A stretch of 64,000 bases of DNA, taken from NCBI RefSeq assembly GCF_031822435.1, contig NZ_JAVQLW010000006.1, forward strand, positions 1-64,000, written 5' to 3'. The stretch is from Paracoccus sp. MBLB3053. GTDB taxonomy: Bacteria > Pseudomonadota > Alphaproteobacteria > Rhodobacterales > Rhodobacteraceae. The position numbers and the translations under genes were made by a program. This document shows positions 1 to 64,000 of the stretch, piece after piece; within the stretch, counting starts at the first letter, position 1, and the number at the start of each line of letters is the position of its first letter. Below the pieces are notes generated by a model. The model saw nothing but the letters and a program-made list of their open reading frames with translations, was not told where the DNA came from and made no database searches.

Positions 1-714
1 ATGGGCATCGGTGAGAGCTTGCTTTGCCTTCGCCAGGCGCTGAGAAAACTGCTGCTGCAGAGCGAGAAGATCTTCCAGCGAGAGCTTTCGACGCCATTGG
101 CGATTGGTTGTAGTGATCAATTCATGGATATCTGGCCAAAGGGAGAGTTCGGGCTGGATGTCAGCACCATGGGCTGCCAAAGCGATGAGGTCGCGTCGCA
201 TGAGGCTGAGCGCTTCGCGAAGGCGCCTGATTTCTTCTTCACCTTGGCGAGCCGTGTCTGCGGCCTGGCGAATTTCGACAGAACGATGGAGTAGGGGGGA
301 AAGATCGAAGCCGAAGGCTACGCGAGACTTTTTGTCATTGCGGCAATAGCGCTTTCCATTTGGACTGTCGCGTCGCGCAATGATCCCCGCTGAAACTAGG
401 TTCGCGAGATGCCGACGCATGGTCGAATCAGCCATGCCGTTCAGCCGCTCGCAAATGGACTTGTTCGACGGAAAAACAACCATCTCCGACCCGTCAGCAA
501 GTTCGTCGTGGGGAAAGTAGCTGATTAGCCCTTGTAGAACCGTCAGGTCGCGTTCGCTGAGATCGAAGGCAGCTTTCGCTTTGGACAGCTCTCTGAACAG
601 CTCCCATTTGTTTTGGGGGCGAAACGGCTTTGTCGTTAGCGAATTCGTGTTCTGGCCTTGCATGCGGCCGTACGAGATCGGCCGCATAAACGGCGAAAGG
701 GGAATGTAATCCAT
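1..714 (-). CDS. repC: Plasmid replication initiator RepC (partial, 5' part)
   Basis: The minus strand is open from an ATG at 714 to the window edge, giving the first 238 codons of a protein usually about 400 residues long. It begins MDYIPLSPFMRP and carries the RepC winged-helix signature, including VFPSNKSICERLNGMADSTMRRHLANL, read here in parts (residues about 80-105), and RRDSPNGKRY followed by AFGFDLSPLL. RepC binds the origin inside its own gene and starts replication of repABC plasmids. It lies 204 bp downstream of repB in the same direction, the standard repABC order. The ribosome binding site is weak, which is common where an antisense RNA controls the leader. The 3' end and the origin lie outside the window. 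Confidence 0.93.
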   Translation of the reverse strand, partial: MDYIPLSPFMRPISYGRMQGQNTNSLTTKPFRPQNKWELFRELSKAKAAFDLSERDLTVLQGLISYFPHDELADGSEMVVFPSNKSICERLNGMADSTMRRHLANLVSAGIIARRDSPNGKRYCRNDKKSRVAFGFDLSPLLHRSVEIRQAADTARQGEEEIRRLREALSLMRRDLIALAAHGADIQPELSLWPDIHELITTTNRQWRRKLSLEDLLALQQQFSQRLAKAKQALTDAH

Positions 715-764
715 CTTTTCGATCACGAAGACAAAAAATACCCGGCCCGCGAATCGAATGACTC

Positions 765-793
765 TTGCGGGGTAAGCGGCGGGTCGCTAAATT
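765..793 (+). promoter_or_regulatory. Putative ctRNA promoter
   Basis: On the plus strand, against repABC, TTGCGG (765-770) is followed after 17 bases by TAAATT (788-793). This is an acceptable sigma-70 type promoter placed so that transcription would begin near 800 and run into the terminator at 844-880. In repABC plasmids the small counter-transcribed RNA starts at this place in the repB-repC gap. Promoter activity is inferred. Confidence 0.55.
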
Positions 794-799
794 CAGAAG

Positions 800-880
800 T
801 GCGAAAACTGAGAGTAGCGGGTTCGCCTGCTATGACCTGATAGGGTCTCGCGAAGTTAGCTTCGCGGGGCCTTTTCTTTT
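800..880 (+). ncRNA. Probable antisense ctRNA (inc-alpha) of the repABC operon
   Basis: The repB-repC gap (715-918) contains a promoter-like pair at 765-793 and an intrinsic terminator at 844-880, both on the plus strand, so a short RNA of about 75-80 nt would be made antisense to the repC leader. Position, direction and size match the ctRNA of the repABC family, which represses repC and sets copy number and incompatibility. The transcript itself is inferred from these signals and from family knowledge. Confidence 0.65.
844..880 (+). terminator. Intrinsic terminator of the ctRNA
   Basis: GGTCTCGCGAAG, loop TTAG, then CTTCGCGGGGCC forms a 12-bp stem with two G-U pairs, followed directly by TTTTCTTTT. 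On the minus strand there is no T-run after the stem, so it acts on the plus-strand antisense RNA rather than ending repB. Confidence 0.75.
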
Positions 881-918
881 GCCTGTATCGTGCCTCCTTC
901 TTTTTGTGTTGCTCGTCC

Positions 919-1854
919 TCAGTCTTCCTTGCGCTTCCAGCGCTTGTGAAGTTCGTTAATCAGAGTGGAGGCGTTGAGCTCAATCCACTTGATAAAGTCT
1001 GGCTCGGTTGTTTGCAGATCAAGCTTCAGTCGCTTGCCGCGGCTCGAGGTTTTTATGATCGCTGAGCCCACACCGTCGATATGAAGCGACGGGGCATTTG
1101 CCGAGGGGGCTATGCGGACCTGGGTGGGCTTGCCTGCTTCGGACAAGACCGCAAGGAAGGCGTCATCAGATGACTGTTGCGAGGGCAGGGCGGTCCGCTT
1201 GGCCCGCAAGGCAGCTTCTATGAGGCGAGACCGATCGCTTGGATCCGCGGAAATCGATTTCTTCAACTCTTCCCAGCGTGGCCTGCCAATACCGGGTGCA
1301 GGCCCGATAACTTGGATCAGGTCCTCGCCAACAGCACGCACGACACTCAAGAGTTGTGAAACCCCGGCTTCGGTTAGTCCTAGAATTTCGGCGACACTCT
1401 TGTTTGTACGCTCTGCACTTTCCAGTTGATTTCCATCCAGTAGCGCCGATGCGACAAGTGCGCGCTCGATAAAACTCAGATCCCTTCGTTCCAAGTTCTC
1501 TATCAATTGATCTTTCAGGGCCTGCTCGTCGTCAAGCTCGGCCACGATCGCCCGGACTGGCTTTCCAAGCAAACGGCATGCTTCAAGCCGCCTGCGGCCA
1601 TAGATGAGCCGATAGCGGTCGCCAGCCAGCGGGCGGACGAGAACTGGGACACGTTGTCCATTCTGTTCGATGGAGTTCTTGAGGCCGTCGACATCAAGGT
1701 CCAGACGGTCGGAGAGTCGGCCATCGATTTCGATCTGACCGGCGTCAAGCTCAGAGATACCACCGCGAAGTCGCCGTGCGCCTTGCACATCGGGTGCGCT
1801 GAACAGGGTGCTGAGGGCTGGATTGACCTGTCCCAGTCGGGGTTTTCTAGACAT
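919..1854 (-). CDS. repB: Plasmid partitioning protein RepB (ParB family)
   Basis: This 311-residue ParB-family centromere-binding protein partners RepA in plasmid segregation. The N-terminal half has the ParB nuclease-like core (RYRLIYGRRRLEACRLLG, about residues 82-99) and the conserved LIENLERRDLSFIERA segment near residue 118. A helix-turn-helix region with VAEILGLTEAGVSQLLSVV follows. Its start overlaps the end of repA by 8 bases (1847-1854), showing translational coupling. No parS palindrome of the GTT-N4-GC-N4-AAC type was recognised nearby, so the centromere is not placed. Length and order fit the repABC family. Confidence 0.95.
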   Translation of the reverse strand: MSRKPRLGQVNPALSTLFSAPDVQGARRLRGGISELDAGQIEIDGRLSDRLDLDVDGLKNSIEQNGQRVPVLVRPLAGDRYRLIYGRRRLEACRLLGKPVRAIVAELDDEQALKDQLIENLERRDLSFIERALVASALLDGNQLESAERTNKSVAEILGLTEAGVSQLLSVVRAVGEDLIQVIGPAPGIGRPRWEELKKSISADPSDRSRLIEAALRAKRTALPSQQSSDDAFLAVLSEAGKPTQVRIAPSANAPSLHIDGVGSAIIKTSSRGKRLKLDLQTTEPDFIKWIELNASTLINELHKRWKRKED

Positions 1855-3031
1855 CGCGCCCCCAATTCCGTTGAATGAGTTGGGTAATCTCGTCGTTCAC
1901 AGCATTCATTGAGTCGATCGCGCGGTCGAATGTCGTTCGCGTGAAGTCCTTTCGATCGACTTCGTAGAGGGTCTGTTTGGTCAGGCCCGCATCCGAGATC
2001 GCCGTCGATTCAACCATATGGTTGACGAGGACGGAGCGTCCGAAAAGACTCCGAATGAATGCAATGACCTCAGTTTGCGGTGCATCGCCCACTTTGTACC
2101 GTGTTGGCAGAAAGCGCAGCCAATCGTAGTTGAGATTGGCACCGGCCTCGCGAATGACCCCGAGAAGATCCGATGTCATTCGCAGGAACTGTGACATCGA
2201 CATGAGGTCGAGCATCTGCGGATGGACGGTCACGAGCACCCCTGTCGACGCTGACAAGGCAGACATCGTGAGAAAGCCGAGCTGAGGAGGGCAGTCAATG
2301 ACCACGACATCGTAGTCTGCCTCCACCTCATCGATCACGTCACGAACGCGCGTAAAGAATGCACGGGCGCCGCCGCGTTGAATGGCTGCAGGAGTTTCGT
2401 GCTCAAACTCCATCAGTTCCAAGTTTCCAGGAATCAGGTCGAGACCATGGATGTAAGTTTTGCGGATCACGTCCGAGATGGGAACTGGTTCGCTATATCG
2501 CACCGCATCGTATAGGGTGCCGCCTTCCATCAGATCGATTTCGGGCTGAATGCCATGTAGCGCAGAAAGGGATGCCTGCGGATCCAGATCGATCGCCAAC
2601 ACCCTGAACCCTTTTAGGGCCAGTCGCTGCGCAAGATGGGCGGAGGTAGTGGTTTTCCCGGAGCCTCCTTTGAAATTTACGACTGAAACAACTTGCAGCT
2701 TGTCGCCGGCGCGGCGCCCCGGCAGATAAGTCCCTTGCTTTTTGGCATTGGCATCAAGCGTTTGACGGATCTCCCAGACGTCCTCCAAGCTGTAACGCCG
2801 GTGATTACCAGCAGTCAGTTCGACATCCTGGATTTTCCCCTCGCGATGAAGCTTGCGTAGGTAGGTATGATCCACACCAAGAAGTTCTGCTGCCTCTCCG
2901 CTCGTGAGAATGCGCATGGACTTTCTTGCGTCTGGAGGAAAGTGAACTTCCCTCTGGGCATGCAGATTCGCCGCAAGAAGCTCCGCGTACCGACCAATCG
3001 CGATATCAAGATCGTGCTCTGTCTCGCTCAT
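1847..3031 (-). CDS. repA: Plasmid partitioning ATPase RepA (ParA family)
   Basis: This ParA-type Walker ATPase segregates the plasmid with RepB and represses the repABC promoter. A MerR-like helix-turn-helix (ILTSGEAAELLGVDHTYLRKLH, read in parts) sits near residues 40-65. The deviant Walker A motif FKGGSGKTTTSAHLA and the Walker B-type VVVIDCPPQLGF follow. I chose the ATG at 3031 because AGGCGGG precedes it and the protein then begins MSETEHDLDIAI with the usual length (394 residues). A GTG at 3070 would add 13 basic residues. First gene of the operon repA-repB-repC. Confidence 0.95.
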   Translation of the reverse strand: MSETEHDLDIAIGRYAELLAANLHAQREVHFPPDARKSMRILTSGEAAELLGVDHTYLRKLHREGKIQDVELTAGNHRRYSLEDVWEIRQTLDANAKKQGTYLPGRRAGDKLQVVSVVNFKGGSGKTTTSAHLAQRLALKGFRVLAIDLDPQASLSALHGIQPEIDLMEGGTLYDAVRYSEPVPISDVIRKTYIHGLDLIPGNLELMEFEHETPAAIQRGGARAFFTRVRDVIDEVEADYDVVVIDCPPQLGFLTMSALSASTGVLVTVHPQMLDLMSMSQFLRMTSDLLGVIREAGANLNYDWLRFLPTRYKVGDAPQTEVIAFIRSLFGRSVLVNHMVESTAISDAGLTKQTLYEVDRKDFTRTTFDRAIDSMNAVNDEITQLIQRNWGRDV

Positions 3032-3070
3032 GTCCCGCCTGAAACGTGGGCGCGGTTTTTTTCTTACCAC

Positions 3071-3317
3071 GCGTTATTTTTCGAGACTATCCATCACAAC
3101 AGCAGAGTCGCGCAAGCATTTTTTCTTTGCGTGTGGGAGAAGTTGCTATGGTTCGCTGTTGCAATGACTGAAAAGCAAAAAAATCGAGGCAGCTATCCTT
3201 TGGTATCAGCGAAAAACCTTGCGACGTCACTATCTGTGGGCGTTAGGTCTTGAGTGGCTCAAAGCTACGCGGCTTCGGTGGACGAACTCTGGCATGGCCC
3301 GCGATGAACGCGTTTGT
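3071..3317. other. repA upstream region, no gene seen
   Basis: These 247 bases separate repA from ccdB and should contain the repA promoter and its RepA-controlled operator. The stretch is AT-rich compared with its surroundings, with several A/T runs near 3057-3125 and a short imperfect hairpin (CGCGCAA with TTGCGTG, 3110-3136). No convincing coding sequence or parS palindrome was found. Confidence 0.4.
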
Positions 3318-3617
3318 TCAGAAACCCTGATGAAGAAAATCTAACGCGCGCGTGATCTGTTCGGATTGCACCGCCAGCGAGCCGACCTGCTGACGTAGAA
3401 GTCCTGCTGGCACCGCTGAGAGGAACTGGGTGACCATGACATGCGGGCGTTCAGCAATGTCGAAGACCGGGTTCAGAACCGACATTGGTCGAGGTGCTTG
3501 CGCGAGCGGCATCAGCGGCACGACCACGCGCGTGTTCAAACCATCCAATAGATCGGATTGAACATCCAACAGAAAACCGTCACCGGAAAGTGCTGGGTAT
3601 AGCGTGAACCGGCTCAT
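3318..3617 (-). CDS. ccdB: CcdB family toxin
   Basis: A 99-residue protein with the CcdB fold features: the N-terminal MSRFTLYPAL, a central VVVPLMPLAQAPRPMSVLNPVFDI, read in parts, and a C-terminus ending in ITRALDFLHQGF. Family members poison DNA gyrase, killing cells that lose the plasmid. It follows the antitoxin gene with a 1-base overlap (TGATG), so the pair is translationally coupled. Its position beside repABC fits a plasmid-maintenance role. Gyrase targeting is inferred from the family; the conserved last residues that contact GyrA in classical CcdB are not exactly preserved (HQGF here). Confidence 0.85.
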   Translation of the reverse strand: MSRFTLYPALSGDGFLLDVQSDLLDGLNTRVVVPLMPLAQAPRPMSVLNPVFDIAERPHVMVTQFLSAVPAGLLRQQVGSLAVQSEQITRALDFLHQGF

Positions 3618-3859
3618 CAGAATGGCTTGTAGCGTTCAAGCGGGAGGCCGTTTTCTTCGACCCAAGCGTTCGACGCCGCCAAGGCTGTGGCATTCTCGCG
3701 TTGCCAGCGTTCTGCTTGTGCATGGCGGACGGCTTGACGCAAGCCTGCTTCTGCAGCGCGAGACAGATTGATGTTAAGTGCCCGCGCTTCAGCCAGCAAC
3801 GTTTGGTCTAGCGAAAGGTTTGCCGGTTTGCGCACACCATCAGTTTGGATAGGGGGCAT
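3617..3859 (-). CDS. ccdA: CcdA family antitoxin
   Basis: An 80-residue antitoxin whose N-terminal half (KPANLSLDQTLLAEARALNINLSRAAE) is a ribbon-helix-helix DNA-binding domain and whose C-terminal half (RWQRENATALAASNAWVEENGLPL, read in parts) is the toxin-wrapping segment of CcdA/PSK-type antitoxins. It is the first gene of the pair and would repress its own promoter together with CcdB. A perfect 14-bp palindrome 26 bases upstream is the likely operator. Confidence 0.88.
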   Translation of the reverse strand: MPPIQTDGVRKPANLSLDQTLLAEARALNINLSRAAEAGLRQAVRHAQAERWQRENATALAASNAWVEENGLPLERYKPF

Positions 3860-3884
3860 TAGACTTCTCCATCAATGCGCCCAC

Positions 3885-3898
3885 ATTATGCGCATAAT
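3885..3898. promoter_or_regulatory. Palindromic operator upstream of ccdAB
   Basis: ATTATGCGCATAAT is a perfect 14-bp inverted repeat just upstream of ccdA and overlaps a possible minus-strand -10 sequence. Ribbon-helix-helix antitoxins bind such palindromes to autoregulate, so this is the natural CcdA site. Binding is inferred. Confidence 0.6.
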
Positions 3899-3948
3899 AG
3901 ATGCGCGGCAAGGGCGAAGGATTCAGCTGGAATGCGCTTAGTTCGCCT

Positions 3949-4170
3949 TTAGTTCTGATCTGCGACCAAACCGTATCTCCCCAGGATGCGGGCTCGAAGA
4001 TCCGCCAGACTGACTCGGCCTGCTTCTAACTCAGTGAAGTCGGCACGCGCCCGTGCGTAGAGTTCCAGCCCCTCAATCTTCTGGCTGGCGATGGCGCTCC
4101 TGATGAGGCCGCCAAAGAAACCCTGAGGCGATGCAGATGCTTTGGCGGCAGACGCTGGCTTTGATCGCAT
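3949..4170 (-). CDS. Small hypothetical protein
   Basis: A 73-residue reading frame from an ATG at 4170, with sequence SPQGFFGGLIRSAIASQKIEGLELYARARADFTELEAGRVSLADLRARILGRYGL (described in part). The composition is amphipathic and helix-rich and looks like real coding sequence, whereas the upstream extension to 4362 does not. No known family was recognised. It follows ccdAB in opposite promoter order but on the same strand, and could be an accessory plasmid-maintenance gene. Start choice is uncertain. Confidence 0.4.
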   Translation of the reverse strand: MRSKPASAAKASASPQGFFGGLIRSAIASQKIEGLELYARARADFTELEAGRVSLADLRARILGRYGLVADQN

Positions 4171-4531
4171 GATTCTTGTCCATACCATCGCAAACTTGAG
4201 ACTATCGAATGCTGAAACAAGTGCACGGCTGCATATGTGGCATTGATAGCAATGCGGAAGGGCAGGGCGGTTGAAAATTTTCGGGTTATAGACGAATGCC
4301 CCCGCTTTCCCAGCACCTGACTTCGTCGGATAGCGCGGTTCGGAAAGTTGTCCATTTATCATGATAATTGCGCCTTAGCGTGAGTGATTTCACCGCGTTC
4401 AGTATTTCACAGTGATCCGCGTATGTGACCAATAAGGCGGATTACAGGCATTTTTACGAACTCATAATAGTTCGAACGCCATCACCGGGGCTTTGCAGGT
4501 GGACGAATAAGGGCCTCTTATCGACTGTCTT
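4171..4531. other. Non-coding stretch, nothing recognised
   Basis: About 360 bases between the small hypothetical gene and the esterase gene. It is more AT-rich than its surroundings and no frame shows convincing coding character; it may hold the promoter of the hypothetical gene. Confidence 0.35.
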
Positions 4532-5596
4532 TCATGTGTCGTCAGCCCCGAGCCGAAAGAAGAACCGCACCATCTCGGCGCTGGCATTCGGCCCTGTCGG
4601 ATCAACATAGGAGCCAGACGGATTGCCTCCGGACCAGGCATGTCCCAGCCCGTCGATCTTCCAGTATTCCATCAGCACCGTTCCGTCACTCGCTGTCGTG
4701 GTTTCCCGGACGTAATTGCGACCGTTCTGGTGGCTTGTCGCTGTCTCGAAGAGCGTCACCTCGGGGCCGGCGCTCAGGACATCGCGGGCGATGCGGTCGG
4801 CGTTGGCTGGGTTGACAGTGAGGTCCGCGCTGCCCTGAAAGATAATGGTTGGAATAGGGCTGCGTTCTGCCGGACGCTGCGGTTCGGCGAATGCGCTCCC
4901 CGCCATCGCCGCGAAGGCCGAAGGAACGTCGCGGGCAATGCCGTGGGCCAACCCGGCATGGGTGCCGACAGCGGCGAAGACCTCTGGATAGGTCTGCCCC
5001 AGAATCACAGCCATTGCCGCGCCCGCCGACAACCCGGCAACGAAGGTTTCCGCAGGCCTGATACCGTGGGTTTTGGCAACATGAGTGGCGATACCGGCAA
5101 GGATTGCCGGTTCTCCCCGGCCGCGGCGCTGGTCTGCGGGGCTGAACCAGTTCCAGCAGGACTGGGCGTTGTCGCCACGCGATTGCTGTGGGTAGACGAC
5201 GACGAACCCATGTTGCTCTGCCAAGGCGTTCATCCCGGTTCCTATCGCGAAATCGGCATTGGTCTGCGTGCAACCATGCAGCATGAGGACCAGTCCCTTG
5301 GCACCTTTACTGGCGCTTGCGGGAACATAGGTCAGATAGTCACGGGCACCTGGCTGGCAAGTGAACCGGTCTGTCTTAAAGCTGGCGCCAAGCGGGAGCG
5401 CTTCCGGAACTGGCGCAGGGTGCATTTGCCAGTTCAGCATGTCGGTCATGGCCGAGAGCGAGTTCAGAGCGACGGGTTCGCCGCCATCAGCCATCAATCC
5501 GTGTTGGGCCGGCGTGCGGCGCACGAGAGCATTGGCGGCAATGGGGCGGCCATCGGTGAGCACCCGGCGCATCGCGCCGATATCGAGAGGTTTCAT
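4532..5596 (-). CDS. PHB depolymerase family esterase
   Basis: A 354-residue alpha/beta hydrolase of the LpqC/poly(3-hydroxybutyrate) depolymerase family. Counting from the chosen ATG at 5596, the oxyanion segment LMLHGCTQT is near residue 104, the partially conserved CWNWF near 147, and the lipase box GLSAG places the nucleophile at Ser190. A C-terminal GLGHAWSGG supplies the catalytic histidine. No clear signal peptide is seen, so it may act on short esters inside the cell. The start is set by GAGGA 8 bases upstream. It lies 25 bp after a ribbon-helix-helix regulator and is probably co-transcribed with it, as is common for this pair. Substrate unknown. Confidence 0.85.
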   Translation of the reverse strand: MKPLDIGAMRRVLTDGRPIAANALVRRTPAQHGLMADGGEPVALNSLSAMTDMLNWQMHPAPVPEALPLGASFKTDRFTCQPGARDYLTYVPASASKGAKGLVLMLHGCTQTNADFAIGTGMNALAEQHGFVVVYPQQSRGDNAQSCWNWFSPADQRRGRGEPAILAGIATHVAKTHGIRPAETFVAGLSAGAAMAVILGQTYPEVFAAVGTHAGLAHGIARDVPSAFAAMAGSAFAEPQRPAERSPIPTIIFQGSADLTVNPANADRIARDVLSAGPEVTLFETATSHQNGRNYVRETTTASDGTVLMEYWKIDGLGHAWSGGNPSGSYVDPTGPNASAEMVRFFFRLGADDT

Positions 5597-5621
5597 TCGG
5601 GTGTTCCTCAATGAAAATGGG

Positions 5622-6038
5622 TTAATGGATGCGGCCTTCCAGAGCCTGCCGGACCTCGGAACTGGCCTGCAGTGCCCCGAGGACGGTGATCGATCCGATG
5701 ACAGCAAGGGCAAGATCCGGCGTCACGTCGGGCGCAATCCGCGCGAGACCGACCACCTTGACGTGAAGTATCTCCCCGGCATCGCGCAGAGCCGCAAGTT
5801 CGGCGCGACTGTAGTCGCGCAGCCCCAGTTCCATCGTGTTGCGCTGGATCGAGCGCGTGACGACTTCGCCATGACTGTCAAGATGGTTGCGGATCGCGGT
5901 GCGGATGAAATCGCTTCGGTTCGAGTAGAAGCCCTCCTGCACCAGCAGATCGATGCGGCCAAGGTCGACAAAGCCAAGGTTCAACGTGATTTTTTCGCTA
6001 TCCGGCGTCTTTTCGCGAAGCTGGCGAATTGGTGCCAT
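5622..6038 (-). CDS. Ribbon-helix-helix (CopG-type) regulator
   Basis: A 138-residue protein with an N-terminal ribbon-helix-helix: a short beta strand (EKITLNLGFVDLGRIDLLV) followed by FYSNRSDFIRTAIRNHLDSHG, the classic second helix. The C-terminal part contains no recognised ligand domain but ends in a short hydrophobic stretch (LALAVIGSITVLGAL). It precedes the esterase gene by 25 bp, so it probably controls its own operon through the repeats at 6048-6074. Confidence 0.8.
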   Translation of the reverse strand: MAPIRQLREKTPDSEKITLNLGFVDLGRIDLLVQEGFYSNRSDFIRTAIRNHLDSHGEVVTRSIQRNTMELGLRDYSRAELAALRDAGEILHVKVVGLARIAPDVTPDLALAVIGSITVLGALQASSEVRQALEGRIH

Positions 6039-6047
6039 GGCATATCT

Positions 6048-6074
6048 CCATCCAACTGGATGGTATATGGATGG
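6048..6074. promoter_or_regulatory. Inverted/direct repeat operator of the RHH-esterase operon
   Basis: CCATCC-AACT-GGATGG is a perfect 6-bp inverted repeat (6048-6063), and GGATGG recurs 11 bp on (6069-6074), one helical turn away. It lies 10 bp upstream of the regulator's start codon, the usual place for a ribbon-helix-helix autoregulatory site. Binding is inferred. Confidence 0.6.
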
Positions 6075-6309
6075 TTAAATGGCGCGTTCAAGGGGGCTAA
6101 GGCGTTTTCCGAGAGCAATTTGCATCATGTAGATCGATGGAAAAATAGGGCCAGACGACGTGGTTCCGGATTCCTTTTGGAGCTCACGGAGCGGCTTTGT
6201 TGCGGATGTTCTCCTTGCGGAGCCTGAATCACGTCATCTCAGGAAACTCAATGGGTCCTGAGCCTAGCAATCCCATGACGGCCTGCAGTGGCGGGGCGGA
6301 CAACGCAAA

Positions 6310-6420
6310 TTGGTGGACGTCGCGATGGATTACGGTTTCGGCGACCAGTCGTTCTTCTACCGCGCCTATCGCCGGAAATTTGGCGATGTGCCAGGTGATG
6401 AGAGGACACGTCAAAAATTG
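6310..6420 (+). pseudogene. AraC-family regulator remnant (C-terminal tip)
   Basis: Codons here read VDVAMDYGFGDQSFFYRAYRRKFGDVPGD, which is the second helix-turn-helix of an AraC/XylS regulator (the conserved I-A-x-x-x-G-F-x-D-x-S-x-F-x-R-x-F-x-R pattern). No N-terminal sensor domain or first helix-turn-helix lies upstream, and the frame runs into unrelated sequence after about 6420. It is a fragment left by rearrangement. Confidence 0.65.
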
Positions 6421-6515
6421 GCGCATAAGTCCAAGTGGTCTGACGCATCGCGCAAAGACGAATCGAGCCCCAGCGGCGATCCTGACTCGAAAAGCTACAT
6501 ACCAGAGAGCCAGCC

Positions 6516-7298
6516 ATGCTCGATCATGCGGATCAGACCGTATCCTCTCCGATAGCTATAGACGGGACGTCCGTCGAGGCAGCCACGTTCGAAGTAACCA
6601 ATCCCGCGACTGGTCGCGTTTCCGGTCGCGCCCCGCGCGGCACGATAGCGTATCTGGATGCCGCCGTCGCCGCCGCAGATCGCGCAGCCGCCTGCGAGGC
6701 GATCGCCGCCAAGCTGGAAGAGCACACTGAAAAAATCGCCGTGCTGATCGCCCGCGAGCAAGGTAAGCTGCTGAATGGCTTGGGTTCGCGCTTCCAGATG
6801 GGGAGTGCCGTCGCCCGGACCCGGGACACCGTCACCCTGTCGGCACCGGTCGAGGTGCTGCAGAACGGCGATAACGGCCGGGTAGAACTGTATCGCTGCC
6901 CGCTCGGCGTCGTCGGCTTCATCACGCCGTGGATCTGGCCGGTAATGATCGCGATCTGGGACGCGGCGGCTGCCACTTGCGCTCGCTCCAGTTCTGGTAG
7001 CAGGGATAGGGGAATACACAGGTCATGTCACCGCGGGCCACCTACATCCTTCCCTACGCCGATTGCCACACCATGGAAGGACCCGGCAACTATCAAGGGC
7101 GGGATCTCGTCCCTCCTCGGATCGGTCGGCCATATTGGGGCCACTGATCGGAGACGGACCTACGTCACGCACGTGTCGGGCGTCGTAGGCACCTCGCTTT
7201 CGGATGCCGGGATCGTGGAGGTAATGAATTTTATCCGCGACGCTTGGGCCGAAGACACGACCCCTTCACGAAAGAATAAGTTACGCGCCGCCGGGTAA
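6516..7298 (+). pseudogene. Chimeric relic: aldehyde dehydrogenase N-terminus joined to cytochrome c C-terminus
   Basis: The first 140 or so codons match the N-terminal cofactor-domain start of aldehyde dehydrogenases (FEVTNPATGRVSGRAPRGT, VLIAREQGKLL, YRCPLGVVGFITPWIWPVMIA). The match stops at about 6960, well before the catalytic Glu and Cys. After a stretch of unrelated sequence the frame ends with GVVGTSLSDAGIVEVMNFIRDAW, typical of the C-terminus of a membrane cytochrome c alcohol-dehydrogenase subunit. The frame is open throughout by chance or by fusion, but neither half can work. Between 7299 and 7425 more coding debris is seen. Confidence 0.65.
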
Positions 7299-7425
7299 TC
7301 TCGGTATCGGACATCATCGCCCTGCGCCGCGAGATCGTTGCCGAACTGACCGAACAGGGCGTCGACCTGGCCGTAGTGGATTCACCGCTATCTTCCCGAA
7401 CCACCCAACAAGCAAGGAACACAGA

Positions 7426-8970
7426 ATGTCCGATTTCCAACAGGAAACTTCCCTGTCCCTAACCCGCCGCGATCTGCTGAAATCGACGGCGGGGCTAGCC
7501 TTTGCCGCGGCTTTGTCACCTGGTGTCGCAACGGCCGCATCTGCCGACAACACCATCACCGACATGGGCGTGATTTCGCTGACGCGGGCAATTCGCAAAC
7601 GCGACGTTTCGTGCCGCGAGGTGATGGACGCCTACCTGGCCCGCATCGGCGAGGTGAACCCCACCTATAATGCGATCATTTCCCAAAAGGATCCCGAGAT
7701 CTTGCTGCGCGAGGCCGATGCCGCGGACAAGGCGCTGGCATCGGGTGCAGAGGTCGGGCTGCTTCATGGCGTACCGCAAGCCCCCAAAGATCTTGCTGCC
7801 ACCAAGGACATACCCACCACGCAGGGTTCGCCTATTTTCAAGGACTATATTCCCGCGCAGGATGCGATTGTCGTTGAGCGCGCCCGCAATGCCGGGGCAA
7901 TCATAATCGGCAAGACAAATACACCGGAATATGGTCTGGGTTCGCATACGTACAACCCGCTTTTCGGCACTACTGGTAACGCATGGAACCCGGCCTGGAC
8001 CGCTGGGGGGTCGAGCGGTGGCGCGGCGGTCGCGTTGGCGCATCGCATGCTTCCCGTCGCGGATGGCAGCGACATGATGGGGTCTCTGCGCAACCCCGCC
8101 GGCTGGGCCAATGTGGTCGGTTTCCGCGCAACCGCCGGCCGTGTGCCCTACGGCCCCACCAGTGAGGTGTTCTTCCAGCAACTTGGATTTGAAGGTCCGA
8201 TGGGGCGCACCGTGGCCGATACCGCCTATCTTCTCTCGGTTCAGGCCGGCTACGATGCAAGGACGCCGCTTGCTCTGGATAACGATCCCGCGATCTTCCG
8301 GCAGCCGTTGGACCGTGACTTCACTGGCGCGCGGATCGGGTGGCTGGGCGATTTCGACGGATACCTGCCGATGGAGGACGGTGTTCTTCGTTTGTGCGAA
8401 CAGGCTCTTGGATATTTCCGCGACATCGGATGCACGGTTGAAGCGGCCAGCCCAGGCTATGATATGGCGTCGCTTTGGCAGACCTGGCTCGTAATGCGCG
8501 GATTCATCATCGCGGGGATCGCAGCGCCGCTTTACAAGAATGAGAAAACGCGTGCCCTGATGAAGCCCGAGGCGATCTGGGAAGTAGAGAATGGCCTGGC
8601 GCTGACGGGCGAACAGATCTACGAGGCCAGCATGCAACGAAGTGCATGGTACCAGGCGATGCGCACTTTGTTCGAGACCTATGATTACCTTGTTCTGCCG
8701 ACCGCGCAGGTATTCCCGTTTGATGCCAAGATGGATTGGCCGAAGGAGATCGCCGGTCGGCAGATGGACACCTACCACCGCTGGATGGAAGTCGTAATCC
8801 CAGGAACCTTGGCAGGTATTCCTTCGATCGGGGTCCCGGCCGGTTTCACCGCATCCGGCCGACCGATGGGTCTGCAGCTCATGGGGCCGAGGCTGGCAGA
8901 CCTGTCGGTCCTACAGATTGCCCATGCCTATGAAATGGCCAGCGGCTTTTCCAAGCTGAAACCTTCGTGA
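7426..8970 (+). CDS. Tat-exported amidase (amidase signature family)
   Basis: A 514-residue amidase signature enzyme. Residues 1-40 form a twin-arginine signal (SLTRRDLLKS, then a hydrophobic run ending ATAAS). The triad is visible with the family's exact spacing: Lys121 (in APKDL), Ser196 (GGSSGG) and Ser220 (GSDMMGS). The glycine-rich loop before the nucleophile usually reads GSDTGGS or GSDIGGS; here the middle is MM. The enzyme would hydrolyse an amide in the periplasm; substrate unknown. It stands alone between gene debris and an IS block, with no obvious operon partner. Start at 7426 fits the Tat signal. Confidence 0.88.
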   Translation: MSDFQQETSLSLTRRDLLKSTAGLAFAAALSPGVATAASADNTITDMGVISLTRAIRKRDVSCREVMDAYLARIGEVNPTYNAIISQKDPEILLREADAADKALASGAEVGLLHGVPQAPKDLAATKDIPTTQGSPIFKDYIPAQDAIVVERARNAGAIIIGKTNTPEYGLGSHTYNPLFGTTGNAWNPAWTAGGSSGGAAVALAHRMLPVADGSDMMGSLRNPAGWANVVGFRATAGRVPYGPTSEVFFQQLGFEGPMGRTVADTAYLLSVQAGYDARTPLALDNDPAIFRQPLDRDFTGARIGWLGDFDGYLPMEDGVLRLCEQALGYFRDIGCTVEAASPGYDMASLWQTWLVMRGFIIAGIAAPLYKNEKTRALMKPEAIWEVENGLALTGEQIYEASMQRSAWYQAMRTLFETYDYLVLPTAQVFPFDAKMDWPKEIAGRQMDTYHRWMEVVIPGTLAGIPSIGVPAGFTASGRPMGLQLMGPRLADLSVLQIAHAYEMASGFSKLKPS

Positions 8971-9203
8971 ACGCCGGGGGGAAATTGCCTTGTATGCTTT
9001 GAGCTTCACTCCATCCAGAACGTTCGTCCCGGAGCATCTTGGTATCTCGTCTGGGAAGACATGCCCCGCTACTCGATCATTTCTGTGGCATCCTGAATGG
9101 ATGCTGTCTCTGAGCGTGGTGTAGGTTCTGGCTGAGGTGGTCACCGGCGATGTTCGATTAGGGTCTGGTTGCTTACGCCAACCTTGGACCGAGAGGACCA
9201 CCG

Positions 9204-10091
9204 ATGACCACCGACATGATGAGCTTCCGCGACCTCGTGGAGAAGGCCCCCGACGCTGATCTTCTGCGCGAGATGATCGGCTTTGCGGCCGAACGGCTGA
9301 TGGAACTGGAGGTCGGCGCCGTGACGGGCGCAGCCTATGGCGAGAAGGACCCCGCGCGGCGGGCGCAGCGCAACGGCTATCGAGACCGGGACTGGGAGAC
9401 GCGCGCCGGGACGGTCGAGCTGCGCATTCCGAAGCTGCGGAAGGGCAGCTACTTTCCGGGCTTCCTTGAGCCCCGGCGCATGGCCGAGAAGGCGCTGACG
9501 GCGGTGATACAGGAGGCCTATGTTCAGGGCATCTCTACTCGCTCCGTCGACGGCCTGGTCAAGGCCATGGGCATGCCGGGGATCGGCAAGAGCCAGGTCT
9601 CGCGTCTGTGTGAAGAGATCGACGGCAAGGTGAAAGCCTTCCTGACCCGCCCGCTCGAAGGCGATTGGCCCTACCTCTGGATTGACGCCACCTACCTCAA
9701 GGTCCGGCGCGGCGGGCGGATCGTGTCCGTCGCCGTCATCATCGCCATTGGGGTGAACGCCGACGGGCGGCGCGAGGTTTTGGGTTTGGAAATAGGCACT
9801 TCCGAGGCCGAGCCGATCTGGACCGAGTTCTTGCGCAAGCTGACGCGGCGCTGCCTGCGGGGCGTGAGGCTGGTGATCTCGGACGCCCATGAAGGCATCA
9901 AGGCCGCGGTCTCGAAGGTGCTCAGTGCCACTTGGCAGCGCTGCCGCGTCCACTTCCAACGCAACGCCCTCGCCCATGCCGGGAAGAGCGGGCGCAGGGT
10001 GGTTTCCGCCTTCATCGCCACCGCCTTCGCCCAAGACACGGCCGAGGCCGCCAGCACCCAGTGGCGCGCCGTGGCCGATCAGATCCGGCCC
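9204..10091 (+). pseudogene. IS256-family transposase, 5' fragment
   Basis: About 296 codons of a mutator-type DDE transposase of about 400 residues. The first two catalytic aspartates are visible in [11 protein letters not shown] and [10 protein letters not shown], and the zinc-like [10 protein letters not shown] motif follows. Reading stops being homologous at 10091, where the IS3 element is inserted inside the codons for QIRP. The continuation with VPKLATIMDEAEHD is found at 13201, so this was one gene. The third catalytic residue lies in the separated part, so no active enzyme can be made. Confidence 0.9.
10083..10091 (+). repeat. 9-bp target duplication, left of IS3 element
   Basis: ATCCGGCCC here recurs at 13192-13200, directly bracketing the IS3-family element 10092-13191. 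Removing one copy and the element restores the IS256 transposase frame (QIRP then KVPKL). Confidence 0.8.
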
Positions 10092-10176
10092 TGTCCGGCG
10101 TCAGGGCCTATGGGACAGATTTGGTTGATTGATGACGGGAGGGTTTCTGGCACATCGTAGCTTTCAAGGAGCGAAG

Positions 10177-10517
10177 ATGAGCAAGAAACCCGTTGATCAG
10201 AAAGTCGCCGCCGATCGCGCGGTGAGAGACATTCGCCGTGCGACGCGAAAGGTCCATTCGGCGGAGGAAAAGATCAGGATCGTCCTGGCCGGTTTGCGCG
10301 GCGAGGACAGCATTGCCGAGCTGTGCCGGCGCGAGGGGATCGCCCAGAGCGTCTATTTCAGCTGGTCGAAGGAGTTCCTCGAGGCTGGGAAGAGGCGTCT
10401 GGCGGGAGACACCGCCCGGCAGGCCAACAGCGCCGAGGTGAAGGACCTGCGGGCCGAGACCGCAGCGCTGAAGGAAGTCGTCGCGGATCTCACGCTCGAG
10501 AACCGATTGCTAAAAAA
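10177..10517 (+). pseudogene. IS3-family transposase OrfA, interrupted
   Basis: The frame from ATG 10177 (AAGGAGCGAAG upstream) encodes the OrfA helix-turn-helix (EEKIRIVLAGLRGEDSIAELCRREGI then SVYFSWSKEFL) and a leucine-zipper region ending ENRLLK. The IS110 insertion falls in a run of A residues at 10512-10517. The missing end (KSMNGAGGDDA, stop TGA overlapping the orfB ATG) is found at 12107-12138 on the far side of the insert. Confidence 0.88.
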
Positions 10518-12106
10518 CCGTCCCGGGCCTCTGCCCGCCTGTGCGCGGTATAAACAGCCTGTGCTATGCTACGCCCGAAGGGCAGATGCCGACTGCTTAT
10601 TGGTGGACTGGACCCCGTTAAAAAACGTGGCACATGGGCCGATGCGCACTTGAGAGTGGTGACGCCGCCATCGCGGCGATCCCGGTTAGGAAGATGACGA
10701 ACTTGCATGGCCCACGCCCTTCGCCTGGAACGGAGGAGATGCCATGACGAAGCGCAAATCCGGTGGCCACCCGGACCTGAAGATGGTCAATCCCAATGCG
10801 GCCGCGATCGATATCGGCTCGACGATGCACATGGCGGCTGTGAACCCTGACACCGACATCATGCCAGTGCGTGCCTTTGGAACATTCACCCAGGATTTGC
10901 ACGACCTTGCCGACTGGTTCCGGTCGTGCGGTGTCACCAGCGTGGCCATGGAATCGACCGGCGTTTACTGGATACCGGCCTTCGAAATCTTGGAAGCGAA
11001 TGGCTTCGAGGTCATCCTCGTGAATGCCCGCTACGCCAAGAATGTGCCAGGCCGCAAAACCGACGTCAGCGATGCCGGATGGCTGCGCCAGCTGCATTCC
11101 TATGGTTTGCTACGTGGCAGCTTCCACCCCGAAGCCGAGATCGCCACTCTGCGCGCTTATATGCGCCAACGCGAACGTCTGACAGAGTATGCAGCCGCTC
11201 ACATCCAGCACATGCAGAAGGCGCTGATGGAGATGAACCTGCAATTGCATCATGTGGTGTCGGACATCACAGGCGCAACGGGCATGCTGATCATCCGTGC
11301 CATCGTCGGTGGAGAGCGTGATCCCGAAGTTCTTGCCGCCTTCCGGGATGTCCGCTGCAAGTCATCGATGGGCACGATCAAAGCCGCGCTGGTCGGTAAT
11401 GATCGCCCGGAGCATGTCTTTGCTCTCACACAGTCGCTGGAGCTATACGACTTCTACAAGGCGCAGATTGAGGCGTGCGACCGCAGGCTGGAGGCGGCGG
11501 TTACCGCGCTGACTGTCCGGGCCGACGATGATCTGGCTCCGCTGCCGAAGGCACGGATCAAAGGCAAGCAGCACAACGCGCCGTCTTTCGATGTGCGGGC
11601 CGCGCTTTACGGGGTTTTGGGCACAGACCTGACGCAAATACACGGTCTTGGCCCGTCGCTGGCACTGAAGCTGGTGGCCGAATGCGGCACGGACCTGCGC
11701 GCTTGGAGAAGCGCAAAGCACTTCACGTCTTGGCTCTGTCTGGCCCCTGGGAACAAAATATCGGGGGGCAAGCTGCTGTCCTCACGGACACGCCGATCCT
11801 CCAGTCGTGCGGCCGCTCTCCTGCGCCTGGCTGCTGTCACGATTGGCAAAAGCGACACGGCCTTGGGCGCGTTTTACCGTCGGCTGTCATCCCGCATAGG
11901 CAAGCAAAAGGCAGTAACTGCCACAGCGCGCAAGATCGCAGTCTTGTTCTACAACGCCATCCGCCATGGCATGACCTACCAGGATCAGGGGGCGACAGCC
12001 TACGACGAGCGACACCGGCAACGCGTGTTGTCAAACCTTCAACGGCGCGCCAAGGCTCTCGGATTTGCATTGGCGCCCATCCCCGAGACCGCGGCTGTTT
12101 CTTAGG
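10518..12106 (+). mobile_element. IS110-family element nested in the IS3 orfA
   Basis: About 1.59 kb of sequence splits the IS3 orfA between the codons for LLK and KSM. It contains one transposase gene (10744-12105) that ends almost at the right boundary, and about 225 bp of upstream non-coding sequence. IS110-family elements usually have such a non-coding end and lack long terminal repeats and target duplications, as here. Boundaries are uncertain by a few A residues. The long non-coding 5' end (10518-10743) is where a guide (bridge) RNA is encoded in IS110 elements. Confidence 0.82.
10744..12105 (+). CDS. IS110-family transposase
   Basis: A 453-residue DEDD transposase. The N-terminal RuvC-like domain shows AAIDIGSTMHMAAV (Asp), MESTGVYWIPAFE (Glu) and KTDVSDAGWL (Asp pair). 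The C-terminal transposase_20 domain begins at LTQIHGLGPSLALKLVAECG and contains the region WLCLAPGNKISGGK in which the family's serine lies. GGAGG occurs 7 bases before the ATG. The gene is full length and appears intact, unlike the truncated copy at 35021. Confidence 0.93.
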   Translation: MTKRKSGGHPDLKMVNPNAAAIDIGSTMHMAAVNPDTDIMPVRAFGTFTQDLHDLADWFRSCGVTSVAMESTGVYWIPAFEILEANGFEVILVNARYAKNVPGRKTDVSDAGWLRQLHSYGLLRGSFHPEAEIATLRAYMRQRERLTEYAAAHIQHMQKALMEMNLQLHHVVSDITGATGMLIIRAIVGGERDPEVLAAFRDVRCKSSMGTIKAALVGNDRPEHVFALTQSLELYDFYKAQIEACDRRLEAAVTALTVRADDDLAPLPKARIKGKQHNAPSFDVRAALYGVLGTDLTQIHGLGPSLALKLVAECGTDLRAWRSAKHFTSWLCLAPGNKISGGKLLSSRTRRSSSRAAALLRLAAVTIGKSDTALGAFYRRLSSRIGKQKAVTATARKIAVLFYNAIRHGMTYQDQGATAYDERHRQRVLSNLQRRAKALGFALAPIPETAAVS

Positions 12107-12138
12107 AAAGCATGAACGGGGCTGGGGGCGACGACGCA
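12107..12138 (+). pseudogene. IS3-family OrfA, 3' piece
   Basis: Codons KSMNGAGGDDA and stop TGA, the missing C-terminus of the OrfA broken at 10517. The stop overlaps the orfB ATG (ATGA). Confidence 0.75.
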
Positions 12139-13119
12139 TGAGATATCCAGCCTCTGAAAAGCTTGAGATCATTCGGCTGGTCGAGGGCTCGCATCTTTCG
12201 GTGCGACGCACCCTGACAAAACTGGGGATCGCACCTACCACCTGTCTCACGCTGGTATGATCGATACGTGACAACTGGCCCCGAAGGGCTTGAGGATCGG
12301 CCAAGTCGGCCGAGCCGGGTCTGGAACCGGATCCCCGATGAGATGCGGGGCCAGATCATCGAGATGGCTCTGGATGAAGCGGAACTGTCGCCCAGAGAGT
12401 TGGCCGTGCAGTTCACTGATACCAAAAGCTATTTCGTGTCAGAAGCTTCCGTGTATCGGCTCTTGAAAGCGCATGACCTGATTACCAGCCCGGCCCATAT
12501 CGTGATCAAGGCTGGCGAGGAGTTCAGAGACAAGACCACGGCGCCGAACCAAATGTGGCAGACCGACTTCACCTATCTCAAGATCATTGGCTGGGGTTGG
12601 TTCTATCTCTCGACCATTCTCGACGACTATTCCCGCTACATCGTCAGCTGGAAGCTTTGCACCGATATGAAGGTGGCCGATGTGACCAGCACGGTGGGCA
12701 TGGCGCTGGATGCATCGAGCAGCGGCGGTAGCAGGCCAGAGCAAAAGCTACGTCTGCTTTCCGATAACGGCGGTGCTTATATCGCGGGGGATCTGGCCGA
12801 CTGGCTTGAGGAAAGGGGCGTCGAACAGGTCCATGGCGCGCCGGGACATCCCCAGACCCAAGGCAAGATCGAGCGCTGGCACCAGACGCTGAAGAACCGC
12901 ATCCTGCTAGAGAACTATTACCTTCCGGGTCAGCTCGAAGAGGCAATCGCCGCCTTTGTCGAGCATTACAACAACCATCGCTATCACGAGAGCCTCAGCA
13001 ACTTGACCCCGGCAGATGTCTATTTCGGGCGTGGCCCCAAAATCCTGGAAGAAAGGGAGAAGATCAGAAAAGAGACCATCCAGAACCGCCGCTTGAACCA
13101 TCAGCGTCAGGCGGCATAA
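12139..13119 (+). pseudogene. IS3-family transposase OrfB, frameshifted
   Basis: The rve integrase core is recognisable: QMWQTDFTYLKIIGWGWFYL (first Asp), LLSDNGGAYI (second Asp) and HPQTQGKIERWHQTLKNR (Glu). Near 12235-12250 the frame is broken: codons read GIAPTT then CLTLV and stop, whereas the normal continuation WYDRYVTTGPEGLEDRP is in the next frame. One extra base in ACCTGTCTCACG explains this. With the orfA interruption, the element cannot supply its own transposase. Confidence 0.85.
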
Positions 13120-13191
13120 TCTCAAACCGGTGCGCCAGGACCCTCTCGTCCAAAATCAGGCCGCCTGCTCCAAATCATTCGACGACGGACA

Positions 13192-13200
13192 ATCCGGCCC
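13192..13200 (+). repeat. 9-bp target duplication, right of IS3 element
   Basis: ATCCGGCCC, identical to 10083-10091, and immediately followed by the resumed IS256 transposase sequence (AAGGTGCCGAAG). Confidence 0.8.
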
Positions 13201-13304
13201 AAGGTGCCGAAGCTCGCCACCATCATGGACGAGGCAGAGCATGACGTGCTGGCCTACATGTCGTTCCCCAAGGAACACCGCGCAAAGCTGCACTCGACGG
13301 ATGA
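13201..13304 (+). pseudogene. IS256-family transposase, middle fragment
   Basis: Codons read KVPKLATIMDEAEHDVLAYMSFPKEHRAKLHSTD (described in part), the continuation of the 9204-10091 fragment. Homology ends at 13304, where HSTD should be followed by PIERLNGEIKRR; that part appears at 14901 after about 1.6 kb of inserted DNA. Confidence 0.85.
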
Positions 13305-13333
13305 GATCGACAAGACTTTCGCCGCCCGATTAG

Positions 13334-14647
13334 TTATTCTTTCCTCGTGCGGTCGACCTCGTGGTGAAGCGTGGCGTGTCGGCTGGAAGCGTCACCGGGC
13401 AGCCTATTCAGTCCCTGCCGGTTTGAGGCGGTCGCACACCGACTTCCTGTCCCGAGAGGACGTGACTTCCGGGCTGAGACGAACTGCTCGTAGCTCTTCT
13501 CGGCGTGTTCGGCGATCTTCATCTCGTGGTGGCGCATGTCCTTAACGTTGTAAGCATAGCTCGCGCCGCGCCAATTGCCCTTCTTTTGAGGCTGCCCGGC
13601 CACCAGTTCCATGGCGCGCAGCTTGTGGGCCACCAGGCTTGGCCGGGCCCAACGGTAGTCCTCGCCGTTCGTCAGCATGTGCCAGCACAGGGTGGCAAGT
13701 TTGCGCGCGACTGCAACCGCGGCGATCTGATGGCCGCGACGCGCCCTGATGCGGATGAAGAACGCGCGCAGAGGACCGGGTGCTTTCGCAGCGGCCCAGG
13801 CCGCCTCGACCAGCATGGCGCGGGCATGGCTGCGCCCGACCTTGCTGATGCGGCCATGGTGGGCAGCGCCCAGGCCTGACTGGCGGACCCGCGGGTTCAG
13901 GCCAAAGTAGCTCACGAGCTTCTGGGCCGAACTGAACCGCTCGATGCTGCCGATTGCTGCCATCAGCCCGGCGGCAACCGCCAGATTGACGCCAGTGATC
14001 GTCAAGAGGCGCTGGATGGCCTCATCATTCGCTGCGTCCTGGGCGATATCCCGATCAAGCATGGCGAGGTCTTCGCCGAGACGATCCAACTCGCGGACAT
14101 GACGGGCAATCGCAGCCCGCTCGTCTTCGGGAACGGGCTGGCGCGCCAGCCAGTCCCGGCCGCGTCGATTGAACAGATCCGCGTGCGGACACTTCGGGAT
14201 CAGATGCGCATGTAAAATAGCATGCACCTCGTTCTTGATCCGGGTTCGGTGCCGGACAACCTGATAGCGGCGCGCGACAAGCCGGCGCAACCGCTCCGTG
14301 GCTGCATCTGGGGTCCAGATCTCCGGCAGATAGCCGACAGCATACAGGCTTGCCAGCGTCGCTGCGTCAACCTTGTCGGTCTTAACATGGGCATGGGCGA
14401 TAGCCTTCACCTGAAGCGGATTGGCGATCACCACGCGCGCAACGTGAGGCGATAGCACCCGCGACACGGCCATGCAGTTGCCGGTCGCCTCGATGACGAC
14501 CTCGTCTGTTCTGAGGAGCTGCCGACCAAAGCCCTCAAGCGCCGTTCGTGTCATGTCGACCCGGCCTTCGTGCCGGGTCAGGCCGTTCTCCCAGATCACC
14601 ACCTCTCCAAAGGTGCGGTGGATGTCTATGCCGATTACGCGTCGCAT
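13334..14647 (-). CDS. IS110-family transposase (second type)
   Basis: A 437-residue DEDD transposase unrelated in detail to the one at 10744. It starts RRVIGIDIHRTFGEVV, contains EATGNC and KTDKVDAATLASLY (catalytic carboxylates of the RuvC-like domain), and a transposase_20 domain from LLTITGVNLAVAAGLMAAIG onward. The C-terminal 90 residues extend past the usual end. The ATG at 14647 is chosen for the GGGAGG upstream; a start at 14671 is possible. The gene lies on the minus strand inside the IS256 remnant. Element ends are not defined, but must lie within about 13305 and 14900. Confidence 0.9.
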   Translation of the reverse strand: MRRVIGIDIHRTFGEVVIWENGLTRHEGRVDMTRTALEGFGRQLLRTDEVVIEATGNCMAVSRVLSPHVARVVIANPLQVKAIAHAHVKTDKVDAATLASLYAVGYLPEIWTPDAATERLRRLVARRYQVVRHRTRIKNEVHAILHAHLIPKCPHADLFNRRGRDWLARQPVPEDERAAIARHVRELDRLGEDLAMLDRDIAQDAANDEAIQRLLTITGVNLAVAAGLMAAIGSIERFSSAQKLVSYFGLNPRVRQSGLGAAHHGRISKVGRSHARAMLVEAAWAAAKAPGPLRAFFIRIRARRGHQIAAVAVARKLATLCWHMLTNGEDYRWARPSLVAHKLRAMELVAGQPQKKGNWRGASYAYNVKDMRHHEMKIAEHAEKSYEQFVSARKSRPLGTGSRCATASNRQGLNRLPGDASSRHATLHHEVDRTRKE

Positions 14648-14900
14648 GCGCGCCTCCCTTGCCAGTGACAACAGGCGGGAGCGGCGGGCGACACGACAAC
14701 TACGGATCCGCGCTCTCAGCGCAACCGGGCGAGTCGCAGAGGCGGTCAGCTACTAACTCGAGCTCAAAGCTCATCCAGTGCATCGACCTGCCCGCACTTT
14801 CGTGCTCCCGGTGCCTCTATCCCGGATGCTCTCAGCATACACCCCGAGCAAGAACTTGGGGCCGAACATTGGCACCGGCATCATCATACCGGTTACGAAC

Positions 14901-15110
14901 TCGATCGAACGGCTGAACGGTGAGATCAAGCGCCGCACAGACGTCGTCGGCATCTTCCCGAATGACGACGCCATCGTCCGCCTCGTCGGTGCCTTGCTTC
15001 TCGAACAAAATGATGAGTGAGCAGTCCAGCGCGCCCGTTACATGACACTGGAAACCATCGCGCCGATGGGCGAAGATCCCGTCATCAGCCTGCCCGCTGT
15101 GGCATCCTGA
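14901..15110 (+). pseudogene. IS256-family transposase, 3' fragment with nonsense codon
   Basis: Codons read SIERLNGEIKRRTDVVGIFPNDDAIVRLVGALLLEQNDE, described in part, then TGA where a Trp (TGG) is expected, then AVQRARYMTLETIAPMGEDPVISLPAVAS and the true stop. The catalytic Glu of the DDE triad (in NGEIKRR) is here. So this gene is broken by two insertions and a nonsense mutation. Confidence 0.82.
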
Positions 15111-15307
15111 TCAAGCAGGCCCGCGCCGAGCATCACGGTGACGATCAACGCCAGCTACACCACTCCGTGGGACAGCATCGGACGGTGCTCTCATTCCGGA
15201 TGCCTAACCAACACTGCCATCCCGAACAAGTTGGCAATGCCAGGCAAGTTGATCCCGAATTCACAAGGAGTGCGTCTGCGGCGCTCCTTTGAGTTGCTGG
15301 GGGACGG

Positions 15308-15735
15308 TCAGAAGCGGATATTGACGCCAACGACCGGGCCGCTCAGCGTGATGGCGGAATCGAGGCCGCCAATTTCCTGCTCCAACTCCATGTGGCGATA
15401 CCCTCCCGCCACTGCCCAACGCTCGCTGAATCGGTAGCCGACTGTGCCGACGGCCTGCCAGCTCGTTTCGTCGCTTGAGGTCAGGCCGTGGTCGAAATAG
15501 GCGTTGGCGAACCATTTTTCGCCAAAAGGCGCACTGAACCGACCCGCGACAAGTGGCACGACCCAGCTTTTGTCCCCACCAAAGGAGCGGTCGGACACAG
15601 CGGAAGCCGCGGCTTCCAGATCAACGCTCAAATCAACGTCAAATGCACGCAGCCCCACCCCGACATCTGCGGTCAGTTGCGGGCTGTCTGCGTGGGGTGC
15701 AATATGGACGCTATTCCGGCGATGCCGCGTTGACA
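15308..15735 (-). pseudogene. Outer-membrane beta-barrel protein, C-terminal fragment
   Basis: The minus strand encodes alternating amphipathic strands typical of a barrel: LTADVGVGLRAFDVDLSVDL, WQAVGTVGYRFSERWAVAGGYRHMEL and the terminal SGPVVGVNIRF with a final Phe. The frame continues upstream of the first GTG at 15658 to about 15735 without a start, where it meets a fragment of another gene on the opposite strand. It has therefore lost its N-terminus and signal peptide. Specific family not recognised. Confidence 0.6.
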
Positions 15736-15987
15736 GCAGAGTTCGAGTTGCGGCACCAGTTCACGCCCCGTTGGGCAAGTCTGGTTTTTGGCGGCCATGG
15801 AGAGACGTATGTCGACGACTCCCGCCTTTACGACGCCGAGGATGATATCTGGACCTGGGGTGCAGGCTTTCGCTATCGCATTGCACGCAAGATGGGAATC
15901 GACGCCGGGATCGACGTGGCGAAGGGCCCGGAGGATACGATATTCTACATCCAGTTCGGCCATGCTTGGATGCGGGCAATGGATTGA
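15721..15987 (+). pseudogene. BamA/TamA-like outer-membrane protein, C-terminal fragment
   Basis: From about 15721 the plus strand encodes ALTAEFELRHQFTPRWASLVFGG and a final strand set ending GIDAGIDVAKGPEDTIFYIQFGHAW, resembling the last strands of surface-antigen/BamA-type barrels. There is no upstream coding part, so it is a 3' fragment. It abuts a fragment of a different barrel gene in inverse orientation at about 15735, a clear rearrangement joint. Confidence 0.55.
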
Positions 15988-16456
15988 ACGCATGTCTCCA
16001 CGCTGTCGACCTGATCTGCCCCCCGGAATGTAAGCGACGTCTGCCTTGCGGTCGCACCACACGCAATCGGCAATGTATTTTGCGCGGAACAGATTTCTGG
16101 ATGGTTGGCTAAGGCTGGTCGAAGATCAACCACCCCGGATGACGGGAAAAGGTCAAGTCCGCTCATGGCCAGATCACGGAGTCTAGGATAGGATGTAGAG
16201 AATGCCTTCTCCAATGCGGCGGTGCAGAAGTGACGTGGTCGGTACCGATGTGGGAAATAACCGACTTGCGCGCTGGCACTGCTGGCGAGGTCGCGGAAAT
16301 GGCGCTCGAAATCACCAACCTTCAGGCTTGAGGCATATTTGTTTACAAGCGCCCGCGTCGGCGCGATTTCAAAGGCTGCGATCTCGCAAGATGTGCCGGG
16401 GTAGCCAGTTTAGGCGATGTGGCGCGGTGATCGCAGCCTGATTTCGACATCCTTTC
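15988..16456. other. Intergenic stretch, only debris
   Basis: About 470 bases with no convincing gene. A short plus-strand frame near 16260-16330 (AGEVAEMALEITNLQA, then a stop) looks like decayed coding sequence of unknown origin. Confidence 0.35.
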
Positions 16457-17452
16457 TCAGGACGACAGGCGTGCCTGCACCATGTGTCCTTCGGTGTTCC
16501 ATCGCCGCGGCCTGATCACCTCCCGCGCCATGGTATGGACTGTCTGCCCCGCCAACGGCGGCGTAACATATTTCGACAACGAGCGTTGGTTGCGACGGCC
16601 CAGCATCTGCCAACCTTGAGCCCCTGGATTGAAGCTTTCGCTAGGGACATCATGCGCAAAAACTATCTCATGGCGCTCAAACAGGATGTGGAAGTAATGC
16701 GCCGTCCTCCCCGGTAAGCTGCTTACACCAGGCAGGCCAAGAAGCGCCTTAGCGGCTACAAGCACTTCGCCCCCGCGATCCGAATGGACAAGCATCCGGT
16801 GCTGAGGTGACACCGCAAGCCGTTTCGTATTTCCCAGAACGCCTCGCTCGAACACCACCGGCGCGTTTTTTTCGCTGACAGTAACGATGCTTTGACCGAT
16901 CCAGACGATGGGCTGGTATCCGTTATCAACGGTCTGGATCAAATCTCCTGGCTTGAGCATGAAGATCGGAAGTGCGCCGCGATTTGTGTTGAGCGTCGTT
17001 CCACCGGTGAAGCACACGAAGAGGTCGTCATAGCTGACGTCGACGACCTCGCTATATTCTCCGGTGAACACGTAGGTTGTGTTCGGATCCAACTCGCTCG
17101 AAGAGGCAAAGCCGACAATTGAACCGCCCGCATCCATTCGAACGGCGTAGATGGTGACGGCGTCCGCTGGATCACTTGAGCCTTCAGGCATGATCACATA
17201 GGAATAGTTCGGCTCGATACGTGTGCCGTCATCATAATCGGTGCCGTTGATCATCTGACTGCCGTCCAGCCTCTGGGTACTGTCACCGTCGGCGAACTCC
17301 GTGTCGTCATCGACGACACTTACGGTGGTCGGATTTGCACCAGGGTTTAGGGTCAGTTCAACGCCGCCCATCGCTGTATTGGCCTCATTGCCCTCGGCGA
17401 ATGCATCCCCGGCGGTGACATGGCTGACTTCCCATAACGTAAAATTCGGCAT
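16457..17452 (-). CDS. Hint domain-containing protein
   Basis: A 331-residue protein. Residues 1-140 are acidic and rich in Asp, Asn and Thr with no signal peptide. From residue 147 a Hint domain begins: CFTGGTTLNTNRGALPIFMLKPGDLIQTVDNGYQPIVWIG, seen in part, with Cys147 as the nucleophile, and later the LAVSPQHRMLVHS block. Such Hint proteins are common in Rhodobacteraceae, often secreted by type I systems and self-processing, but their roles are mostly unknown. GGAAG precedes the ATG. It is bordered by decayed sequence on one side and a 460-bp gap on the other, so it stands alone. Confidence 0.85.
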   Translation of the reverse strand: MPNFTLWEVSHVTAGDAFAEGNEANTAMGGVELTLNPGANPTTVSVVDDDTEFADGDSTQRLDGSQMINGTDYDDGTRIEPNYSYVIMPEGSSDPADAVTIYAVRMDAGGSIVGFASSSELDPNTTYVFTGEYSEVVDVSYDDLFVCFTGGTTLNTNRGALPIFMLKPGDLIQTVDNGYQPIVWIGQSIVTVSEKNAPVVFERGVLGNTKRLAVSPQHRMLVHSDRGGEVLVAAKALLGLPGVSSLPGRTAHYFHILFERHEIVFAHDVPSESFNPGAQGWQMLGRRNQRSLSKYVTPPLAGQTVHTMAREVIRPRRWNTEGHMVQARLSS

Positions 17453-17912
17453 CGTGCTCTTCCTTCGATTGTGGATCAGGCTTCGAAAGTGGAAGCAATA
17501 CTTCGTACAAGCAGTCTAACGTGCATTTAGGATTATTATTGCCTAGCAGATCAAGCATATCGACCCTTCAGCTGACACGGCGACGAGGCCGCATATCTAC
17601 AATAAGCAAACCAGCGGTTCTCCCTCCACGACAGAGAAGTGTTCTGGGCTATTTTGCGAAGAGAGTTTCTGCCCATTCGTGACTTGTACAGGCGGGTAAC
17701 TCGTTCATGACCCTTGCGGATGCTGCCGAAGCGCAGGAAGCTTTGCGTAGATAATTCGAGGAACGGACGCATGGCGAGATCGGCCGCAAGTCCAGATAAT
17801 ACTAAAGAATTCGGGGACTTAGACTGACAAGCTACCCCGTGCATAGCCGCAAAACTCTGTCTTCGGACGGTAGCAGATTCGTGGGCGGATCATTTTTACC
17901 ATATGCTTCGAT
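17453..17912. other. Intergenic region upstream of the efflux operon
   Basis: 460 bases, more AT-rich than average, with no convincing gene. A 97-codon minus-strand frame (17551-17844) lacks family features. The region should hold divergent promoters for the Hint gene and the FUSC operon; no strong consensus was recognised. Confidence 0.4.
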
Positions 17913-20060
17913 ATGAGCCGAATGAATGTCGGGCATCATAGCAGCACAAATCGGGAGGATGAGATCTCAAGCGTTGCCCAGCCCGCTGCCAAGCCGCTGA
18001 CTGAAGGTCTGTCCATCGGCGACGCGCTGTTTTCGATCAAGGTCTTTCTGGCGGCGATGCTGGCCTATTGGATTGCCATCCGTTTTGGGCTGGATCGACC
18101 CTATTGGGCGGTGGGGACCGCCTATATCGTGTCGCAACCGCTTTCCGGCATGAGCACCTCGAAAGCGGTCTACCGTCTGCTCGGCACGGTGATGGGCTGC
18201 ATCGTGACGCTGATCATTCTTCCAGCTCTCATCAATGCGCCCGAACTTCTGATCCTGACAATTGCGTTCTGGGTGGCCTTTTGTCTTTACATCAGCCTGC
18301 TTGACCGGTCGCCGCGCAGCTATGCCTTCATGCTGGCGGGTTACACGACACTGATCACCTCGATGTCGCTGGTCGTGAGCCCGAGCGAAGTCTTCGATTT
18401 CACGGTATCGCGCATGGAAGAGATCGGACTTGGCGTCATCTGCGCGGCTCTGGTCAACCGGGTGGTGTTCCCTAGCCATGCGGGGCCTGTGCTGGTCGCG
18501 CGGGTCGATGACTGGCTGCGTTCTGCCTCGGCGCTTTCGGCCGAGACATTGCGCAGGCAGGGTCATGAGGAAGGTGCTGCAGAAAGGCGGCGGCAATTAG
18601 CTGCCGATGCAGTCGATCTTCGTGGCCTGACCACCCATGTCGCCTATGACACCGCCCGGCACCAGGACCAGGTGCGATTGCTGCGCACACTTCAGCAGCG
18701 TATGGTGGTGCTGCTTCCGCTGCTATCGGCGCTTCGTGACCAACTTGCCGCGCTGGAGGTTGCCGGGGATCGGGACCCGTCACTTTCTGCCCTGACCGAG
18801 GACATCTCGACATGGGTCGAGACGGCAAGAGCCGACCTGCCGCAGGCTGAGGGGCTCCGACGGCGGGCAAGGGAAATCGAGCAGCTTCGCATGAACGGCG
18901 GCACATGGGCCGATGACGTCGCCATCAATCTGGCCCGGCGGCTGGCGGAGTTTGTCGGCATCTGGTCCGACTGCGCCATCCTCCGCAATGACATCAGCAG
19001 CCAAAGGGTTTCGCAACATTCCAAGGCGCTGATGGCGCAACTTGTTCCGTCCGGGCATATTCACCGCGATCACGGCATGGCGGGTCTATCCGCGCTTTGC
19101 GCAGGGCTGGCTATCATCGGCGCGAATGTGATCTGGATCGTTACGGCCTGGCCAAGCGGTGCGTCATTCGCCCAGATGAGCGGGGTCTTTTGTTGCATCC
19201 TTGCTACGCTCGACAACCCGGTCCCGGCCATGCGCCATTTCCTGAAGTTCCTCATATGTGCGATGATTGCGGCGAGTGTCTATCAATTCGCACTTTTCCC
19301 GATGCTCGATGGCTTTGTTCCGCTCGTAGCATTGTTGGGCCTGTTGCTGATCCCGGTGGGAACGCTGCTGGCCAGGCCCGCGACGATGGCAACAGGCAAG
19401 GCATTTTGCTTGAATTTTCCCTTCATGCTCTCGCTCCAGTCGGAACTGCATCTCAACTTCGAGAGCTTCTTGAACAACAATATCGCGACCGCACTGGCAA
19501 TGATCTTCGCGATGGTGATGACCGGGATCATCCGCGCCATTGGTGCGACAGCGAGTGCCCGCAGAATCCTGCATATGGCCTGGCTGCGACTGGCGCAGGG
19601 TGCCGACGAGGCTTCGGATCCGTCGGATCGCACTGATCAGGCGCACAGGTCCCGTGTCGTGGCCCTGACTCATCGCATGGTGGATACGCTGGGCGTGCTG
19701 GCACCGCGTCTTGCGGCCATCCCGCCGGGCACAGGATTGTCGACCGACATTATGCGCGATCTGCGGGTCGCCATCAACATCGCCGATCTTCAGCACTACC
19801 GAAGTAAGGTCTCGGATCAGGACAGGGGGCGCATTGACAGCCTGCTGTCGCAGATCTCCGGCTTTTACCGTAACCGCAGGTTGGAGCCCGACATTGGCGC
19901 AACTTCGGTGGTTGCCAGGATTGACGACTGCCTGGGCGCGACATTCGCCAGCGCCTCGGAATCCGTCAGAGCCGAGATACGGGTGGCCTTGGCTGCCATC
20001 AGATTGGGGCTGGTTCCCGATCTTCCCTTTGGTGTTGGAACGCAGGCAGGCCAGCGATGA
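17913..20060 (+). CDS. FUSC-family inner-membrane efflux protein (AaeB-like)
   Basis: A 715-residue fusaric acid resistance/AaeB-type transporter. It has two membrane blocks, each with several hydrophobic helices (about residues 30-180 and 375-540), with a long soluble helical region after each, the family's usual pattern. It would export aromatic carboxylic acids with the periplasmic adaptor encoded downstream. It is the first gene of a three-gene operon, overlapping the next gene by 4 bases (ATGA at 20057-20060). The start codon has little ribosome-binding sequence; ATG codons three positions in are alternatives. Substrate is inferred from family only. Confidence 0.88.
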   Translation: MSRMNVGHHSSTNREDEISSVAQPAAKPLTEGLSIGDALFSIKVFLAAMLAYWIAIRFGLDRPYWAVGTAYIVSQPLSGMSTSKAVYRLLGTVMGCIVTLIILPALINAPELLILTIAFWVAFCLYISLLDRSPRSYAFMLAGYTTLITSMSLVVSPSEVFDFTVSRMEEIGLGVICAALVNRVVFPSHAGPVLVARVDDWLRSASALSAETLRRQGHEEGAAERRRQLAADAVDLRGLTTHVAYDTARHQDQVRLLRTLQQRMVVLLPLLSALRDQLAALEVAGDRDPSLSALTEDISTWVETARADLPQAEGLRRRAREIEQLRMNGGTWADDVAINLARRLAEFVGIWSDCAILRNDISSQRVSQHSKALMAQLVPSGHIHRDHGMAGLSALCAGLAIIGANVIWIVTAWPSGASFAQMSGVFCCILATLDNPVPAMRHFLKFLICAMIAASVYQFALFPMLDGFVPLVALLGLLLIPVGTLLARPATMATGKAFCLNFPFMLSLQSELHLNFESFLNNNIATALAMIFAMVMTGIIRAIGATASARRILHMAWLRLAQGADEASDPSDRTDQAHRSRVVALTHRMVDTLGVLAPRLAAIPPGTGLSTDIMRDLRVAINIADLQHYRSKVSDQDRGRIDSLLSQISGFYRNRRLEPDIGATSVVARIDDCLGATFASASESVRAEIRVALAAIRLGLVPDLPFGVGTQAGQR

Positions 20061-20266
20061 TGCATCAGATTGACCTCTATGGTGTTTTCATTCCGACGCT
20101 TGCCGTGCTGGCTTTGGGGGCGGCCCTAGTGCATTTTCCGCTGCGACGGGCTCTCACGAAGCTGGGGTTCTACCGCTTCGTCTGGCACAGGCCTTTGTTC
20201 GATCTCGCGCTTTATATCTGCATTCTGGGAGTCGGCTTGATGATTCTGAAGGGGACAGCATCGTGA
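20057..20266 (+). CDS. DUF1656 small membrane protein (AaeX-like)
   Basis: A 69-residue protein with two hydrophobic segments (IPTLAVLALGAALVHFPL and DLALYICILGVGLMIL), matching the DUF1656/AaeX family that accompanies FUSC transporters. It overlaps the FUSC gene and the adaptor gene by 4 bases at each end. Its exact role in the efflux complex is not known. Confidence 0.85.
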   Translation: MMHQIDLYGVFIPTLAVLALGAALVHFPLRRALTKLGFYRFVWHRPLFDLALYICILGVGLMILKGTAS

Positions 20267-21156
20267 ATCGCTTCGCAGGTCTCGCGGGACGGATGATCGT
20301 CACCCTTGCTATGGTCGCCTGCGCCTTGGTTCTGGGACATTATCTGTGGCGCTATTACATGGACGCGCCTTGGACCCGCGACGGACGCGTTCGCGCCGAT
20401 GTCGTGGGCGTTGCCTCGGATGTATCCGGTCCGGTGCAGGCGGTGGCCGTGCGTGACAACCAGCTCGTCGCGGCCGGTGATGCCCTGTTCCAGATCGACA
20501 AGGCGCGCTATCAGCTTGCGCTCAGGACTGCCCAAGCTGCGGCGGACAGCGCCTCCGCTGCGCTGACCCAGGCGCAGGCCGACCTGCAGCGTTACGACAG
20601 ACTGGCCGAAAAGGATGTCGCCAGCCAACGCAGCGACGAAGCGGCGGGGACGCTGGTGCGTCAGAGGCAGGCGGAACTGGACACCGCCATGGCCAACCGC
20701 GATCTGGCGCAACTTGATCTCGATCGCACGACGGTGCGGGCTTCGGTCAATGGCAGGATCACCAATTTCAGCCTTCGTCCCGGCGATTATTCCAGCGCCG
20801 GCGTGGTCCAGGCCGCGCTGATCGATACTGACTCCATCCATGTCGCGGGCTATTTCGAGGAAACGCAGCTGCACAAGATCAGCGTCGGAGACCCGGTGCG
20901 CATCCGCCTGATGGGAGGCGAGGCGCCAATCACCGGTTTCGTATCCAGCCTTGCCGGCGGGATTCAGGATCAGGAACGAAACGACACCGGCGGCGACATG
21001 GCGAACGTGACACCGACATTCGCCTGGGTCCGTCTCGCCCAACGCGTCCCGGTGCGCATCGAGCTGGACGATCCCGACCTGGCGCAGACCCTGATCGTCG
21101 GCCGCTCTGCCACAGTCGAGGTGCTGCCGCCGCAAAGCCCGGCCACGGCGCAGTGA
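20263..21156 (+). CDS. HlyD/AaeA-type periplasmic adaptor (membrane fusion protein)
   Basis: A 297-residue adaptor with one N-terminal membrane anchor (about residues 8-28), then VASDVSGPVQAVAVRDNQLVAAGDALFQID, seen in part, the first half of the lipoyl domain. A helical hairpin (ALRTAQAAADSASAALTQAQADLQRYDRLAEKDVASQ, in part) and the second lipoyl half (VRASVNGRITNFSLRPGDYSSAG) follow, then a beta-barrel domain. It links the FUSC transporter to an outer-membrane channel. The start is GTG inside the overlap GTGA. No outer-membrane factor is encoded in the operon. Confidence 0.9.
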   Translation: MNRFAGLAGRMIVTLAMVACALVLGHYLWRYYMDAPWTRDGRVRADVVGVASDVSGPVQAVAVRDNQLVAAGDALFQIDKARYQLALRTAQAAADSASAALTQAQADLQRYDRLAEKDVASQRSDEAAGTLVRQRQAELDTAMANRDLAQLDLDRTTVRASVNGRITNFSLRPGDYSSAGVVQAALIDTDSIHVAGYFEETQLHKISVGDPVRIRLMGGEAPITGFVSSLAGGIQDQERNDTGGDMANVTPTFAWVRLAQRVPVRIELDDPDLAQTLIVGRSATVEVLPPQSPATAQ

Positions 21157-21251
21157 GCTGATTGTATCAGGAAAGCGAAGTAGTTCGAACAGAACCTTTC
21201 GGCCTATCCAGCACTGGCTTCCCGGATGTGGCCCGCTGACAATTCGACCAC

Positions 21252-22229
21252 TTAGACATCCTGATTCGCAGCCGGTATTCCGCTCTGCGTCTCGCGGAGG
21301 AAATCTAGCACCGCATCGTGAAGCTGGGTCAGTCCCGGCTCCTCAATCGGATAGTGCCCGGCATTCTCCAGCATGACTGTCTTGACCGGGACTTTTCGGA
21401 TACGTTTCAGGAAAGGCGTGCTGTAATCCAGCGGGGTCCAGCGGTCGGCAGCGGGCTGGGTTAACAGGATCGGGCAAACGTCGAAATCCTCGGGTTCGAC
21501 ATCGTATCGGGCCTGCATAAAACTGCGGATGAATGCGAGGCTGACGAAGTTCCCCGCCGAAGTTCTATCACGCAGACAGGTCTGCATCGCCGCCTTGTCA
21601 TTGACCAGAGCATGCATTTTGCTGACCAGCCTCATCGGTACCTTGAGTCTGCTGATGCCTGGCTGTTTGCCAAGGAAATTGGACATCGGCACCATTTCCC
21701 CAATCAGGTTATTATAGCTCGTGCCGATAGCGACTTTCTTTTCCCGCAGATCAAGGAAGGTCATGCCTATGATCCCGGCGACATTAGCACTCCGGCTGGC
21801 AATGTGATAGGCAAGCATCCCTCCAGCACTAAGACCGTAAAGGAAGATCGGGCGCGCATCGCGTTCCAGTTCGGCGGCAACGAAATCAGTGCCGGCCTGG
21901 ACCCAATCCTCGTAGGTCACCACCGTGCCCGGTGCGACACGCGTCATGCCATAGGTTGGCATGTCGATTGAGACCGTCTCTATCCCGGATTGCGCGAGCG
22001 GTCTTCCAAGGATTGTGGTCATTTGGCGGCCGTTCGTTCCAACGCCGTGGAACAGTATCACGCGCACTGGTGAATCTGGTCGGCGGTAGCGGTCGAGATG
22101 GATCTGATGGCCGTGCCATGACCAGATCTCTTCCTCGGGCAAGTCGTCCCTGATTTGGTAGCGCTTGGGCAGGTGGCTCTGAATCTCTCGCCAGTTTGAC
22201 TGATCGCGATAGCTCAAGGTGGTGTTCAT
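21252..22229 (-). CDS. Alpha/beta hydrolase
   Basis: A 325-residue hydrolase. The motifs are ILFHGVGTNGR (oxyanion hole), FLYGLSAGGMLAYH with the nucleophilic serine, a late acid in AADRWTPLDYS, and ENAGHYPIEEPG with the catalytic histidine. No signal peptide, so cytoplasmic. The ATG at 22229 follows GAGGGACC. It is divergent from a TetR gene, with two copies of AACATATGTCGG in the 89-bp gap, so the regulator probably represses it. Substrate unknown. The gene ends 95 bp from the end of the convergent efflux operon. Confidence 0.85.
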   Translation of the reverse strand: MNTTLSYRDQSNWREIQSHLPKRYQIRDDLPEEEIWSWHGHQIHLDRYRRPDSPVRVILFHGVGTNGRQMTTILGRPLAQSGIETVSIDMPTYGMTRVAPGTVVTYEDWVQAGTDFVAAELERDARPIFLYGLSAGGMLAYHIASRSANVAGIIGMTFLDLREKKVAIGTSYNNLIGEMVPMSNFLGKQPGISRLKVPMRLVSKMHALVNDKAAMQTCLRDRTSAGNFVSLAFIRSFMQARYDVEPEDFDVCPILLTQPAADRWTPLDYSTPFLKRIRKVPVKTVMLENAGHYPIEEPGLTQLHDAVLDFLRETQSGIPAANQDV

Positions 22230-22261
22230 GATGGTCCCTCTTGAATGGTCAATCAAAAAAG

Positions 22262-22299
22262 AACATATGTCGGTTAGCGGAAAAATCAACATATGTCGG
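22262..22299. promoter_or_regulatory. Twin operator in the hydrolase/TetR gap
   Basis: AACATATGTCGG occurs twice in direct orientation (22262-22273 and 22288-22299), and each copy has the palindromic core ACATATGT. The sites lie between the two divergent start codons, 26 bp apart. They are the natural binding sites for the TetR protein encoded at 22319. Binding is inferred. Confidence 0.65.
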
Positions 22300-22318
22300 A
22301 TCATCTGAAGGTCGTACT

Positions 22319-22918
22319 ATGACTGAATATATTCTTGCGCATCTCCCGGACGGGCCGCAGCAGGATAGAACCCGGCAAAGACTGAAGCGCACTCTTGCCG
22401 CGGCGGAAGAATTACTGCTTGAGATTGGTCCCGAGAAAACCTCGATCCCCGAGATCGAGAAACGCTCGGAAGTGCCGCGTGGCGCGATTTATCGCTACTT
22501 TCCGGACAAGTATGTGCTCTTCTCGATAATTTCAGCGGGATATATGGATTTGCTCGGCCGTGCGCTTCTTTCTCTTGAACCTAATGATCGATGGGATGAA
22601 CTGCTTACCCAGGCGATCCGGTGTTCGGCAGAGTTCTACAACTCCCATCCCGTTGCGAGCATCGTGATATTCAATGGTCCGTTTACCACGCAAGACCGCG
22701 TAGCTCATCGTCAGAAGGCCGTCCAACTGATGGCCGCGATAAAGGTTCAACTCCCTACTGCGTTCAGCGAGGATGACCTCGCTCTGACCATAGAGATCGC
22801 CTTTGCGTGCTTCCGCTACGGTTACTTCCGCGACGAACACGTCTCGGACCAGGTCACGACTGCAGCTATTCGCGCCGCACTCGGTTATCTCAAGGCCGCC
22901 GTTCCTGACATAGCTTGA
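22319..22918 (+). CDS. TetR-family transcriptional regulator
   Basis: A 199-residue regulator. The N-terminal helix-turn-helix is AAEELLLEIGPEKTSIPEIEKRSEVPRGAIYRYFPDKYVLFSII, seen in part, with the YRYFPDK signature of TetR proteins. The C-terminal part is an all-helical ligand domain with no specific family recognised. The ATG at 22319 follows GAAGG and gives a compact N-terminus; an upstream start at 22241 would run through the operators. It most likely controls itself and the divergent hydrolase. Confidence 0.9.
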   Translation: MTEYILAHLPDGPQQDRTRQRLKRTLAAAEELLLEIGPEKTSIPEIEKRSEVPRGAIYRYFPDKYVLFSIISAGYMDLLGRALLSLEPNDRWDELLTQAIRCSAEFYNSHPVASIVIFNGPFTTQDRVAHRQKAVQLMAAIKVQLPTAFSEDDLALTIEIAFACFRYGYFRDEHVSDQVTTAAIRAALGYLKAAVPDIA

Positions 22919-22980
22919 AAAGCCTCTGATCAAAGTCCCAAGCCCCCCTCGATTCTCCATTGCTATAGGCAATGCGAGGT

Positions 22981-23000
22981 GCCCCACCTTTGGGTGGGGC
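22981..23000. terminator. Hairpin between convergent tetR and sulfatase genes
   Basis: GCCCCACC, loop TTTG, GGTGGGGC is a perfect 8-bp stem lying in the gap between two converging genes. The following sequence is only moderately T-rich on the plus strand. It probably serves as a terminator in at least that direction. Confidence 0.5.
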
Positions 23001-23021
23001 TTCGATTAGTTCTCTCTCAAA

Positions 23022-24581
23022 CTATTGCTTCGGAGTGAACGAGCCAGACTCCTGACGAGGCGGAAACTTCTCGTAAGTCGCCATATGTTCTTTCACGATG
23101 GCCACCGTCGGGGCGATCACAAACATCCGACGTACAATCCAATCATCGTAGTAAGATGACGTCTCCGGCGCCATTTCGAACGGATCTGCACGCAGGTCAA
23201 TGAATATGGGTGCCTTGTGAGGGGCCTGGCCCTCGAACCATGCATCGACACCCTCGTTCTGTTGGGTGCTGAAATTGGCCTTGAAACGATTGTGGCGCAC
23301 CGCGCCTAAGGTGCCGTCGTCAACCCAGGCGAAGTACTCGTTTCTCGGCCAGGCCTCACCTTCGGGTGCTGCGCCCGTCAGATGCGGCAGCAGGTTATAG
23401 CCGTCCAGATGCACATTGAAGCTTTTGTCCCCGGCTTGATAGCCATCGAGAAGCTTCTGCTTGATGTCCGGATCACCTGCCGCGGCGACCAGCGTCGGGA
23501 ACATGTCCTCGAGCGAGAGGATTTCGTTTGAGATCTGCCCCGGCTCGATGTGGCCCGGCCACTTGATCATGAACGGCACCCGGACGCCGCCTTCCCAGGT
23601 GGTTGCCTTCTCACCGCGGAAGGGTGAGGTGCCCCCATCGGGCCAGCTGAACTTCTCTGCGCCATTGTCGGTGGTGTAGATGACGATCGTGTTGTCGGCG
23701 ACGCCCATCTCGTCGAGCTTGTCGAGGAGTTTGCCGACCATTGCGTCGTGTTCCACCATGCCATCGGCGTAAATGCCTAGACCCGTCTTTCCCTGACTTT
23801 CTTCCTTGAGATGGGTGAAGATGTGCATGCGCGTGGTGTTGAACCAGACGAACCAAGGCTTGTCGGCATCTTCTTGGCGCTGGATGAAATCTTCCGTCGC
23901 GGCAAGAAACTCACTGTCGACGGTTTCCATGCGCTTGCGGTTCAAGGGGCCCGTGTCCTCGATCTGCCCATCTGCCGACGATTTCAGGATACCGCGCGGG
24001 CCGAATTGTTCACGGAATTGAGGGTCTTTTGGATAGTCAGGATTTTCCGGCTCCTCTTCAGCATTGAGATGGTAGAGGTTGCCAAAGAACTCGTCGAATC
24101 CGTGATTGGTCGGCAGAAATTGATCAAGATCGCCGAGATGGTTTTTGCCAAACTGACCGGTCGCATAACCCAGAGGTTTCAGCATTTCCGCGATGGTTGG
24201 ATCTTCGGCTTGAAGCCCGATTGGATCCCCCGGCATGCCGATCTTGAGTAGGCCCGTGCGTTTGGGCGACTGGCCGGTGATAAATGCTGCTCGTCCAGCC
24301 GTGCAACTCTGCTGACCATAGGCGTCGGTGAAGAGCATGCCATCTTTTGCGATGCTGTCGATGTTGGGCGTCTGATACCCCATCACCCCAAGGTTATAAG
24401 CGCTTGTGTTGTACCAGCCGATATCGTCACCCATAATGACGAGAATGTTGGGCTTGTCCGCAGTTGCTGAAGGGGATGTAACCCCCGTATCCTGGGCAAG
24501 AGCCGCTGGCGCAAAGACGGTCAACGCAGCCAACAACGCCACGCTGTGAGTGAGATGACTTCCGTTTTGGTGTGATTGCAT
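23022..24581 (-). CDS. Sulfatase (arylsulfatase family), exported
   Basis: A 519-residue sulfatase with a signal peptide (hydrophobic run then ALAQ near residue 30). The metal site starts PNILVIMGDDIGW (Asp52, Asp53). The formylglycine motif is CTAGRAAFITGQ with Cys93 and Arg97, the C-x-A-x-R form that is converted by a formylglycine-generating enzyme or oxidised by an anaerobic maturase. Further conserved parts are GKNHLGD, TTDNGAEKFSWPDGG and TPFRG-like SPFRGEKATTWEGG. It would release sulfate from an organic sulfate ester in the periplasm. It is the last gene of a minus-strand group with an outer-membrane channel and two DUF1254-type proteins. No maturase gene is in the window. Confidence 0.92.
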   Translation of the reverse strand: MQSHQNGSHLTHSVALLAALTVFAPAALAQDTGVTSPSATADKPNILVIMGDDIGWYNTSAYNLGVMGYQTPNIDSIAKDGMLFTDAYGQQSCTAGRAAFITGQSPKRTGLLKIGMPGDPIGLQAEDPTIAEMLKPLGYATGQFGKNHLGDLDQFLPTNHGFDEFFGNLYHLNAEEEPENPDYPKDPQFREQFGPRGILKSSADGQIEDTGPLNRKRMETVDSEFLAATEDFIQRQEDADKPWFVWFNTTRMHIFTHLKEESQGKTGLGIYADGMVEHDAMVGKLLDKLDEMGVADNTIVIYTTDNGAEKFSWPDGGTSPFRGEKATTWEGGVRVPFMIKWPGHIEPGQISNEILSLEDMFPTLVAAAGDPDIKQKLLDGYQAGDKSFNVHLDGYNLLPHLTGAAPEGEAWPRNEYFAWVDDGTLGAVRHNRFKANFSTQQNEGVDAWFEGQAPHKAPIFIDLRADPFEMAPETSSYYDDWIVRRMFVIAPTVAIVKEHMATYEKFPPRQESGSFTPKQ

Positions 24582-24774
24582 CGCTTCTTCTGCCTTTTCA
24601 GGTTAAGGTTGAGCGGAACAAAGCGCAGCTTGCTTGGCGATAGCCTTCAGAGTCAATCTCGCCGATCTGAAAGATGCGTTTCGTTGGACGCGTTTAGCCG
24701 CAAGCAGAACTTCACCTTCCGCATCATCGAGTCCTGCAACGGTCACCCATCTCCGGTGGGAATGCGGCCGCAAG

Positions 24775-25545
24775 TTAGGGAGCGAGAATTTTCATCGTGA
24801 ACCCAATGGTGTCCTCGGGCGCAACAGTCTCGTCGTAGAAATTGTACTCGTAGCTCAAGCCGAACTGGACTGGCGTTGTGCCAAAACGCACCAACTTGTT
24901 GACCTGTATCCCGAGCGGAAGGCTGACGAACTCGCCCTCATCCCAGTCATAGGTAACCGACATATCGGACGTTCCGACAGACCAGCCTTGGTCTAATGAA
25001 ACATTTAGGATCGGCTGGATTACTGACAGGTTGACAGGGTCACTTCCAGATTTGCCACCTATGTCGATGAGGTTCTGATTGAACAGGCCCCAGATACCCC
25101 AGTCGGCTTGTGCGACAAATCCCGCGGCGGGACCGATTGCCCAACGATCGGCAGTAACTGCATCGGCTCCGAGGGGAAGAAGTGCAACTGCCCCGACGCC
25201 GAAACGTCCCCAGTCGCGTTTGAAGGTCGTCAGGTTGAATACGGTCGCATCAGAAAGACCGGTATTCCCAGAGGGGCTGTCGGTGACGTAGGGGAGCGTG
25301 AGTCGGAAAATATTGTTCGTGCCGCCCAATGTGTAGGGTATCGCCATGCGAAATTGCATCCGGTTGCCCTGGGCGTCGTCGCGTCCGTGATATTGTCCCG
25401 TGTAGAAGTTCTGAAACAGGTAGGCGGTCAGCGATGCAGTTGGGTCGCTGGCGGCCTGCGAAAGGTCTTGTTCACCGCTTTGCGCAAACGCGCCTGTTGC
25501 AGTCAGAGCCAGAATGGTGACGGCAGTGCTTGCGCGCCTGAACAT
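24775..25545 (-). CDS. Outer-membrane channel-like protein
   Basis: A 256-residue exported protein with a signal peptide ending TGAFAQ and a barrel-like pattern of alternating residues, including QFRMAIPYTLGG, RFGVGAVALLPLG, WAIGPAAGFVAQ and a terminal strand IGFTMKILAP. It resembles transporters of the MetA/phenol-degradation outer-membrane family found beside sulfatases and DUF1254 genes. It would let the cluster's substrate cross the outer membrane; this is inferred from context. It sits between the DUF1214 gene and the sulfatase in the same direction. Confidence 0.7.
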   Translation of the reverse strand: MFRRASTAVTILALTATGAFAQSGEQDLSQAASDPTASLTAYLFQNFYTGQYHGRDDAQGNRMQFRMAIPYTLGGTNNIFRLTLPYVTDSPSGNTGLSDATVFNLTTFKRDWGRFGVGAVALLPLGADAVTADRWAIGPAAGFVAQADWGIWGLFNQNLIDIGGKSGSDPVNLSVIQPILNVSLDQGWSVGTSDMSVTYDWDEGEFVSLPLGIQVNKLVRFGTTPVQFGLSYEYNFYDETVAPEDTIGFTMKILAP

Positions 25546-25690
25546 AAACTATCTCCTCAATCCATATCCGGAGCACAGGTGTTGCCTGCCGCGCATCCCA
25601 CACGCGTGAGCCCTGCGAAAAAAAGGTGAACACTCTCTTCGAAAGCATTCACCCCAAGAGTTTCAATCCCCAAAGTACTGCCTGGGACGC

Positions 25691-26761
25691 TTACTCGATG
25701 ACGAACTCGGCCGCGTGTTTGTCGATGTATTCGACTGCGCTTTCCTTCGAGTCGGGCAAGTAGAACCGGAACAGCGCGGCGAAGGGCACCGAGGTTTCAA
25801 GATTGTTCTTGGCGCCCGGGTTGTTGAAGTTGATGGTGTAGGTGCCATCCTCGTTCGGTTCGGCCTGAGTGTTCGAGATCGCCGAGATGTCCTTGGCCAA
25901 CCAGCCTTCCTCGTCATAGATCGTGACCGACCAGAAGCCGCCGCGCTCTTCCTGGATCTCTGGCGGGGTGATCGTGACGCTCGACGGCTGGATCTTGCCA
26001 TCGGTTACCTGGCTTTTGTTGTTGAACGGCCAGTATGCGGCATCAGGAAGGCCGAGACCGCCCCAGCCATAGCCAGTGCCGTAGAGGTGATCCTGCGGAC
26101 GCGAGGTGTAGGGCGTGCCGTTGACATATCTGGTATGGGTCAAGGCTCCGCCCCTGACATCTTTGACCAATGCGGCGCGGATTTCCTCGGTCTTCTCCAG
26201 CGGCAGCACGAAGTCCGGCGTTTCATAGGGCTTCGCGGATTTGGCCTCGATGGTGGCCAGTTTCTGCAGACGCAGCGTTTCTTCGAGCCCGCCCTTTTCC
26301 TCGGTCAGGATCGGCACGCGCATGTTCAGATAGACATGGTCGCCGTAGGTCACGTCGTCGGTCGTGATCGTCAGGCTTTCGCCCGCATAGACCACGCCGG
26401 CAACGTAGTTCTGCATGTCGATGACCTGGATGATCTGGTAGTGGTTCCCCGGCGGAATGGTAAAGGTCGCGCCTTCGCTGATATCGACCACGGCGCTGGC
26501 ATAGATGCCGTCCTGGTTTTCACGGATGACCTGCTGAGTTGCGACGCGGCTCAGATCGCTCTGATACGCCCATTCGTTGACCGGCGCCTTGGCAAGGCTG
26601 CGCTTGAAATTGAAATCGCTCTCCGAGATCTTGTAGACGTATTCCGGCACCCCGAAATCGGCTGGAGTCGTCACGTCATAGCCCTCCGCGATGTCGGCAA
26701 ATCCGGGCGTGGTCAGTGCAACCGCTATCGGCGCAGCCAGCATGAAAGATCTGATATTCAT
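25691..26761 (-). CDS. DUF1254/DUF1214-type exported protein
   Basis: A 356-residue protein with a signal peptide (MNIRSFMLAAPIAVALTTPGFA, cut near residue 22) and a C-terminal DUF1214 domain (GGFWSVTIYDEEGWL, TINFNNPGA, ALFRFYLPDSKES). The N-terminal half resembles a short DUF1254 domain. Catalytic function of the family is not established. It lies 29 bp after a second, longer member of the same family and belongs to the same operon. Confidence 0.8.
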   Translation of the reverse strand: MNIRSFMLAAPIAVALTTPGFADIAEGYDVTTPADFGVPEYVYKISESDFNFKRSLAKAPVNEWAYQSDLSRVATQQVIRENQDGIYASAVVDISEGATFTIPPGNHYQIIQVIDMQNYVAGVVYAGESLTITTDDVTYGDHVYLNMRVPILTEEKGGLEETLRLQKLATIEAKSAKPYETPDFVLPLEKTEEIRAALVKDVRGGALTHTRYVNGTPYTSRPQDHLYGTGYGWGGLGLPDAAYWPFNNKSQVTDGKIQPSSVTITPPEIQEERGGFWSVTIYDEEGWLAKDISAISNTQAEPNEDGTYTINFNNPGAKNNLETSVPFAALFRFYLPDSKESAVEYIDKHAAEFVIE

Positions 26762-26790
26762 ATCCTTTTCCTTTGCTTAATCGAAGACAT

Positions 26791-28260
26791 TCACTTCACA
26801 GGCTCGATGGTCGGCAGGGGCCAGTCGCCGCTGACGATGGCGTTCTGCGGCCAGTAGGCGCGGATATAGAGCGAGAAGTTTTCGGCCGGTGCGGGCAGCC
26901 AGTTGGCCTCTTTCTCGCCGCCGGGGTTCTCGTTCTGCACATAGATCGTCAGGCTGCCGTCCTCGTTGGTGACCAGCGACTTGTTCTTTGTGCCGAGCGA
27001 GAAGCGGTTCAGCTCGTTCGGATAGAAGAAGTGCTGTTCATTGTAGAGGGTGAGAGACCAGAACCCGTCCACCGGCGGCAATTGGCCCGCCGGGAATGTC
27101 AGGGTATAGGCTTTCGCGCCGTTCAGACGATCACCTGCGCTGTCGAAATCGGCCCCGAAATACATGGTTTCTTCGGGAACGTTCGAGAACATGTTGCCCT
27201 TGGCCGTCGCGGTACGCTGGAAGATGTCATAGCCGAAGCGCGCCGAGTTCTTTTGCGTGCGCCAGCCATTCCCAGCATCGACGCCGTTGTTGCGGAACTC
27301 GAACATGTAGTCGATGACGCTGGCCTCAGTTTCGACCGCCGCCTTTGTCAGGGCCTCCATCAACTCAGGATTGTCGGCAGCGGCATCCAGAACCTGCCCG
27401 ATCATGGCATAGAGCCCTTCCTCGCCCGGCAGCGGCGGGGTCTCGGCCAGAACCTCGGGCAACACCTTGAAGAACTCCTCTGGGACCACCCAACGGGTTT
27501 CGCCGTCGCCCCCCGCATTGGGGTTCGGGATTTCGGGGGCCTCGGACCAGTCCATGGTCTGCATCTCGCCGGTATATTTCGACAGAGGATAGACCATGAC
27601 CTGGTCGATCAGCGGCTGGATCGCCTTGCGATCCTCATCTGTGTCATCCATGAAGATCCGCGGAAACACGGCCGCCAGATTGGTTTGCGAGCGGACGACC
27701 GCCTTGATACCATCGGGCGTCTCGCCGTTCCAATCAGGTCCGACCAGCAGGTAGTGACCCGGCGCGGTGTCATACTGGATGCCCATTTCGGCAAAGCTGT
27801 CGGAACGCTGATCGACCACCTGGTAGACCCAGAACCGATCGCCGAAATCCGGCACCTGCACAACAACCGCATCCTCATCCAGCGCCATGAAACCTGCGCC
27901 GTAGACCACGTCCTGGTTCGGTGCGGCGATGAAGCGCTGCTCTGGACGGACATAGTCCGAAAGCATGCCTATCTGGTTCAAGGGAGCCACCGGAAGAACG
28001 CCACCAAGAAGTCCGGGATGGGGCGCGGTGGCGAACAGGGTCTGACGGTTGTGCATGTTAACCAGCGGCCAGCCCCAGATATAGGCCATGCGCCCGATCG
28101 CTGCGGCATACTCGGCCGAGATCGGCGCCCCGGCCACCGGCATTGGCACGTCGCTTGGCGATTGCGGGGGCGGAACCTGGCCTGCTTCCTGAGCGAAGGC
28201 AGGCGACAGCATCGTGGTAATGAGCGCCGATGCAATCAGGGTCTTCATTCTACCGTTCAT
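26791..28260 (-). CDS. DUF1254 and DUF1214 domain exported protein
   Basis: A 489-residue exported protein. The signal peptide (MKTLIASALITTMLSPAFAQ) is followed by DUF1254 (AYIWGWPLVNMHNRQTLFA, VVYGAGFMALDEDAVVVQVPDFGDRFWVYQVVDQRSD, in part) and DUF1214 (DGFWSLTLYNEQHFFYPNEL, YVQNENPGGEKEANWLPAP, LYIRAYWP). The ATG at 28260 follows GGAGG. It is first in an operon with another DUF1254-type gene, an outer-membrane channel and a sulfatase, and is divergent from a Crp-type regulator. A decayed relative is at 36420-36735. Function unknown, though the family is often found with sulfatases. Confidence 0.88.
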   Translation of the reverse strand: MNGRMKTLIASALITTMLSPAFAQEAGQVPPPQSPSDVPMPVAGAPISAEYAAAIGRMAYIWGWPLVNMHNRQTLFATAPHPGLLGGVLPVAPLNQIGMLSDYVRPEQRFIAAPNQDVVYGAGFMALDEDAVVVQVPDFGDRFWVYQVVDQRSDSFAEMGIQYDTAPGHYLLVGPDWNGETPDGIKAVVRSQTNLAAVFPRIFMDDTDEDRKAIQPLIDQVMVYPLSKYTGEMQTMDWSEAPEIPNPNAGGDGETRWVVPEEFFKVLPEVLAETPPLPGEEGLYAMIGQVLDAAADNPELMEALTKAAVETEASVIDYMFEFRNNGVDAGNGWRTQKNSARFGYDIFQRTATAKGNMFSNVPEETMYFGADFDSAGDRLNGAKAYTLTFPAGQLPPVDGFWSLTLYNEQHFFYPNELNRFSLGTKNKSLVTNEDGSLTIYVQNENPGGEKEANWLPAPAENFSLYIRAYWPQNAIVSGDWPLPTIEPVK

Positions 28261-28420
28261 CCTTGGTCCTCCGGTTGACTGCAAAACGGCTGCCTTGTTC
28301 TGGCTGGCCCCTCGCGGATCGCACACGCCCAACGCGAGGGTCATGTTTTTCAAGGAAAGCCTATTCAAAGTTTGTTACAAATAAAATGCGCCGGTGCATT
28401 ATCCGAGAAGAAAACCGACA
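28261..28420. promoter_or_regulatory. Divergent promoter region, DUF1254 operon / Crp-type gene
   Basis: This 160-bp gap separates two divergent start codons. An AT-rich core near 28365-28390 (AAGTTTGTTACAAATAAAATG) is a likely promoter zone. No palindrome with Crp/Fnr spacing was recognised. Confidence 0.4.
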
Positions 28421-29089
28421 ATGTCCAAAATCACTCCAATGGGTTGGCTTGCCGCGATGCCGGCCGATTTCCAAAGCGAAGTCATGAAACGCGCTGAACG
28501 TCGTCGCGCAGAGGCTGGACAGCCCGTGTATCTGCTGGGCGAAGAGGCGCGTGGGCTTTACGGACTTCTGTCGGGCACCGTCGAGGTCAGTATCTTGTCT
28601 ACCGTCGGGGGGCATGGCCTGATCTACTTGGCCCGGCGCGGCTGGTGGTTCGGCGCGCTGGAGATCTTTACCACGCGACCGCGCCGTTTTCACATTCAGG
28701 CACGCACCGGCTGCGATCTGCTATTCGTCCCCGCGGCGCAGGTCAGGGAGATCTGCGGACTCGCGCCCGACTACTGGGAGCCATTTGCCCGGCTGATGTG
28801 CGGCAACTACGAGGCCATGGCCGATGCTGTTGCCATGATGAGGGATGCGTCACCAGACCGGCGCGTCTCCACGGCCCTGTTGATCCTTTACCACCGACAG
28901 GCAGAACCAACACCAGTCATCGAGGCCACGCAGCCCGACATCGCCTCGATCGCCAATGTCTCGCTGCGCTCTGCAGCCAGCGCCCTTGCAAAATTGGACG
29001 AAGACGGACTCATTCGGCGCGGCTATGGAACGGTGCAAATTCTCGACCCGGTCCGTCTTTCGCGAAATGCCGAAAGGCATGTCGAGTGA
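28421..29089 (+). CDS. Crp/Fnr-family transcriptional regulator
   Basis: A 222-residue regulator. The N-terminal cyclic-nucleotide-binding-like barrel (RRRAEAGQPVYLLGEEARGLYGLLSGTVEVSI, in part) is followed by a C-terminal winged helix (DIASIANVSLRSAASALAKLDEDGLIRRGYGTVQIL). No cysteine cluster of Fnr type is seen, and the cyclic nucleotide phosphate-binding Arg motif is not obvious, so its signal is unknown. It is divergent from the DUF1254-sulfatase operon, which it probably controls. Its 3' end overlaps the antisense end of a CinA-type gene by 80 bases. Confidence 0.85.
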   Translation: MSKITPMGWLAAMPADFQSEVMKRAERRRAEAGQPVYLLGEEARGLYGLLSGTVEVSILSTVGGHGLIYLARRGWWFGALEIFTTRPRRFHIQARTGCDLLFVPAAQVREICGLAPDYWEPFARLMCGNYEAMADAVAMMRDASPDRRVSTALLILYHRQAEPTPVIEATQPDIASIANVSLRSAASALAKLDEDGLIRRGYGTVQILDPVRLSRNAERHVE

Positions 29090-29570
29090 GCGGAAATTGG
29101 CTAATTAGTCCACACGCTTTGCGCTGCAATGCGAATACCGAACCTGTTGACGACAACAGGACGCGCATGCAGAGCTCGCGGATCAGTCGCCGACCGAGAG
29201 GGCCGAATTCCTCGTGACGTTCGACCGTCCCGTCCTGTCGCGCCGCAAGGGCAAAATGCAACTCACCCTCCCGTCCTTCCTCGGTGGCTCCGGCAAATCC
29301 GGTGACCGAAAGCGCGAAGCTGGCACCTGAGCGTTGCAAGGCGCCGTCCGCCATTGCAACGGGGACCTCGCGAGAGACGGTGCCGTGTTCGGCAATCAGT
29401 TGCGCGTCCACCCCGAGGTAACGGGCTTTCGCATCATCGCTATAGGTGACAAAGCCGCTGTCGAATGCATGTGAAACTCCTTCCACATCGGCCAGAAGGG
29501 TTGCGACTGCGCCGCCGGTGCAGCTTTCGGCAGTTGGGATCGACAGATCGCGCCGGGAAATATCTTGCAT
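29010..29570 (-). CDS. CinA C-terminal domain protein (nicotinamide-nucleotide amidase type)
   Basis: A CinA/PncC-like protein of 186 residues, with TAESCTGGAVATLLADVEGVS, in part, SGFVTYSDDAKARYLGV, TVSREVPVAMADGAL and LSVTGFAGATEEGREGELHFA, the characteristic blocks of this domain. Family members deamidate NMN in the pyridine nucleotide cycle. The domain should end near residue 150; the last 35 codons (29010-29110) run antisense into the Crp-type gene and probably reflect loss of the original stop. The region between it and the next gene is short, so it could be part of stress-related genes nearby. Confidence 0.75.
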   Translation of the reverse strand: MQDISRRDLSIPTAESCTGGAVATLLADVEGVSHAFDSGFVTYSDDAKARYLGVDAQLIAEHGTVSREVPVAMADGALQRSGASFALSVTGFAGATEEGREGELHFALAARQDGTVERHEEFGPLGRRLIRELCMRVLLSSTGSVFALQRKACGLISQFPLTRHAFRHFAKDGPGREFAPFHSRAE

Positions 29571-29799
29571 GATAAGGGCTTCACGCTGGCGAAGTTCGGG
29601 CGAGGCTTAAAACCGGTCTGACATGCTGTGCCGCGTCCTCGAAATCGACAGTGACCTTGGATCGGCTGTTGAACCGCTCGATCCGCTGATCTGCTCCCGC
29701 GGATGCGAGGAATGCGACCGGCATGACCACAAATGTTGGATCGTCGTGATCGTGGTCAGCGCATGCTTGGCCCTTCGAGTTTTGCGAGGAGGGGAATGC

Positions 29800-30225
29800 G
29801 TGGATCAGCCATTGCCGGGACTGCGTGACGATCTGGATATGATGCGGGTCTTCGTACGACTTGTCTGTGCCGAAGACAGAAGTGCCGAGGCGCTGCTTGA
29901 TCGATGCTTGCGTCAGGCCATCCGGTTGGCCGAGCGCGGCGAGCTTGCCGACAGCAAGGTCGGGCTGCTGCGCCTGATGTGCGCCGATCCAGATCTGCAA
30001 TCTCCCAAGATTGTCCCATTCCACGCAGCGCAGGGAAAGGGGTCGGAGGTCTTGCTGGTCGCAATCCGAAGCCTGCCTCTGGCGCAGCGGTTGGCGCTGG
30101 TGCTTCTGGATCTGCTTCATCTGGGACCATCTCAGGTTGCACATATCCTGGCGATCGAGCCCTTGGTCCTGGCCCGTCATCGGATCGCGGCACGCGAGGC
30201 CTTGCATAATGTGCTGGCAAAATGA
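29800..30225 (+). CDS. Sigma-70-like protein, possibly a receiver-less PhyR-type sigma mimic
   Basis: A 141-residue protein from a GTG at 29800 preceded by GAGGAGGGG. The first half (LRDDLDMMRVFVRLVCAEDRSAEALLDRCLRQAI) resembles sigma region 2 of EcfG-type factors. The last 45 residues (IRSLPLAQRLALVLLDLLHLGPSQVAHILAI, in part) resemble region 4. PhyR, the anti-anti-sigma factor of alphaproteobacterial general stress response, has this sigma-like part followed by a receiver domain; no receiver is present here. NepR and EcfG are encoded 1.2 kb downstream. It could be a sigma mimic that binds NepR, or a degenerate ECF sigma factor. Similarity is judged by eye. Confidence 0.5.
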   Translation: MDQPLPGLRDDLDMMRVFVRLVCAEDRSAEALLDRCLRQAIRLAERGELADSKVGLLRLMCADPDLQSPKIVPFHAAQGKGSEVLLVAIRSLPLAQRLALVLLDLLHLGPSQVAHILAIEPLVLARHRIAAREALHNVLAK

Positions 30226-30256
30226 GCCGCATTGGGGAACGCGAGGGGCGCGGAAG

Positions 30257-31012
30257 ATGTTCGAGCGACACAGCGATTTTCTGAGGGATGGCGGAACCGG
30301 AATGCGCAACTTTGTCGCTCGTAAGTTGAGCTATGGTGCCGCCCTGCAGGACAGCGATCATGCGCGCCTGGACGAGTTGATGCGGCATTGGAAGGCGATG
30401 CCGGCCAAGTCCGACATCATCAGTCAGGGCGATGATCCCGAATATGTCCATGCGATCCTTGACGGCATTTCCTGCCGCTACAAGATCCTGCCGGACGGAA
30501 GGCGCTCGATCATGGATTTGCTGATCCCGGGCGATTTCTGCGATATGAATATCGCAATCCTTGGCCGGATGGATCACAGCATCGGCACGCTGACGCCCTG
30601 CCGCGTCGCCTTTATTTCGCGTTCCGAAATCGAGGATTTGCTGCTCGATTTCCCCCGCATCGCAAGGGCGATGTGGTGGGCCACTTTGGTCGATGAGGCC
30701 ATTTTGCGCGAATGGCTGGTCAATATGGGACAGCGCCGATCGGATCGGCAAATGGCGCATCTGCTTTGCGAACTCTATCTGCGTTATGCCGCGATCGGCT
30801 GGCCCGATAAATTCGCGCTTGCTTTGACGCAAGAGCAGCTTGCCGACACGCTGGGCATCACTGTGGTCCATGCACAGCGCGTCATCGCGGCCCTGCGTCA
30901 GGACGGGTTGATCGAGTTGCGCGACCGCCAGATCACCATTCCCGATATTGCGCGGCTGATGGAGTTCTCGGAATTCAATCCCGATTACCTGCATCTGCCG
31001 CCGGAAAGCTGA
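30257..31012 (+). CDS. Crp/Fnr-family transcriptional regulator
   Basis: A 251-residue regulator with an N-terminal sensor barrel (HWKAMPAKSDIISQGDDPEYVHAILDGISCRYKILPDGRRSIMDLLIPGDFCD, in part) and a C-terminal helix-turn-helix (LTQEQLADTLGITVVHAQRVIAALRQDGLIELRDRQITIPD, in part). This form, often with the LRxSG-like region reduced, is common beside stress genes in Rhizobiales and Rhodobacterales. It has no Fnr cysteines. The start at 30257 lies 31 bp after the sigma-like gene; a small DUF6894 gene follows 5 bp later, so the three are probably one operon. Confidence 0.88.
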   Translation: MFERHSDFLRDGGTGMRNFVARKLSYGAALQDSDHARLDELMRHWKAMPAKSDIISQGDDPEYVHAILDGISCRYKILPDGRRSIMDLLIPGDFCDMNIAILGRMDHSIGTLTPCRVAFISRSEIEDLLLDFPRIARAMWWATLVDEAILREWLVNMGQRRSDRQMAHLLCELYLRYAAIGWPDKFALALTQEQLADTLGITVVHAQRVIAALRQDGLIELRDRQITIPDIARLMEFSEFNPDYLHLPPES

Positions 31013-31017
31013 CGCCC

Positions 31018-31254
31018 ATGCCCCGCTTTTATTTCGATATCGACGACGGGCTGCGCTTCACTTCGGATGATGACGGGCAGGCCCTGCCGGATCGGGCTGC
31101 CGCGCGAAACATGGCAATCTCGGTCTTGCCGCCACTGGCGCGGGATGTGATGCCCGACGGCGATCGTCACGCCGTCTGGGTGGTGATCCGCAACGAGGAA
31201 GGTGACGCGATTTTTCGGGCCGTGCTCGAACTCGTCGCCGAATGGCTCGATTGA
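31018..31254 (+). CDS. DUF6894 family small protein
   Basis: A 78-residue acidic protein beginning MPRFYFDIDDGLRF and containing LPDRAAARNMAISVLPPLARD and VVIRNEEGDAIFRAVLEL, the pattern of the small DUF6894 proteins that are common in alphaproteobacterial stress loci. Function unknown. It begins 5 bp after the Crp/Fnr gene. Confidence 0.8.
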   Translation: MPRFYFDIDDGLRFTSDDDGQALPDRAAARNMAISVLPPLARDVMPDGDRHAVWVVIRNEEGDAIFRAVLELVAEWLD

Positions 31255-31381
31255 GCCGCCGCCTTACGTTGAATATTCCCGGGGATTTGCTACTCTTCTC
31301 GTAATTGTGATCACCCGAAGGCGAGGTTTTGGGGCACATCCGGCCAGCTTAATGGTTCTTGCGGGTTCAAAGGAAGGCGAG

Positions 31382-31549
31382 ATGACGGGATTGCCAATGC
31401 CGGACAAGGATGAAGCACCGCGCCTCGAGCCGGAACTGGACAAGGCATTGTCCGATTTGCTGGAACAGACGCGCAAAGAACCCCTTTCTCCCCGCTTGCA
31501 AGAGCTGGCCGATCGCTTGGCCAAAGCCCTTGCCGAGGCGCGGCAGTGA
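31382..31549 (+). CDS. nepR: NepR-family anti-sigma factor
   Basis: A 55-residue protein from an ATG with the strong site AGGAAGGCGAG. The conserved core LDKALSDLLEQTRKEPLSPRLQELADRLAKAL matches the two NepR helices joined by the EP(V/L)P-like turn (KEPLSP). NepR binds and holds EcfG until released by phosphorylated PhyR. It precedes an ecfG gene by 115 bp, the usual arrangement. The match is from the short core, but the neighbour supports it well. Confidence 0.75.
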   Translation: MTGLPMPDKDEAPRLEPELDKALSDLLEQTRKEPLSPRLQELADRLAKALAEARQ

Positions 31550-31605
31550 GCGGGCGCGCTATCTGACTCGCAATGGGCGAGGTAGCGCCCACGCGCCGCT
31601 CAGCC

Positions 31606-31630
31606 GGAACCAAGCCGCCGTCTCGACGTT
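31606..31630 (+). promoter_or_regulatory. EcfG-type promoter upstream of ecfG
   Basis: GGAAC (31606-31610), 16 bases, CGTT (31627-31630) matches the general-stress-response consensus GGAAC-N16/17-CGTT exactly. It lies 35 bases before the ecfG start codon, so EcfG probably drives its own gene. Confidence 0.8.
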
Positions 31631-31664
31631 TGCGTCCCTGAGGATGGACAGGGGAGGCTTCTCC

Positions 31665-32141
31665 ATGTTGAAAGACGAGATCGTCGACCAGATACCCGCG
31701 CTTCGGGCCTATTCGCGCTGCTTGTGCAGATCATTTTCCCAAGCCGAGGATCTGGTGCAAGAGACGCTGCTGCGCGCCATCGAATATGCAGACAGCTTTC
31801 AGCCGGGCACAAATCTGCGGGCTTGGCTCTTTACCATCATGCGCAACCGCTTTTTGACGAATTGCCGTAAATCGGCCCGCGAATTGACCGGAGGCGTCGA
31901 TTGCGTCTCAGATCAGCCCCGGGTCGAGGCCGGGCAGGAATGGTATATGCAGGCGATCGAGGTGCGACGTGTCCTTCGCGATATGCCCGCCCATTACCGC
32001 GATGCGATCGTTCTCGTCGGCGGTTTCGGTGAGAGTTATATCGACGCCGCGCGAATTCTCGATTGCGATATCGGCACCATCAAAAGCCGGGTGAACCGGG
32101 CAAGGCGGATCCTGCGCGAGGCCCTCGAGCCTGCTTTGTGA
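31665..32141 (+). CDS. ecfG: EcfG-type RNA polymerase sigma factor
   Basis: A 158-residue ECF sigma factor of the ECF15/EcfG type. Region 2 is RAYSRCLCRSFSQAEDLVQETLLRAIEYADSFQPGTNLRAWLFTIMRNRFLT, in part. Region 4 is LRDMPAHYRDAIVLVGGFGESYIDAARILDCDIGTIKSRVNRARRIL, in part. It directs the general stress response when NepR releases it. GGGGAGG precedes the ATG. An exact EcfG-type promoter lies just upstream, and similar promoters precede the next two envelope genes, so these form its nearest regulon. Being on a plasmid it may act beside, or interfere with, a chromosomal EcfG. Confidence 0.9.
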   Translation: MLKDEIVDQIPALRAYSRCLCRSFSQAEDLVQETLLRAIEYADSFQPGTNLRAWLFTIMRNRFLTNCRKSARELTGGVDCVSDQPRVEAGQEWYMQAIEVRRVLRDMPAHYRDAIVLVGGFGESYIDAARILDCDIGTIKSRVNRARRILREALEPAL

Positions 32142-32146
32142 AGTTT

Positions 32147-32171
32147 GGAACATCGGCGCGGAAGTCAGGTT
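32147..32171 (+). promoter_or_regulatory. EcfG-like promoter of the membrane-protein gene
   Basis: GGAAC (32147-32151), 16 bases, GGTT (32168-32171). It differs from the consensus at one base of the -10 and lies 28 bases before the start codon of the gene at 32199. Confidence 0.6.
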
Positions 32172-32198
32172 CTCGACCTCTATTCTGGTGAGGCAACG

Positions 32199-32846
32199 AT
32201 GGCAGAGAGTTCCGGATTCTTGACGACAACTTTGCGAGCCGGGCTTTTGGCCGCGCTCGTCTCGGGCTTGGTGCTGGGCGTGGCTGCAATGCTCGCTGGT
32301 CACCCATTCTGGATGCCCCTGAATGTCACCACCCAAGCCTTTTTCGGCCCGGAAGTGGCGCTGGTCAGAGGTCTCGACCTGACCCATAGCGGGTTCGGCC
32401 TGCTCATCCATGTGGTTTCAAGTCTGTTCTGGGCGGTGATCGCAACATTGCTGTTTCGCGGCATTGGTCACGCTTGGATCGTCGGATTGGGCACCGCCCT
32501 TTTGGCGCTTGTCGTCGATTATGGCTTTCTACCGGAATGGATGAGTCCCGGCTGGCATCTCGCCATGCCCTTCATCGGCGTGGTTGCGGGTTTCGTCGGG
32601 CTGGGGATAGGTTTGGGACTAGGGCTTTCGCTTGCGGTCAGACCAGCACCCGTGCACCCGGTGCGCTCGGGAGGCCCGGCGCCCGTCGAAAGTGAGACCA
32701 ATCACGGCGGTCCCGATGCATTGCGGCACCCGGGGCCGAATGTCATCGATCAGCGCCTTCAGCGCATCGATCCAGCCAATCTGGTGACCGAAGATCCCAA
32801 TCGGCAGGGGCATGGTCCGAACCCGCCGCATAAGGTAACGAACTGA
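32199..32846 (+). CDS. Membrane protein, probable general-stress-regulon member
   Basis: A 215-residue protein with about four hydrophobic helices (GLLAALVSGLVLGVAAMLAG, LLIHVVSSLFWAVIATLLF, WIVGLGTALLALVVDYGFL, MPFIGVVAGFVGLGIGLGLGL) and a hydrophilic, proline-rich tail of about 60 residues. No known family was recognised with certainty; similar proteins are predicted inner-membrane proteins of unknown role. It follows ecfG, has its own EcfG-like promoter, and precedes a PRC-barrel-like gene. Confidence 0.75.
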   Translation: MAESSGFLTTTLRAGLLAALVSGLVLGVAAMLAGHPFWMPLNVTTQAFFGPEVALVRGLDLTHSGFGLLIHVVSSLFWAVIATLLFRGIGHAWIVGLGTALLALVVDYGFLPEWMSPGWHLAMPFIGVVAGFVGLGIGLGLGLSLAVRPAPVHPVRSGGPAPVESETNHGGPDALRHPGPNVIDQRLQRIDPANLVTEDPNRQGHGPNPPHKVTN

Positions 32847-32874
32847 GCGGGCGTAACCTGAGGTTTGGCCCTCG

Positions 32875-32899
32875 GGAACAATTCCGCTCTTTGCAGGTT
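32875..32899 (+). promoter_or_regulatory. EcfG-like promoter of the PRC-barrel-like gene
   Basis: GGAAC (32875-32879), 16 bases, GGTT (32896-32899), the same form as at 32147. It lies 37 bases before the start codon at 32936. Confidence 0.6.
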
Positions 32900-32935
32900 C
32901 GCAACTCCCACGCTTCACTGCGTATGGAGGAGAGG

Positions 32936-33616
32936 ATGAGCAGACTATTCTCGACAACCGCTCTTATACTGTTGCTTGCAGGCGGCAGCGCCGTGGCACA
33001 GACAGCGACGACGCCACCTGCGGCGGATCCCGCCGTCGCGACAGCGCCAATGACCGCGCCAACAATCACAGCGCCCGAAGGCTATATGGCCGACAAAATC
33101 GTGTTCAGCGCCGAAAATCTCGACGGTGTGACGGTCTATGACGCGACGGGCGAACGCATCGGCGAGGTCCATGGTCTGGTCTTTGCCAATGGAACCACCG
33201 CCGGCATGGGCGTGACCCCTCCGGTCAGTGCGGTCAATCCGGTCTCTGATCCGATAGCCCCGGTGACGACCACCGAACCGACCGGCATGGCAACCACCGC
33301 GCCCGCCACCGGTGAGGCCGCCAAGGTCGAAGGCGACAAGATCGGCAATGTCGGCCATGATGCGACGACGATGAGCCCGACCGATGCCGCGACGCCCCCG
33401 GCGCAATCGGCCGATGCGATGAGCTCGGCGGATCCGGGCGCGATCACCCAAGCGGTAATTGATGTTGGTGGCTTTCTCGGCATGGGCGAACATCGCGTCG
33501 CTATCCCGGTCGAGGAGCTCGTGGCCTATCGCAAGGAAAACGAGTTGCGGATTTATCTGCCCAAGACCCGCGAGCAATTGATGGCCTTGCCCAAATTCGA
33601 GGCCGATCCTGCCTAA
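32936..33616 (+). CDS. PRC-barrel-like exported protein
   Basis: A 226-residue protein with a signal peptide (LFSTTALILLLAGGSAVAQ) and a split PRC-barrel: VYDATGERIGEVHGLVFAN near residue 65 and VDVGGFLGMGEHRVAIPVEEL near residue 180. Between them is a low-complexity Ala/Thr/Pro-rich insert (about residues 90-165) that is unusually long. PRC-barrel proteins of this type occur in alphaproteobacterial stress regulons, and the EcfG-like promoter upstream agrees. GGAGGAGAGG precedes the ATG. Role unknown. Confidence 0.75.
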   Translation: MSRLFSTTALILLLAGGSAVAQTATTPPAADPAVATAPMTAPTITAPEGYMADKIVFSAENLDGVTVYDATGERIGEVHGLVFANGTTAGMGVTPPVSAVNPVSDPIAPVTTTEPTGMATTAPATGEAAKVEGDKIGNVGHDATTMSPTDAATPPAQSADAMSSADPGAITQAVIDVGGFLGMGEHRVAIPVEELVAYRKENELRIYLPKTREQLMALPKFEADPA

Positions 33617-33653
33617 AGCATCATTGCGGGCCGCCTCAATTTCGACCCGCAAT

Positions 33654-34368
33654 TTACCGCGCCATGTCATTCAACCGGGCGGGTGGAAGGGCTGAGTAAT
33701 AAGCCGCCAACGCCTCGATATCCGTGTCATCCAATGCTCGGGCCGCGTGATGCATCAATTCCGCCATTCGTCCGCCGCCTCTTGCGCTTTCCCGCCAGAG
33801 AATGAGTTGGTCGCGCAGATAGCGCTTGGACTGGCCGGAAATCGACGGAAAGGCCTCGTTCAGCGGCGCTTGCCATGGTCCGTGGCAGGCATGACAGGAC
33901 GGGATTTCCGGCGTCCCTTGAGTTGCCAGTTCCGGGCCGGGGCCAGTTTGCGGACTCGCTACACGCTCTGACTTGGGGGGCGGAAAGCTCTTCGCCAGTC
34001 GCAGAATCGCTTGATCGTCCAGCCCAGCGGCGGCCTCGGCCATGATGCCACTGTCGCGGCTTCCGTCGCTATAGGCGTGCAGACTGGCGGCAATATAGGC
34101 CGGAGAGAGGATGTCGAGGCGTGGGACAAACGGGTTCTCAGAGCGTCCTTCCGTTCCATGGCACATCGTGCAGGATCCCACGGCCTCATCGCTGACGAGG
34201 TCGCGGTAGTCTTGCGCTGACAAATTCGTCGCGACGCGCAGGAAGGCGACCACCGGCCAGACATCATCTTGTCGCCGCGCCGGCCAAGCGGGCATTCCGG
34301 TCATCTTCACTCCTTGATGGATGATCCAGTGCAATTCGGAAGGGCTCCAATCCTGAGCCATATCTGCA
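33654..34368 (-). pseudogene. Di-haem cytochrome c protein, truncated by IS copy
   Basis: The frame reads HADMAQDWSPSELHWIIHQGVKMTGMPAWP and VWPVVAFLRVATNLSAQDY, in part, then two haem-binding motifs, CTMCHG and CHACHG. These are the parts of a periplasmic cytochrome c of the alcohol-dehydrogenase or c-type family. Reading beyond 34368 enters the IS3 repeat, so the signal peptide and the first part are missing. The remaining frame is intact. It lies on the minus strand, convergent to the PRC-barrel-like gene. Confidence 0.75.
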
Positions 34369-34453
34369 TGTCCGGCGTCAGGGCCTATGGGACAGATTTG
34401 GTTGATTGATGATGGGAGGGTTTCTGGCACATCGTAGCTTTCAAGGAGCGAAG

Positions 34454-34794
34454 ATGAGCAAGAAACCCGTTGATCAGAAAGTCGCCGCCGATCGCGCGGT
34501 GAGAGACATTCGCCGTGCGACGCGAAAGGTCCATTCGGCGGAGGAAAAGATCAGGATCGTCCTGGCCGGTTTGCGCGGCGAGGACAGCATTGCCGAGCTG
34601 TGCCGGCGCGAGGGGATCGCCCAGAGCGTCTATTTCAGCTGGTCGAAGGAGTTCCTCGAGGCTGGGAAGAGGCGTCTGGCGGGAGACACCGCCCGGCAGG
34701 CCAACAGCGCCGAGGTGAAGGACCTGCGGGCCGAGACCGCAGCGCTGAAGGAAGTCGTCGCGGATCTCACGCTCGAGAACCGATTGCTAAAAAA
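34454..34794 (+). pseudogene. IS3-family OrfA, interrupted (second copy)
   Basis: Same as 10177-10517, coded from ATG 34454 with the helix-turn-helix and zipper of OrfA, interrupted at the same place by the IS110 element. No orfB follows in this copy. Confidence 0.85.
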
Positions 34795-35020
34795 CCGTCC
34801 CGGGCCTCTGCCCGCCTGTGCGCGGTATAAACAGCCTGTGCTATGCTACGCCCGAAGGGCAGATGCCGACTGCTTATTGGTGGACTGGACCCCGTTAAAA
34901 AACGTGGCACATGGGCCGATGCGCACTTGAGAGTGGTGACGCCGCCATCGCGGCGATCCCGGTTAGGAAGATGACGAACTTGCATGGCCCACGCCCTTCG
35001 CCTGGAACGGAGGAGATGCC

Positions 35021-35701
35021 ATGACGAAGCGCAAATCCGGTGGCCACCCGGACCTGAAGATGGTCAATCCCAATGCGGCCGCGATCGATATCGGCTCGAC
35101 GATGCACATGGCGGCTGTGAACCCTGACACCGACATCATGCCAGTGCGTGCCTTTGGAACATTCACCCAGGATTTGCACGACCTTGCCGACTGGTTCCGG
35201 TCGTGCGGTGTCACCAGCGTGGCCATGGAATCGACCGGCGTTTACTGGATACCGGCCTTCGAAATCTTGGAAGCGAATGGCTTCGAGGTCATCCTCGTGA
35301 ATGCCCGCTACGCCAAGAATGTGCCAGGCCGCAAAACCGACGTCAGCGATGCCGGATGGCTGCGCCAGCTGCATTCCTATGCTTTGCTACGTGGCAGCTT
35401 CCACCCCGAAGCCGAGATCGCCACTCTGCGCGCTTATATGCGCCAACGCGAACGTCTGACAGAGTATGCAGCCGCTCACATCCAGCACATGCAGAAGGCG
35501 CTGATGGAGATGAACCTGCAATTGCATCATGTGGTGTCGGACATCACAGGCGCAACGGGCATGCTGATCATCCGTGCCATCGTCGGTGGAGAGCGTGATC
35601 CCGAAGTTCTTGCCGCCTTCCGGGATGTCCGCTGCAAGTCATCGATGGGCACGATCAAAGCCGCGCTGGTCGGTAATGATCGCCCGGAGCATGTCTTTGC
35701 T
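35021..35701 (+). pseudogene. IS110-family transposase, 3'-truncated copy
   Basis: The first 227 codons of the transposase at 10744, with one difference (HSYALL here, HSYGLL there). It retains the RuvC-like DEDD residues but lacks the whole C-terminal domain, and the frame ends two codons into the IS21 sequence. Not functional. Confidence 0.9.
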
Positions 35702-36148
35702 TGTTGATTTCCACCCAGAACTGACCCGGGTTGGCACGTAATTTCCATTGAGATTTGACCCATGTGACCCTTCCCCAACGCGATGAGCGGCGGGGGTAAC
35801 GGAGTGATCCACATGGGACTTTTGAATGTCATCCGGCGGATGGCGCTGCGTGAGAAGCTGCCGATCCGCGAGATAGCCCGCCGGACCGGGCTATCTCGGA
35901 ACACCATCAAGAAGTATCTGAACGCGGGCACGATCGAGCCGAAGTTCTCGGTGCCCGAGCGCCCGAGCAAGCTCGATCCGTTCGCCGAGAAGCTCGCGGC
36001 TTGGCTGAAGACCGAGACGACCAAGTCGCGCAAGCAGCGCCGGACCTTGAAGCAACTCCACGCCGATCTGGTCGCGCTCGGCTATACCGGCTCCTACAAT
36101 CGCGTCGCCGCCTTTGCCCGGGACTGGCGCGCCGAGGGCGATCTGTCG
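35702..36148 (+). mobile_element. IS21-family left end with istA fragment
   Basis: TGTTGATTTCCACC at 35702 is an IS21-type terminus; a second related repeat (ATTTCCATTGAGA with TTGACCC) follows about 35 bp on, as expected of multiple terminal repeats. The istA reading frame begins at 35813 (MGLLNVIRRMALREKLPIREIARRTGLSRNTIKKYL, in part) and keeps homology until about 36130 (FARDWRA). The catalytic core is missing. The matching right end is not here, but an IS21 end in opposite orientation is at 60555. Confidence 0.8.
35813..36148 (+). pseudogene. IS21-family transposase IstA, N-terminal fragment
   Basis: About 110 codons with the helix-turn-helix of IstA (LPIREIARRTGLSRNTIKKYLNAG, in part) and part of the following linker. 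The frame stays open to 36361 but the residues after 36140 are no longer IstA-like. No DDE residues are present. Confidence 0.8.
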
Positions 36149-36419
36149 CAACACGAAGCCAACGGCATTCATATTTTTCACAGCGCGACCAAGAACGTGC
36201 TCGTCGGTATCCAAATTCTTGATCCCGACCTGGCCTTTTACGACAGATATAGCTCGCAATACGAAATGGGGCCGGTCGGCAGCACAGCACAGGCCAGTTT
36301 TGTTAAGGATAAGGACGTGGAATGGACGGCGGCTGCGCCAAGACGGCTGGAATACTCGTAAATGCTCACCGCAATCCTAAACGTGGAACCAGTACGCTAA
36401 ATCAACAAACCTTGGATGG
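36149..36419. other. Unidentified sequence after the IS21 fragment
   Basis: Open on the plus strand to 36361 in continuation of istA, reading NVLVGIQILDPDLAFYDRYSSQYEMGPVGSTAQ, in part. It looks like real coding sequence from another gene, but I do not recognise the family. It has no start of its own. Confidence 0.35.
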
Positions 36420-36735
36420 AGATGATGGCGCGACTTGGAATCGTAAAGGGCGAGAAATTCGGACCCGATGAACGCTAGCAGAAGATCCTTCTGTAAGGTG
36501 CGGCGCTTGGCGAACTGATGACGCGCAACCTGCAAGTCAATCGCCGCTACGCCGAGGCCCGGGGAGCGAAACTCCTGCTACAAGCGCTTCGATTTCGTCA
36601 CCACGCAGGAAACCGACAACCACATGAAGACCGCCGATGATGACGGTTGGTTCGTCTACTTCCGTCTCTACGGGCCCTAGAAAGCATTCTTTGACAAGAG
36701 CTTCAGCCTCGCGGACTTCGAACTCGTCAAGTGAC
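36420..36735 (+). pseudogene. Decayed DUF1254/DUF1214 gene
   Basis: Codons MARLGIVKGEKFGPDER then stop, LGELMTRNLQVNRRYAEARG in another frame, and YFRLYGP stop KAFFDKSFSLADFELVK form the pieces of a DUF1254/DUF1214 protein like the one at 26791, with at least three stops or frameshifts. A relic of a paralogous gene. Confidence 0.65.
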
Positions 36736-36966
36736 GTGAGTTAGCCACCAACATCGTTAAAGGATCGGCCAGAAGAACGGATGATCTCTTTGCCTAGCTT
36801 GCCGATCCCGCAGACTTCATACCCATGCTGCCATAACTGAGCATTGCTCAAGGCGCTCGAGGTTGCGGTGCGGGTCGGCGAGGCTCTGCAACAATTCGAT
36901 CGAACTCCTCTCCCTCGAAGCACCAATTGCGCTATGAACGGATCACTAAGGGGAGGGGCAAAAACA

Positions 36967-37974
36967 TTGCGCAACAAGGTCACGCTATCTGATGTCGCGA
37001 AAGTCGCTGGCGTATCGCGGGCAACAGTGTCGCTTGTGATCCGCAAGTCGCCTCTGGTGGCAGAGGCGACGCGCGCGAAGGTTTCCCGCGTGATGGCCGA
37101 TCTAGACTATGTCCGCGACATCGGCGCTGCGCGTTTGCGCGACAAGCATTCGCACACGGTAGGGGTCGTGGTGCCGAACCTCGTGAACTCGTTTTTCACC
37201 GAGTTTCTCTCGGGTGTCGAGCAGGTCATGGGCGAAAGTGACCGCGTGGTCTTGCTGGCGAATAGCCATGACGATCCGGTCCGGCAGGCTGAGATCCTGC
37301 GGCGCTTTCGCGGTCATGGCGTGGATGGGGTCATCCTTTGCCCGGCGCAGGAGACAAGTCCCGAATTGATCGCGCGTCTGGCGCAATGGGACTTGCCGCT
37401 CGTGCAATCGCTGCGCGAGATCGGCGATGCGGCCAGCGATTTCGCGGGCGGGGATTACATTTCTGCAGTGGATCTCGCTATCCGTCACCTTGTCGATCAG
37501 GGCCATCAGCGGATCGCCTTTCTGTCGGTATGTGCCCGAACCTCGGCGCGGATCGAGCGGCTCGAGGGCTTCGCCCGCGCCCTTGCCCAAACCGGCGCTC
37601 AGGATGCCGGGATCGTCGATGCCGAGTTGACCTGGGAGGGGGCGGCGCGTTCCGCGAAGCAAATCCTTGCGCTGGCGAGCAAGCCGACGGCGGTTCTGTG
37701 CTTCAATGACGTTCTCGCCGCCGGTCTGATGGTTGGGCTGCGCCGCGCCGGAGTCATTCCGGGGCGCGATATCGCCGTGGTTGGGCTCGACGATTTGCCG
37801 CTCGCCGAACTGACTTATCCACCGCTAAGCAGCGTCGCCATGAGCCCCGACGCGATCGGTGCGGCAGCGGCACGGCTTTTGGCCCGCCGCATCGCCGACC
37901 CGACGGCCGCGATACAGCGCAGCATTGTCGCACCGAATTTACAGATGCGAGGAAGCAGCGCTCGAATCATTTGA
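36967..37974 (+). CDS. LacI-family transcriptional regulator
   Basis: A 335-residue regulator. The N-terminal helix-turn-helix is VTLSDVAKVAGVSRATVSLVIRKSPLVAEATRAKV, in part, followed by the hinge and a periplasmic-binding-protein-like domain (HTVGVVVPNLVNSFFTEFLSGVEQVM, in part; VGLDDLPLAELTYPPLSSV). I chose the TTG at 36967 because GGGGAGGGG lies 7 bases upstream and LacI proteins start just before the helix-turn-helix. An ATG at 36934 is possible. It precedes an ABC importer operon by 67 bp, with a likely operator in the gap. Confidence 0.88.
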   Translation: MRNKVTLSDVAKVAGVSRATVSLVIRKSPLVAEATRAKVSRVMADLDYVRDIGAARLRDKHSHTVGVVVPNLVNSFFTEFLSGVEQVMGESDRVVLLANSHDDPVRQAEILRRFRGHGVDGVILCPAQETSPELIARLAQWDLPLVQSLREIGDAASDFAGGDYISAVDLAIRHLVDQGHQRIAFLSVCARTSARIERLEGFARALAQTGAQDAGIVDAELTWEGAARSAKQILALASKPTAVLCFNDVLAAGLMVGLRRAGVIPGRDIAVVGLDDLPLAELTYPPLSSVAMSPDAIGAAAARLLARRIADPTAAIQRSIVAPNLQMRGSSARII

Positions 37975-37991
37975 CTCGTTTCAAACCATCA

Positions 37992-38009
37992 ATTTAGATC
38001 GTTCTAAAT
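37992..38009. promoter_or_regulatory. Probable LacI-type operator of the ABC importer
   Basis: ATTTAGATCGTTCTAAAT is an 18-bp imperfect palindrome (8 of 9 half-site bases match), lying 33 bp before the first permease start codon. LacI-family proteins bind such even-spaced palindromes with a central CG. Effector unknown. Confidence 0.65.
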
Positions 38010-38041
38010 CGGAAGAAATGAACATCCGCAGGGGAGGGCAG

Positions 38042-38710
38042 ATGTATCAATTCAACTTCCAGCCCATTTTCGAACATCTCGACCTGCTCGCGCACGGGGC
38101 ATGGCTGACCGTGCGGCTGTCGATCATGGCGATGGTGCTGGGGCTGATCGTTTCGGTTCTGGGCGCGGTCGCCAAGACCTCGGGCATTCGTGCGCTGCGC
38201 TGGCTCGTCGATATCTATGTCGAGGTGATCCGCAACACGCCCTTCCTGATCCAGATCTTCTTCATCTTCTTCGGCCTTCCGGCGATCGGCATCGCGATGT
38301 CGCCGAATACCGCGGCGCTAGTCGCGCTGGTCGTCAATGTCGGAGCTTACGGGACCGAGATCATCCGCGCCGGCATCGAGTCCATCCCCCAAGGCCAGAT
38401 CGAGGCCGGACGCGCCCTGGCCCTGAGCCCCGCCCAGATCCTGCGCCATGTCGTGCTGAAACCGGCTCTGCGCAACATCTATCCCGCGCTGACCAGTCAA
38501 TTCATCTATCTGATGCTGACCTCAAGCGTGGTCTCGGTCATCTCGGCCAATGATCTGGCCTCGGCGGGGGCGGATCTGAACGCCAAGACCTTCGCCAGTT
38601 TCGAGGTCTATCTGGTCCTGACCATTATGTATTTCCTGCTGGCTGCGGGCTTTTCGGCGATGTTCGCCGCGATCCGCCGCGCTTTCCTCTCCTACCCCGC
38701 GAGCCGCTGA
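38042..38710 (+). CDS. Amino-acid-type ABC transporter permease
   Basis: A 222-residue permease of the HisM/HisQ family (polar amino acid uptake), with about five membrane helices and the EAA-type loop (EVIRNTPFLIQIFFIFFGLP then YGTEIIRAGIESIPQGQIEAGRALALSPAQI, in part). It has CAGGGGAGGG upstream. It is the first gene of a four-gene operon with a second permease, a binding protein and an ATPase. The second permease begins one base after its stop. Confidence 0.92.
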   Translation: MYQFNFQPIFEHLDLLAHGAWLTVRLSIMAMVLGLIVSVLGAVAKTSGIRALRWLVDIYVEVIRNTPFLIQIFFIFFGLPAIGIAMSPNTAALVALVVNVGAYGTEIIRAGIESIPQGQIEAGRALALSPAQILRHVVLKPALRNIYPALTSQFIYLMLTSSVVSVISANDLASAGADLNAKTFASFEVYLVLTIMYFLLAAGFSAMFAAIRRAFLSYPASR

Positions 38711-38711
38711 G

Positions 38712-39368
38712 ATGATCCGCGTGTTTTCCTCCGCAGATGTGTTCTTCATCGTGGCGGCAGTGCGCTGGACGCTGATCCTGTCAGCCATCGCTTTTCTGGG
38801 CGGGGCCTTGGGCGGGCTTGGCGTCGCGCTGGCCCGCACCTCGCAGCGCAAAGGCCTGCGGCGTGTCGCGGCGGGCTTCATTCAGGTCTTCCAAGGCACG
38901 CCGCTGCTGATGCAGCTGTTTCTGGTCTATTTCGGATTGGCGGTCGTGGGCCTTCCGATCAATCCGCTGCTGGCGGCGGCGGTTGCCCTGACCCTGCATG
39001 CCAGCGCCTATCTGGGCGAGATCTGGCGCGGCTCGATCGAGGCCGTCCCCTCGGGCCAGACCGAGGCAGCGACCGCTCTGTCGTTGTCCTATGCCGACCG
39101 GATGCGCCACGTCATTCTGCCGCAGGCGATGCGGATCGCGACGGCCCCGACGGTCGGCTTCCTCGTGCAGCTGATCAAGGGGACGTCGCTTGCCTCGATC
39201 ATCGGGTTTACCGAACTGACGCGGGCGGGGCAGATCGTCAACAACGCGACCTTCAAGCCGTTTCTCGTCTTCGGCACAGTCGCGATCCTGTATTTCCTGC
39301 TGTGCTGGCCGCTATCGCTTCTGGCCCGGCGGTTGGAGACCCGAATGCGCCGGGCCATCACGCGCTGA
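38712..39368 (+). CDS. Amino-acid-type ABC transporter permease
   Basis: A 218-residue partner permease with the same fold: VFQGTPLLMQLFLVYFGLAV, and the EAA loop AYLGEIWRGSIEAVPSGQTEAATALSLSYADRM, in part. The two permeases pair in the membrane. The gene starts immediately after the first permease and ends 21 bp before the binding-protein gene. Confidence 0.92.
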   Translation: MIRVFSSADVFFIVAAVRWTLILSAIAFLGGALGGLGVALARTSQRKGLRRVAAGFIQVFQGTPLLMQLFLVYFGLAVVGLPINPLLAAAVALTLHASAYLGEIWRGSIEAVPSGQTEAATALSLSYADRMRHVILPQAMRIATAPTVGFLVQLIKGTSLASIIGFTELTRAGQIVNNATFKPFLVFGTVAILYFLLCWPLSLLARRLETRMRRAITR

Positions 39369-39389
39369 CCAAAAACGGAGGAGGACCCT

Positions 39390-40187
39390 ATGAACCTGAA
39401 TCGTCGCCTTTTCGCCACGCTCGCCGCCAGCGCCCTCGCGGTCGGTCTGGCTGGCCCGACGCTGGCCACCGATCTTGCCGCAATCGAATCCGCGGGCACG
39501 GTCAAGATCGGCATGCTGGTCGATTTCCCGCCCTTCGGCATCCTCGACACCGCCGGCAAGCCCGATGGCTATGACGCGGATGTCGCCAAGGCACTGGCCG
39601 ATTATCTGGGCGTAAAGGCCGAGATCGTTCCGGTGACCGGTCCGAACCGCATTCCCTATCTGCTGTCCGGGCAGGTCGATGTGCTCGTGGCCTCGCTGGG
39701 AATCACCGCCGAACGCGCGGAAAAGGTGAATTTCTCGAAGCCCTATGCCGGGATCAGCATCGCCGTTTATGGCGATAAGGGCGCCGCGCTTGCGGACGCG
39801 GCGGCTTTGTCGGGGCAAAGCATCGCCGTCACCCGCGCCTCGACGCAGGATACTGGGGTGACCAAGGTTGCGCCGACCGATGCCGATATTCGCCGCTTCG
39901 ACGATGACGCCAGTGCGGTTCAGGCCCTGATGTCGGGTCAGGTCAAGCTGATCGGCGCCTCGAACGTCGTCATGTCGCAGGTCAATGCCGCCGCAGGGGA
40001 CCGTTTCGACAAGAAGTTCGACCTGTCGAGCCAGGTTCAGGGGATCGCGGTCGCGCCGGGATCGGATGCGCTGCTGGACAAGATCAATGCCTTCGTCGCG
40101 CAGTCCAAGGGCGACGGCAAGCTTGACGCAGTGCATCAGAAATGGCTGGGCGAGCCGCTGCCCGAATTCGTCAAGACCGCCCAGTGA
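39390..40187 (+). CDS. Periplasmic amino-acid-type binding protein
   Basis: A 265-residue binding protein with a signal peptide ([23 protein letters not shown]). The mature part starts [37 protein letters not shown], in part, and continues with the [29 protein letters not shown] stretch typical of SBP_bac_3 proteins, which bind polar amino acids or related compounds. The exact ligand cannot be read from the sequence. Confidence 0.92.
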
Positions 40188-40236
40188 CAAGACCGCCCGG
40201 CCCAAGCGGCCGGGCCTATCCCTGCGGAGCCGCACC

Positions 40237-40971
40237 ATGTCCGAACACGCCATCATCATGCGCGACGTCAACAAGTTTTACGGCGCGTTCCATGCCCTTG
40301 TCGATGTCAGTCTGAACGTCGCGCGCGGCGAGCGCATCGTCATCTGCGGGCCTTCGGGTTCGGGGAAATCGACCCTGATCCGCACGATCAACCAGCTTGA
40401 GACCATTCAATCCGGCACTATCATCGTGGACGGGGTCGAGCTGACGGCGGGCGGGGACAATGTCGCCAAGGTCCGTCAGGATGTCGGCATGGTCTTCCAG
40501 AGCTTCAACCTGTTCCCGCACATGACGGTTCTGGAAAACTGCGTCCTCGCACCAATGAAGACCCGCAAGACGCCCCGCGCCGAGGCCGAGGCCACCGCTC
40601 GCCATTTCCTCGAACGCGTCCGCATCCCCGAGCAGGCAGCAAAATACCCTGCCCAGCTATCAGGCGGTCAACAGCAGCGCGTGGCGATCGCCCGCGCGCT
40701 CTGCATGAAGCCCCAGATTATGCTTTTCGACGAGCCGACCTCGGCGCTTGATCCCGAGATGGTCAAGGAAGTCCTCGACACCATGATCGACCTTGCCCGC
40801 GAAGGCATGACCATGCTGTGCGTTACCCATGAGATGGACTTTGCCCGCGCGGTCGCCGATCGGGTCATCTTCATGGACAAGGGCGTGATCGTCGAAGAAA
40901 ACGCCCCGGCCGAGTTTTTCGACAATCCCCGGAACGAGCGGCTGCAGAATTTTCTCGGTCAGATAGCGTAG
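40237..40971 (+). CDS. Amino-acid-type ABC transporter ATP-binding protein
   Basis: A 244-residue ATPase with Walker [11 protein letters not shown]-loop [17 protein letters not shown], signature LSGGQQQR, Walker [15 protein letters not shown] and the switch His in VTHEMDFA. It belongs to the GlnQ/HisP type and completes the importer. Fourth gene of the operon. Confidence 0.95.
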
Positions 40972-41209
40972 CAGGCTTCAAGAAGCAGGTCCGTGGGCAC
41001 TGAGTATGTGGCGAACGGGCAGGAGGCTGCGCGGCGATTTGCTGCAAGTGCAGTAATCCGGATTTCTGGGCAGAGAGTTCATACGTGCAGGTATAATGAT
41101 ACCTCCGTCTAGCATAATCCGATTTATGTTATTCAATTCCAATGGTAGGTACGCGATGAAGTCTCTTGGTGCGGATTTCATTTGCTTCGCCCAGCGGGTT
41201 TTCGATCCC
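40972..41209. other. Intergenic stretch downstream of the ABC operon
   Basis: About 240 bases without a recognised gene. It includes the trailing sequence of the cupin pseudogene on the minus strand and a possible terminator for neither strand that could be defined. Confidence 0.3.
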
Positions 41210-41545
41210 CTAGCGCCGAACCGGATAACGGTCGGCCTCCTCGAAAACATCGATGACCCGCGTACCGGCCTTTATGTAAGCGCCGTGTTCAACGCCAGTT
41301 GGGATGCAGTAGCTGTCGCCAGCTCTGTAAGTCTTTGTTTCACCGCCGATCGTGAACAAGATTTCACCCTCGACGACCGTTCCCCACTAAGCGCCATGCG
41401 AATGAGCCGGAAGCTTCAGATCCTGTAGGAAGGTAAAGAAAACGACAAGCGCGTCGTCAGAGCGGACCACCGCAGTCTGCACAACATCGTCCGGGAACGG
41501 GACGTCTATATTCGGCAAACCCGTGATGAAGTCTGGGTATGGCAT
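41210..41545 (-). pseudogene. Cupin-domain gene with internal stop codon
   Basis: A minus-strand frame of 111 codons starts at ATG 41545 with GGGAGGAGCG upstream. It reads MPYPDFITGLPNIDVPFPDDV, in part, LPAHSHGA, then TAG (41387-41389), then WGTVVEGEILFTIGGETKTY, in part, CIPTGVEHGAYIKAGTRVIDVFEE and a final stop. This is a small single-domain cupin with metal-binding HSHGAxWGTVVEGE and the second motif GDSYCIPTGVEHGA. The stop replaces one codon, most simply CAG, between motif residues. No frameshift is present, so the disruption is recent. Confidence 0.85.
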
Positions 41546-42013
41546 CGCTCCTCCCTGTCACATGAATGCTGAATTTGATCGGATGGTATGCCGCCATCGT
41601 AGCCGCGAAATCTACACATTTCGAGAAATGCTTTGGCCGGATCCGAACTGCTTGATCTTCGTCGGTACGCAGGTGCCCCCCCCTTCGCGGCTGCAGCAAT
41701 CCTGGTTAAGTCGTCACGGTGGCCAAGTAACTTTGGGCGGTTTGCTGACGTTGCGCTTGCAGCATTGCAGACGCAGTAAAAATTGCGAAGCAGTCGTCCA
41801 CCGCGCCCACGCAGCAGCTTGGTAGGCATAGCAACTTGTCGTATTGAGGCAAACAAATTTCAGTATCGAATTTTTTAACCGAGTGCGGGACTGCTCGTGT
41901 TAAACAGCTGCGCAAATTGCTGCTATACCGTTGCAGTCATTTGCTAAATCCAACCAGTCCGACAGAATTGACGAATTGCGCAACGACCTGACCCGAACCC
42001 CATGTGAAACCCC
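41546..42013. other. Gene-free region between the cupin pseudogene and araC
   Basis: About 470 bases, AT-rich toward 41850-41960. No coding sequence could be supported. It should hold the promoter of the AraC-family gene at 42014 and of the cupin pseudogene. Confidence 0.4.
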
Positions 42014-42901
42014 ATGACCAGCAACCAAAACATGGAATTTTTCCGCGCCCGACAGGCGGACATCGTCATCGCTCCGGTGTTCGGGAAATCCGAAGTGACG
42101 ATGGCCCGCCTGTCCTGCCCGAATGCCGGGCACGGGGTCATAGACCCACCCCTTCACGAAGATGCCTTCTTCCTTGCCTTCAACCTACGCGACTACGAGG
42201 GTGACCTTTGGGTTGACGGCAGGAAGGTCGACAGCAGCGTTTCAAGGCGCGGGAATTTCACCATCTACGATTATCGCAGGACGTGGCTTGCGGACATGAA
42301 GTCGTCCTTCGACGGTCTGGGCTTCCACATTCCACGCGCGGCGCTGATCGCCTTCGAGGAGGACCTCGGTGGGCGTCGCATCGACACTCTGGACGCGCCG
42401 CCGGGGCAGGATATTCAGGATGATGTCGTGAGGCATCTGATAGGCGCCTGTCTTCCCTCGCTTGCCAATCCCGCCAGCGCCAGCCGTCTGTTTCAGGATC
42501 ACATCGCAGCAGTCCTGACCTTCCATCTGTGCACCACCTATGGAAACCGGCACATACCTGGCCCGGTTCGCGGCGGTCTTGCGCCATGGCAGAAGAAACG
42601 GGCGATCGAACTGCTGGAAGCGGAGCTGGCGGCCGACGTCCCGCTGTCGACCGTCGCGGCGGCCTGTGGCCTGTCGCAAAGCCATTTCACCCGCGCCTTC
42701 AAGCAATCGTTCGGGCATCCGCCCTACAGGTGGGTGATCCTGAAAAGGATCGAGAAGGCCAAGGAGCTGTTGCGCACGACCGAGCTTTCGATCGCCGAAG
42801 TCGCGTTCCTGTGCGGTTTCTGCGATCAGGCGCACCTGACCCGCGTGTTCGGCGCAAGGATGAACACCACCCCCGGCCAATGGCGGCGCGCGTCGCGCTG
42901 A
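42014..42901 (+). CDS. AraC-family transcriptional regulator
   Basis: A 295-residue regulator with an N-terminal cupin-like sensor region (PLHEDAFFLAFNLRDYEGDLWVDG, in part; NFTIYDYRRTWLADMKSSFDGLGFHIPRAAL) and a C-terminal double helix-turn-helix (VPLSTVAAACGLSQSHFTRAFKQSFGHPPYRWV, in part, and SIAEVAFLCGFCDQAHLTRVFGARMNTTPGQWRR). It is the first of four related genes in this region (also 44599, 45263 and the pseudogene at 46112). A promoter-like element identical in architecture to that of the hydrolase operon lies 36 bp after its stop. Confidence 0.9.
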   Translation: MTSNQNMEFFRARQADIVIAPVFGKSEVTMARLSCPNAGHGVIDPPLHEDAFFLAFNLRDYEGDLWVDGRKVDSSVSRRGNFTIYDYRRTWLADMKSSFDGLGFHIPRAALIAFEEDLGGRRIDTLDAPPGQDIQDDVVRHLIGACLPSLANPASASRLFQDHIAAVLTFHLCTTYGNRHIPGPVRGGLAPWQKKRAIELLEAELAADVPLSTVAAACGLSQSHFTRAFKQSFGHPPYRWVILKRIEKAKELLRTTELSIAEVAFLCGFCDQAHLTRVFGARMNTTPGQWRRASR

Positions 42902-42936
42902 CGGCCCGTCGCGGTTTCAACGTCGGGGTCGCTTTG

Positions 42937-42997
42937 TCCAAAATCCGAGCCTTGGAGACAAGATCGCGCATTTGCTTGGTCCTATAGTCTGCGGCGT
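42937..42997 (+). promoter_or_regulatory. AraC-type promoter element, copy 1 (orphaned)
   Basis: This 61-bp element has TCCAAAATCCGAGCCTTGG, then GACAAG as a -35-like box, a 17-bp spacer, and TCCTAT as a -10-like box. It matches 47081-47141 in the first 28 and last 19 bases with only seven or eight differences and the same 14-base gap between blocks. Here the gene it should drive is lost: a possible start (ATG 43092, MNKNFSSPVASVGRVT) runs into an IS1111-type insertion. Confidence 0.6.
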
Positions 42998-43091
42998 AGG
43001 TCGAAGCTTCGGCCACCGCCGCACCGCTCGTCGAGGTAGATGGCCGGTCATGGCTTGAATTTTGGATTTCTTTGGGATCGCAAAAGCAGGA

Positions 43092-43183
43092 ATGAACAAG
43101 AATTTCTCCTCACCTGTCGCTAGCGTCGGGCGCGTGACGCGTGTACCGGTCGGGTTGTCCGCCTGCCTAGTGCCGCTAATGGG
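43092..43183 (+). pseudogene. Possible 5' end of a gene cut by the IS1111-type element
   Basis: An ATG at 43092 with GCAGGA upstream opens a frame MNKNFSSPVASVGRVT and onward (about 29 codons) that runs into the transposon. It lies 95 bp after the orphaned promoter. It is too short to assign a family. Confidence 0.3.
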
Positions 43184-44562
43184 ATGTGCCGGCTGCTTCC
43201 CGACCGTTGGGTTATCCTGAAACCGGGATCAACCGTGCAACAAGGACAAGCAGCCATGTGTGCCAAGAGACAAGGAAGCCTTGCAGACCTCACCGTTGTT
43301 GGGGTCGATATCGGGAAAGACGTGTTCCATCTGGTCGGCTTCGACCGATCCGGCCACGTTGTTCTCCGGACGAAAATCAAGCGTTTTGCTCTCCGAGAAG
43401 CGTTTGACGCGCTTCCGCGCTGCATCGTCGGGATGGAGGCCTGCCTCAGCGCCCACTTTGTCAGCCGCACCCTGCGGGGGATGGGTTTCGAGCCACGGAT
43501 CATCCCCGCAATCTACGTGAAGCCCTTCAACAAAGGGCAAAAGAACGATTACAACGACGCCGAGGCGATCGCCGAAGCCGCCCTGCTCGCGAACCTGCGG
43601 ACAGTCGCGCAAAAGAACCAGGATCAACTGGATTTGCAGGCGCTGCATCGCGTGCGCTCTCGCCTGGTGTCGCGCAGGACAGCGACAATCAACCAGATCC
43701 GCGCCTTCCTGATCGAGCAGGGGATCACCGTCTGCGCTGGCCTTCGTTCGCTGGACAACTCGTTCGAGACTGTCCTCGAGCAACGTCAGGATGAGATGTC
43801 GCCCCGGATGCGCGGAGTGCTGACCGGCCTTCGTGAAGATTGGCGCTGGCTGGACCAGCGGATCGATCGGGTCTCTGACGAGATCAGGGACGTGAGCCGC
43901 AGCGAAGAAAGCTGCGCCCGGATCATGTCGATCCCCGGCATCGGGCCGATGATCTCGACGGCGATGGTGGCCGCCATCGGCAAGGGAGAGGCCTTCGACC
44001 GCGGCCGCGACTTCGCCGCGTGGGTCGGACTTGTCCCGCAGCAGTTCAGCACCGGTGGCCGAACGATCCTCGGCCGGATCACCAAGCGGGGCGGTCGCTA
44101 TCTGCGGATGCTGCTGGTCCAAGCGGCACGGGTCATCATGATGCGCCCTCACCTGTGGCCGAACTACAGCTTCGGCAACTGGCTGGCCGGAGTGGTAACG
44201 CGCATGCCGGGCAACAAGGCCGCCATCGCGCTGGCCAACAAGCTGGCGCGGATCGCTTGGAGCATTCTTCGCCACGGCACCAGCTTCGACACTGCTCGAG
44301 ACAAAGACATGGCAATTGAGGCGATCTGACGCTCCACTGCCATCACCGAGTTCGCGAAAGAGAAAACAGCATGGAACGGATCAAATACGCCCCCAGAGTC
44401 TGAGAGCCCTTTGGGTCATCATCGACCTTGCCGCTCATGAGACCAAGGGCGTGCGTAACCCCATCTTGGCCACGGCCCGCGAGCCGATCCAACAGGCCGA
44501 ATACATATGAGCGACTTCCGCAGCCACGCCAAATTCTCAATTGCGAACAGCAGCCGGCACAT
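43184..44562 (+). mobile_element. IS1111-type (IS110 family) element
   Basis: ATGTGCCGGCTGC (43184-43196) and its exact complement GCAGCCGGCACAT (44550-44562) form 13-bp inverted repeats around one transposase gene. In the IS1111 group such repeats are subterminal, so the true ends lie a few bases outside these coordinates. It sits between an orphaned promoter element and a truncated AraC gene. Confidence 0.8.
43256..44329 (+). CDS. IS110-family (IS1111-type) transposase
   Basis: A 357-residue DEDD transposase. The RuvC-like part shows VVGVDIGKDVFHLVGF (Asp), GMEACLSAHFVSRTL (Glu) and QKNDYNDAEAIAEAA (Asp pair). The transposase_20 domain is IMSIPGIGPMISTAMVAAIG and the following WVGLVPQQFSTGGRTILGRITKRG, in part. 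The ATG at 43256 is chosen because the frame upstream lies in the terminal repeat. Appears intact. Confidence 0.93.
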   Translation: MCAKRQGSLADLTVVGVDIGKDVFHLVGFDRSGHVVLRTKIKRFALREAFDALPRCIVGMEACLSAHFVSRTLRGMGFEPRIIPAIYVKPFNKGQKNDYNDAEAIAEAALLANLRTVAQKNQDQLDLQALHRVRSRLVSRRTATINQIRAFLIEQGITVCAGLRSLDNSFETVLEQRQDEMSPRMRGVLTGLREDWRWLDQRIDRVSDEIRDVSRSEESCARIMSIPGIGPMISTAMVAAIGKGEAFDRGRDFAAWVGLVPQQFSTGGRTILGRITKRGGRYLRMLLVQAARVIMMRPHLWPNYSFGNWLAGVVTRMPGNKAAIALANKLARIAWSILRHGTSFDTARDKDMAIEAI

Positions 44563-44598
44563 ACAAATGGGCTGAATCGCTGGCCTCACCAGAAACGG

Positions 44599-45270
44599 AT
44601 GACTGCCGGAGGAGCCTTGGACGTATCTGCATCGAAACCGGGCTGCGTGGGTTCGTACTTTGGCCTGCCCCTCGCACCCTGCATGTCAAGCGTTCCCGTT
44701 GGATCCGCCACCTGCACGGCGACCCGGATCAACAGGTCGCTTCGTGAAGGCGAGACCGCCAACGTGACGCTGCCGCCTCGGGACGCCTATTTCCTCATGA
44801 TCTATCTGGAAAATGGCCTGCACGCCGATATCGATGCGAATGGCGGCTCCACCGAGCCAAGGCATTACGGCGTCGGCGCGGTCTGTCTGGTGGATCTTCG
44901 CGCGGGCGTGGCGATCAGGCTTCACTGTTCGCTGCATTCGCTTGCCGTGGTCATCCCGAAAGCCCTGCTCTCCGAGGTCGAGGCGATCCGCTCCGCAGGA
45001 GCGGGCCGCCTGTCTGTTCCGCCGCGACTTGTCTGTCGCCGGGGCGAAGCAGATCCGGTGATCGCAAGCATTGCCAGCGTTCTTCTGTCGCTTTTCGAAC
45101 GGGCCGATACGTCATCGACGACGATGTTCCGCCACCTTGCCACGGCGATCTGCGCACATCTTCTGCACAATTTCAGCGCACCGCCTGACACCGCGTCAAA
45201 CGGCGCCGATGCCGGGACGAGTTTGACGGGGCTTTCCGACGATGACCGCTTAACAAGCGACCATGGCTGA
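44599..45270 (+). pseudogene. AraC-like sensor domain without DNA-binding domain
   Basis: A 223-codon frame whose sequence resembles the sensor half of the neighbouring AraC proteins (PPRDAYFLMIYLENGLHADIDANGG, in part; VCLVDLRAGVAIRLHCSLHSLAVVIPKALLSEVEAI, in part; FRHLATAICAHLLHNF). No helix-turn-helix follows: the frame ends at 45270 after a short acidic tail, overlapping the start of the next AraC gene by 8 bases. It follows the IS1111 element directly. It may be a remnant, or a stand-alone sensor that modulates its partner. Confidence 0.6.
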
Positions 45271-46147
45271 TATTATCCCCCTTCAATTGGGCATGATGAC
45301 GGCCAGCCGACATTCCCGCGACGACGGGCTTCCATCCCACGAAGAAACCTGGGGCGACGAGGAGGCATTTCAGGTCCAGACGCAATTGCGCGACCTGCAC
45401 AGCCACAAGCTTTGGTGCAGCAGCCACCTTGTCTTCGACGGCGGCCAGTCCGCCCGCACGCTGACCATCAACGACCTGCGACCCAGTTGGAGGGGATGCT
45501 ACCTGTCCTCTTTCGACCGGATTTCGTTCCACATTCCGTTCCCCTGCCTTCAGGACTTTGCAAGACAGGTGGGGCGGCCGGAATTCAACGGCCTGCAATG
45601 CTCTGGCGCTGTGCAGGACGAAACCCTGAACGGGCTGGCGCAGGCCCTGTTGCCCGCTTTGGCGAACCCGCAGCAGGCAAGCCGGCTTTTTCTGGAACAG
45701 ATCGGATTGGCCATCCTTGCGCATCTGACGCAGGCCTATGGCGGATTGTGCTTTTCCACCGGCCGAAAGGGTACTCTTGCGTCGTGGCAGGAGGCGAGGG
45801 CGACGGAGTTTCTGGCCTCGCATGTAGTGGGCGATTTCTCGCTGGACGTGCTTGCGCAAACCTGCGCGCTTTCAAGAAGCTATTTCAGCAAGGCGTTCAA
45901 GCAAAGCTTCGGCAAGTCCCCCTATCGGTGGCTGCTGGAATACCGGGTTGCGCGGGCCAAGGACATGCTGCGTTCGGATCTGCCTATTTCGCAGGTGGCG
46001 CAGGATTGCGGCTTTGCCGATCAAAGCCACTTGACCCGGGTCTTTTCGATGATCCAAGGCGAAACGCCCGGCCAATGGCGCCGCGCGCTTCGCAACCCGG
46101 TCGCGCATGGCTCATGCCAGGACGGCCTTACGCCACTGGCCCGGTGA
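45263..46147 (+). CDS. AraC-family transcriptional regulator
   Basis: A 294-residue regulator with sensor domain (LTINDLRPSWRGCYLSSFDRISFHIPFPCLQDFA, in part) and two helix-turn-helices (FSLDVLAQTCALSRSYFSKAFKQSFGKSPYRWLLEYRVARAKDML, in part, and QVAQDCGFADQSHLTRVFSMIQGETPGQWRRAL). It begins inside the end of the HTH-less paralogue (44599-45270), so the two are translationally linked. Its 3' end overlaps that of a convergent AraC pseudogene by 36 bases. Confidence 0.88.
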   Translation: MADIIPLQLGMMTASRHSRDDGLPSHEETWGDEEAFQVQTQLRDLHSHKLWCSSHLVFDGGQSARTLTINDLRPSWRGCYLSSFDRISFHIPFPCLQDFARQVGRPEFNGLQCSGAVQDETLNGLAQALLPALANPQQASRLFLEQIGLAILAHLTQAYGGLCFSTGRKGTLASWQEARATEFLASHVVGDFSLDVLAQTCALSRSYFSKAFKQSFGKSPYRWLLEYRVARAKDMLRSDLPISQVAQDCGFADQSHLTRVFSMIQGETPGQWRRALRNPVAHGSCQDGLTPLAR

Positions 46148-47019
46148 CGCCCCGACGGCGGATGCAAAGACGCGCGTGAAGTGGCTCTGATCGGCAAAGC
46201 CACAATCAAGGGCGATCTCGCCAAGCGGCCGGGTGGTCGTCCGCAGCAGATGCTGCGCCTTGTGGATCCTGCGCCTAAGCATCCACTGGTAGGGCGGCAT
46301 CCCGGTCGAAAGCTTGAAGGCGCGGGAGAAATAGGACGGCGACAGCCGCAGGCCTGCGCGACATCGGCAACCTGAAGATCGCCGTCCAGATTCGCCTCGA
46401 TCAACTCGGTTGCGCGCCGCAGCTGCCAGGGGGACAGGCCACCGGAATGCACGGCACGGGGCTGGCTTCTTTCGCCGTAGGTCACGGCCAGATGCGTGCA
46501 AAGCGCCAGCCCGACATGATCCAGAAACAGGCGACTGGCCTGACCCGGAACGGCGAATGACGGAAGCAGCGCGCCGACCAGCCCACGGATGGTCTGATCG
46601 TCCACATCCCCGCCCGGCCGGATGTTCAGCGTGTCGATGCGCCTTGTGCCCAGATCTTCCTCCAGCGTCGTCCACGCCGCACGGGGAATGTAGAAGTTCA
46701 CACAGTCGAAGGCCGATTTCATGTTGGCCTGCCACGACCGATTGTAGTCGTAGAAGGTGAAGTTGCCGACATGGAAGGCCGGGGCGCTGACATTCCTGCC
46801 GTCCACCCACAGATCGCCATGATAGTCGCGCAGCTGGTAGGACATCATGAAGGCGTCTTCCGGCGCGTGCTGGTCGACAAATCCGTGGTTCGGGGTGTCC
46901 CGCGATAGCCGCGTGAATGTCACGGCGCTCTTGTCCAGAACGGATGCCCGCACCGTCTGCGCGTCCCTTACACGCAGATATTCCATCCGCTCGTTGCTGA
47001 CCCCAGACCGTCTTACCAT
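46112..47019 (-). pseudogene. AraC-family regulator, frameshifted
   Basis: The sensor part (LRDYHGDLWVDGRNVSAPAFHVGNFTFYDYNRSW, in part) and the first helix of the DNA-binding region (LQVADVAQACG) are in one frame; LSPSYFSRAFKLSTGMPPYQWMLRRRIHKAQHLL, in part, and the second helix-turn-helix (GEIALDCGFADQSHFTRVFASAVGASPGQWRKA) are in the next. One C is missing in GGCTGTCGCC near 46346, where paralogues have GGCCTGTCG. This gene is divergent from the hydrolase operon and would have been its regulator. A start at 47019 or 46986 is likely. Confidence 0.8.
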
Positions 47020-47080
47020 TGCCGTCTTCTCTGCCTTGTTCCCCCTGCCTTCTGGGCTGGGGTGGTTTTGGATCGTATTA

Positions 47081-47141
47081 TCCAAAATCAGAGACTTGGC
47101 GACAAGATAAGGCGCGCGCGTCGTCCTATGGTCCGCCGCGT
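47081..47141 (+). promoter_or_regulatory. AraC-type promoter element, copy 2 (hydrolase operon)
   Basis: TCCAAAATCAGAGACTTGG, then GACAAG as a -35-like box, 17 bases, TCCTAT as a -10-like box, 31 bases before the hydrolase start codon. It is the intact twin of 42937-42997. The upstream block is the probable AraC-family binding site. Confidence 0.65.
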
Positions 47142-47171
47142 GAAACGACAGCGCAGACCAAGGCAAGGCCA

Positions 47172-48134
47172 ATGAACGACCCGATCCTAAGCCGCCGGAG
47201 CGTGATGCTTTCCGGGGCGGCCCTGCTGGCCGCTACGGCGCTTTCGCCTGCGGCATTCGCCACGTCGCATCCATCCCAACTGCAAGGAGACATAGCCATG
47301 AGTTTCGTGACCACATCGGACGGCGTCGACATCTTTTACAAGGACTGGGGTCCGCGCGACGCCCAGCCGATCATGTTCCATCACGGCTGGCCGCTCTCCT
47401 CGGATGATTGGGACGCCCAGATGCTGTTCTTCGTGACCCAGGGATTTCGGGTGATCGCTCATGACCGGCGCGGCCACGGGCGTTCGGCGCAGGTCTCGGA
47501 CGGGCATGACATGGACCACTACGCCGCCGACGCCTTCGCGGTCGCCGAGGCGCTGGATTTGAAGAACGCGGTTCATATCGGCCATTCGACCGGCGGCGGC
47601 GAAGTCGCCCGCTATGTTGCCAAGCACGGCCAGCCCGCGGGCCGCGTCGCCAAGGCTATTCTGGTCGCCGCCGTGCCGCCCTTGATGCTGAAGACCGACG
47701 CGAACCCCGAAGGCCTGCCTATGGAGGTCTTCGACGGCTTCCGCAGCGCCCTCGCCGCGAACCGCGCGCAGTTCTTCCGCGAGGTGCCCGCCGGCCCGTT
47801 CTACGGCTTCAACCGCGAGGGCGCGCCAGTACATGAAGGCGTCATCCAGAACTGGTGGCGTCAGGGCATGATGGGCGGTGCCAAGGCACATTACGACGGC
47901 ATCAAGGCGTTCTCGGAAACCGACCAGACCGAGGATCTGCGCGCGATCACCGTTCCGACCCTGATCCTGCATGGCGAGGACGACCAGATCGTGCCGATCC
48001 ACGACGCGGCCCACAAGGCGATCAAGCTGCTGCCGAATGGCAGCCTGAAGACCTATCCCGGCCTATCGCACGGCATGCTGACGGTGAACGCCGACACGCT
48101 CAACGCCGACTTGCTGACCTTCATCCGGGGCTGA
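47172..48134 (+). CDS. Alpha/beta hydrolase of the non-haem haloperoxidase type, with Tat leader
   Basis: From the ATG at 47172 the 320-residue protein begins with a twin-arginine signal (PILSRRSVMLSGAALLAATALSPAAFA). The enzyme proper starts at residue 43 with MSFVTTSDGVDIFYKDWGPRDAQPIMFHHGWPLS, in part, then GHSTGGGEVARYV (nucleophilic serine), GEDDQIVPI (Asp) and LSHGML (His). This is the chloroperoxidase/esterase family. A second good start, ATG 47298 with AAGGAGACATAGCC, would give a cytoplasmic form. First gene of the catabolic operon. Confidence 0.88.
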   Translation: MNDPILSRRSVMLSGAALLAATALSPAAFATSHPSQLQGDIAMSFVTTSDGVDIFYKDWGPRDAQPIMFHHGWPLSSDDWDAQMLFFVTQGFRVIAHDRRGHGRSAQVSDGHDMDHYAADAFAVAEALDLKNAVHIGHSTGGGEVARYVAKHGQPAGRVAKAILVAAVPPLMLKTDANPEGLPMEVFDGFRSALAANRAQFFREVPAGPFYGFNREGAPVHEGVIQNWWRQGMMGGAKAHYDGIKAFSETDQTEDLRAITVPTLILHGEDDQIVPIHDAAHKAIKLLPNGSLKTYPGLSHGMLTVNADTLNADLLTFIRG

Positions 48135-48274
48135 TGCCCGGGCGCCACGCGGCTGGCTGCCAATTATTGCAGAAATCGGAACAGTAATGTGCAGATTGTT
48201 GCCATTCTCGTCGGCTATTCCGCGTGGCATCGTCATTTCGAACCCACTCACCCCCAGAACGAAGGAGCGGACAG

Positions 48275-48955
48275 ATGAACAGCAAACTGGAACTGCTGAC
48301 CCCGGCGAACAGTCAGCTTATCCTGATCGACCACCAGCCACAGATGGCTTTCGGCGTGCAGTCGATCGACCGGCAAGTGCTGAAGAACAACACCGTCGCA
48401 TTGGCGAAATCGGCAAGGATCTTCGGCATTCCGACTACGATCACCACGGTCGAGACCGAAAGCTTCTCGGGTCATACCTATCCCGAACTGCTTGACGTGT
48501 TCCCCGATGCACCGCTGCTTGAGCGGACCTCGATGAACTCATGGGACGACCGCAAGGTGCGCGACGCTCTGGCCGCGAACGGGCGCAAGAAGATCGTCGT
48601 CTCGGGCCTGTGGACCGAGGTCTGCAATCTGTCATTCGCGCTGTCGGCGCTGGCGGAAACGGATTACGAGATCTACATGGTTTCCGACGCCTCGGGCGGC
48701 ACCAGCAAGGAAGCCCATGACATGGCGATGATGCGCATGGTGCAGGTCGGCGTGATCCCGGTGACCTGGCAGCAGGTGCTGCTGGAATGGCAGCGCGACT
48801 GGGCCCGCCGTGACACCTATGACGCGGTGATGGATGTCGTCCGCGAACATTCCGGCGCCTACGGCATGGGCGTCGACTATGCTTACACCATGGTCCACAA
48901 GGCCGCCGCACGCGGCAGCCATACCGGCCAGACGCTGGCCCCGGTCAAGGCCTGA
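48275..48955 (+). CDS. Isochorismatase-family hydrolase (YcaC-like)
   Basis: A 226-residue cysteine hydrolase. It has the catalytic aspartate in ILIDHQPQMAFGVQSID, in part, the lysine in ANGRKKIVVSGLWTEVCNLSFA with the catalytic cysteine in WTEVC, and the region YMVSDASGGTSKEAHDMAMMRMVQVGVIPVTW, in part. Family members hydrolyse amides or carbamoyl groups. GAAGGAGCGG precedes the ATG. It follows the hydrolase gene by 140 bp and precedes XapX. Confidence 0.9.
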   Translation: MNSKLELLTPANSQLILIDHQPQMAFGVQSIDRQVLKNNTVALAKSARIFGIPTTITTVETESFSGHTYPELLDVFPDAPLLERTSMNSWDDRKVRDALAANGRKKIVVSGLWTEVCNLSFALSALAETDYEIYMVSDASGGTSKEAHDMAMMRMVQVGVIPVTWQQVLLEWQRDWARRDTYDAVMDVVREHSGAYGMGVDYAYTMVHKAAARGSHTGQTLAPVKA

Positions 48956-49008
48956 AGTAAACGGCGCCGCGTCCTCGGACGCGGCCGAACCGCCCCCGGG
49001 AGAGTCCC

Positions 49009-49245
49009 ATGAAGTTATACCTCGTCTCGCTTGGCTGCGGCCTTCTGGTCGGCCTGATCTACAGCCTGCTGCATGTCCGTTCGCCTGCGCCGCCGGTCGT
49101 TGCGCTGGTCGGACTTCTGGGCATCCTGATCGGCGAACAGGCGGTGCCCGTCTGGCACTGGTTGACCGCCGACCGTTCCGCCGAACACAGTCTGAACCAT
49201 GTGTTTGGCGAACTGCCAAGTGCCCATCAGCAAAGGAAATCGTGA
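49009..49245 (+). CDS. XapX/DUF1427 small membrane protein
   Basis: A 78-residue protein with two hydrophobic helices (LVSLGCGLLVGLIYSLLHV and PPVVALVGLLGILIGEQAVPV), the GLIYxLLxVRSPAPP core of the XapX family. Function unknown. Its stop overlaps the amidohydrolase start by one base (TGATG), so the two are translationally coupled, an arrangement common for this pair. Confidence 0.85.
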   Translation: MKLYLVSLGCGLLVGLIYSLLHVRSPAPPVVALVGLLGILIGEQAVPVWHWLTADRSAEHSLNHVFGELPSAHQQRKS

Positions 49246-51107
49246 TGCAGCCCGACCTGATCCTGCACAACGCGCGCATCACCACGCTGGATCGTGCCGC
49301 CCCACAGGCGCAGGCCGTGGCGATCGCGGATGGCGTCTTTGTCGCGGCGGGGCGCGACGCCGACATCCTGGCCTTGGCCGGACAGGGCACGCGGATCATC
49401 GACATGGGCGGGCGCCCGGTCCTGCCGGGGCTGATCGACAATCACACCCATGTCGTGCGGGGCGGGCTGAACTACAACCTTGAGCTTCGCTGGGACGGCG
49501 TCCGCAGTCTGTCGGACGCGATGTCGATGCTGAGACGGCAGGTCCAGATCACGCCGCCGCCGCAATGGGTGCGCGTCGTCGGCGGCTTTACCGACCAGCA
49601 GTTCGACGAAAAGCGCCTGCCGACGCTGGACGAGATCAATGCCGCGGCGCCCGACACGCCGGTCTTCATCCTGCACCTTTACGATCGTGCCCTGCTGAAC
49701 GCGGCCGCGCTGCGCGCCGTGGGTTACGACCGCGACACCCCGAACCCGCCGGGCGGAGAGATCCAGCGCGACGCGCGCGGCAATCCGACCGGCCTGCTGC
49801 TGGCCAGGCCCAATGCGGCCATCCTTTACGCGACGCTGGCGCGCGGACCCAAGCTGCCCTTCGATTACCAACTGAACTCGACCCGCCACTTCATGCGCGA
49901 ACTGAACCGCCTTGGCGTCACCGGCGTGATCGACGCGGGCGGGGGGATGCAGAACTATCCCGAAGATTACGAGATCATCCAGAAGCTGGCCGATGACCAG
50001 CAGCTGACCGTCCGCTTGGCCTACAACCTCTTCACCCAGAAGCCCAAGGAGGAGAAGGCGGACTTCCTGAAATGGACCCGGTCGGTGACCTACCGGCAGG
50101 GCGACGACTATTTCCGCCATAACGGCGCGGGCGAGATGCTGGTCTTTTCGGCCGCCGATTTCGAGGATTTCCGCGAACCCCGCCCGGACCTGTCCCCCGG
50201 CATGGAGGATGACCTGGAAGAGGTCGTCCGCATCCTTGCCGAGAACCGCTGGCCCTGGCGCATGCACGCCACCTATGACGAGACGATCAGCCGCGCGCTT
50301 GACGTGTTCGAAAAGGTGAACCTCGACATTCCGCTGGACGGCATCAACTGGTTCTTCGACCATGCCGAGACGATCTCGGAGCGCTCGCTGGACCGCGTCG
50401 CGGCCTTGGGCGGCGGGGTCGCGGTGCAGCACCGTATGGCCTATCAGGGCGAATATTTCGTCGAGCGCTACGGCGCGCGCGCGGCCGAGGCGACGCCACC
50501 CGTCGCGCGGATGCTGGAAAAGGGGGTGCGGACCTCGGCCGGGACCGATGCGACGCGGGTCGCCTCCTACAATCCCTGGGTGGGCCTGTCCTGGCTGATC
50601 AGCGGCAGGACAGTGGGCGGATTGCGCATCACGCCCGAACGCAACCGGCTGGACCGCGACACCGCGCTGCGGATGTGGACGGAAAAGGTCGCATGGTTCT
50701 CGAACGACGAGGGTCGCCGGGGCCGGATTGCTCCGGGCTATCTGGCCGACCTGATCGTGCCGGACCGCGATTTCTTCTCCTGCCCCGAAGACGCCATTCC
50801 CGACATCACCAGCGACCTGACCATGGTCGGCGGAAAGGTGGTCTATGCCAAGGGCGACTTCGCCAGTCATGACGCGCCGATCCCGCCCGCGATGCCGGAC
50901 TGGTCGCCCGTGCGCAATTTCGGCGGCTACGCGGCCTGGGGCGCGCAGGATCAGGCAATCGCGCAGACGGCCGCCGTCCGCTGCGGTTGTGCCTCGGCCT
51001 GCGGCGTCCACGGACACGACCACGCTGGCGCCTGGGGTGCAAGACTGCCGGTCTCGGACCTGAAGGGGTTCTGGGGCGCGCTGGGTTGCGCCTGCTGGGC
51101 GGTATGA
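49245..51107 (+). CDS. Amidohydrolase (YtcJ-like) with Cys-rich C-terminal tail
   Basis: A 620-residue metal-dependent amidohydrolase with the N-terminal beta domain, RPVLPGLIDNHTHVVRGG (metal-binding HxH), and later residues WRMHATYDETI (His), DHAETI (His) and SAGTDATR (Asp) that complete the site. The C-terminal end has a long extension, RCGCASACGVHGHDHAGAW and ending GALGCACWAV, with many Cys and His residues. Its substrate is unknown; family members hydrolyse amides or esters. Start at 49245, coupled to xapX. Confidence 0.9.
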   Translation: MQPDLILHNARITTLDRAAPQAQAVAIADGVFVAAGRDADILALAGQGTRIIDMGGRPVLPGLIDNHTHVVRGGLNYNLELRWDGVRSLSDAMSMLRRQVQITPPPQWVRVVGGFTDQQFDEKRLPTLDEINAAAPDTPVFILHLYDRALLNAAALRAVGYDRDTPNPPGGEIQRDARGNPTGLLLARPNAAILYATLARGPKLPFDYQLNSTRHFMRELNRLGVTGVIDAGGGMQNYPEDYEIIQKLADDQQLTVRLAYNLFTQKPKEEKADFLKWTRSVTYRQGDDYFRHNGAGEMLVFSAADFEDFREPRPDLSPGMEDDLEEVVRILAENRWPWRMHATYDETISRALDVFEKVNLDIPLDGINWFFDHAETISERSLDRVAALGGGVAVQHRMAYQGEYFVERYGARAAEATPPVARMLEKGVRTSAGTDATRVASYNPWVGLSWLISGRTVGGLRITPERNRLDRDTALRMWTEKVAWFSNDEGRRGRIAPGYLADLIVPDRDFFSCPEDAIPDITSDLTMVGGKVVYAKGDFASHDAPIPPAMPDWSPVRNFGGYAAWGAQDQAIAQTAAVRCGCASACGVHGHDHAGAWGARLPVSDLKGFWGALGCACWAV

Positions 51108-51144
51108 GAATGATGATCCGATACAGCCCGAGGAGGGCCGAACC

Positions 51145-52737
51145 ATGACTGCCATGCCCCAGACGACAGCCCCGCCCGCGACCGGAGGCGCGTGGAGCCC
51201 CTTCCGGCAAAGCGCCTTTACAGTGCTATGGGTGGCCACGGTGGTGTCCAACATCGGGACATGGATGAACGACGTGGGCGCCGGGTGGCTTATGACCAGC
51301 CTTGCGCCGTCGCCGCAGATCGTCGCGATGGTTCAGGCGGCGACCACGCTGCCGGTCTTCCTGTTCGCGATCATCGCGGGCGCCGTGGCCGACATCGTCG
51401 ATCGCCGCAAGCTGCTGCTGGTCGTGAACGTCGCGCTGGCGATCGTGGCATTCGTGGTGGCCGCAGTCGTGCAGGCCGGGGCGATGACGCCCGTGCTTTT
51501 GCTGATCTTCACCTTTCTTCTGGGCAGCGGCGCGGCCTTCATCGCGCCCGCCTGGCAGGCGATCGTGCCAAAGCTGGTTCCGCGGCAGGACCTGACGGCG
51601 GCTGTCGCGCTGAACTCGATGGGCATCAACATCAGCCGGGCTATCGGACCGGCGGTGGCCGGGATGCTGATCGCGGCCTTTGGCCTTGTCTGGCCGTTCG
51701 CGCTGAATGCGGTCTCGACCCTGATCGTCATCGCCGCGCTGATCTGGTGGAAGCCGCAGGCCGAACCCGCCCGCAAGCTGCCGGCCGAGCATGTGGTGGG
51801 CGCGATGATTGCGGGCGTCCGCTATGCGGTCTTCACCCGCCCGTTGCGGCTGGTTCTTGTGCGCGCGGCGGGGTTCTTTCTTTTCGCCAGCGCCTTCTGG
51901 GCGATGCTGCCGCTGGTGGCGCGCGATGTGTTGGGCGGAGGGGCAGGTCTTTACGGCGCGCTTTTGGCTTCCGTCGGGATCGGCGCGGTTGGCGGGGCGC
52001 TGGTCCTGCCGGGGCTTCGCAAAAGGCTTGGCCCCGACCGGACGGTGATGCTGGGCACGGCGGGCACCACGGTCGTGCTGGTCGTGCTGGCGTTGGTGCC
52101 GGGGCAGGCGCTTGCGCTGCTGGCCGGGCTTATTGCCGGGGCGTCGTGGATCGCGGTGCTTTCTAGCCTTAACGTCGCCGCGCAATCGGCACTGCCGGAC
52201 TGGGTCCGGGCGCGGGGACTGGCGATCTATCTGACGGTGTTTTCCGGCGCGATGTCGCTGGGCAGCCTTGGCTGGGGCACCATCGCCACGCAGACTTCGG
52301 TCCCGGTGGCTTTGCTGGTAGCAGCCACGGGCATTCTTGTCGCCGTGCCGCTGACGCTTTGGGCGCGGCTGGGCGGGACCGCCCAGGATCACAGCCCGGC
52401 GCATCACTGGCCCGAACCCGAAGCCGCGCCAGAAGATCAGCCGGCCACCATCTGGATCACCTACGATGTCCCGGCCGAACATTACGCGGCCTTCATCGCG
52501 CTGATGCAGGACCAGCGCCGCAGCCGCCGCGCGCATGGCGCCTTTGGCTGGGTGCTGCGGCAGGACGCGTCCCGCCCGACCCGGCTGATCGAAAGCTGGC
52601 ACGAGGCATCGTGGCTTGCGCATCTTCGCCACCACGACCGAGTCACCCATTCGGAAAAGGCGCTGCAGGACCGCATTCGTGCCCTACTGAGCACCGCCCC
52701 TGAGATCCACCACTCCACCGCCCCAAGGAAGGTCTGA
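51145..52737 (+). CDS. MFS transporter with C-terminal soluble domain
   Basis: A 530-residue protein. The first 410 residues form a 12-helix MFS exporter of the enterobactin-exporter/MFS_3 type (FTVLWVATVVSNIGTWMNDVGAGWLMTSL, in part; PRQDLTAAVALNSMGINISRAIGPAVAG). The last 100 residues are a soluble domain (TIWITYDVPAEHYAAFIALMQDQRRSRRAHGAFGWVLRQD, in part; IESWHEASWLAHLRHHDRVT) resembling the antibiotic-biosynthesis monooxygenase/EthD barrel. It probably exports a product or intermediate of the operon. Four bases separate it from the pirin gene. Confidence 0.88.
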   Translation: MTAMPQTTAPPATGGAWSPFRQSAFTVLWVATVVSNIGTWMNDVGAGWLMTSLAPSPQIVAMVQAATTLPVFLFAIIAGAVADIVDRRKLLLVVNVALAIVAFVVAAVVQAGAMTPVLLLIFTFLLGSGAAFIAPAWQAIVPKLVPRQDLTAAVALNSMGINISRAIGPAVAGMLIAAFGLVWPFALNAVSTLIVIAALIWWKPQAEPARKLPAEHVVGAMIAGVRYAVFTRPLRLVLVRAAGFFLFASAFWAMLPLVARDVLGGGAGLYGALLASVGIGAVGGALVLPGLRKRLGPDRTVMLGTAGTTVVLVVLALVPGQALALLAGLIAGASWIAVLSSLNVAAQSALPDWVRARGLAIYLTVFSGAMSLGSLGWGTIATQTSVPVALLVAATGILVAVPLTLWARLGGTAQDHSPAHHWPEPEAAPEDQPATIWITYDVPAEHYAAFIALMQDQRRSRRAHGAFGWVLRQDASRPTRLIESWHEASWLAHLRHHDRVTHSEKALQDRIRALLSTAPEIHHSTAPRKV

Positions 52738-52740
52738 ACC

Positions 52741-53670
52741 ATGAGCTGGAACCCCACCCAGAATCCGGAATGCCCACTTGACCGGCTGGACAGCATCGAG
52801 ACGCTGATCATCCCACGCGCCCGCGATCTGGGCGGGTTCGAGGTGCGCCGCGCGCTGCCCGCGCCGAAACGCCAGATGGTCGGCCCCTTCATCTTCTTCG
52901 ACCAGATGGGCCCGGCCGAGTTCCTGACCGGCGGCGGCATCGATGTGCGCCCGCATCCCCATATCGGGCTTGCCACCGTCACCTATCTTTACAAGGGAGA
53001 GTTCCACCATCGCGACAGCACCGGGGCCGACCAGATGGTCTATCCGGGCGAGGTGAACTGGATGATCGCGGGCAACGGCGTCACCCATTCCGAACGCACC
53101 TCCGAGGAGATGCGGACAAGGCCCGGCTCGCTTTTCGGCATCCAGACATGGGTCGCCCTGCCCGAACATGCCGAGGACGGCGACGCCAGCTTTGAACATC
53201 ACGCGCGCGAGGCGCTGCCCCTGATCGACGAGGGCGGCAAGCAGGTCCGCGTCGTCCTTGGCTCGGCCTATGGCGCGACAGCGCCGGTCAAGACCTTCAC
53301 CGAAACCTTCTATGCCGATGCGGTCTTGGCGGCGGGCGCCAAGCTTCCGCTGCCGGACAATCACGAGGATCGCGGCGTCTATGTCTCCGAAGGCTCGGTG
53401 ATCGTCGCGGGGGACGAGTTCGAAGCGGGTCGGATGATGGTCTTTCGCCCCGGCGACCGCATCACCCTGAAGGCGGGGGGGCGGGGCGCAAGGTTGATGG
53501 TTCTGGGCGGAGAGACCCTGAACGGGCCGCGCTATATCTCGTGGAACTTCGTGGCCTCGTCGCAAGAGCGCATCGATGCCGCCAAGGAAGCCTGGCGTCA
53601 GGGCGACTGGGCGCATGGCCGCTTCCAGCTTCCGCCCGGCGACGATGCCGAGTTCATTCCGCTTCCCTGA
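52741..53670 (+). CDS. Pirin-family protein
   Basis: A 309-residue bicupin pirin. The first cupin has the metal ligands in VRPHPHIGLATVTYLYKGEFHHRDS, in part, and the conserved PGEVNWMIAGNGVTHSER. The C-terminal pirin_C domain follows. Some pirins act as quercetin dioxygenases or redox regulators; the function here is unknown. Last gene of the operon; no strong terminator was defined. Confidence 0.92.
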   Translation: MSWNPTQNPECPLDRLDSIETLIIPRARDLGGFEVRRALPAPKRQMVGPFIFFDQMGPAEFLTGGGIDVRPHPHIGLATVTYLYKGEFHHRDSTGADQMVYPGEVNWMIAGNGVTHSERTSEEMRTRPGSLFGIQTWVALPEHAEDGDASFEHHAREALPLIDEGGKQVRVVLGSAYGATAPVKTFTETFYADAVLAAGAKLPLPDNHEDRGVYVSEGSVIVAGDEFEAGRMMVFRPGDRITLKAGGRGARLMVLGGETLNGPRYISWNFVASSQERIDAAKEAWRQGDWAHGRFQLPPGDDAEFIPLP

Positions 53671-53704
53671 CCGGGAGCCGGGTGTCACATCCCCCCGGGA
53701 TGCC

Positions 53705-53974
53705 TTAGCGCCGCTCATCCGGGCAGATAATGATGTCAAAGCAATGTCGCGGCGCGGCGGCGTCGAAGTACCAATCCTCGGCCCGGTGCCATTGCCGATC
53801 CCAATCGCCGGGCGGGCCTTCGCGGCCAAGCAGCTGACGCGCGTCGGGAACCTCGACCAGCACGGTCCGGTCCAGAGGATCGCGAAGCTCGAGGCGAGCG
53901 CTGTAGACCCCTGTCAATCGGCCCTTTAAATGCGTGTCTGGGTCAAGCCTGTTTTCAGTCCTTGCCGGGGTCAT
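53705..53974 (-). CDS. Small hypothetical protein
   Basis: An 89-residue frame from ATG 53974 with AAAGGACC upstream. It contains VLVEVPDARQLLGREGPPGDWDRQWHRAEDWYFDAAAPRHCFDIIICPDERR, described in part, which looks like real coding sequence with a compact C-terminus. No family recognised. On the opposite strand to the pirin operon. Confidence 0.55.
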   Translation of the reverse strand: MTPARTENRLDPDTHLKGRLTGVYSARLELRDPLDRTVLVEVPDARQLLGREGPPGDWDRQWHRAEDWYFDAAAPRHCFDIIICPDERR

Positions 53975-54143
53975 GGTCCTTTCCGAGGTCATGGCCTCAT
54001 AATGATGTTCGGGCCGGGCGCCTCAACGTGCGCAGCGCGGTTCTTCAGACCGCAGCCGATTGAACGAGGTCACCACAACCACCGTCCCGGCGGGACATCA
54101 CAGGTCTGTCGTCAGGCCGGCGATCTCGAGGTCGTGTTGAGGG

Positions 54144-54245
54144 TCAGGTTGGCTCTTTTCCCCATTCGAACGAGGTGCCATCGACCCAGATGCAGTGCAA
54201 GATGACAGCGAGCTTACGCGCCACCGCAACCTGCGCCTTCTTCAT
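54144..54245 (-). pseudogene. IS110-family transposase remnant (C-terminal tip)
   Basis: Codons [28 protein letters not shown] then KEPT and a stop match the usual last 30 residues of IS110-family transposases. No other part is present. The end of the neighbouring oxidoreductase gene runs into it in another frame. Confidence 0.6.
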
Positions 54246-55005
54246 TCCATTTAGCTTGGCTATCGGGCGCGTTCATGACGCGGTTGGTGGCGACGATGTC
54301 GGCATGCGTCGGGTTTGCGCCCAGGGCCGCAAATGTCTCCATCATGCGGTCACGCTTTGCGGGTGCTTCGCCCGGACGTGCGGCCGCCAGAGCCTGGCGC
54401 ATTTCCGCGGCATTCCAGTCGCAGCAATAAGCTGGTGTTGAGGGCTGTTGGCGCCACGACTGGCCCAGATCCCCCGCGTCGACTGTATCGAACCCCACCT
54501 CGTTGACAAGGTTGCACGCCACGGACTTTGCCTTCGCATCGCCCCCAGCCACCGCCACGGCGAGGCGATCGCTTGCCCCTTCAGGACGGTCCAATTCCGC
54601 GAGTGAATAGGCAAGGATGTTGTTGAAAGCCTTGATGACGGGACGGCCAATCTGCTGGGAGACCCAGAGGCTTTCGACCATGCCCTCGTCGATCTCGGGA
54701 ATATTGGGGTCGCGCATTCCGGGATAGTAGTTCCCGGTGTCGATCACCGGCACCTCTGCAGGCAGGCCGGCAAAGAGATCGGTGGGCAGGTTGGCAATGG
54801 CGGGAAACGGGATCGAAAGGATTACCGCGTCAACACCCTTGACCGCACCCGTGATGTCGACGGGTTCTGCGCCTATCTCGTTCGCCACCGCACGAACGCC
54901 CTCAATGCCGCGCGAGTTGGCAATGCGGACTTCATGACCGGCGCTTCGCAGCTTGCGCGCAAGCGTCCCGCCGATGTTTCCAGTGCCAATGATGCCTACT
55001 TTCAT
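54214..55005 (-). CDS. NADP-binding oxidoreductase (F420-dependent reductase type)
   Basis: A 263-residue Rossmann protein with [16 protein letters not shown] near the N-terminus, then [10 protein letters not shown] (NADP binding), and the [16 protein letters not shown] and [36 protein letters not shown] segments, in part. This is the NADPH-dependent F420 reductase/SDR-like family. The last 12-15 codons are altered by an IS110 remnant, but the fold should be complete. It is co-transcribed with a flavin monooxygenase, 34 bp downstream of it. Confidence 0.85.
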
Positions 55006-55039
55006 GGTTGTTCCTCTCCGGTTGATGATGTCTGCTAGG

Positions 55040-56365
55040 TCAGCCGCTGATGCGCGGATCAAGCCCGTACTGCGTTGGCGCACCAAGATGGTCGCGCAGG
55101 GTGATGCCCTCGTAGTCATGGTGGAAGAGCCCGCGCTCTTGCAGGACCGGAATCACCCCGTCGACGAAAGCGTCGATCCCGTCCTCGTAGATGTCGGGCG
55201 ATATCCAGAAGCCGTCTGCGGCGCCGGCCTTAAACCATTCCTGCATGTGATCCGCCGCCTCAATAGCCGGTCCCGCGATCACGGGATGATAGTCGATGAC
55301 ACCATGGGCCAGCACGTCGCGCAGGCTCCATCCTTCGCGCGCAATCTTGAGGGCTTGAGCTGACCGCGGATCGCGCGGCGATGGATGGGCCGCGTTCAGT
55401 TGCTTGTCCGAAAGCGGCGCATCGAGCCGATCCGGATCAAGCCGGATGCCTAGCATCCGCTGCAGGTAAGCCACCCGCTGCGGAAAAAGCCGCTCGGTCA
55501 TTGCGATCCGGCGGTCCAGAGCCGAACGCCGGTCCCGCGCAATCGTCGTCATCAGGCCGGGGAAATACTTGATCTCATCAGGGTCACGACCCGCGCGTTC
55601 GGCGGCTTCACGGAACGCTGCGCGTTGGGCGCGGGCATCCTCAATGGTGAAACTTGCGCCAATTGCGGCGCTGGCATAGGGGCCTGCCAGATCATGAGCG
55701 TTGGGACTGCCCCCGGCATGGACGATGACCGGCTGTCCCTGCTCGGAGGGCGGGATATAGAGCGGTCCGCGCGAGGCAACGTACTTTCCGCCCATGTTGA
55801 TCGGGGCGATCTGATCCGCTTTGGCGAACTGACCGGTGTTATGATTGTGCAACCAGGCCTCCCGGCCCCAGCTGCCCCACAAGGCTTGCACCAGCTGGAT
55901 CATTTCATGGGCCCGACCGTAACGATGAGCGCTGGGTGGAATGCGCTGCCCGTAATTTGCGGCGACATCCTCGCCACTGGACGTAACGGCGTTCCAGCCC
56001 GCACGACCATGGCTCATCACGTCGAGCGCCTTGAACTGGCGGGCAAGGTTGTAGGGCTCGTTGAACGTTGTGGAGCCGGTCGCGATCAGGCCGATGCGGC
56101 TGGTTTCCCGCGCCACGGCCGCCAGCGTGAGCATGACATCAAGATTGAAGTTCGGAGCTTCCTCTTCGATATCGACCATCTGGCTAGGGCCATCGGGCAG
56201 GAATAGAAACTGAAGCTTACCACGCTCCGCCGCCTGCGCCTGGCGGACCTTTGCATCGAAGCTGGCATAGCTGCGCGGATCTGTCCCCGGCATTCGCCAG
56301 GCTCCGGGCTGCGAGCCGTAGCCGTTTCCCAGATGCATGCCGATGATCATCTGTCGTTTACTCAT
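55040..56365 (-). CDS. LLM-class flavin-dependent monooxygenase (NtaA/SnaA/DszA type)
   Basis: A 441-residue flavin-dependent monooxygenase of the nitrilotriacetate monooxygenase family, with GNGYGSQPGAWRMPGTDPRSYASFD, in part, FNEPYNLARQFKALDVMSHGRAGWNAVTS, in part, and the late VIDYHPVIAGPAIEAADHMQEWF. It uses reduced flavin from a separate reductase; the oxidoreductase at 54214 may serve another step. It is divergent from an HxlR gene, 121 bp apart, and probably under its control. Confidence 0.9.
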   Translation of the reverse strand: MSKRQMIIGMHLGNGYGSQPGAWRMPGTDPRSYASFDAKVRQAQAAERGKLQFLFLPDGPSQMVDIEEEAPNFNLDVMLTLAAVARETSRIGLIATGSTTFNEPYNLARQFKALDVMSHGRAGWNAVTSSGEDVAANYGQRIPPSAHRYGRAHEMIQLVQALWGSWGREAWLHNHNTGQFAKADQIAPINMGGKYVASRGPLYIPPSEQGQPVIVHAGGSPNAHDLAGPYASAAIGASFTIEDARAQRAAFREAAERAGRDPDEIKYFPGLMTTIARDRRSALDRRIAMTERLFPQRVAYLQRMLGIRLDPDRLDAPLSDKQLNAAHPSPRDPRSAQALKIAREGWSLRDVLAHGVIDYHPVIAGPAIEAADHMQEWFKAGAADGFWISPDIYEDGIDAFVDGVIPVLQERGLFHHDYEGITLRDHLGAPTQYGLDPRISG

Positions 56366-56465
56366 GACCGTCCTCAGGAGGCTCTGCCGCCTCTTACAAT
56401 TTTGTTGCCAGGACGCTATTTGAGGGCAGAAGACAAATTGACAAGAACCTACTAAAAAGTGGGTA

Positions 56466-56483
56466 ACTCACCTGAAGGTAAGT
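56466..56483. promoter_or_regulatory. Imperfect palindromic operator upstream of hxlR
   Basis: ACTCACCT-GA-AGGTAAGT has 7 of 8 matching half-site bases, 3 bp before the HxlR start codon. It lies in the gap to the divergent monooxygenase gene. A natural HxlR binding site, but inferred. Confidence 0.5.
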
Positions 56484-56486
56484 ATT

Positions 56487-56852
56487 ATGAAGCGGGATTG
56501 GCGATGCGAGGATCCCAGGCAGCAGCTTGTCTGGGCAGCGGCCTCAAGTGAAACGCTGCGCGTTCTGGAAGGAAAATGGAAAATCGTCATTATTCTCCAG
56601 CTTTTTGCGGCAAAGGCACCCCTGCGGTTTTCCGAACTGGAGCGAAGGGTCGAAGGTGTGAACCAGAAGATGCTGATCCAACAGCTAAAGGACCTGGAAA
56701 AGGACGGAATTGTCACCCGGACGCTTTACCCGGAAGTCCCGCCTAGGGTGGAGTATGCCCTTAGCGACATGGGCAAGGCCCTTGGCCCAGCGATCGAAGC
56801 ACTGGTTGATTGGGCTTTTCTGCGGAAGGAAATAAGGGCCGAGGTAAGCTGA
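56487..56852 (+). CDS. HxlR-family transcriptional regulator
   Basis: A 121-residue winged-helix regulator with LRVLEGKWKIVIILQLFAAKAPLRFSELERRVEGVNQKMLIQQLKDLEKDGIVTRTLYPEVPPRVEYALSDMG (in part), the HxlR signature. Such proteins often respond to aldehydes, quinones or drugs. It is divergent from the flavin monooxygenase operon and probably represses it. Confidence 0.9.
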   Translation: MKRDWRCEDPRQQLVWAAASSETLRVLEGKWKIVIILQLFAAKAPLRFSELERRVEGVNQKMLIQQLKDLEKDGIVTRTLYPEVPPRVEYALSDMGKALGPAIEALVDWAFLRKEIRAEVS

Positions 56853-56962
56853 TTCCATCCGGTGCTTGAGTTGGCGATTGTGTCAGTACGCTAAGAGCCT
56901 TGGGAGACTTTCGAAAGCGCCGTGCTTGCGGCTCCCCGACAGGGAGCCGCAAGCCGCAGATA

Positions 56963-58126
56963 CTATTCCGCGAGCTCACGCATGACCTTGATCAGGTCGG
57001 ATTTTCCTTCGAAGCCGATACCCGGAATGTCTGGCATGACGATATGCCCATCCTCGACTTTTACCCCATCCGGGAAGCCGCCGTAGGGCTGGAACAGATC
57101 AGGATAGCTCTCGTTCCCACCAAGGCCGAGGCCGGCTGCTATATTCAGCGACATCTGATGGCCGCCATGCGGAATGCAGCGCGACGGCGACCAGCCCAGT
57201 TGGTCCAGAACGTCGAGCGTGCGCAGATATTCGACAAGACCATATGACAGCGCGCAGTCGAATTGCAGCCAGTCCCGGTCAGGGCGCATGCCCCCATGAC
57301 GGATCAGGTTGCGAGCGTCCTGATGTGAGAACAGGTTCTCGCCCGTGGCCATCGGGCCGGGATAGAACTCAGCCATCGCCGCTTGCAACTGGTAGTCCAG
57401 CGGGTCGCCGATCTCCTCATACCAGAACAGTGGATACTCCCGCAGCATTTTGGCATAGGCAATGGCAGTTTCCAGGTTGAAGCGGCCGTTGGCATCCACG
57501 GCAAGCTGCGCCTCGCTGCCGATCTCCGCCAGCACGGCTTCGATGCGGCGCTGGTCCTCGTCGATCGACGCCCCGCCGATTTTCATCTTCACAACATTGT
57601 AGCCGCGGTCGAGATAGCCGCGCATTTCCTTGCGCAATGCACTGTCATCCTTGCCGGGGTAGTAGTATCCGCCGGCCGCATATACGAAGACACGGGGATT
57701 TGCCTCGCGCCCCTTCATCTCGGCCAGGTGCCTGAACAACGGCCTGCCCGCGATCTTGGCGACCGCATCCCACACGGCCATGTCGATGGTACCGACTGCG
57801 ACCGAACGCTCGCCGTGTCCGCCCGGCTTTTCATTCGTCATCATCGCGGCCCAGATCTTGTGCGGATCAAGGTTGTCGCCGGCGTTGTTGACAAGGCTTG
57901 CGGGGTCGGCTTCTAGAATGCGGTCGCGGAACCGTTCGCGGATCAACCCGCCCTGACCATAGCGGCCGTTCGAGTTGAAGCCGTATCCGACCACGCGGCG
58001 GCCGTCGCGGACAACATCGGTCACGACCGCCACGAGGCTGGCCGTCATCTTGCTGAAGTCGATATAGGCGTTGCGGATTGGCGAAGAGATCGGCTTGGTT
58101 ACTTCGCACACGTCGATAATACGCAT
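56963..58126 (-). CDS. tarD: D-tartrate dehydratase (enolase superfamily)
   Basis: A 387-residue enolase-superfamily protein. It matches the Bradyrhizobium D-tartrate dehydratase family closely as I recall it: the five active-site residues can be placed at Lys182 (VKMKIGG), Asp211 (AVDANGRF), Glu237 (WYEE), Glu263 (TGEN) and His320 (CIPHGG), each two positions before the reported numbering. The enzyme would dehydrate D-tartrate to oxaloacetate. It follows a DctA-type symporter by 34 bp, and a LysR regulator precedes both, so this is a tartrate uptake and breakdown unit. AAGGAGG precedes the start codon. Confidence 0.88.
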   Translation of the reverse strand: MRIIDVCEVTKPISSPIRNAYIDFSKMTASLVAVVTDVVRDGRRVVGYGFNSNGRYGQGGLIRERFRDRILEADPASLVNNAGDNLDPHKIWAAMMTNEKPGGHGERSVAVGTIDMAVWDAVAKIAGRPLFRHLAEMKGREANPRVFVYAAGGYYYPGKDDSALRKEMRGYLDRGYNVVKMKIGGASIDEDQRRIEAVLAEIGSEAQLAVDANGRFNLETAIAYAKMLREYPLFWYEEIGDPLDYQLQAAMAEFYPGPMATGENLFSHQDARNLIRHGGMRPDRDWLQFDCALSYGLVEYLRTLDVLDQLGWSPSRCIPHGGHQMSLNIAAGLGLGGNESYPDLFQPYGGFPDGVKVEDGHIVMPDIPGIGFEGKSDLIKVMRELAE

Positions 58127-58160
58127 AAGCGTGCCTCCTTGGTTTTTTGCTGGTAGATTG

Positions 58161-59468
58161 TCAGTGAGAGGGTTCTGCCACATCGGAAACGGTGATCTCC
58201 CGAGGGCGCAGACCCTTCTGTTCGGCGATGACCTGGCGCACTCGCTCCATGTCGAGTTCGCCTTCCCATTTCGCCACGGCGATCGTGGCTATGCCATTGC
58301 CGATCAGGTTCACCACGGCACGGGCCTCGTTCATGAAGCGATCGACGCCAAGCAGAAGGACCAGGCCGGCGACCGGAACCGTGTCAAAGGTGGACAGGGT
58401 AGCTGCGAGGGTCACGAAGCCGGCACCGGCAACCCCGGCGGAGCCTTTAGACGTCAGAAGCAGGACGCCGAGGATGCCTAATTGGCCCCAGAGGCTCAGA
58501 TCGGTGTTCGTCGCTTGGGCGATGAAGATCGCGGCCATCGTCAGGTAGATGCAGGTGCCATCGGCATTGAAGGTGTAGCCCGTGGGCAGCACCAGCCCAA
58601 CGACGGGCTTGGCAACACCAAGCCGCTCCAGTTTTGCCATCATCCTTGGAAGCACGGCTTCGGTCGAACAGGTGGCCAGCGTGATGAAGAGTTCGTCCTT
58701 GAAGTAGCGAAGGAACTGCAGCAAGGGGAAGCTGCTCCAGCGCGCTATGCTGCCTAGCACGACGACGACAAACAGGGCGGACGTCAGATAGACCCCGAGC
58801 ATCAGGTAGCCGAGCGACCAGATGGAGCCGATCCCGTGCTTTCCGATCGTATAGGCGACACCCGCACCCGCACCCAGGGGCGCAAGTTTCATGACCATGC
58901 CGACGATCCGGAAGAGCGCCTGCAGGGCACTGTCGAGCACATCGGTAAAGGGCTTTGCGGTTTCGCCCATTTGGACAAGCGCAATTCCGAACAACACGGC
59001 GATGAGGATGACCTGAAGCATTGCGCCTTCGGCGAAGGCCCCGACGATCGTGGCGGGAATGATGTTCAGGAAGAAGTCGACAACGCCGCCATGTTCCGCA
59101 GCGGTCGCCTGGTACGTGGCAATGGATGATGCGTCGATAGTTGAGGCATCGATGTTCATGCCTGCGCCCGGCTGCATCAGATTGACGACGATCAGACCGA
59201 TGACCAGCGCGATGGTGGACACCACTTCGAAATAGATCAGCGCCACGGTGCCGATGCGGCCGACCTCGTGGATGTTGCCCATCTTTGCGATTCCAAGCAC
59301 GACTGTGGCAAAGATGATTGGGGCCAGCAGCATCTTGATGAGTTTGATGAAGCCGGCAGCGATGGGCTGCAGGGCGGATCCGACGTCCGGCCACAGGAAC
59401 CCAATAAGCCCGCCGATCAAGATGCCGATCAGCACTTGGACATAGAGCTGGCTGAGCAGTCTCTTCAT
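58161..59468 (-). CDS. dctA: DctA-type dicarboxylate:cation symporter
   Basis: A 435-residue SDF-family symporter with eight or so membrane helices, the re-entrant loop TLATCSTEAVLPRMM and the TGYTFNADGTCIYLTMAAIFIAQATN motif near helix 7, in part, and GSAGVAGAGFVTLAATLSTF. The family takes up C4-dicarboxylates; D-tartrate is inferred from the next gene. The ATG at 59468 follows GGGAGG. Confidence 0.9.
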   Translation of the reverse strand: MKRLLSQLYVQVLIGILIGGLIGFLWPDVGSALQPIAAGFIKLIKMLLAPIIFATVVLGIAKMGNIHEVGRIGTVALIYFEVVSTIALVIGLIVVNLMQPGAGMNIDASTIDASSIATYQATAAEHGGVVDFFLNIIPATIVGAFAEGAMLQVILIAVLFGIALVQMGETAKPFTDVLDSALQALFRIVGMVMKLAPLGAGAGVAYTIGKHGIGSIWSLGYLMLGVYLTSALFVVVVLGSIARWSSFPLLQFLRYFKDELFITLATCSTEAVLPRMMAKLERLGVAKPVVGLVLPTGYTFNADGTCIYLTMAAIFIAQATNTDLSLWGQLGILGVLLLTSKGSAGVAGAGFVTLAATLSTFDTVPVAGLVLLLGVDRFMNEARAVVNLIGNGIATIAVAKWEGELDMERVRQVIAEQKGLRPREITVSDVAEPSH

Positions 59469-59572
59469 TGTTGCCTCCCTGGATTTTCCCTGACGGCCGT
59501 CTGGCCATCTTCTCCAAGGGGGATTTACCCGAAGCCCAACCGCCGAAACCAATGCCGATCAACCCATGATCA

Positions 59573-59587
59573 ATGCAAATTATGCAT
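59573..59587. promoter_or_regulatory. LysR-type box upstream of dctA
   Basis: ATGCA-AATTA-TGCAT is a perfect 15-bp dyad with a T-N11-A pattern (T59574, A59586), the LysR-type consensus. It lies 104 bp before the dctA start and just after the lysR stop, as expected of an activator site. Confidence 0.6.
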
Positions 59588-59590
59588 AGT

Positions 59591-60508
59591 TTAGACGTCG
59601 GCTTCCTTTTGACCGCTGGCGATTTCCCAGAAGAGTTCGGCTTGACGACTCAACCGAGAGGCTGGCCGGAATAGTCGGACTTCGACGGGCACCTCGTAGT
59701 CAGCATCGCCCGCCCTCACCAGCGAGCCCGACGCGACATCGGTCGCCGCGAGTGAAAGTGGGACCCAGGCGACGCCTTGTCCCTCCTTCGCAACCTCGCG
59801 AAGTGTCGCTGCCAGATGTGAGTGAAATATTGCCTTCAGGTGAGGCCGTCGATCGTGCTCTTGCCAGTCCGCCTCGAGGATTCTGCCGATCCCGGATTGC
59901 GGCGCATATGCGAGATATGGGGTGGGTTGAGAGGCAGGGTCTCGTGTGACCCTCCAAAGCGGCGAACCGTCTTCGGCGGGCTTTGAGAGAGGGATCAGGC
60001 AGTCCCGGCCAATACGGGTCGACAGGACATGGCGGGACGAGAGGCGCGTGGTAGCTGTGGGATGTGCATGACATACCAGAAACGATGTCCCCCCGCGCAA
60101 CAGCAGCGCTTCGCATTCAGCGTAGCTGTCTGAGATCAGGCTGACAGAGCCGAAGCTTGCGTGATCTAACTTTTGAATCATCCAGTGCGGAACGAATGTG
60201 AATGACAGCGCGTGTGTCGACGCGATGATAAGAGACTTCGCGGATTTGCCCGCGATCTCCAGCGCCTCCTCCTTCGCCTGCCTGAGATCGCGGAGCATTG
60301 CCCCGGCTCGGGGCAGCAAGGCGCGACCTGCCGCGGTCAGCGTCACGGACCTGCTCGTCCGCTGAAACAAGGGCGTCCCGATCCAGCTCTCCAGCGCCAT
60401 GATCCGGCGACTGAACGCAGGCTGGGTCATATTCCGCCTGCTCGCCGCGGCTGAAAAGTTCAACTCGCTGCAGAGTACAACGAAATCTTCGAGTATTCCC
60501 GTGTCCAT
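59591..60508 (-). CDS. LysR-family transcriptional regulator
   Basis: A 305-residue LysR protein. The N-terminal helix-turn-helix is LNFSAAASRRNMTQPAFSRRIMALESWIGTPLFQRTSRSVTLTAAG, in part, and the C-terminal part is a periplasmic-binding-like ligand domain (IIASTHALSFTFVPHWM and others). It is on the same strand as dctA and tarD, 122 bp upstream, with a LysR box in the gap. It would activate them in response to tartrate or a similar acid. Confidence 0.9.
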   Translation of the reverse strand: MDTGILEDFVVLCSELNFSAAASRRNMTQPAFSRRIMALESWIGTPLFQRTSRSVTLTAAGRALLPRAGAMLRDLRQAKEEALEIAGKSAKSLIIASTHALSFTFVPHWMIQKLDHASFGSVSLISDSYAECEALLLRGGTSFLVCHAHPTATTRLSSRHVLSTRIGRDCLIPLSKPAEDGSPLWRVTRDPASQPTPYLAYAPQSGIGRILEADWQEHDRRPHLKAIFHSHLAATLREVAKEGQGVAWVPLSLAATDVASGSLVRAGDADYEVPVEVRLFRPASRLSRQAELFWEIASGQKEADV

Positions 60509-60554
60509 ACTGATGTCCGCGTTACCCCATCCTAGGTCCGACCAATGCTATATC

Positions 60555-60960
60555 TGTTGATTTCCACCGAGACGTGACCCGGTTTTTCCACCGAGAACTA
60601 ACCCACCTTGAGATTATGCGAAGCGGGTCACGGTTGGGTCAAGACATGGCTGGTTTCCTTCTTTTTGCGGGCGGCGGCTTCGTTGCTCGCCTTGAAGCGG
60701 AAGCTGTCGTTGCCGGTTTCCAGGAGCGAGCCATTGAAGGCTCCATTGGTCCGAGCCCAATGGCGAGCGCAGCGATGGGTGAGCCGATCGAGCAGCGCTG
60801 TCGTCATCTTGGCGTCGCCGAATACCGTGGCCCATTCGCTGAAGCTGAGATTTGTGGTGATGATGACGCTGGTGCGCTCGTAGAGCTTGCTCAGCAGGTG
60901 GAAGAGCAACGCGCCGCCTGAGGCGCTGAACGGCAAGTAGCCCAGCTCGACCTCGGAACG
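60555..60960 (-). mobile_element. IS21-family remnant, right end with istB fragment
   Basis: TGTTGATTTCCACCGAGA at 60555 and TTTCCACCGAGAACTAACCC about 30 bp on are IS21 terminal repeats. The istB C-terminal region follows on the minus strand (60628-60957). The orientation is opposite to the IS21 end at 35702. Confidence 0.75.
60628..60957 (-). pseudogene. IS21-family IstB, C-terminal fragment
   Basis: Codons read ELGYLPFSASGGALLFHLLSKLYERTSVIITTNLSFSEWATVFGDAKMTTALLDRLTHRC, in part, then an atypical insertion of about 15 residues, then LETGNDSFRFK, the normal end. Walker A is missing. Upstream codons after 60957 are not IstB-like, so it is a 3' fragment. Confidence 0.8.
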
Positions 60961-61093
60961 TCTTGCGGTCAATCGGCAGGATCGAAGCCACGCAAGATAT
61001 CCGCGGTCCAACCATCTGCGGGAAGGAAGGTTTCGATCATGATATCAGCGAGGGTGACGTTTACTGCGGTTCCGAAGAGCGTGGTCGCGCTGA

Positions 61094-61405
61094 GGAAGGA
61101 CAATCGACCGCGAGGGTGGTCCAGGATCAGCGGCATCAATTGAGAAGGCCCGTTTCTACGATTTGCATCTGGACCAGCTGAATGATCGCCAAAGAAGAGC
61201 GATCGAGCGGATGTTCCGCGAAGGTCCGTCCGGGTTCCAAGGAGGTATCAGCGCCGAAAAATACCTCTCGATCACCGGGACCTCTCGTGCCACGGCCACG
61301 CGCGACCTTCATGATCTGGTCGAGCGAGGCGCATTGCTTCGCGCGGGACAACGTCAACATACACGCTATTGGCTGAGCCCCCCGGACATGCCCAAACCGG
61401 CATAA
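61094..61405 (+). pseudogene. Fic-family protein, C-terminal fragment
   Basis: The frame from 61094 reads SIEKARFYDLHLDQLNDRQRRAIERMFREGPSGFQGGISAEKYLSITGTSRATATRDLHDLVERGALL, described in part. This is the winged-helix end of Fic-domain AMP-transferases (LNxRQ and the TSRATATRDLxDLVxxG signature). The catalytic HPFxxGNGR part is not present upstream, so it is a remnant. Confidence 0.7.
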
Positions 61406-61412
61406 GAGTCGG

Positions 61413-61655
61413 TCAGCACCGACCCTCCTCCGAGATCACCGCATTCAGGATCTCGGCCACGATGTCGAGAAATCTTTCCGGATCGTCGAGGGCATTGCTG
61501 GCCAAAAGCAGTGGCATGGCGCGAACAGTTATCATTTCACCGTCCTCGCCACGCCGAGGCGGCGCCTGAACATAGATGGCGAGCTGGGCCTTGCCGGATT
61601 TCGTCCGATAGGCCGGCTTGACGAAAAAGCCGGTTGGATACCTCCGATCGCTCAC
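61413..61655 (-). CDS. Small hypothetical protein, replication operon
   Basis: An 80-residue protein starting MSDRRYPTGFFVKPAYRTKSGKAQLAIYVQAPP, in part. It overlaps the gene before it by 4 bases (61652-61655) and is the last gene of the RepC-like operon. No family recognised. The tight coupling suggests that it is real. Confidence 0.6.
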   Translation of the reverse strand: MSDRRYPTGFFVKPAYRTKSGKAQLAIYVQAPPRRGEDGEMITVRAMPLLLASNALDDPERFLDIVAEILNAVISEEGRC

Positions 61656-61987
61656 GGCTCCTGCCCCAACGCCGCCTTGGCTCTGAGCCCCAGTCGATCA
61701 AGCCGATCGAGAAACTGACGATGCCGTTCTGAAACCTGACGGGCACGGTCGAACTCGATCTTGCGGGTGACATCCATGCAGGCGAAATATTCCGAGCTTG
61801 CCGCAAAATAGCTCTCGAAGTCTTCAGCGATCAGACCGGCATATTGGGCCAGAGACGTATCATCCTCGGGAACAAACGGTTCTTCGGGAGGCAGGCAAGT
61901 GCCGGTGATGTGGACCCCCTGTCCGAACACCGGAGTCGCCCAGAGCGTTGATGCGAGCGCGCATGCCAGGGAAAACGCCCGTCTCAT
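61652..61987 (-). CDS. Small exported hypothetical protein, replication operon
   Basis: A 111-residue protein with a signal peptide (RRAFSLACALASTLWATPVFGQ) and then an acidic part with two cysteines (TGTCLPPEEPF, YFACMDVTRK) and a helical end (DRARQVSERHRQFLDRLDRLGLRAKAAL). It overlaps the stop of the RepC-like gene by 4 bases (ATGA) and the next gene by 4. No family recognised. Confidence 0.65.
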   Translation of the reverse strand: MRRAFSLACALASTLWATPVFGQGVHITGTCLPPEEPFVPEDDTSLAQYAGLIAEDFESYFAASSEYFACMDVTRKIEFDRARQVSERHRQFLDRLDRLGLRAKAALGQEP

Positions 61988-63162
61988 GCGGCGGCCCGCT
62001 TCCGCCGCAACAAGCCTTTCAACGCGACTGATAGATTGAACTCGCCCAGCCGGTCCCGCGCGGCAAAGCAGCGCAGCATGGCACCAGGTGCCCGGACCGG
62101 TGCGGTTGGATGGTCCCGGTTCGCCTCGATCAACAAAACGGCAAGGGACGCACGAAGCGATCCCAGTTGGTCCAGCGCTTCCTCCCAAGCCGATTCCGTG
62201 ATGCCGAGATCTCGTAGAAGCATGATTGCCGTGCTGCGCAAGGCGCGTTCGGTGATCTCGCCCGTCGAAGAAATCGCCTCAAGGCAGAAGCGAAAATCAG
62301 ATCCCGCCACCTCGTGGACAAATTCGGGCTTAAGCCAATTCAGATCATCTTCGTCTTTGCCTTCTTCAGCAATCTTGCTTGTCGAGGGCCTGTGCATGAT
62401 CATCGGTGGCCTCGTCGTTTGACGTGTATCTATTCTTACAAGATTCTTTGGAGTTGTATTTCCTATTGCCGGAAGTCCGGCTTCCGCCATGGCGGAAGTT
62501 TCTGCGCAACACGCAAGGCAGGCGCGGGCCTCCGCAGCCACCGCGTCAATCTCAGCAAGATGGCGCGCCATCTCTTCAGAGCCGCAGAACCCGGCATAGC
62601 GACGCGGCCAAGAGGTGAGGCGGCGCAAGAGGTCAGGCAGCGCGGCGTGCTGCGGATCCCGCTCCAGCAACTGCTCGATCGCCTGCTTGGCGTCGCGCTT
62701 GGCCGCTGAGCATTCAAGTCGAAGCACCGAAATGCGATGCGCCTCCTCGCGATGCTCGGCATCCATGGCCAGAAGCAGCCCGAGGTTTTCCAGAAGTGGC
62801 CTAAAATTGATCCCGAGCCGTCTGCCATGGGAGAGTTGCCGGCCAGACCGCCGACCATTCGCCGCAGTATCAATCCGAATGATCCCAAGCGCTTCCAACC
62901 CCTTTTCATGCAAGCGCAATGTCCGGTCGCTGATGCCAAGATCGCGCGCCAGATCCTGCTGTGCGCGGAAACAGACCGGATCGCAGCCAGGATCGCACCA
63001 ATCTGCCGGCGCGGTCTGGCGCATCATGCGCAAGAGCACCGCGCGGCGGGCAGCGCCAAGACCGAGATGCCGGGCCAGACGTTCGACAAGTTCGATGACA
63101 TGGCTGAGTGTCATGCCTTCGGGCAGCACCGGGTGCGTCACTCGGGCGATCGGGGTCAACAT
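61984..63162 (-). CDS. RepC-like plasmid replication initiator
   Basis: A 392-residue RepC-type protein without adjacent repA or repB. The N-terminal winged-helix region includes FRAQQDLARDLGISDRTLRLHEKGLEALGIIRIDTAANGRRSGR, in part, and INFRPLLENLGLLL, features of RepC. The C-terminal part (FRFCLEAISSTGEITERAL, ASLAVLLIEANRDHP, PGAMLRCFAARDRLGEFNL) is the RepC end domain. The ATG at 63162 follows GAGGAG; an upstream start at 63201 exists. First of three coupled genes. It may be the initiator of a second replicon. Confidence 0.82.
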   Translation of the reverse strand: MLTPIARVTHPVLPEGMTLSHVIELVERLARHLGLGAARRAVLLRMMRQTAPADWCDPGCDPVCFRAQQDLARDLGISDRTLRLHEKGLEALGIIRIDTAANGRRSGRQLSHGRRLGINFRPLLENLGLLLAMDAEHREEAHRISVLRLECSAAKRDAKQAIEQLLERDPQHAALPDLLRRLTSWPRRYAGFCGSEEMARHLAEIDAVAAEARACLACCAETSAMAEAGLPAIGNTTPKNLVRIDTRQTTRPPMIMHRPSTSKIAEEGKDEDDLNWLKPEFVHEVAGSDFRFCLEAISSTGEITERALRSTAIMLLRDLGITESAWEEALDQLGSLRASLAVLLIEANRDHPTAPVRAPGAMLRCFAARDRLGEFNLSVALKGLLRRKRAAA

Positions 63163-63235
63163 ATTCTGCTCCTCATCTTCGAGGCACAGGGCCACAGGCA
63201 AGTCGGATCCGTTCGCAAAAGCTGCGGCTTTGGGC

Positions 63236-63264
63236 TTGAATCCGTGGGAAAAGCAGGCGATTAT
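63236..63264 (+). promoter_or_regulatory. Putative promoter of the second antisense RNA
   Basis: TTGAAT (63236-63241), 17 bases, GATTAT (63259-63264) on the plus strand, opposite to the RepC-like gene. Activity inferred. Confidence 0.4.
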
Positions 63265-63270
63265 GCCGTT

Positions 63271-63356
63271 GTGTGATGACGGCGATGCAGGAGCTCTACA
63301 CCTGCGTTACCTTGCAAATCCCCTCGTGCGGTCCCCGCGCGGGGGTTTTTTGTTTT
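63271..63356 (+). ncRNA. Possible ctRNA-like antisense RNA of the RepC-like module
   Basis: A plus-strand promoter-like pair at 63236-63264 and a strong terminator at 63320-63356 would define an RNA of about 85 nt in the 216-bp gap between the RepC-like gene and its upstream neighbour. This repeats the layout at 765-880 of repABC. Antisense control is inferred. Confidence 0.45.
63320..63356 (+). terminator. Intrinsic terminator in the RepC-like leader (plus strand)
   Basis: CCCC-TC-GTGCGG, loop TCC, CCGCGC-GGGG makes a 10-bp stem with a 2-base bulge, followed by GTTTTTTGTTTTTG. T-run direction shows that it ends a plus-strand RNA. Confidence 0.65.
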
Positions 63357-63378
63357 TGTGGGGTCTGCTTGTTTGCGT

Positions 63379-63969
63379 TCAGTAGCGGATCCATTCCTCC
63401 GAAGTATTGCCCTGATGGTCGCGCCAGCGCAGCAACATGCCGCGCCAGAGTCGGACCGAGCCGAGCTCGGCCAGAACGGCGTTTCTGGAAACCCCGCTGG
63501 CGGCATAGACCCAATCCGGTGCGTCGCGCATGCGTGTCGGGACCCAGTTGAAATTGCCTTGCGCGTCATAATGGCCGAGACGCGAGCGGTCAGTGACATA
63601 GGTCGTTCCGTCATGACGGCGCTGGCCGTAGATGATGTGATAAAGCTCGATGCCGTCGCGATAGCGCGCAACCTCGGGCGGGATGGCCTGCACTCCGCCC
63701 GCCACGGAACCAGAGAGCGGATTTCCCATTGGGCAGCGCCAAAGCTGCAGGGGCGGCTCAACCGGCCAGGGTGTGATCCGCCGGATCATCTCGGCCTTGG
63801 CGGCTCCGCATTCCGCCGAGGCCGGAAATCCACCGGCAAGACAAAGCAGGATGGCACAATCGATCGGATAGGCTTTGGCAGGCGGCGCGCTCAGCGAAAG
63901 CGCGGCAACACCCGCAGCCAAAACCGTTCTGCGACGGGTTTTCTTAATCTGTCCGGGAACTCTGTCCAT
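63379..63969 (-). CDS. Exported hypothetical protein
   Basis: A 196-residue protein with a signal peptide (KKTRRRTVLAAGVAALSLSAPPAKA) and a mature part with conserved-looking blocks PIDCAILLCLAGGFPASAECGAAKAEMIRRITPWPVEPPLQLWRCPMG and ELYHIIYGQRRHDGTTYVTDRSRLGHYDAQGNFNWVPTRMRDAPDWVYAASG, both described in part. Similar proteins occur next to RepC-like genes of Rhodobacterales plasmids, but no function is known to me. The ATG at 63969 lies inside an inverted repeat. Confidence 0.6.
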   Translation of the reverse strand: MDRVPGQIKKTRRRTVLAAGVAALSLSAPPAKAYPIDCAILLCLAGGFPASAECGAAKAEMIRRITPWPVEPPLQLWRCPMGNPLSGSVAGGVQAIPPEVARYRDGIELYHIIYGQRRHDGTTYVTDRSRLGHYDAQGNFNWVPTRMRDAPDWVYAASGVSRNAVLAELGSVRLWRGMLLRWRDHQGNTSEEWIRY

Positions 63970-64000
63970 ATTTGCAATCAATGACTGATTTGCAAATATG
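63967..64000. repeat. Inverted repeat at the right edge
   Basis: CATATTTGCAATCA, 5 bases, TGATTTGCAAATATG is a 14/15-base inverted repeat (one A missing in the left arm). It covers the start codon of the exported protein. It could be an operator or part of an origin; more sequence lies outside. Confidence 0.5.

Follow-up and report, generated by a model that had tools for sequence, protein, structure and literature searches.

The module and its genes

The sigma mimic known from the general stress response of alphaproteobacteria is joined to a receiver, so phosphorylation decides when NepR is captured. The window analysed here, 64,000 nucleotides from plasmid contig C6 (114,070 bases) of Paracoccus sp. 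MBLB3053, encodes a sigma-like protein that ends at 141 residues, close to genes for an EcfG-type sigma factor and a NepR-like protein (Table 1). ParA, ParB and RepC genes within the window bear out the plasmid location given in an earlier note on this DNA, which had described a stress response module containing a receiver-less, PhyR-like sigma mimic. Pfam matches were obtained for the two Crp/Fnr-type regulators, the DUF6894 protein and EcfG where that note had placed them, and its two envelope proteins hold up as well, one being hydrophobic by hydropathy (no Pfam family above cut-off) and the other a PRC-barrel protein with a signal-peptide-like start. EcfG keeps 42 of 43 EcfG-invariant positions and adjoins the NepR-like gene, and it scores under the NCBIfam equivalog cut-offs.

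Table 1. Features of the module, with positions in the window.
Feature	Position	Strand	Basis or remark
Crp/Fnr-type regulator 1, 222 aa	28421..29089	+	Pfam cNMP_binding 1.5e-13, HTH_Crp_2 1.5e-9
CinA-family protein, divergent from mimic gene	29010..29570	-	PF02464, 121.9 bits
Conserved element CACAAATGTTGG, candidate regulator site	29728..29739	+	61 nt upstream of mimic start
Sigma mimic without a receiver, 141 aa, sigma-like	29800..30225	+	GTG start behind AGGAGG
Possible EcfG-type promoter of Crp gene, GGAAC-N18-GTT	30236..30261	+	sequence pattern
Crp/Fnr-type regulator 2	30257..31012	+	Pfam cNMP_binding and HTH_Crp_2 (5e-16)
DUF6894 protein, 78 aa	31018..31254	+	PF21834, E 1.6e-18
Diverged NepR-like protein of 55 aa, putative anti-sigma factor	31382..31549	+	position, size, conservation before EcfG
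EcfG-type promoter before EcfG, GGAAC-N17-GTT	31606..31630	+	sequence pattern
EcfG-type sigma factor, 158 aa	31665..32141	+	Sigma70_r2 and r4_2 (Pfam), NCBIfam
EcfG-type promoter before membrane protein gene	32147..32171	+	sequence pattern
Hydrophobic membrane protein, 215 aa	32199..32846	+	several membrane segments by hydropathy
EcfG-type promoter before PRC-barrel gene	32875..32899	+	present at 4/4 loci checked
Exported PRC-barrel protein	32936..33616	+	PF05239, E 1.1e-7; signal-peptide-like start

Coding status, fold and ancestry of the mimic

The mimic gene is a real, conserved coding gene: compared with the P. aestuariivivens copy, dN/dS is 0.234 in the frame of the gene and 0.40-1.39 in the other five. 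Pfam finds no family in its product at an E-value of 10, and the Sigma70_r2 and r4 domains go undetected. The sigma-like domain of the PhyR family profile NF006623 aligns weakly to the mimic over the mimic's full length (residues 10-138 to 8-135 of 258) at 17.0 bits, below the curated family cut-off of 240 bits, and the predicted structure (pLDDT 86) is a two-domain sigma fold of region 2 and region 4. The features of these two regions that the earlier note had seen are thus invisible to Pfam and appear in the profile alignment and the predicted fold. In the fold comparison that the note had proposed, the best structural match is EcfG bound to NepR, with PhyR bound to NepR a close second.

Only 12 of the 43 EcfG-invariant positions remain in the mimic (3/7 in region 2.2, 1/11 in region 2.3/2.4), compared with a mean of 14.1 in PhyR sigma-like domains, which sets it apart from ordinary sigma factors. 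The whole-genome search for receivers (PF00072) gave 42 matches, none of them on C6. Neither of the results named beforehand as counting against the idea, an ordinary ECF sigma factor by sequence or an adjacent receiver, was therefore encountered, the receiver being absent from the entire replicon.

In a phylogenetic tree, 15 PhyR domains form a clade of their own (100/99) with the mimics outside, and on this ground the mimic is rejected as a recent truncation of the host's PhyR. Two mimics (G040 and G030) group with PhyR and the other five with ECF sigma factors in this tree, which long branches make unsafe. Topology tests gave p-AU values of 0.43 for all seven mimics as one clade, 0.309 for the window-type mimics with PhyR and 0.437 for all mimics with PhyR. 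The trees do not separate an origin in PhyR from one in EcfG, and the mimic may descend from either; the description PhyR-like suits the fold and the lost positions.

Distribution of mimic loci

The gene-order search that the earlier note had suggested was productive: a mimic gene immediately followed by a Crp/Fnr gene, with EcfG and a NepR-like gene in the vicinity, is found at at least seven loci in 6 of 125 genomes of the genus, including the window's own locus, one of two in the host. Relatives of Crp/Fnr regulator 2 (48-97% identity) adjoin the other six mimic genes; the G043 and G030 mimics were first located via a Crp search, and their Crp adjacency is not independent. A search for sigma-like proteins had matches in 124 of the 125 genomes, with 25 loci other than the mimics examined (L058-L082), and a second had matches in 36 of 394 genomes, with 29 loci examined (L084-L112). 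All loci examined were rejected as mimics, being ordinary ECF sigma factors by motif (L061 by its place in the tree alone). Protein database searches yielded one relative, two (one being the query itself) and five (7997 candidates scored); every relative bearing a name is from Paracoccus.

The NepR-like protein

The earlier note had called the 55-residue protein before EcfG a NepR. Its position, size and pattern agree with this, whereas Pfam PF18557, to which the chromosomal NepR scores 52.5 bits, does not match it, and a PDB search with the single plasmid sequence found no NepR. A first profile of NepR-like proteins that included the chromosomal NepR reached NepR structures at E 5e-5; once that sequence was removed, the highest-ranking NepR structure lay at E 0.36, and two other helical proteins ranked above it. 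Nor did a chromosomal NepR profile single out the plasmid NepR-like proteins among 1773 small frames. Addition of 18 small EcfG-adjacent proteins to the profile gave an HHalign match to the chromosomal NepR at E 2.3e-6, a value that depends on two of the 18 that are chromosomal-type NepRs; without these two the match is weak (E 0.0024, probability 12%), yet better than all 30 column-shuffled controls (best 0.011). Identification of this protein as NepR is plausible, not proven.

Promoters and control of the mimic

EcfG-type promoter sequences precede EcfG and both envelope genes. The Crp gene may have one too; its start may lie at 30302, downstream of this candidate promoter. Similar sites occur between mimic and Crp genes at other loci, with spacers of 18 (L001, L049) or 17 nucleotides (L043, L050, L051). 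The N17 form is enriched within the module; over the whole window the loose N16-18 form shows no enrichment (6 sites versus 4.05). No such promoter was found in the 200 nt upstream of Crp/Fnr regulator 1, or before the mimic gene.

Four mimic genes instead share an aligned upstream element, CACAAATGTTGG, at the same place, 57-63 nt before the start, and the G043 mimic has 11 of its 12 letters. The element occurs only twice in the 4.6-Mb host genome, before each of the two mimics. As the motif was derived from the four-locus alignment, finding it at those four loci adds no independent support, but its lack from the rest of the host genome does. Across the 125 genomes there are 10 matches in 9 genomes, 3 before mimic genes and 7 elsewhere, and the one of the 7 examined lies inside a coding gene. 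The shared element together with the missing EcfG-type promoter points to regulated transcription of the mimic rather than plain dosage, on which the earlier note had suggested the stress response may depend.

Proposed mechanism and alternatives

The following scheme, to which we give a little under an even chance, is our preferred reading: a mimic switched through its element binds the plasmid NepR-like protein and frees EcfG to transcribe the module. A regulator, most likely the adjoining Crp/Fnr protein responding to some signal, would act at the element and turn the mimic gene on. The product, folded as sigma regions 2 and 4 with most contacts to core RNA polymerase and promoter lost, would not transcribe; it would occupy EcfG's site on the NepR-like protein, the putative anti-sigma factor, and EcfG, once released, would transcribe the genes for itself, the membrane protein and the PRC-barrel protein, and perhaps that for Crp. 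The mimic may thus free EcfG simply by being made. The host chromosome retains a full PhyR with its own EcfG, and an HWE kinase, and these could act in trans on the plasmid NepR-like protein, so that control "instead of a histidine kinase", as the earlier note had it, stays unproven. Rather more doubtful is the fuller proposal of a synthesis-driven partner switch, in which the stand-alone mimic would be made only when a regulator devoted to it, probably the linked Crp/Fnr protein, acts at the element, and would then titrate NepR and turn on a self-amplifying plasmid EcfG envelope regulon in parallel to the kinase-driven chromosomal PhyR.

The mimic may, at an appreciable though low probability, be an EcfG-type paralogue in decay: a sigma factor that arose by duplication, is losing its function and for now survives by chance or in some minor capacity. 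Its protein evolves fast (dN/dS 0.23-0.39, versus 0.04-0.06 for EcfG and Crp), the window-type mimics are placed weakly among ECF sigma factors, and one module copy exists without a mimic. However, the open frame is maintained at seven loci with dN/dS well below 1, the fold is confidently predicted, the upstream element is retained across diverged loci, and the losses are concentrated in EcfG-only positions.

It is unlikely that the mimic is one half of a split PhyR that binds NepR only via a separate receiver fed by an HWE kinase. At G030 and G040 an HWE kinase (PF07536, 66 bits at G030) and a receiver on its own (PF00072, 22-23 bits, under the cut-off of 30.2) come after the mimic and Crp genes; in G006 a full PhyR lies about 12 kb from the mimic, and a phytochrome-type HWE kinase about 16-17 kb from it; and in Rhizobium sp. 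WL3 a lone sigma-like protein adjoins an HWE kinase. The window's 114-kb plasmid, in contrast, has neither a receiver nor, in a search that covered the HWE family but not the related HisKA_2 family, an HWE kinase, and a reading of the G000-C2, G043 and G083 loci, short of a dedicated scan, brought neither to light.

A role unrelated to NepR, as partner or co-regulator of the Crp/Fnr protein or as a DNA-binding protein through the region-4-like half, is at least as improbable. The mimic gene lies directly 5' of the Crp/Fnr gene at 7/7 loci, and the region-4-like half of the predicted structure resembles sigma region 4 structures; against this, region 4.2 keeps 2 of 9 EcfG-invariant positions, a separate candidate promoter precedes the Crp gene, and EcfG and a NepR-like gene are nearby at all seven loci. 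An active, diverged ECF sigma factor with new promoter specificity would agree with the mimic's ECF-type fold but is very improbable, with no Pfam family matched and most core-binding and promoter-binding positions gone.

Comparison with known systems

The module is judged to be a novel version of the PhyR-NepR-EcfG switch. If the preferred reading is true, a natural mimic without a receiver would show that transcription alone can run the switch and that the whole unit can pass from one replicon to another; such a mimic would serve as a ready tool to separate binding from phosphorylation, and would help explain the extra EcfG-NepR pairs in many alphaproteobacteria. Four EcfG genes of the host adjoin a gene for NepR or a NepR-like protein; mimics accompany two of them and PhyR another, so that cross-talk is testable in one strain. 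A further host sigma factor (C1:223609) is an ECF of another type, with no NepR-like neighbour seen. The available open-licence literature, with subscription papers outside its scope, yielded no natural receiver-less mimic.

PhyR resembles the mimic in its two-domain sigma-like fold, its degenerate core- and promoter-binding positions and its location near nepR-like and ecfG genes, and its profile, weak on the window mimic, reaches 46 bits at full length on the G040 and G030 copies. It differs in having a C-terminal receiver, and the relevant passages of one paper describe phyR transcription as GSR-driven (PMC8103513), unlike that of the mimic gene, which lacks an EcfG-type promoter. EcfG (ECF15) has the same fold and, bound to NepR, is the nearest solved structure, and a mimic profile scores ECF proteins at 56-81 bits and PhyR at 25-26 bits; the mimic differs from EcfG in its lost invariant positions and in a shorter linker between regions 2 and 4. 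Methylobacterium extorquens has additional EcfG and NepR paralogues, and the pertinent sections of PMC4814048 name sigma factors and NepR homologues as its extra parts, not a receiver-less mimic; the likeness lies in accessory GSR parts that vary between species and in NepR homologues with altered partners (PMC4814048). The plasmid protein of Rhizobium sp. WL3 (L152, 5001-5474), in a 10.3-kb stretch with neither an EcfG nor a NepR gene annotated, is sigma-like and without a receiver, as is the mimic, but its region 4 DNA-binding motif is apparently intact and region 2 alone is degraded.

Plasmid setting and gene content

The window is the initial 64 kb of the 114-kb contig C6 in the 4.6-Mb genome of Paracoccus sp. 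MBLB3053 (G000), and since genes for ParA, ParB and RepC are present, C6 is a plasmid. The genes that an earlier note had listed for 28421-33616 were all found there, on the + strand. An insertion sequence present twice in direct orientation, its copies 99.85% identical over 1333 bp, flanks approximately 23 kb that includes this module.

Positions of the features discussed, by window coordinate, contig (C) or locus read (L)
Feature	Location	Remarks
Insertion sequence, copy 1	window 10092-11424	IS110-type transposase at 10744
Insertion sequence, copy 2	window 34369-35701	shorter frame
Module, + strand	window 28421-33616	two Crp/Fnr regulators, 141-aa protein (the mimic), DUF6894, NepR-like, EcfG, membrane and PRC-barrel proteins
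Mimic	window 29800-30225	141 aa
CinA-family gene		opposite direction, immediately upstream of mimic gene
NepR-like gene	window 31382
EcfG gene	window 31665
Full PhyR, host	C1:852554-853321	352 bits; EcfG and NepR adjoin
Second full-length PhyR, genome G006	C3, L143 10244-11047	330.8 bits; ~12 kb from mimic
Phytochrome-type HWE kinase with own receiver, G006	C3, L143 14549-15844	HWE_HK 72 bits; ~16-17 kb from mimic
HWE kinase and stand-alone receiver, genome G030	L050 7937-10459	directly after mimic and Crp
HWE kinase and stand-alone receiver, P. liaowanqingii (G040)	L002 10409-10777	directly after mimic and Crp
Further EcfG and NepR-like gene, host	C2 181218-181664 (L044)	no mimic or Crp seen alongside
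Sigma-like protein and HWE kinase, Rhizobium sp. WL3 plasmid	L152 5001-7052	sigma-like protein 157 aa; region 2 degraded, region 4 intact-looking

A receiver-less sigma-like protein

The 141-aa mimic is a real protein-coding gene; compared with a copy in P. aestuariivivens, 73% identical and in the same gene order, its proposed frame has a dN/dS of 0.234, and the five alternative frames have values from 0.40 to 1.39. None of the 42 receiver matches in the host genome is on C6, which fits the same note's description of a protein with no receiver domain. Of 43 positions constant across 42 EcfG proteins, the window mimic keeps 12, six other mimics keep 12 to 23, and PhyR domains a mean of 14.1 (three EcfG proteins, themselves part of the defining set, keep 41 or 42). 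The window mimic retains 7 of 13 positions common to EcfG and PhyR and 4 of 28 that are EcfG-only (one-sided Fisher p 0.0125; 0.0125 to 0.16 across seven mimics). The alignment thus indicates that positions for core polymerase and DNA binding are mostly lost, that what remains is the part common to EcfG and PhyR, and that the window mimic is not a working sigma factor. The retained part would include the NepR surface. Solved structures found by structure search (2lfw, 3t0y) contain the isolated PhyR sigma-like domain bound to NepR, so the receiver is dispensable for NepR binding by that domain. The predicted fold of the mimic matches SigW:RsiW as closely as EcfG:NepR, a point against the model proposed below.

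PhyR domains form a clade (100/99) that excludes the mimics, of which the window type is weakly placed among ECF sigma factors and the G030/G040 type with PhyR; topology tests reject neither a single clade of all mimics nor one of mimics plus PhyR. "PhyR-like" therefore denotes form, not proven descent.

The plasmid NepR-like proteins are conserved alongside EcfG and have no match to PF18557, against 52.5 bits for the chromosomal NepR. With the chromosomal NepR among its sequences, a profile matched NepR structures at 5e-5; with it left out, at 0.36. A broadened profile reached an HHalign E of 2.3e-6, owed to two chromosomal-type NepRs drawn in; without these the value was 0.0024, better than 30 of 30 column-shuffled controls (best 0.011). 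The protein at 31382 is named NepR-like here, and a NepR function is considered likely.

In a 2021 review (PMC8103513), the PhyR sigma-like domain is described as degenerate in its promoter- and core-contact regions and as titrating NepR after phosphorylation. The partner switch is described as involving a two-component system (PMC8999054), and extra EcfG and NepR proteins are described in Methylobacterium (PMC4814048). No natural receiver-less mimic was found in the open-licence literature searched.

Distribution among Paracoccus genomes

A Crp search and a mimic-profile search of 125 genus genomes placed a mimic gene immediately before a Crp/Fnr gene at seven loci in six genomes, a lower bound (the window and C2 in the host, G006, G043, G040, G030 and G083). 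Each of the seven also carries EcfG and a NepR-like gene no more than about 6 kb away. The gene order, for which the earlier note proposed a search of other plasmids, recurs on C2 of the host and in P. aestuariivivens. tBLASTn of the window mimic against 72,556 plasmids gave no match. Of 7997 candidates scored from a 5.8-billion-protein set, the mimic profile picked out five at E 1e-10. The G030 and G040 mimics, preceded by NepR-like and EcfG genes, have PhyR minus its receiver half as best family model (46 bits); for those of C2, G043, G083 and G006, ECF models are best and span one half only. The stand-alone receivers of G030 and P. liaowanqingii score under the Pfam cut-off; mimic plus receiver could there be a split PhyR.

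The host has two HWE kinase matches (C1 and C3), one of them approximately 2 kb from its single full PhyR, which may act on the plasmid NepR-like protein too. At the score cut used, 39 of 41 genomes sampled have one PhyR, one has none and G006 has two.

Regulation of the module

Three copies of GGAAC-N17-GTT, which we take to be the EcfG-type promoter consensus, are present on the + strand in 29600-33000, starting 52 to 61 nt before the EcfG, membrane protein and PRC-barrel genes (shuffled control: mean 0.033 over 2000 shuffles, none reaching three). The PRC-barrel site is conserved at all four loci checked. The window Crp gene has a candidate site with an 18-base spacer, and five further loci have N17 or N18 sites in the mimic-Crp interval; no such site was found within 400 nt of the start of any of the seven mimics. 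A 12-nt element, CACAAWTGTTGG, is located 57-63 nt before the mimic start in the window, G006, G043 (11/12 letters) and C2 of the host. It falls in two different frames relative to the mimic gene, and thus is not retained for a common peptide. The host genome contains it twice, once before each mimic gene (reversed control pattern: 0); across the 125 genomes it matches 10 times, 7 times at places other than before a mimic gene. Start codons are GTG or TTG in the four element-bearing mimics and ATG in the other three.

The simplest model for the combined data would be that the mimic's own promoter sets its amount, and that this amount determines how much NepR-like protein remains for EcfG, which would then feed the EcfG gene itself and those for the envelope proteins (membrane and PRC-barrel). 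For reading the element, the obvious candidate is the linked Crp/Fnr protein, because it neighbours the mimic at every locus found and the Crp proteins at the three other element-bearing loci are 76-97% identical to that of the window; we infer that it acts there.

Alternatively, the mimic could be in decay, as its fast protein change may indicate: against P. aestuariivivens its dN is 0.174, compared with 0.014 for both Crp and EcfG. The module survives without a mimic at least on C40 of G043 (L052), where 2791 bp, beginning within the Crp gene and reaching the PRC-barrel gene, are 99.7% identical to window 30825-33615 and the mimic is absent; G043 carries a mimic elsewhere. This stretch, shared between different species, points to recent exchange of the EcfG-NepR-like module minus the mimic. 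In a comparison with locus L001, mimic dS is 0.74, over double the values for Crp (0.22) and EcfG (0.32), perhaps through recombination.

The other sigma-like matches read (25 genus loci and 29 from 394 family genomes) were ordinary ECF sigma factors, not mimics. The Rhizobium sp. WL3 protein stands alone beside an HWE kinase, with no receiver annotated at L152, and is perhaps an independent receiver-less case.
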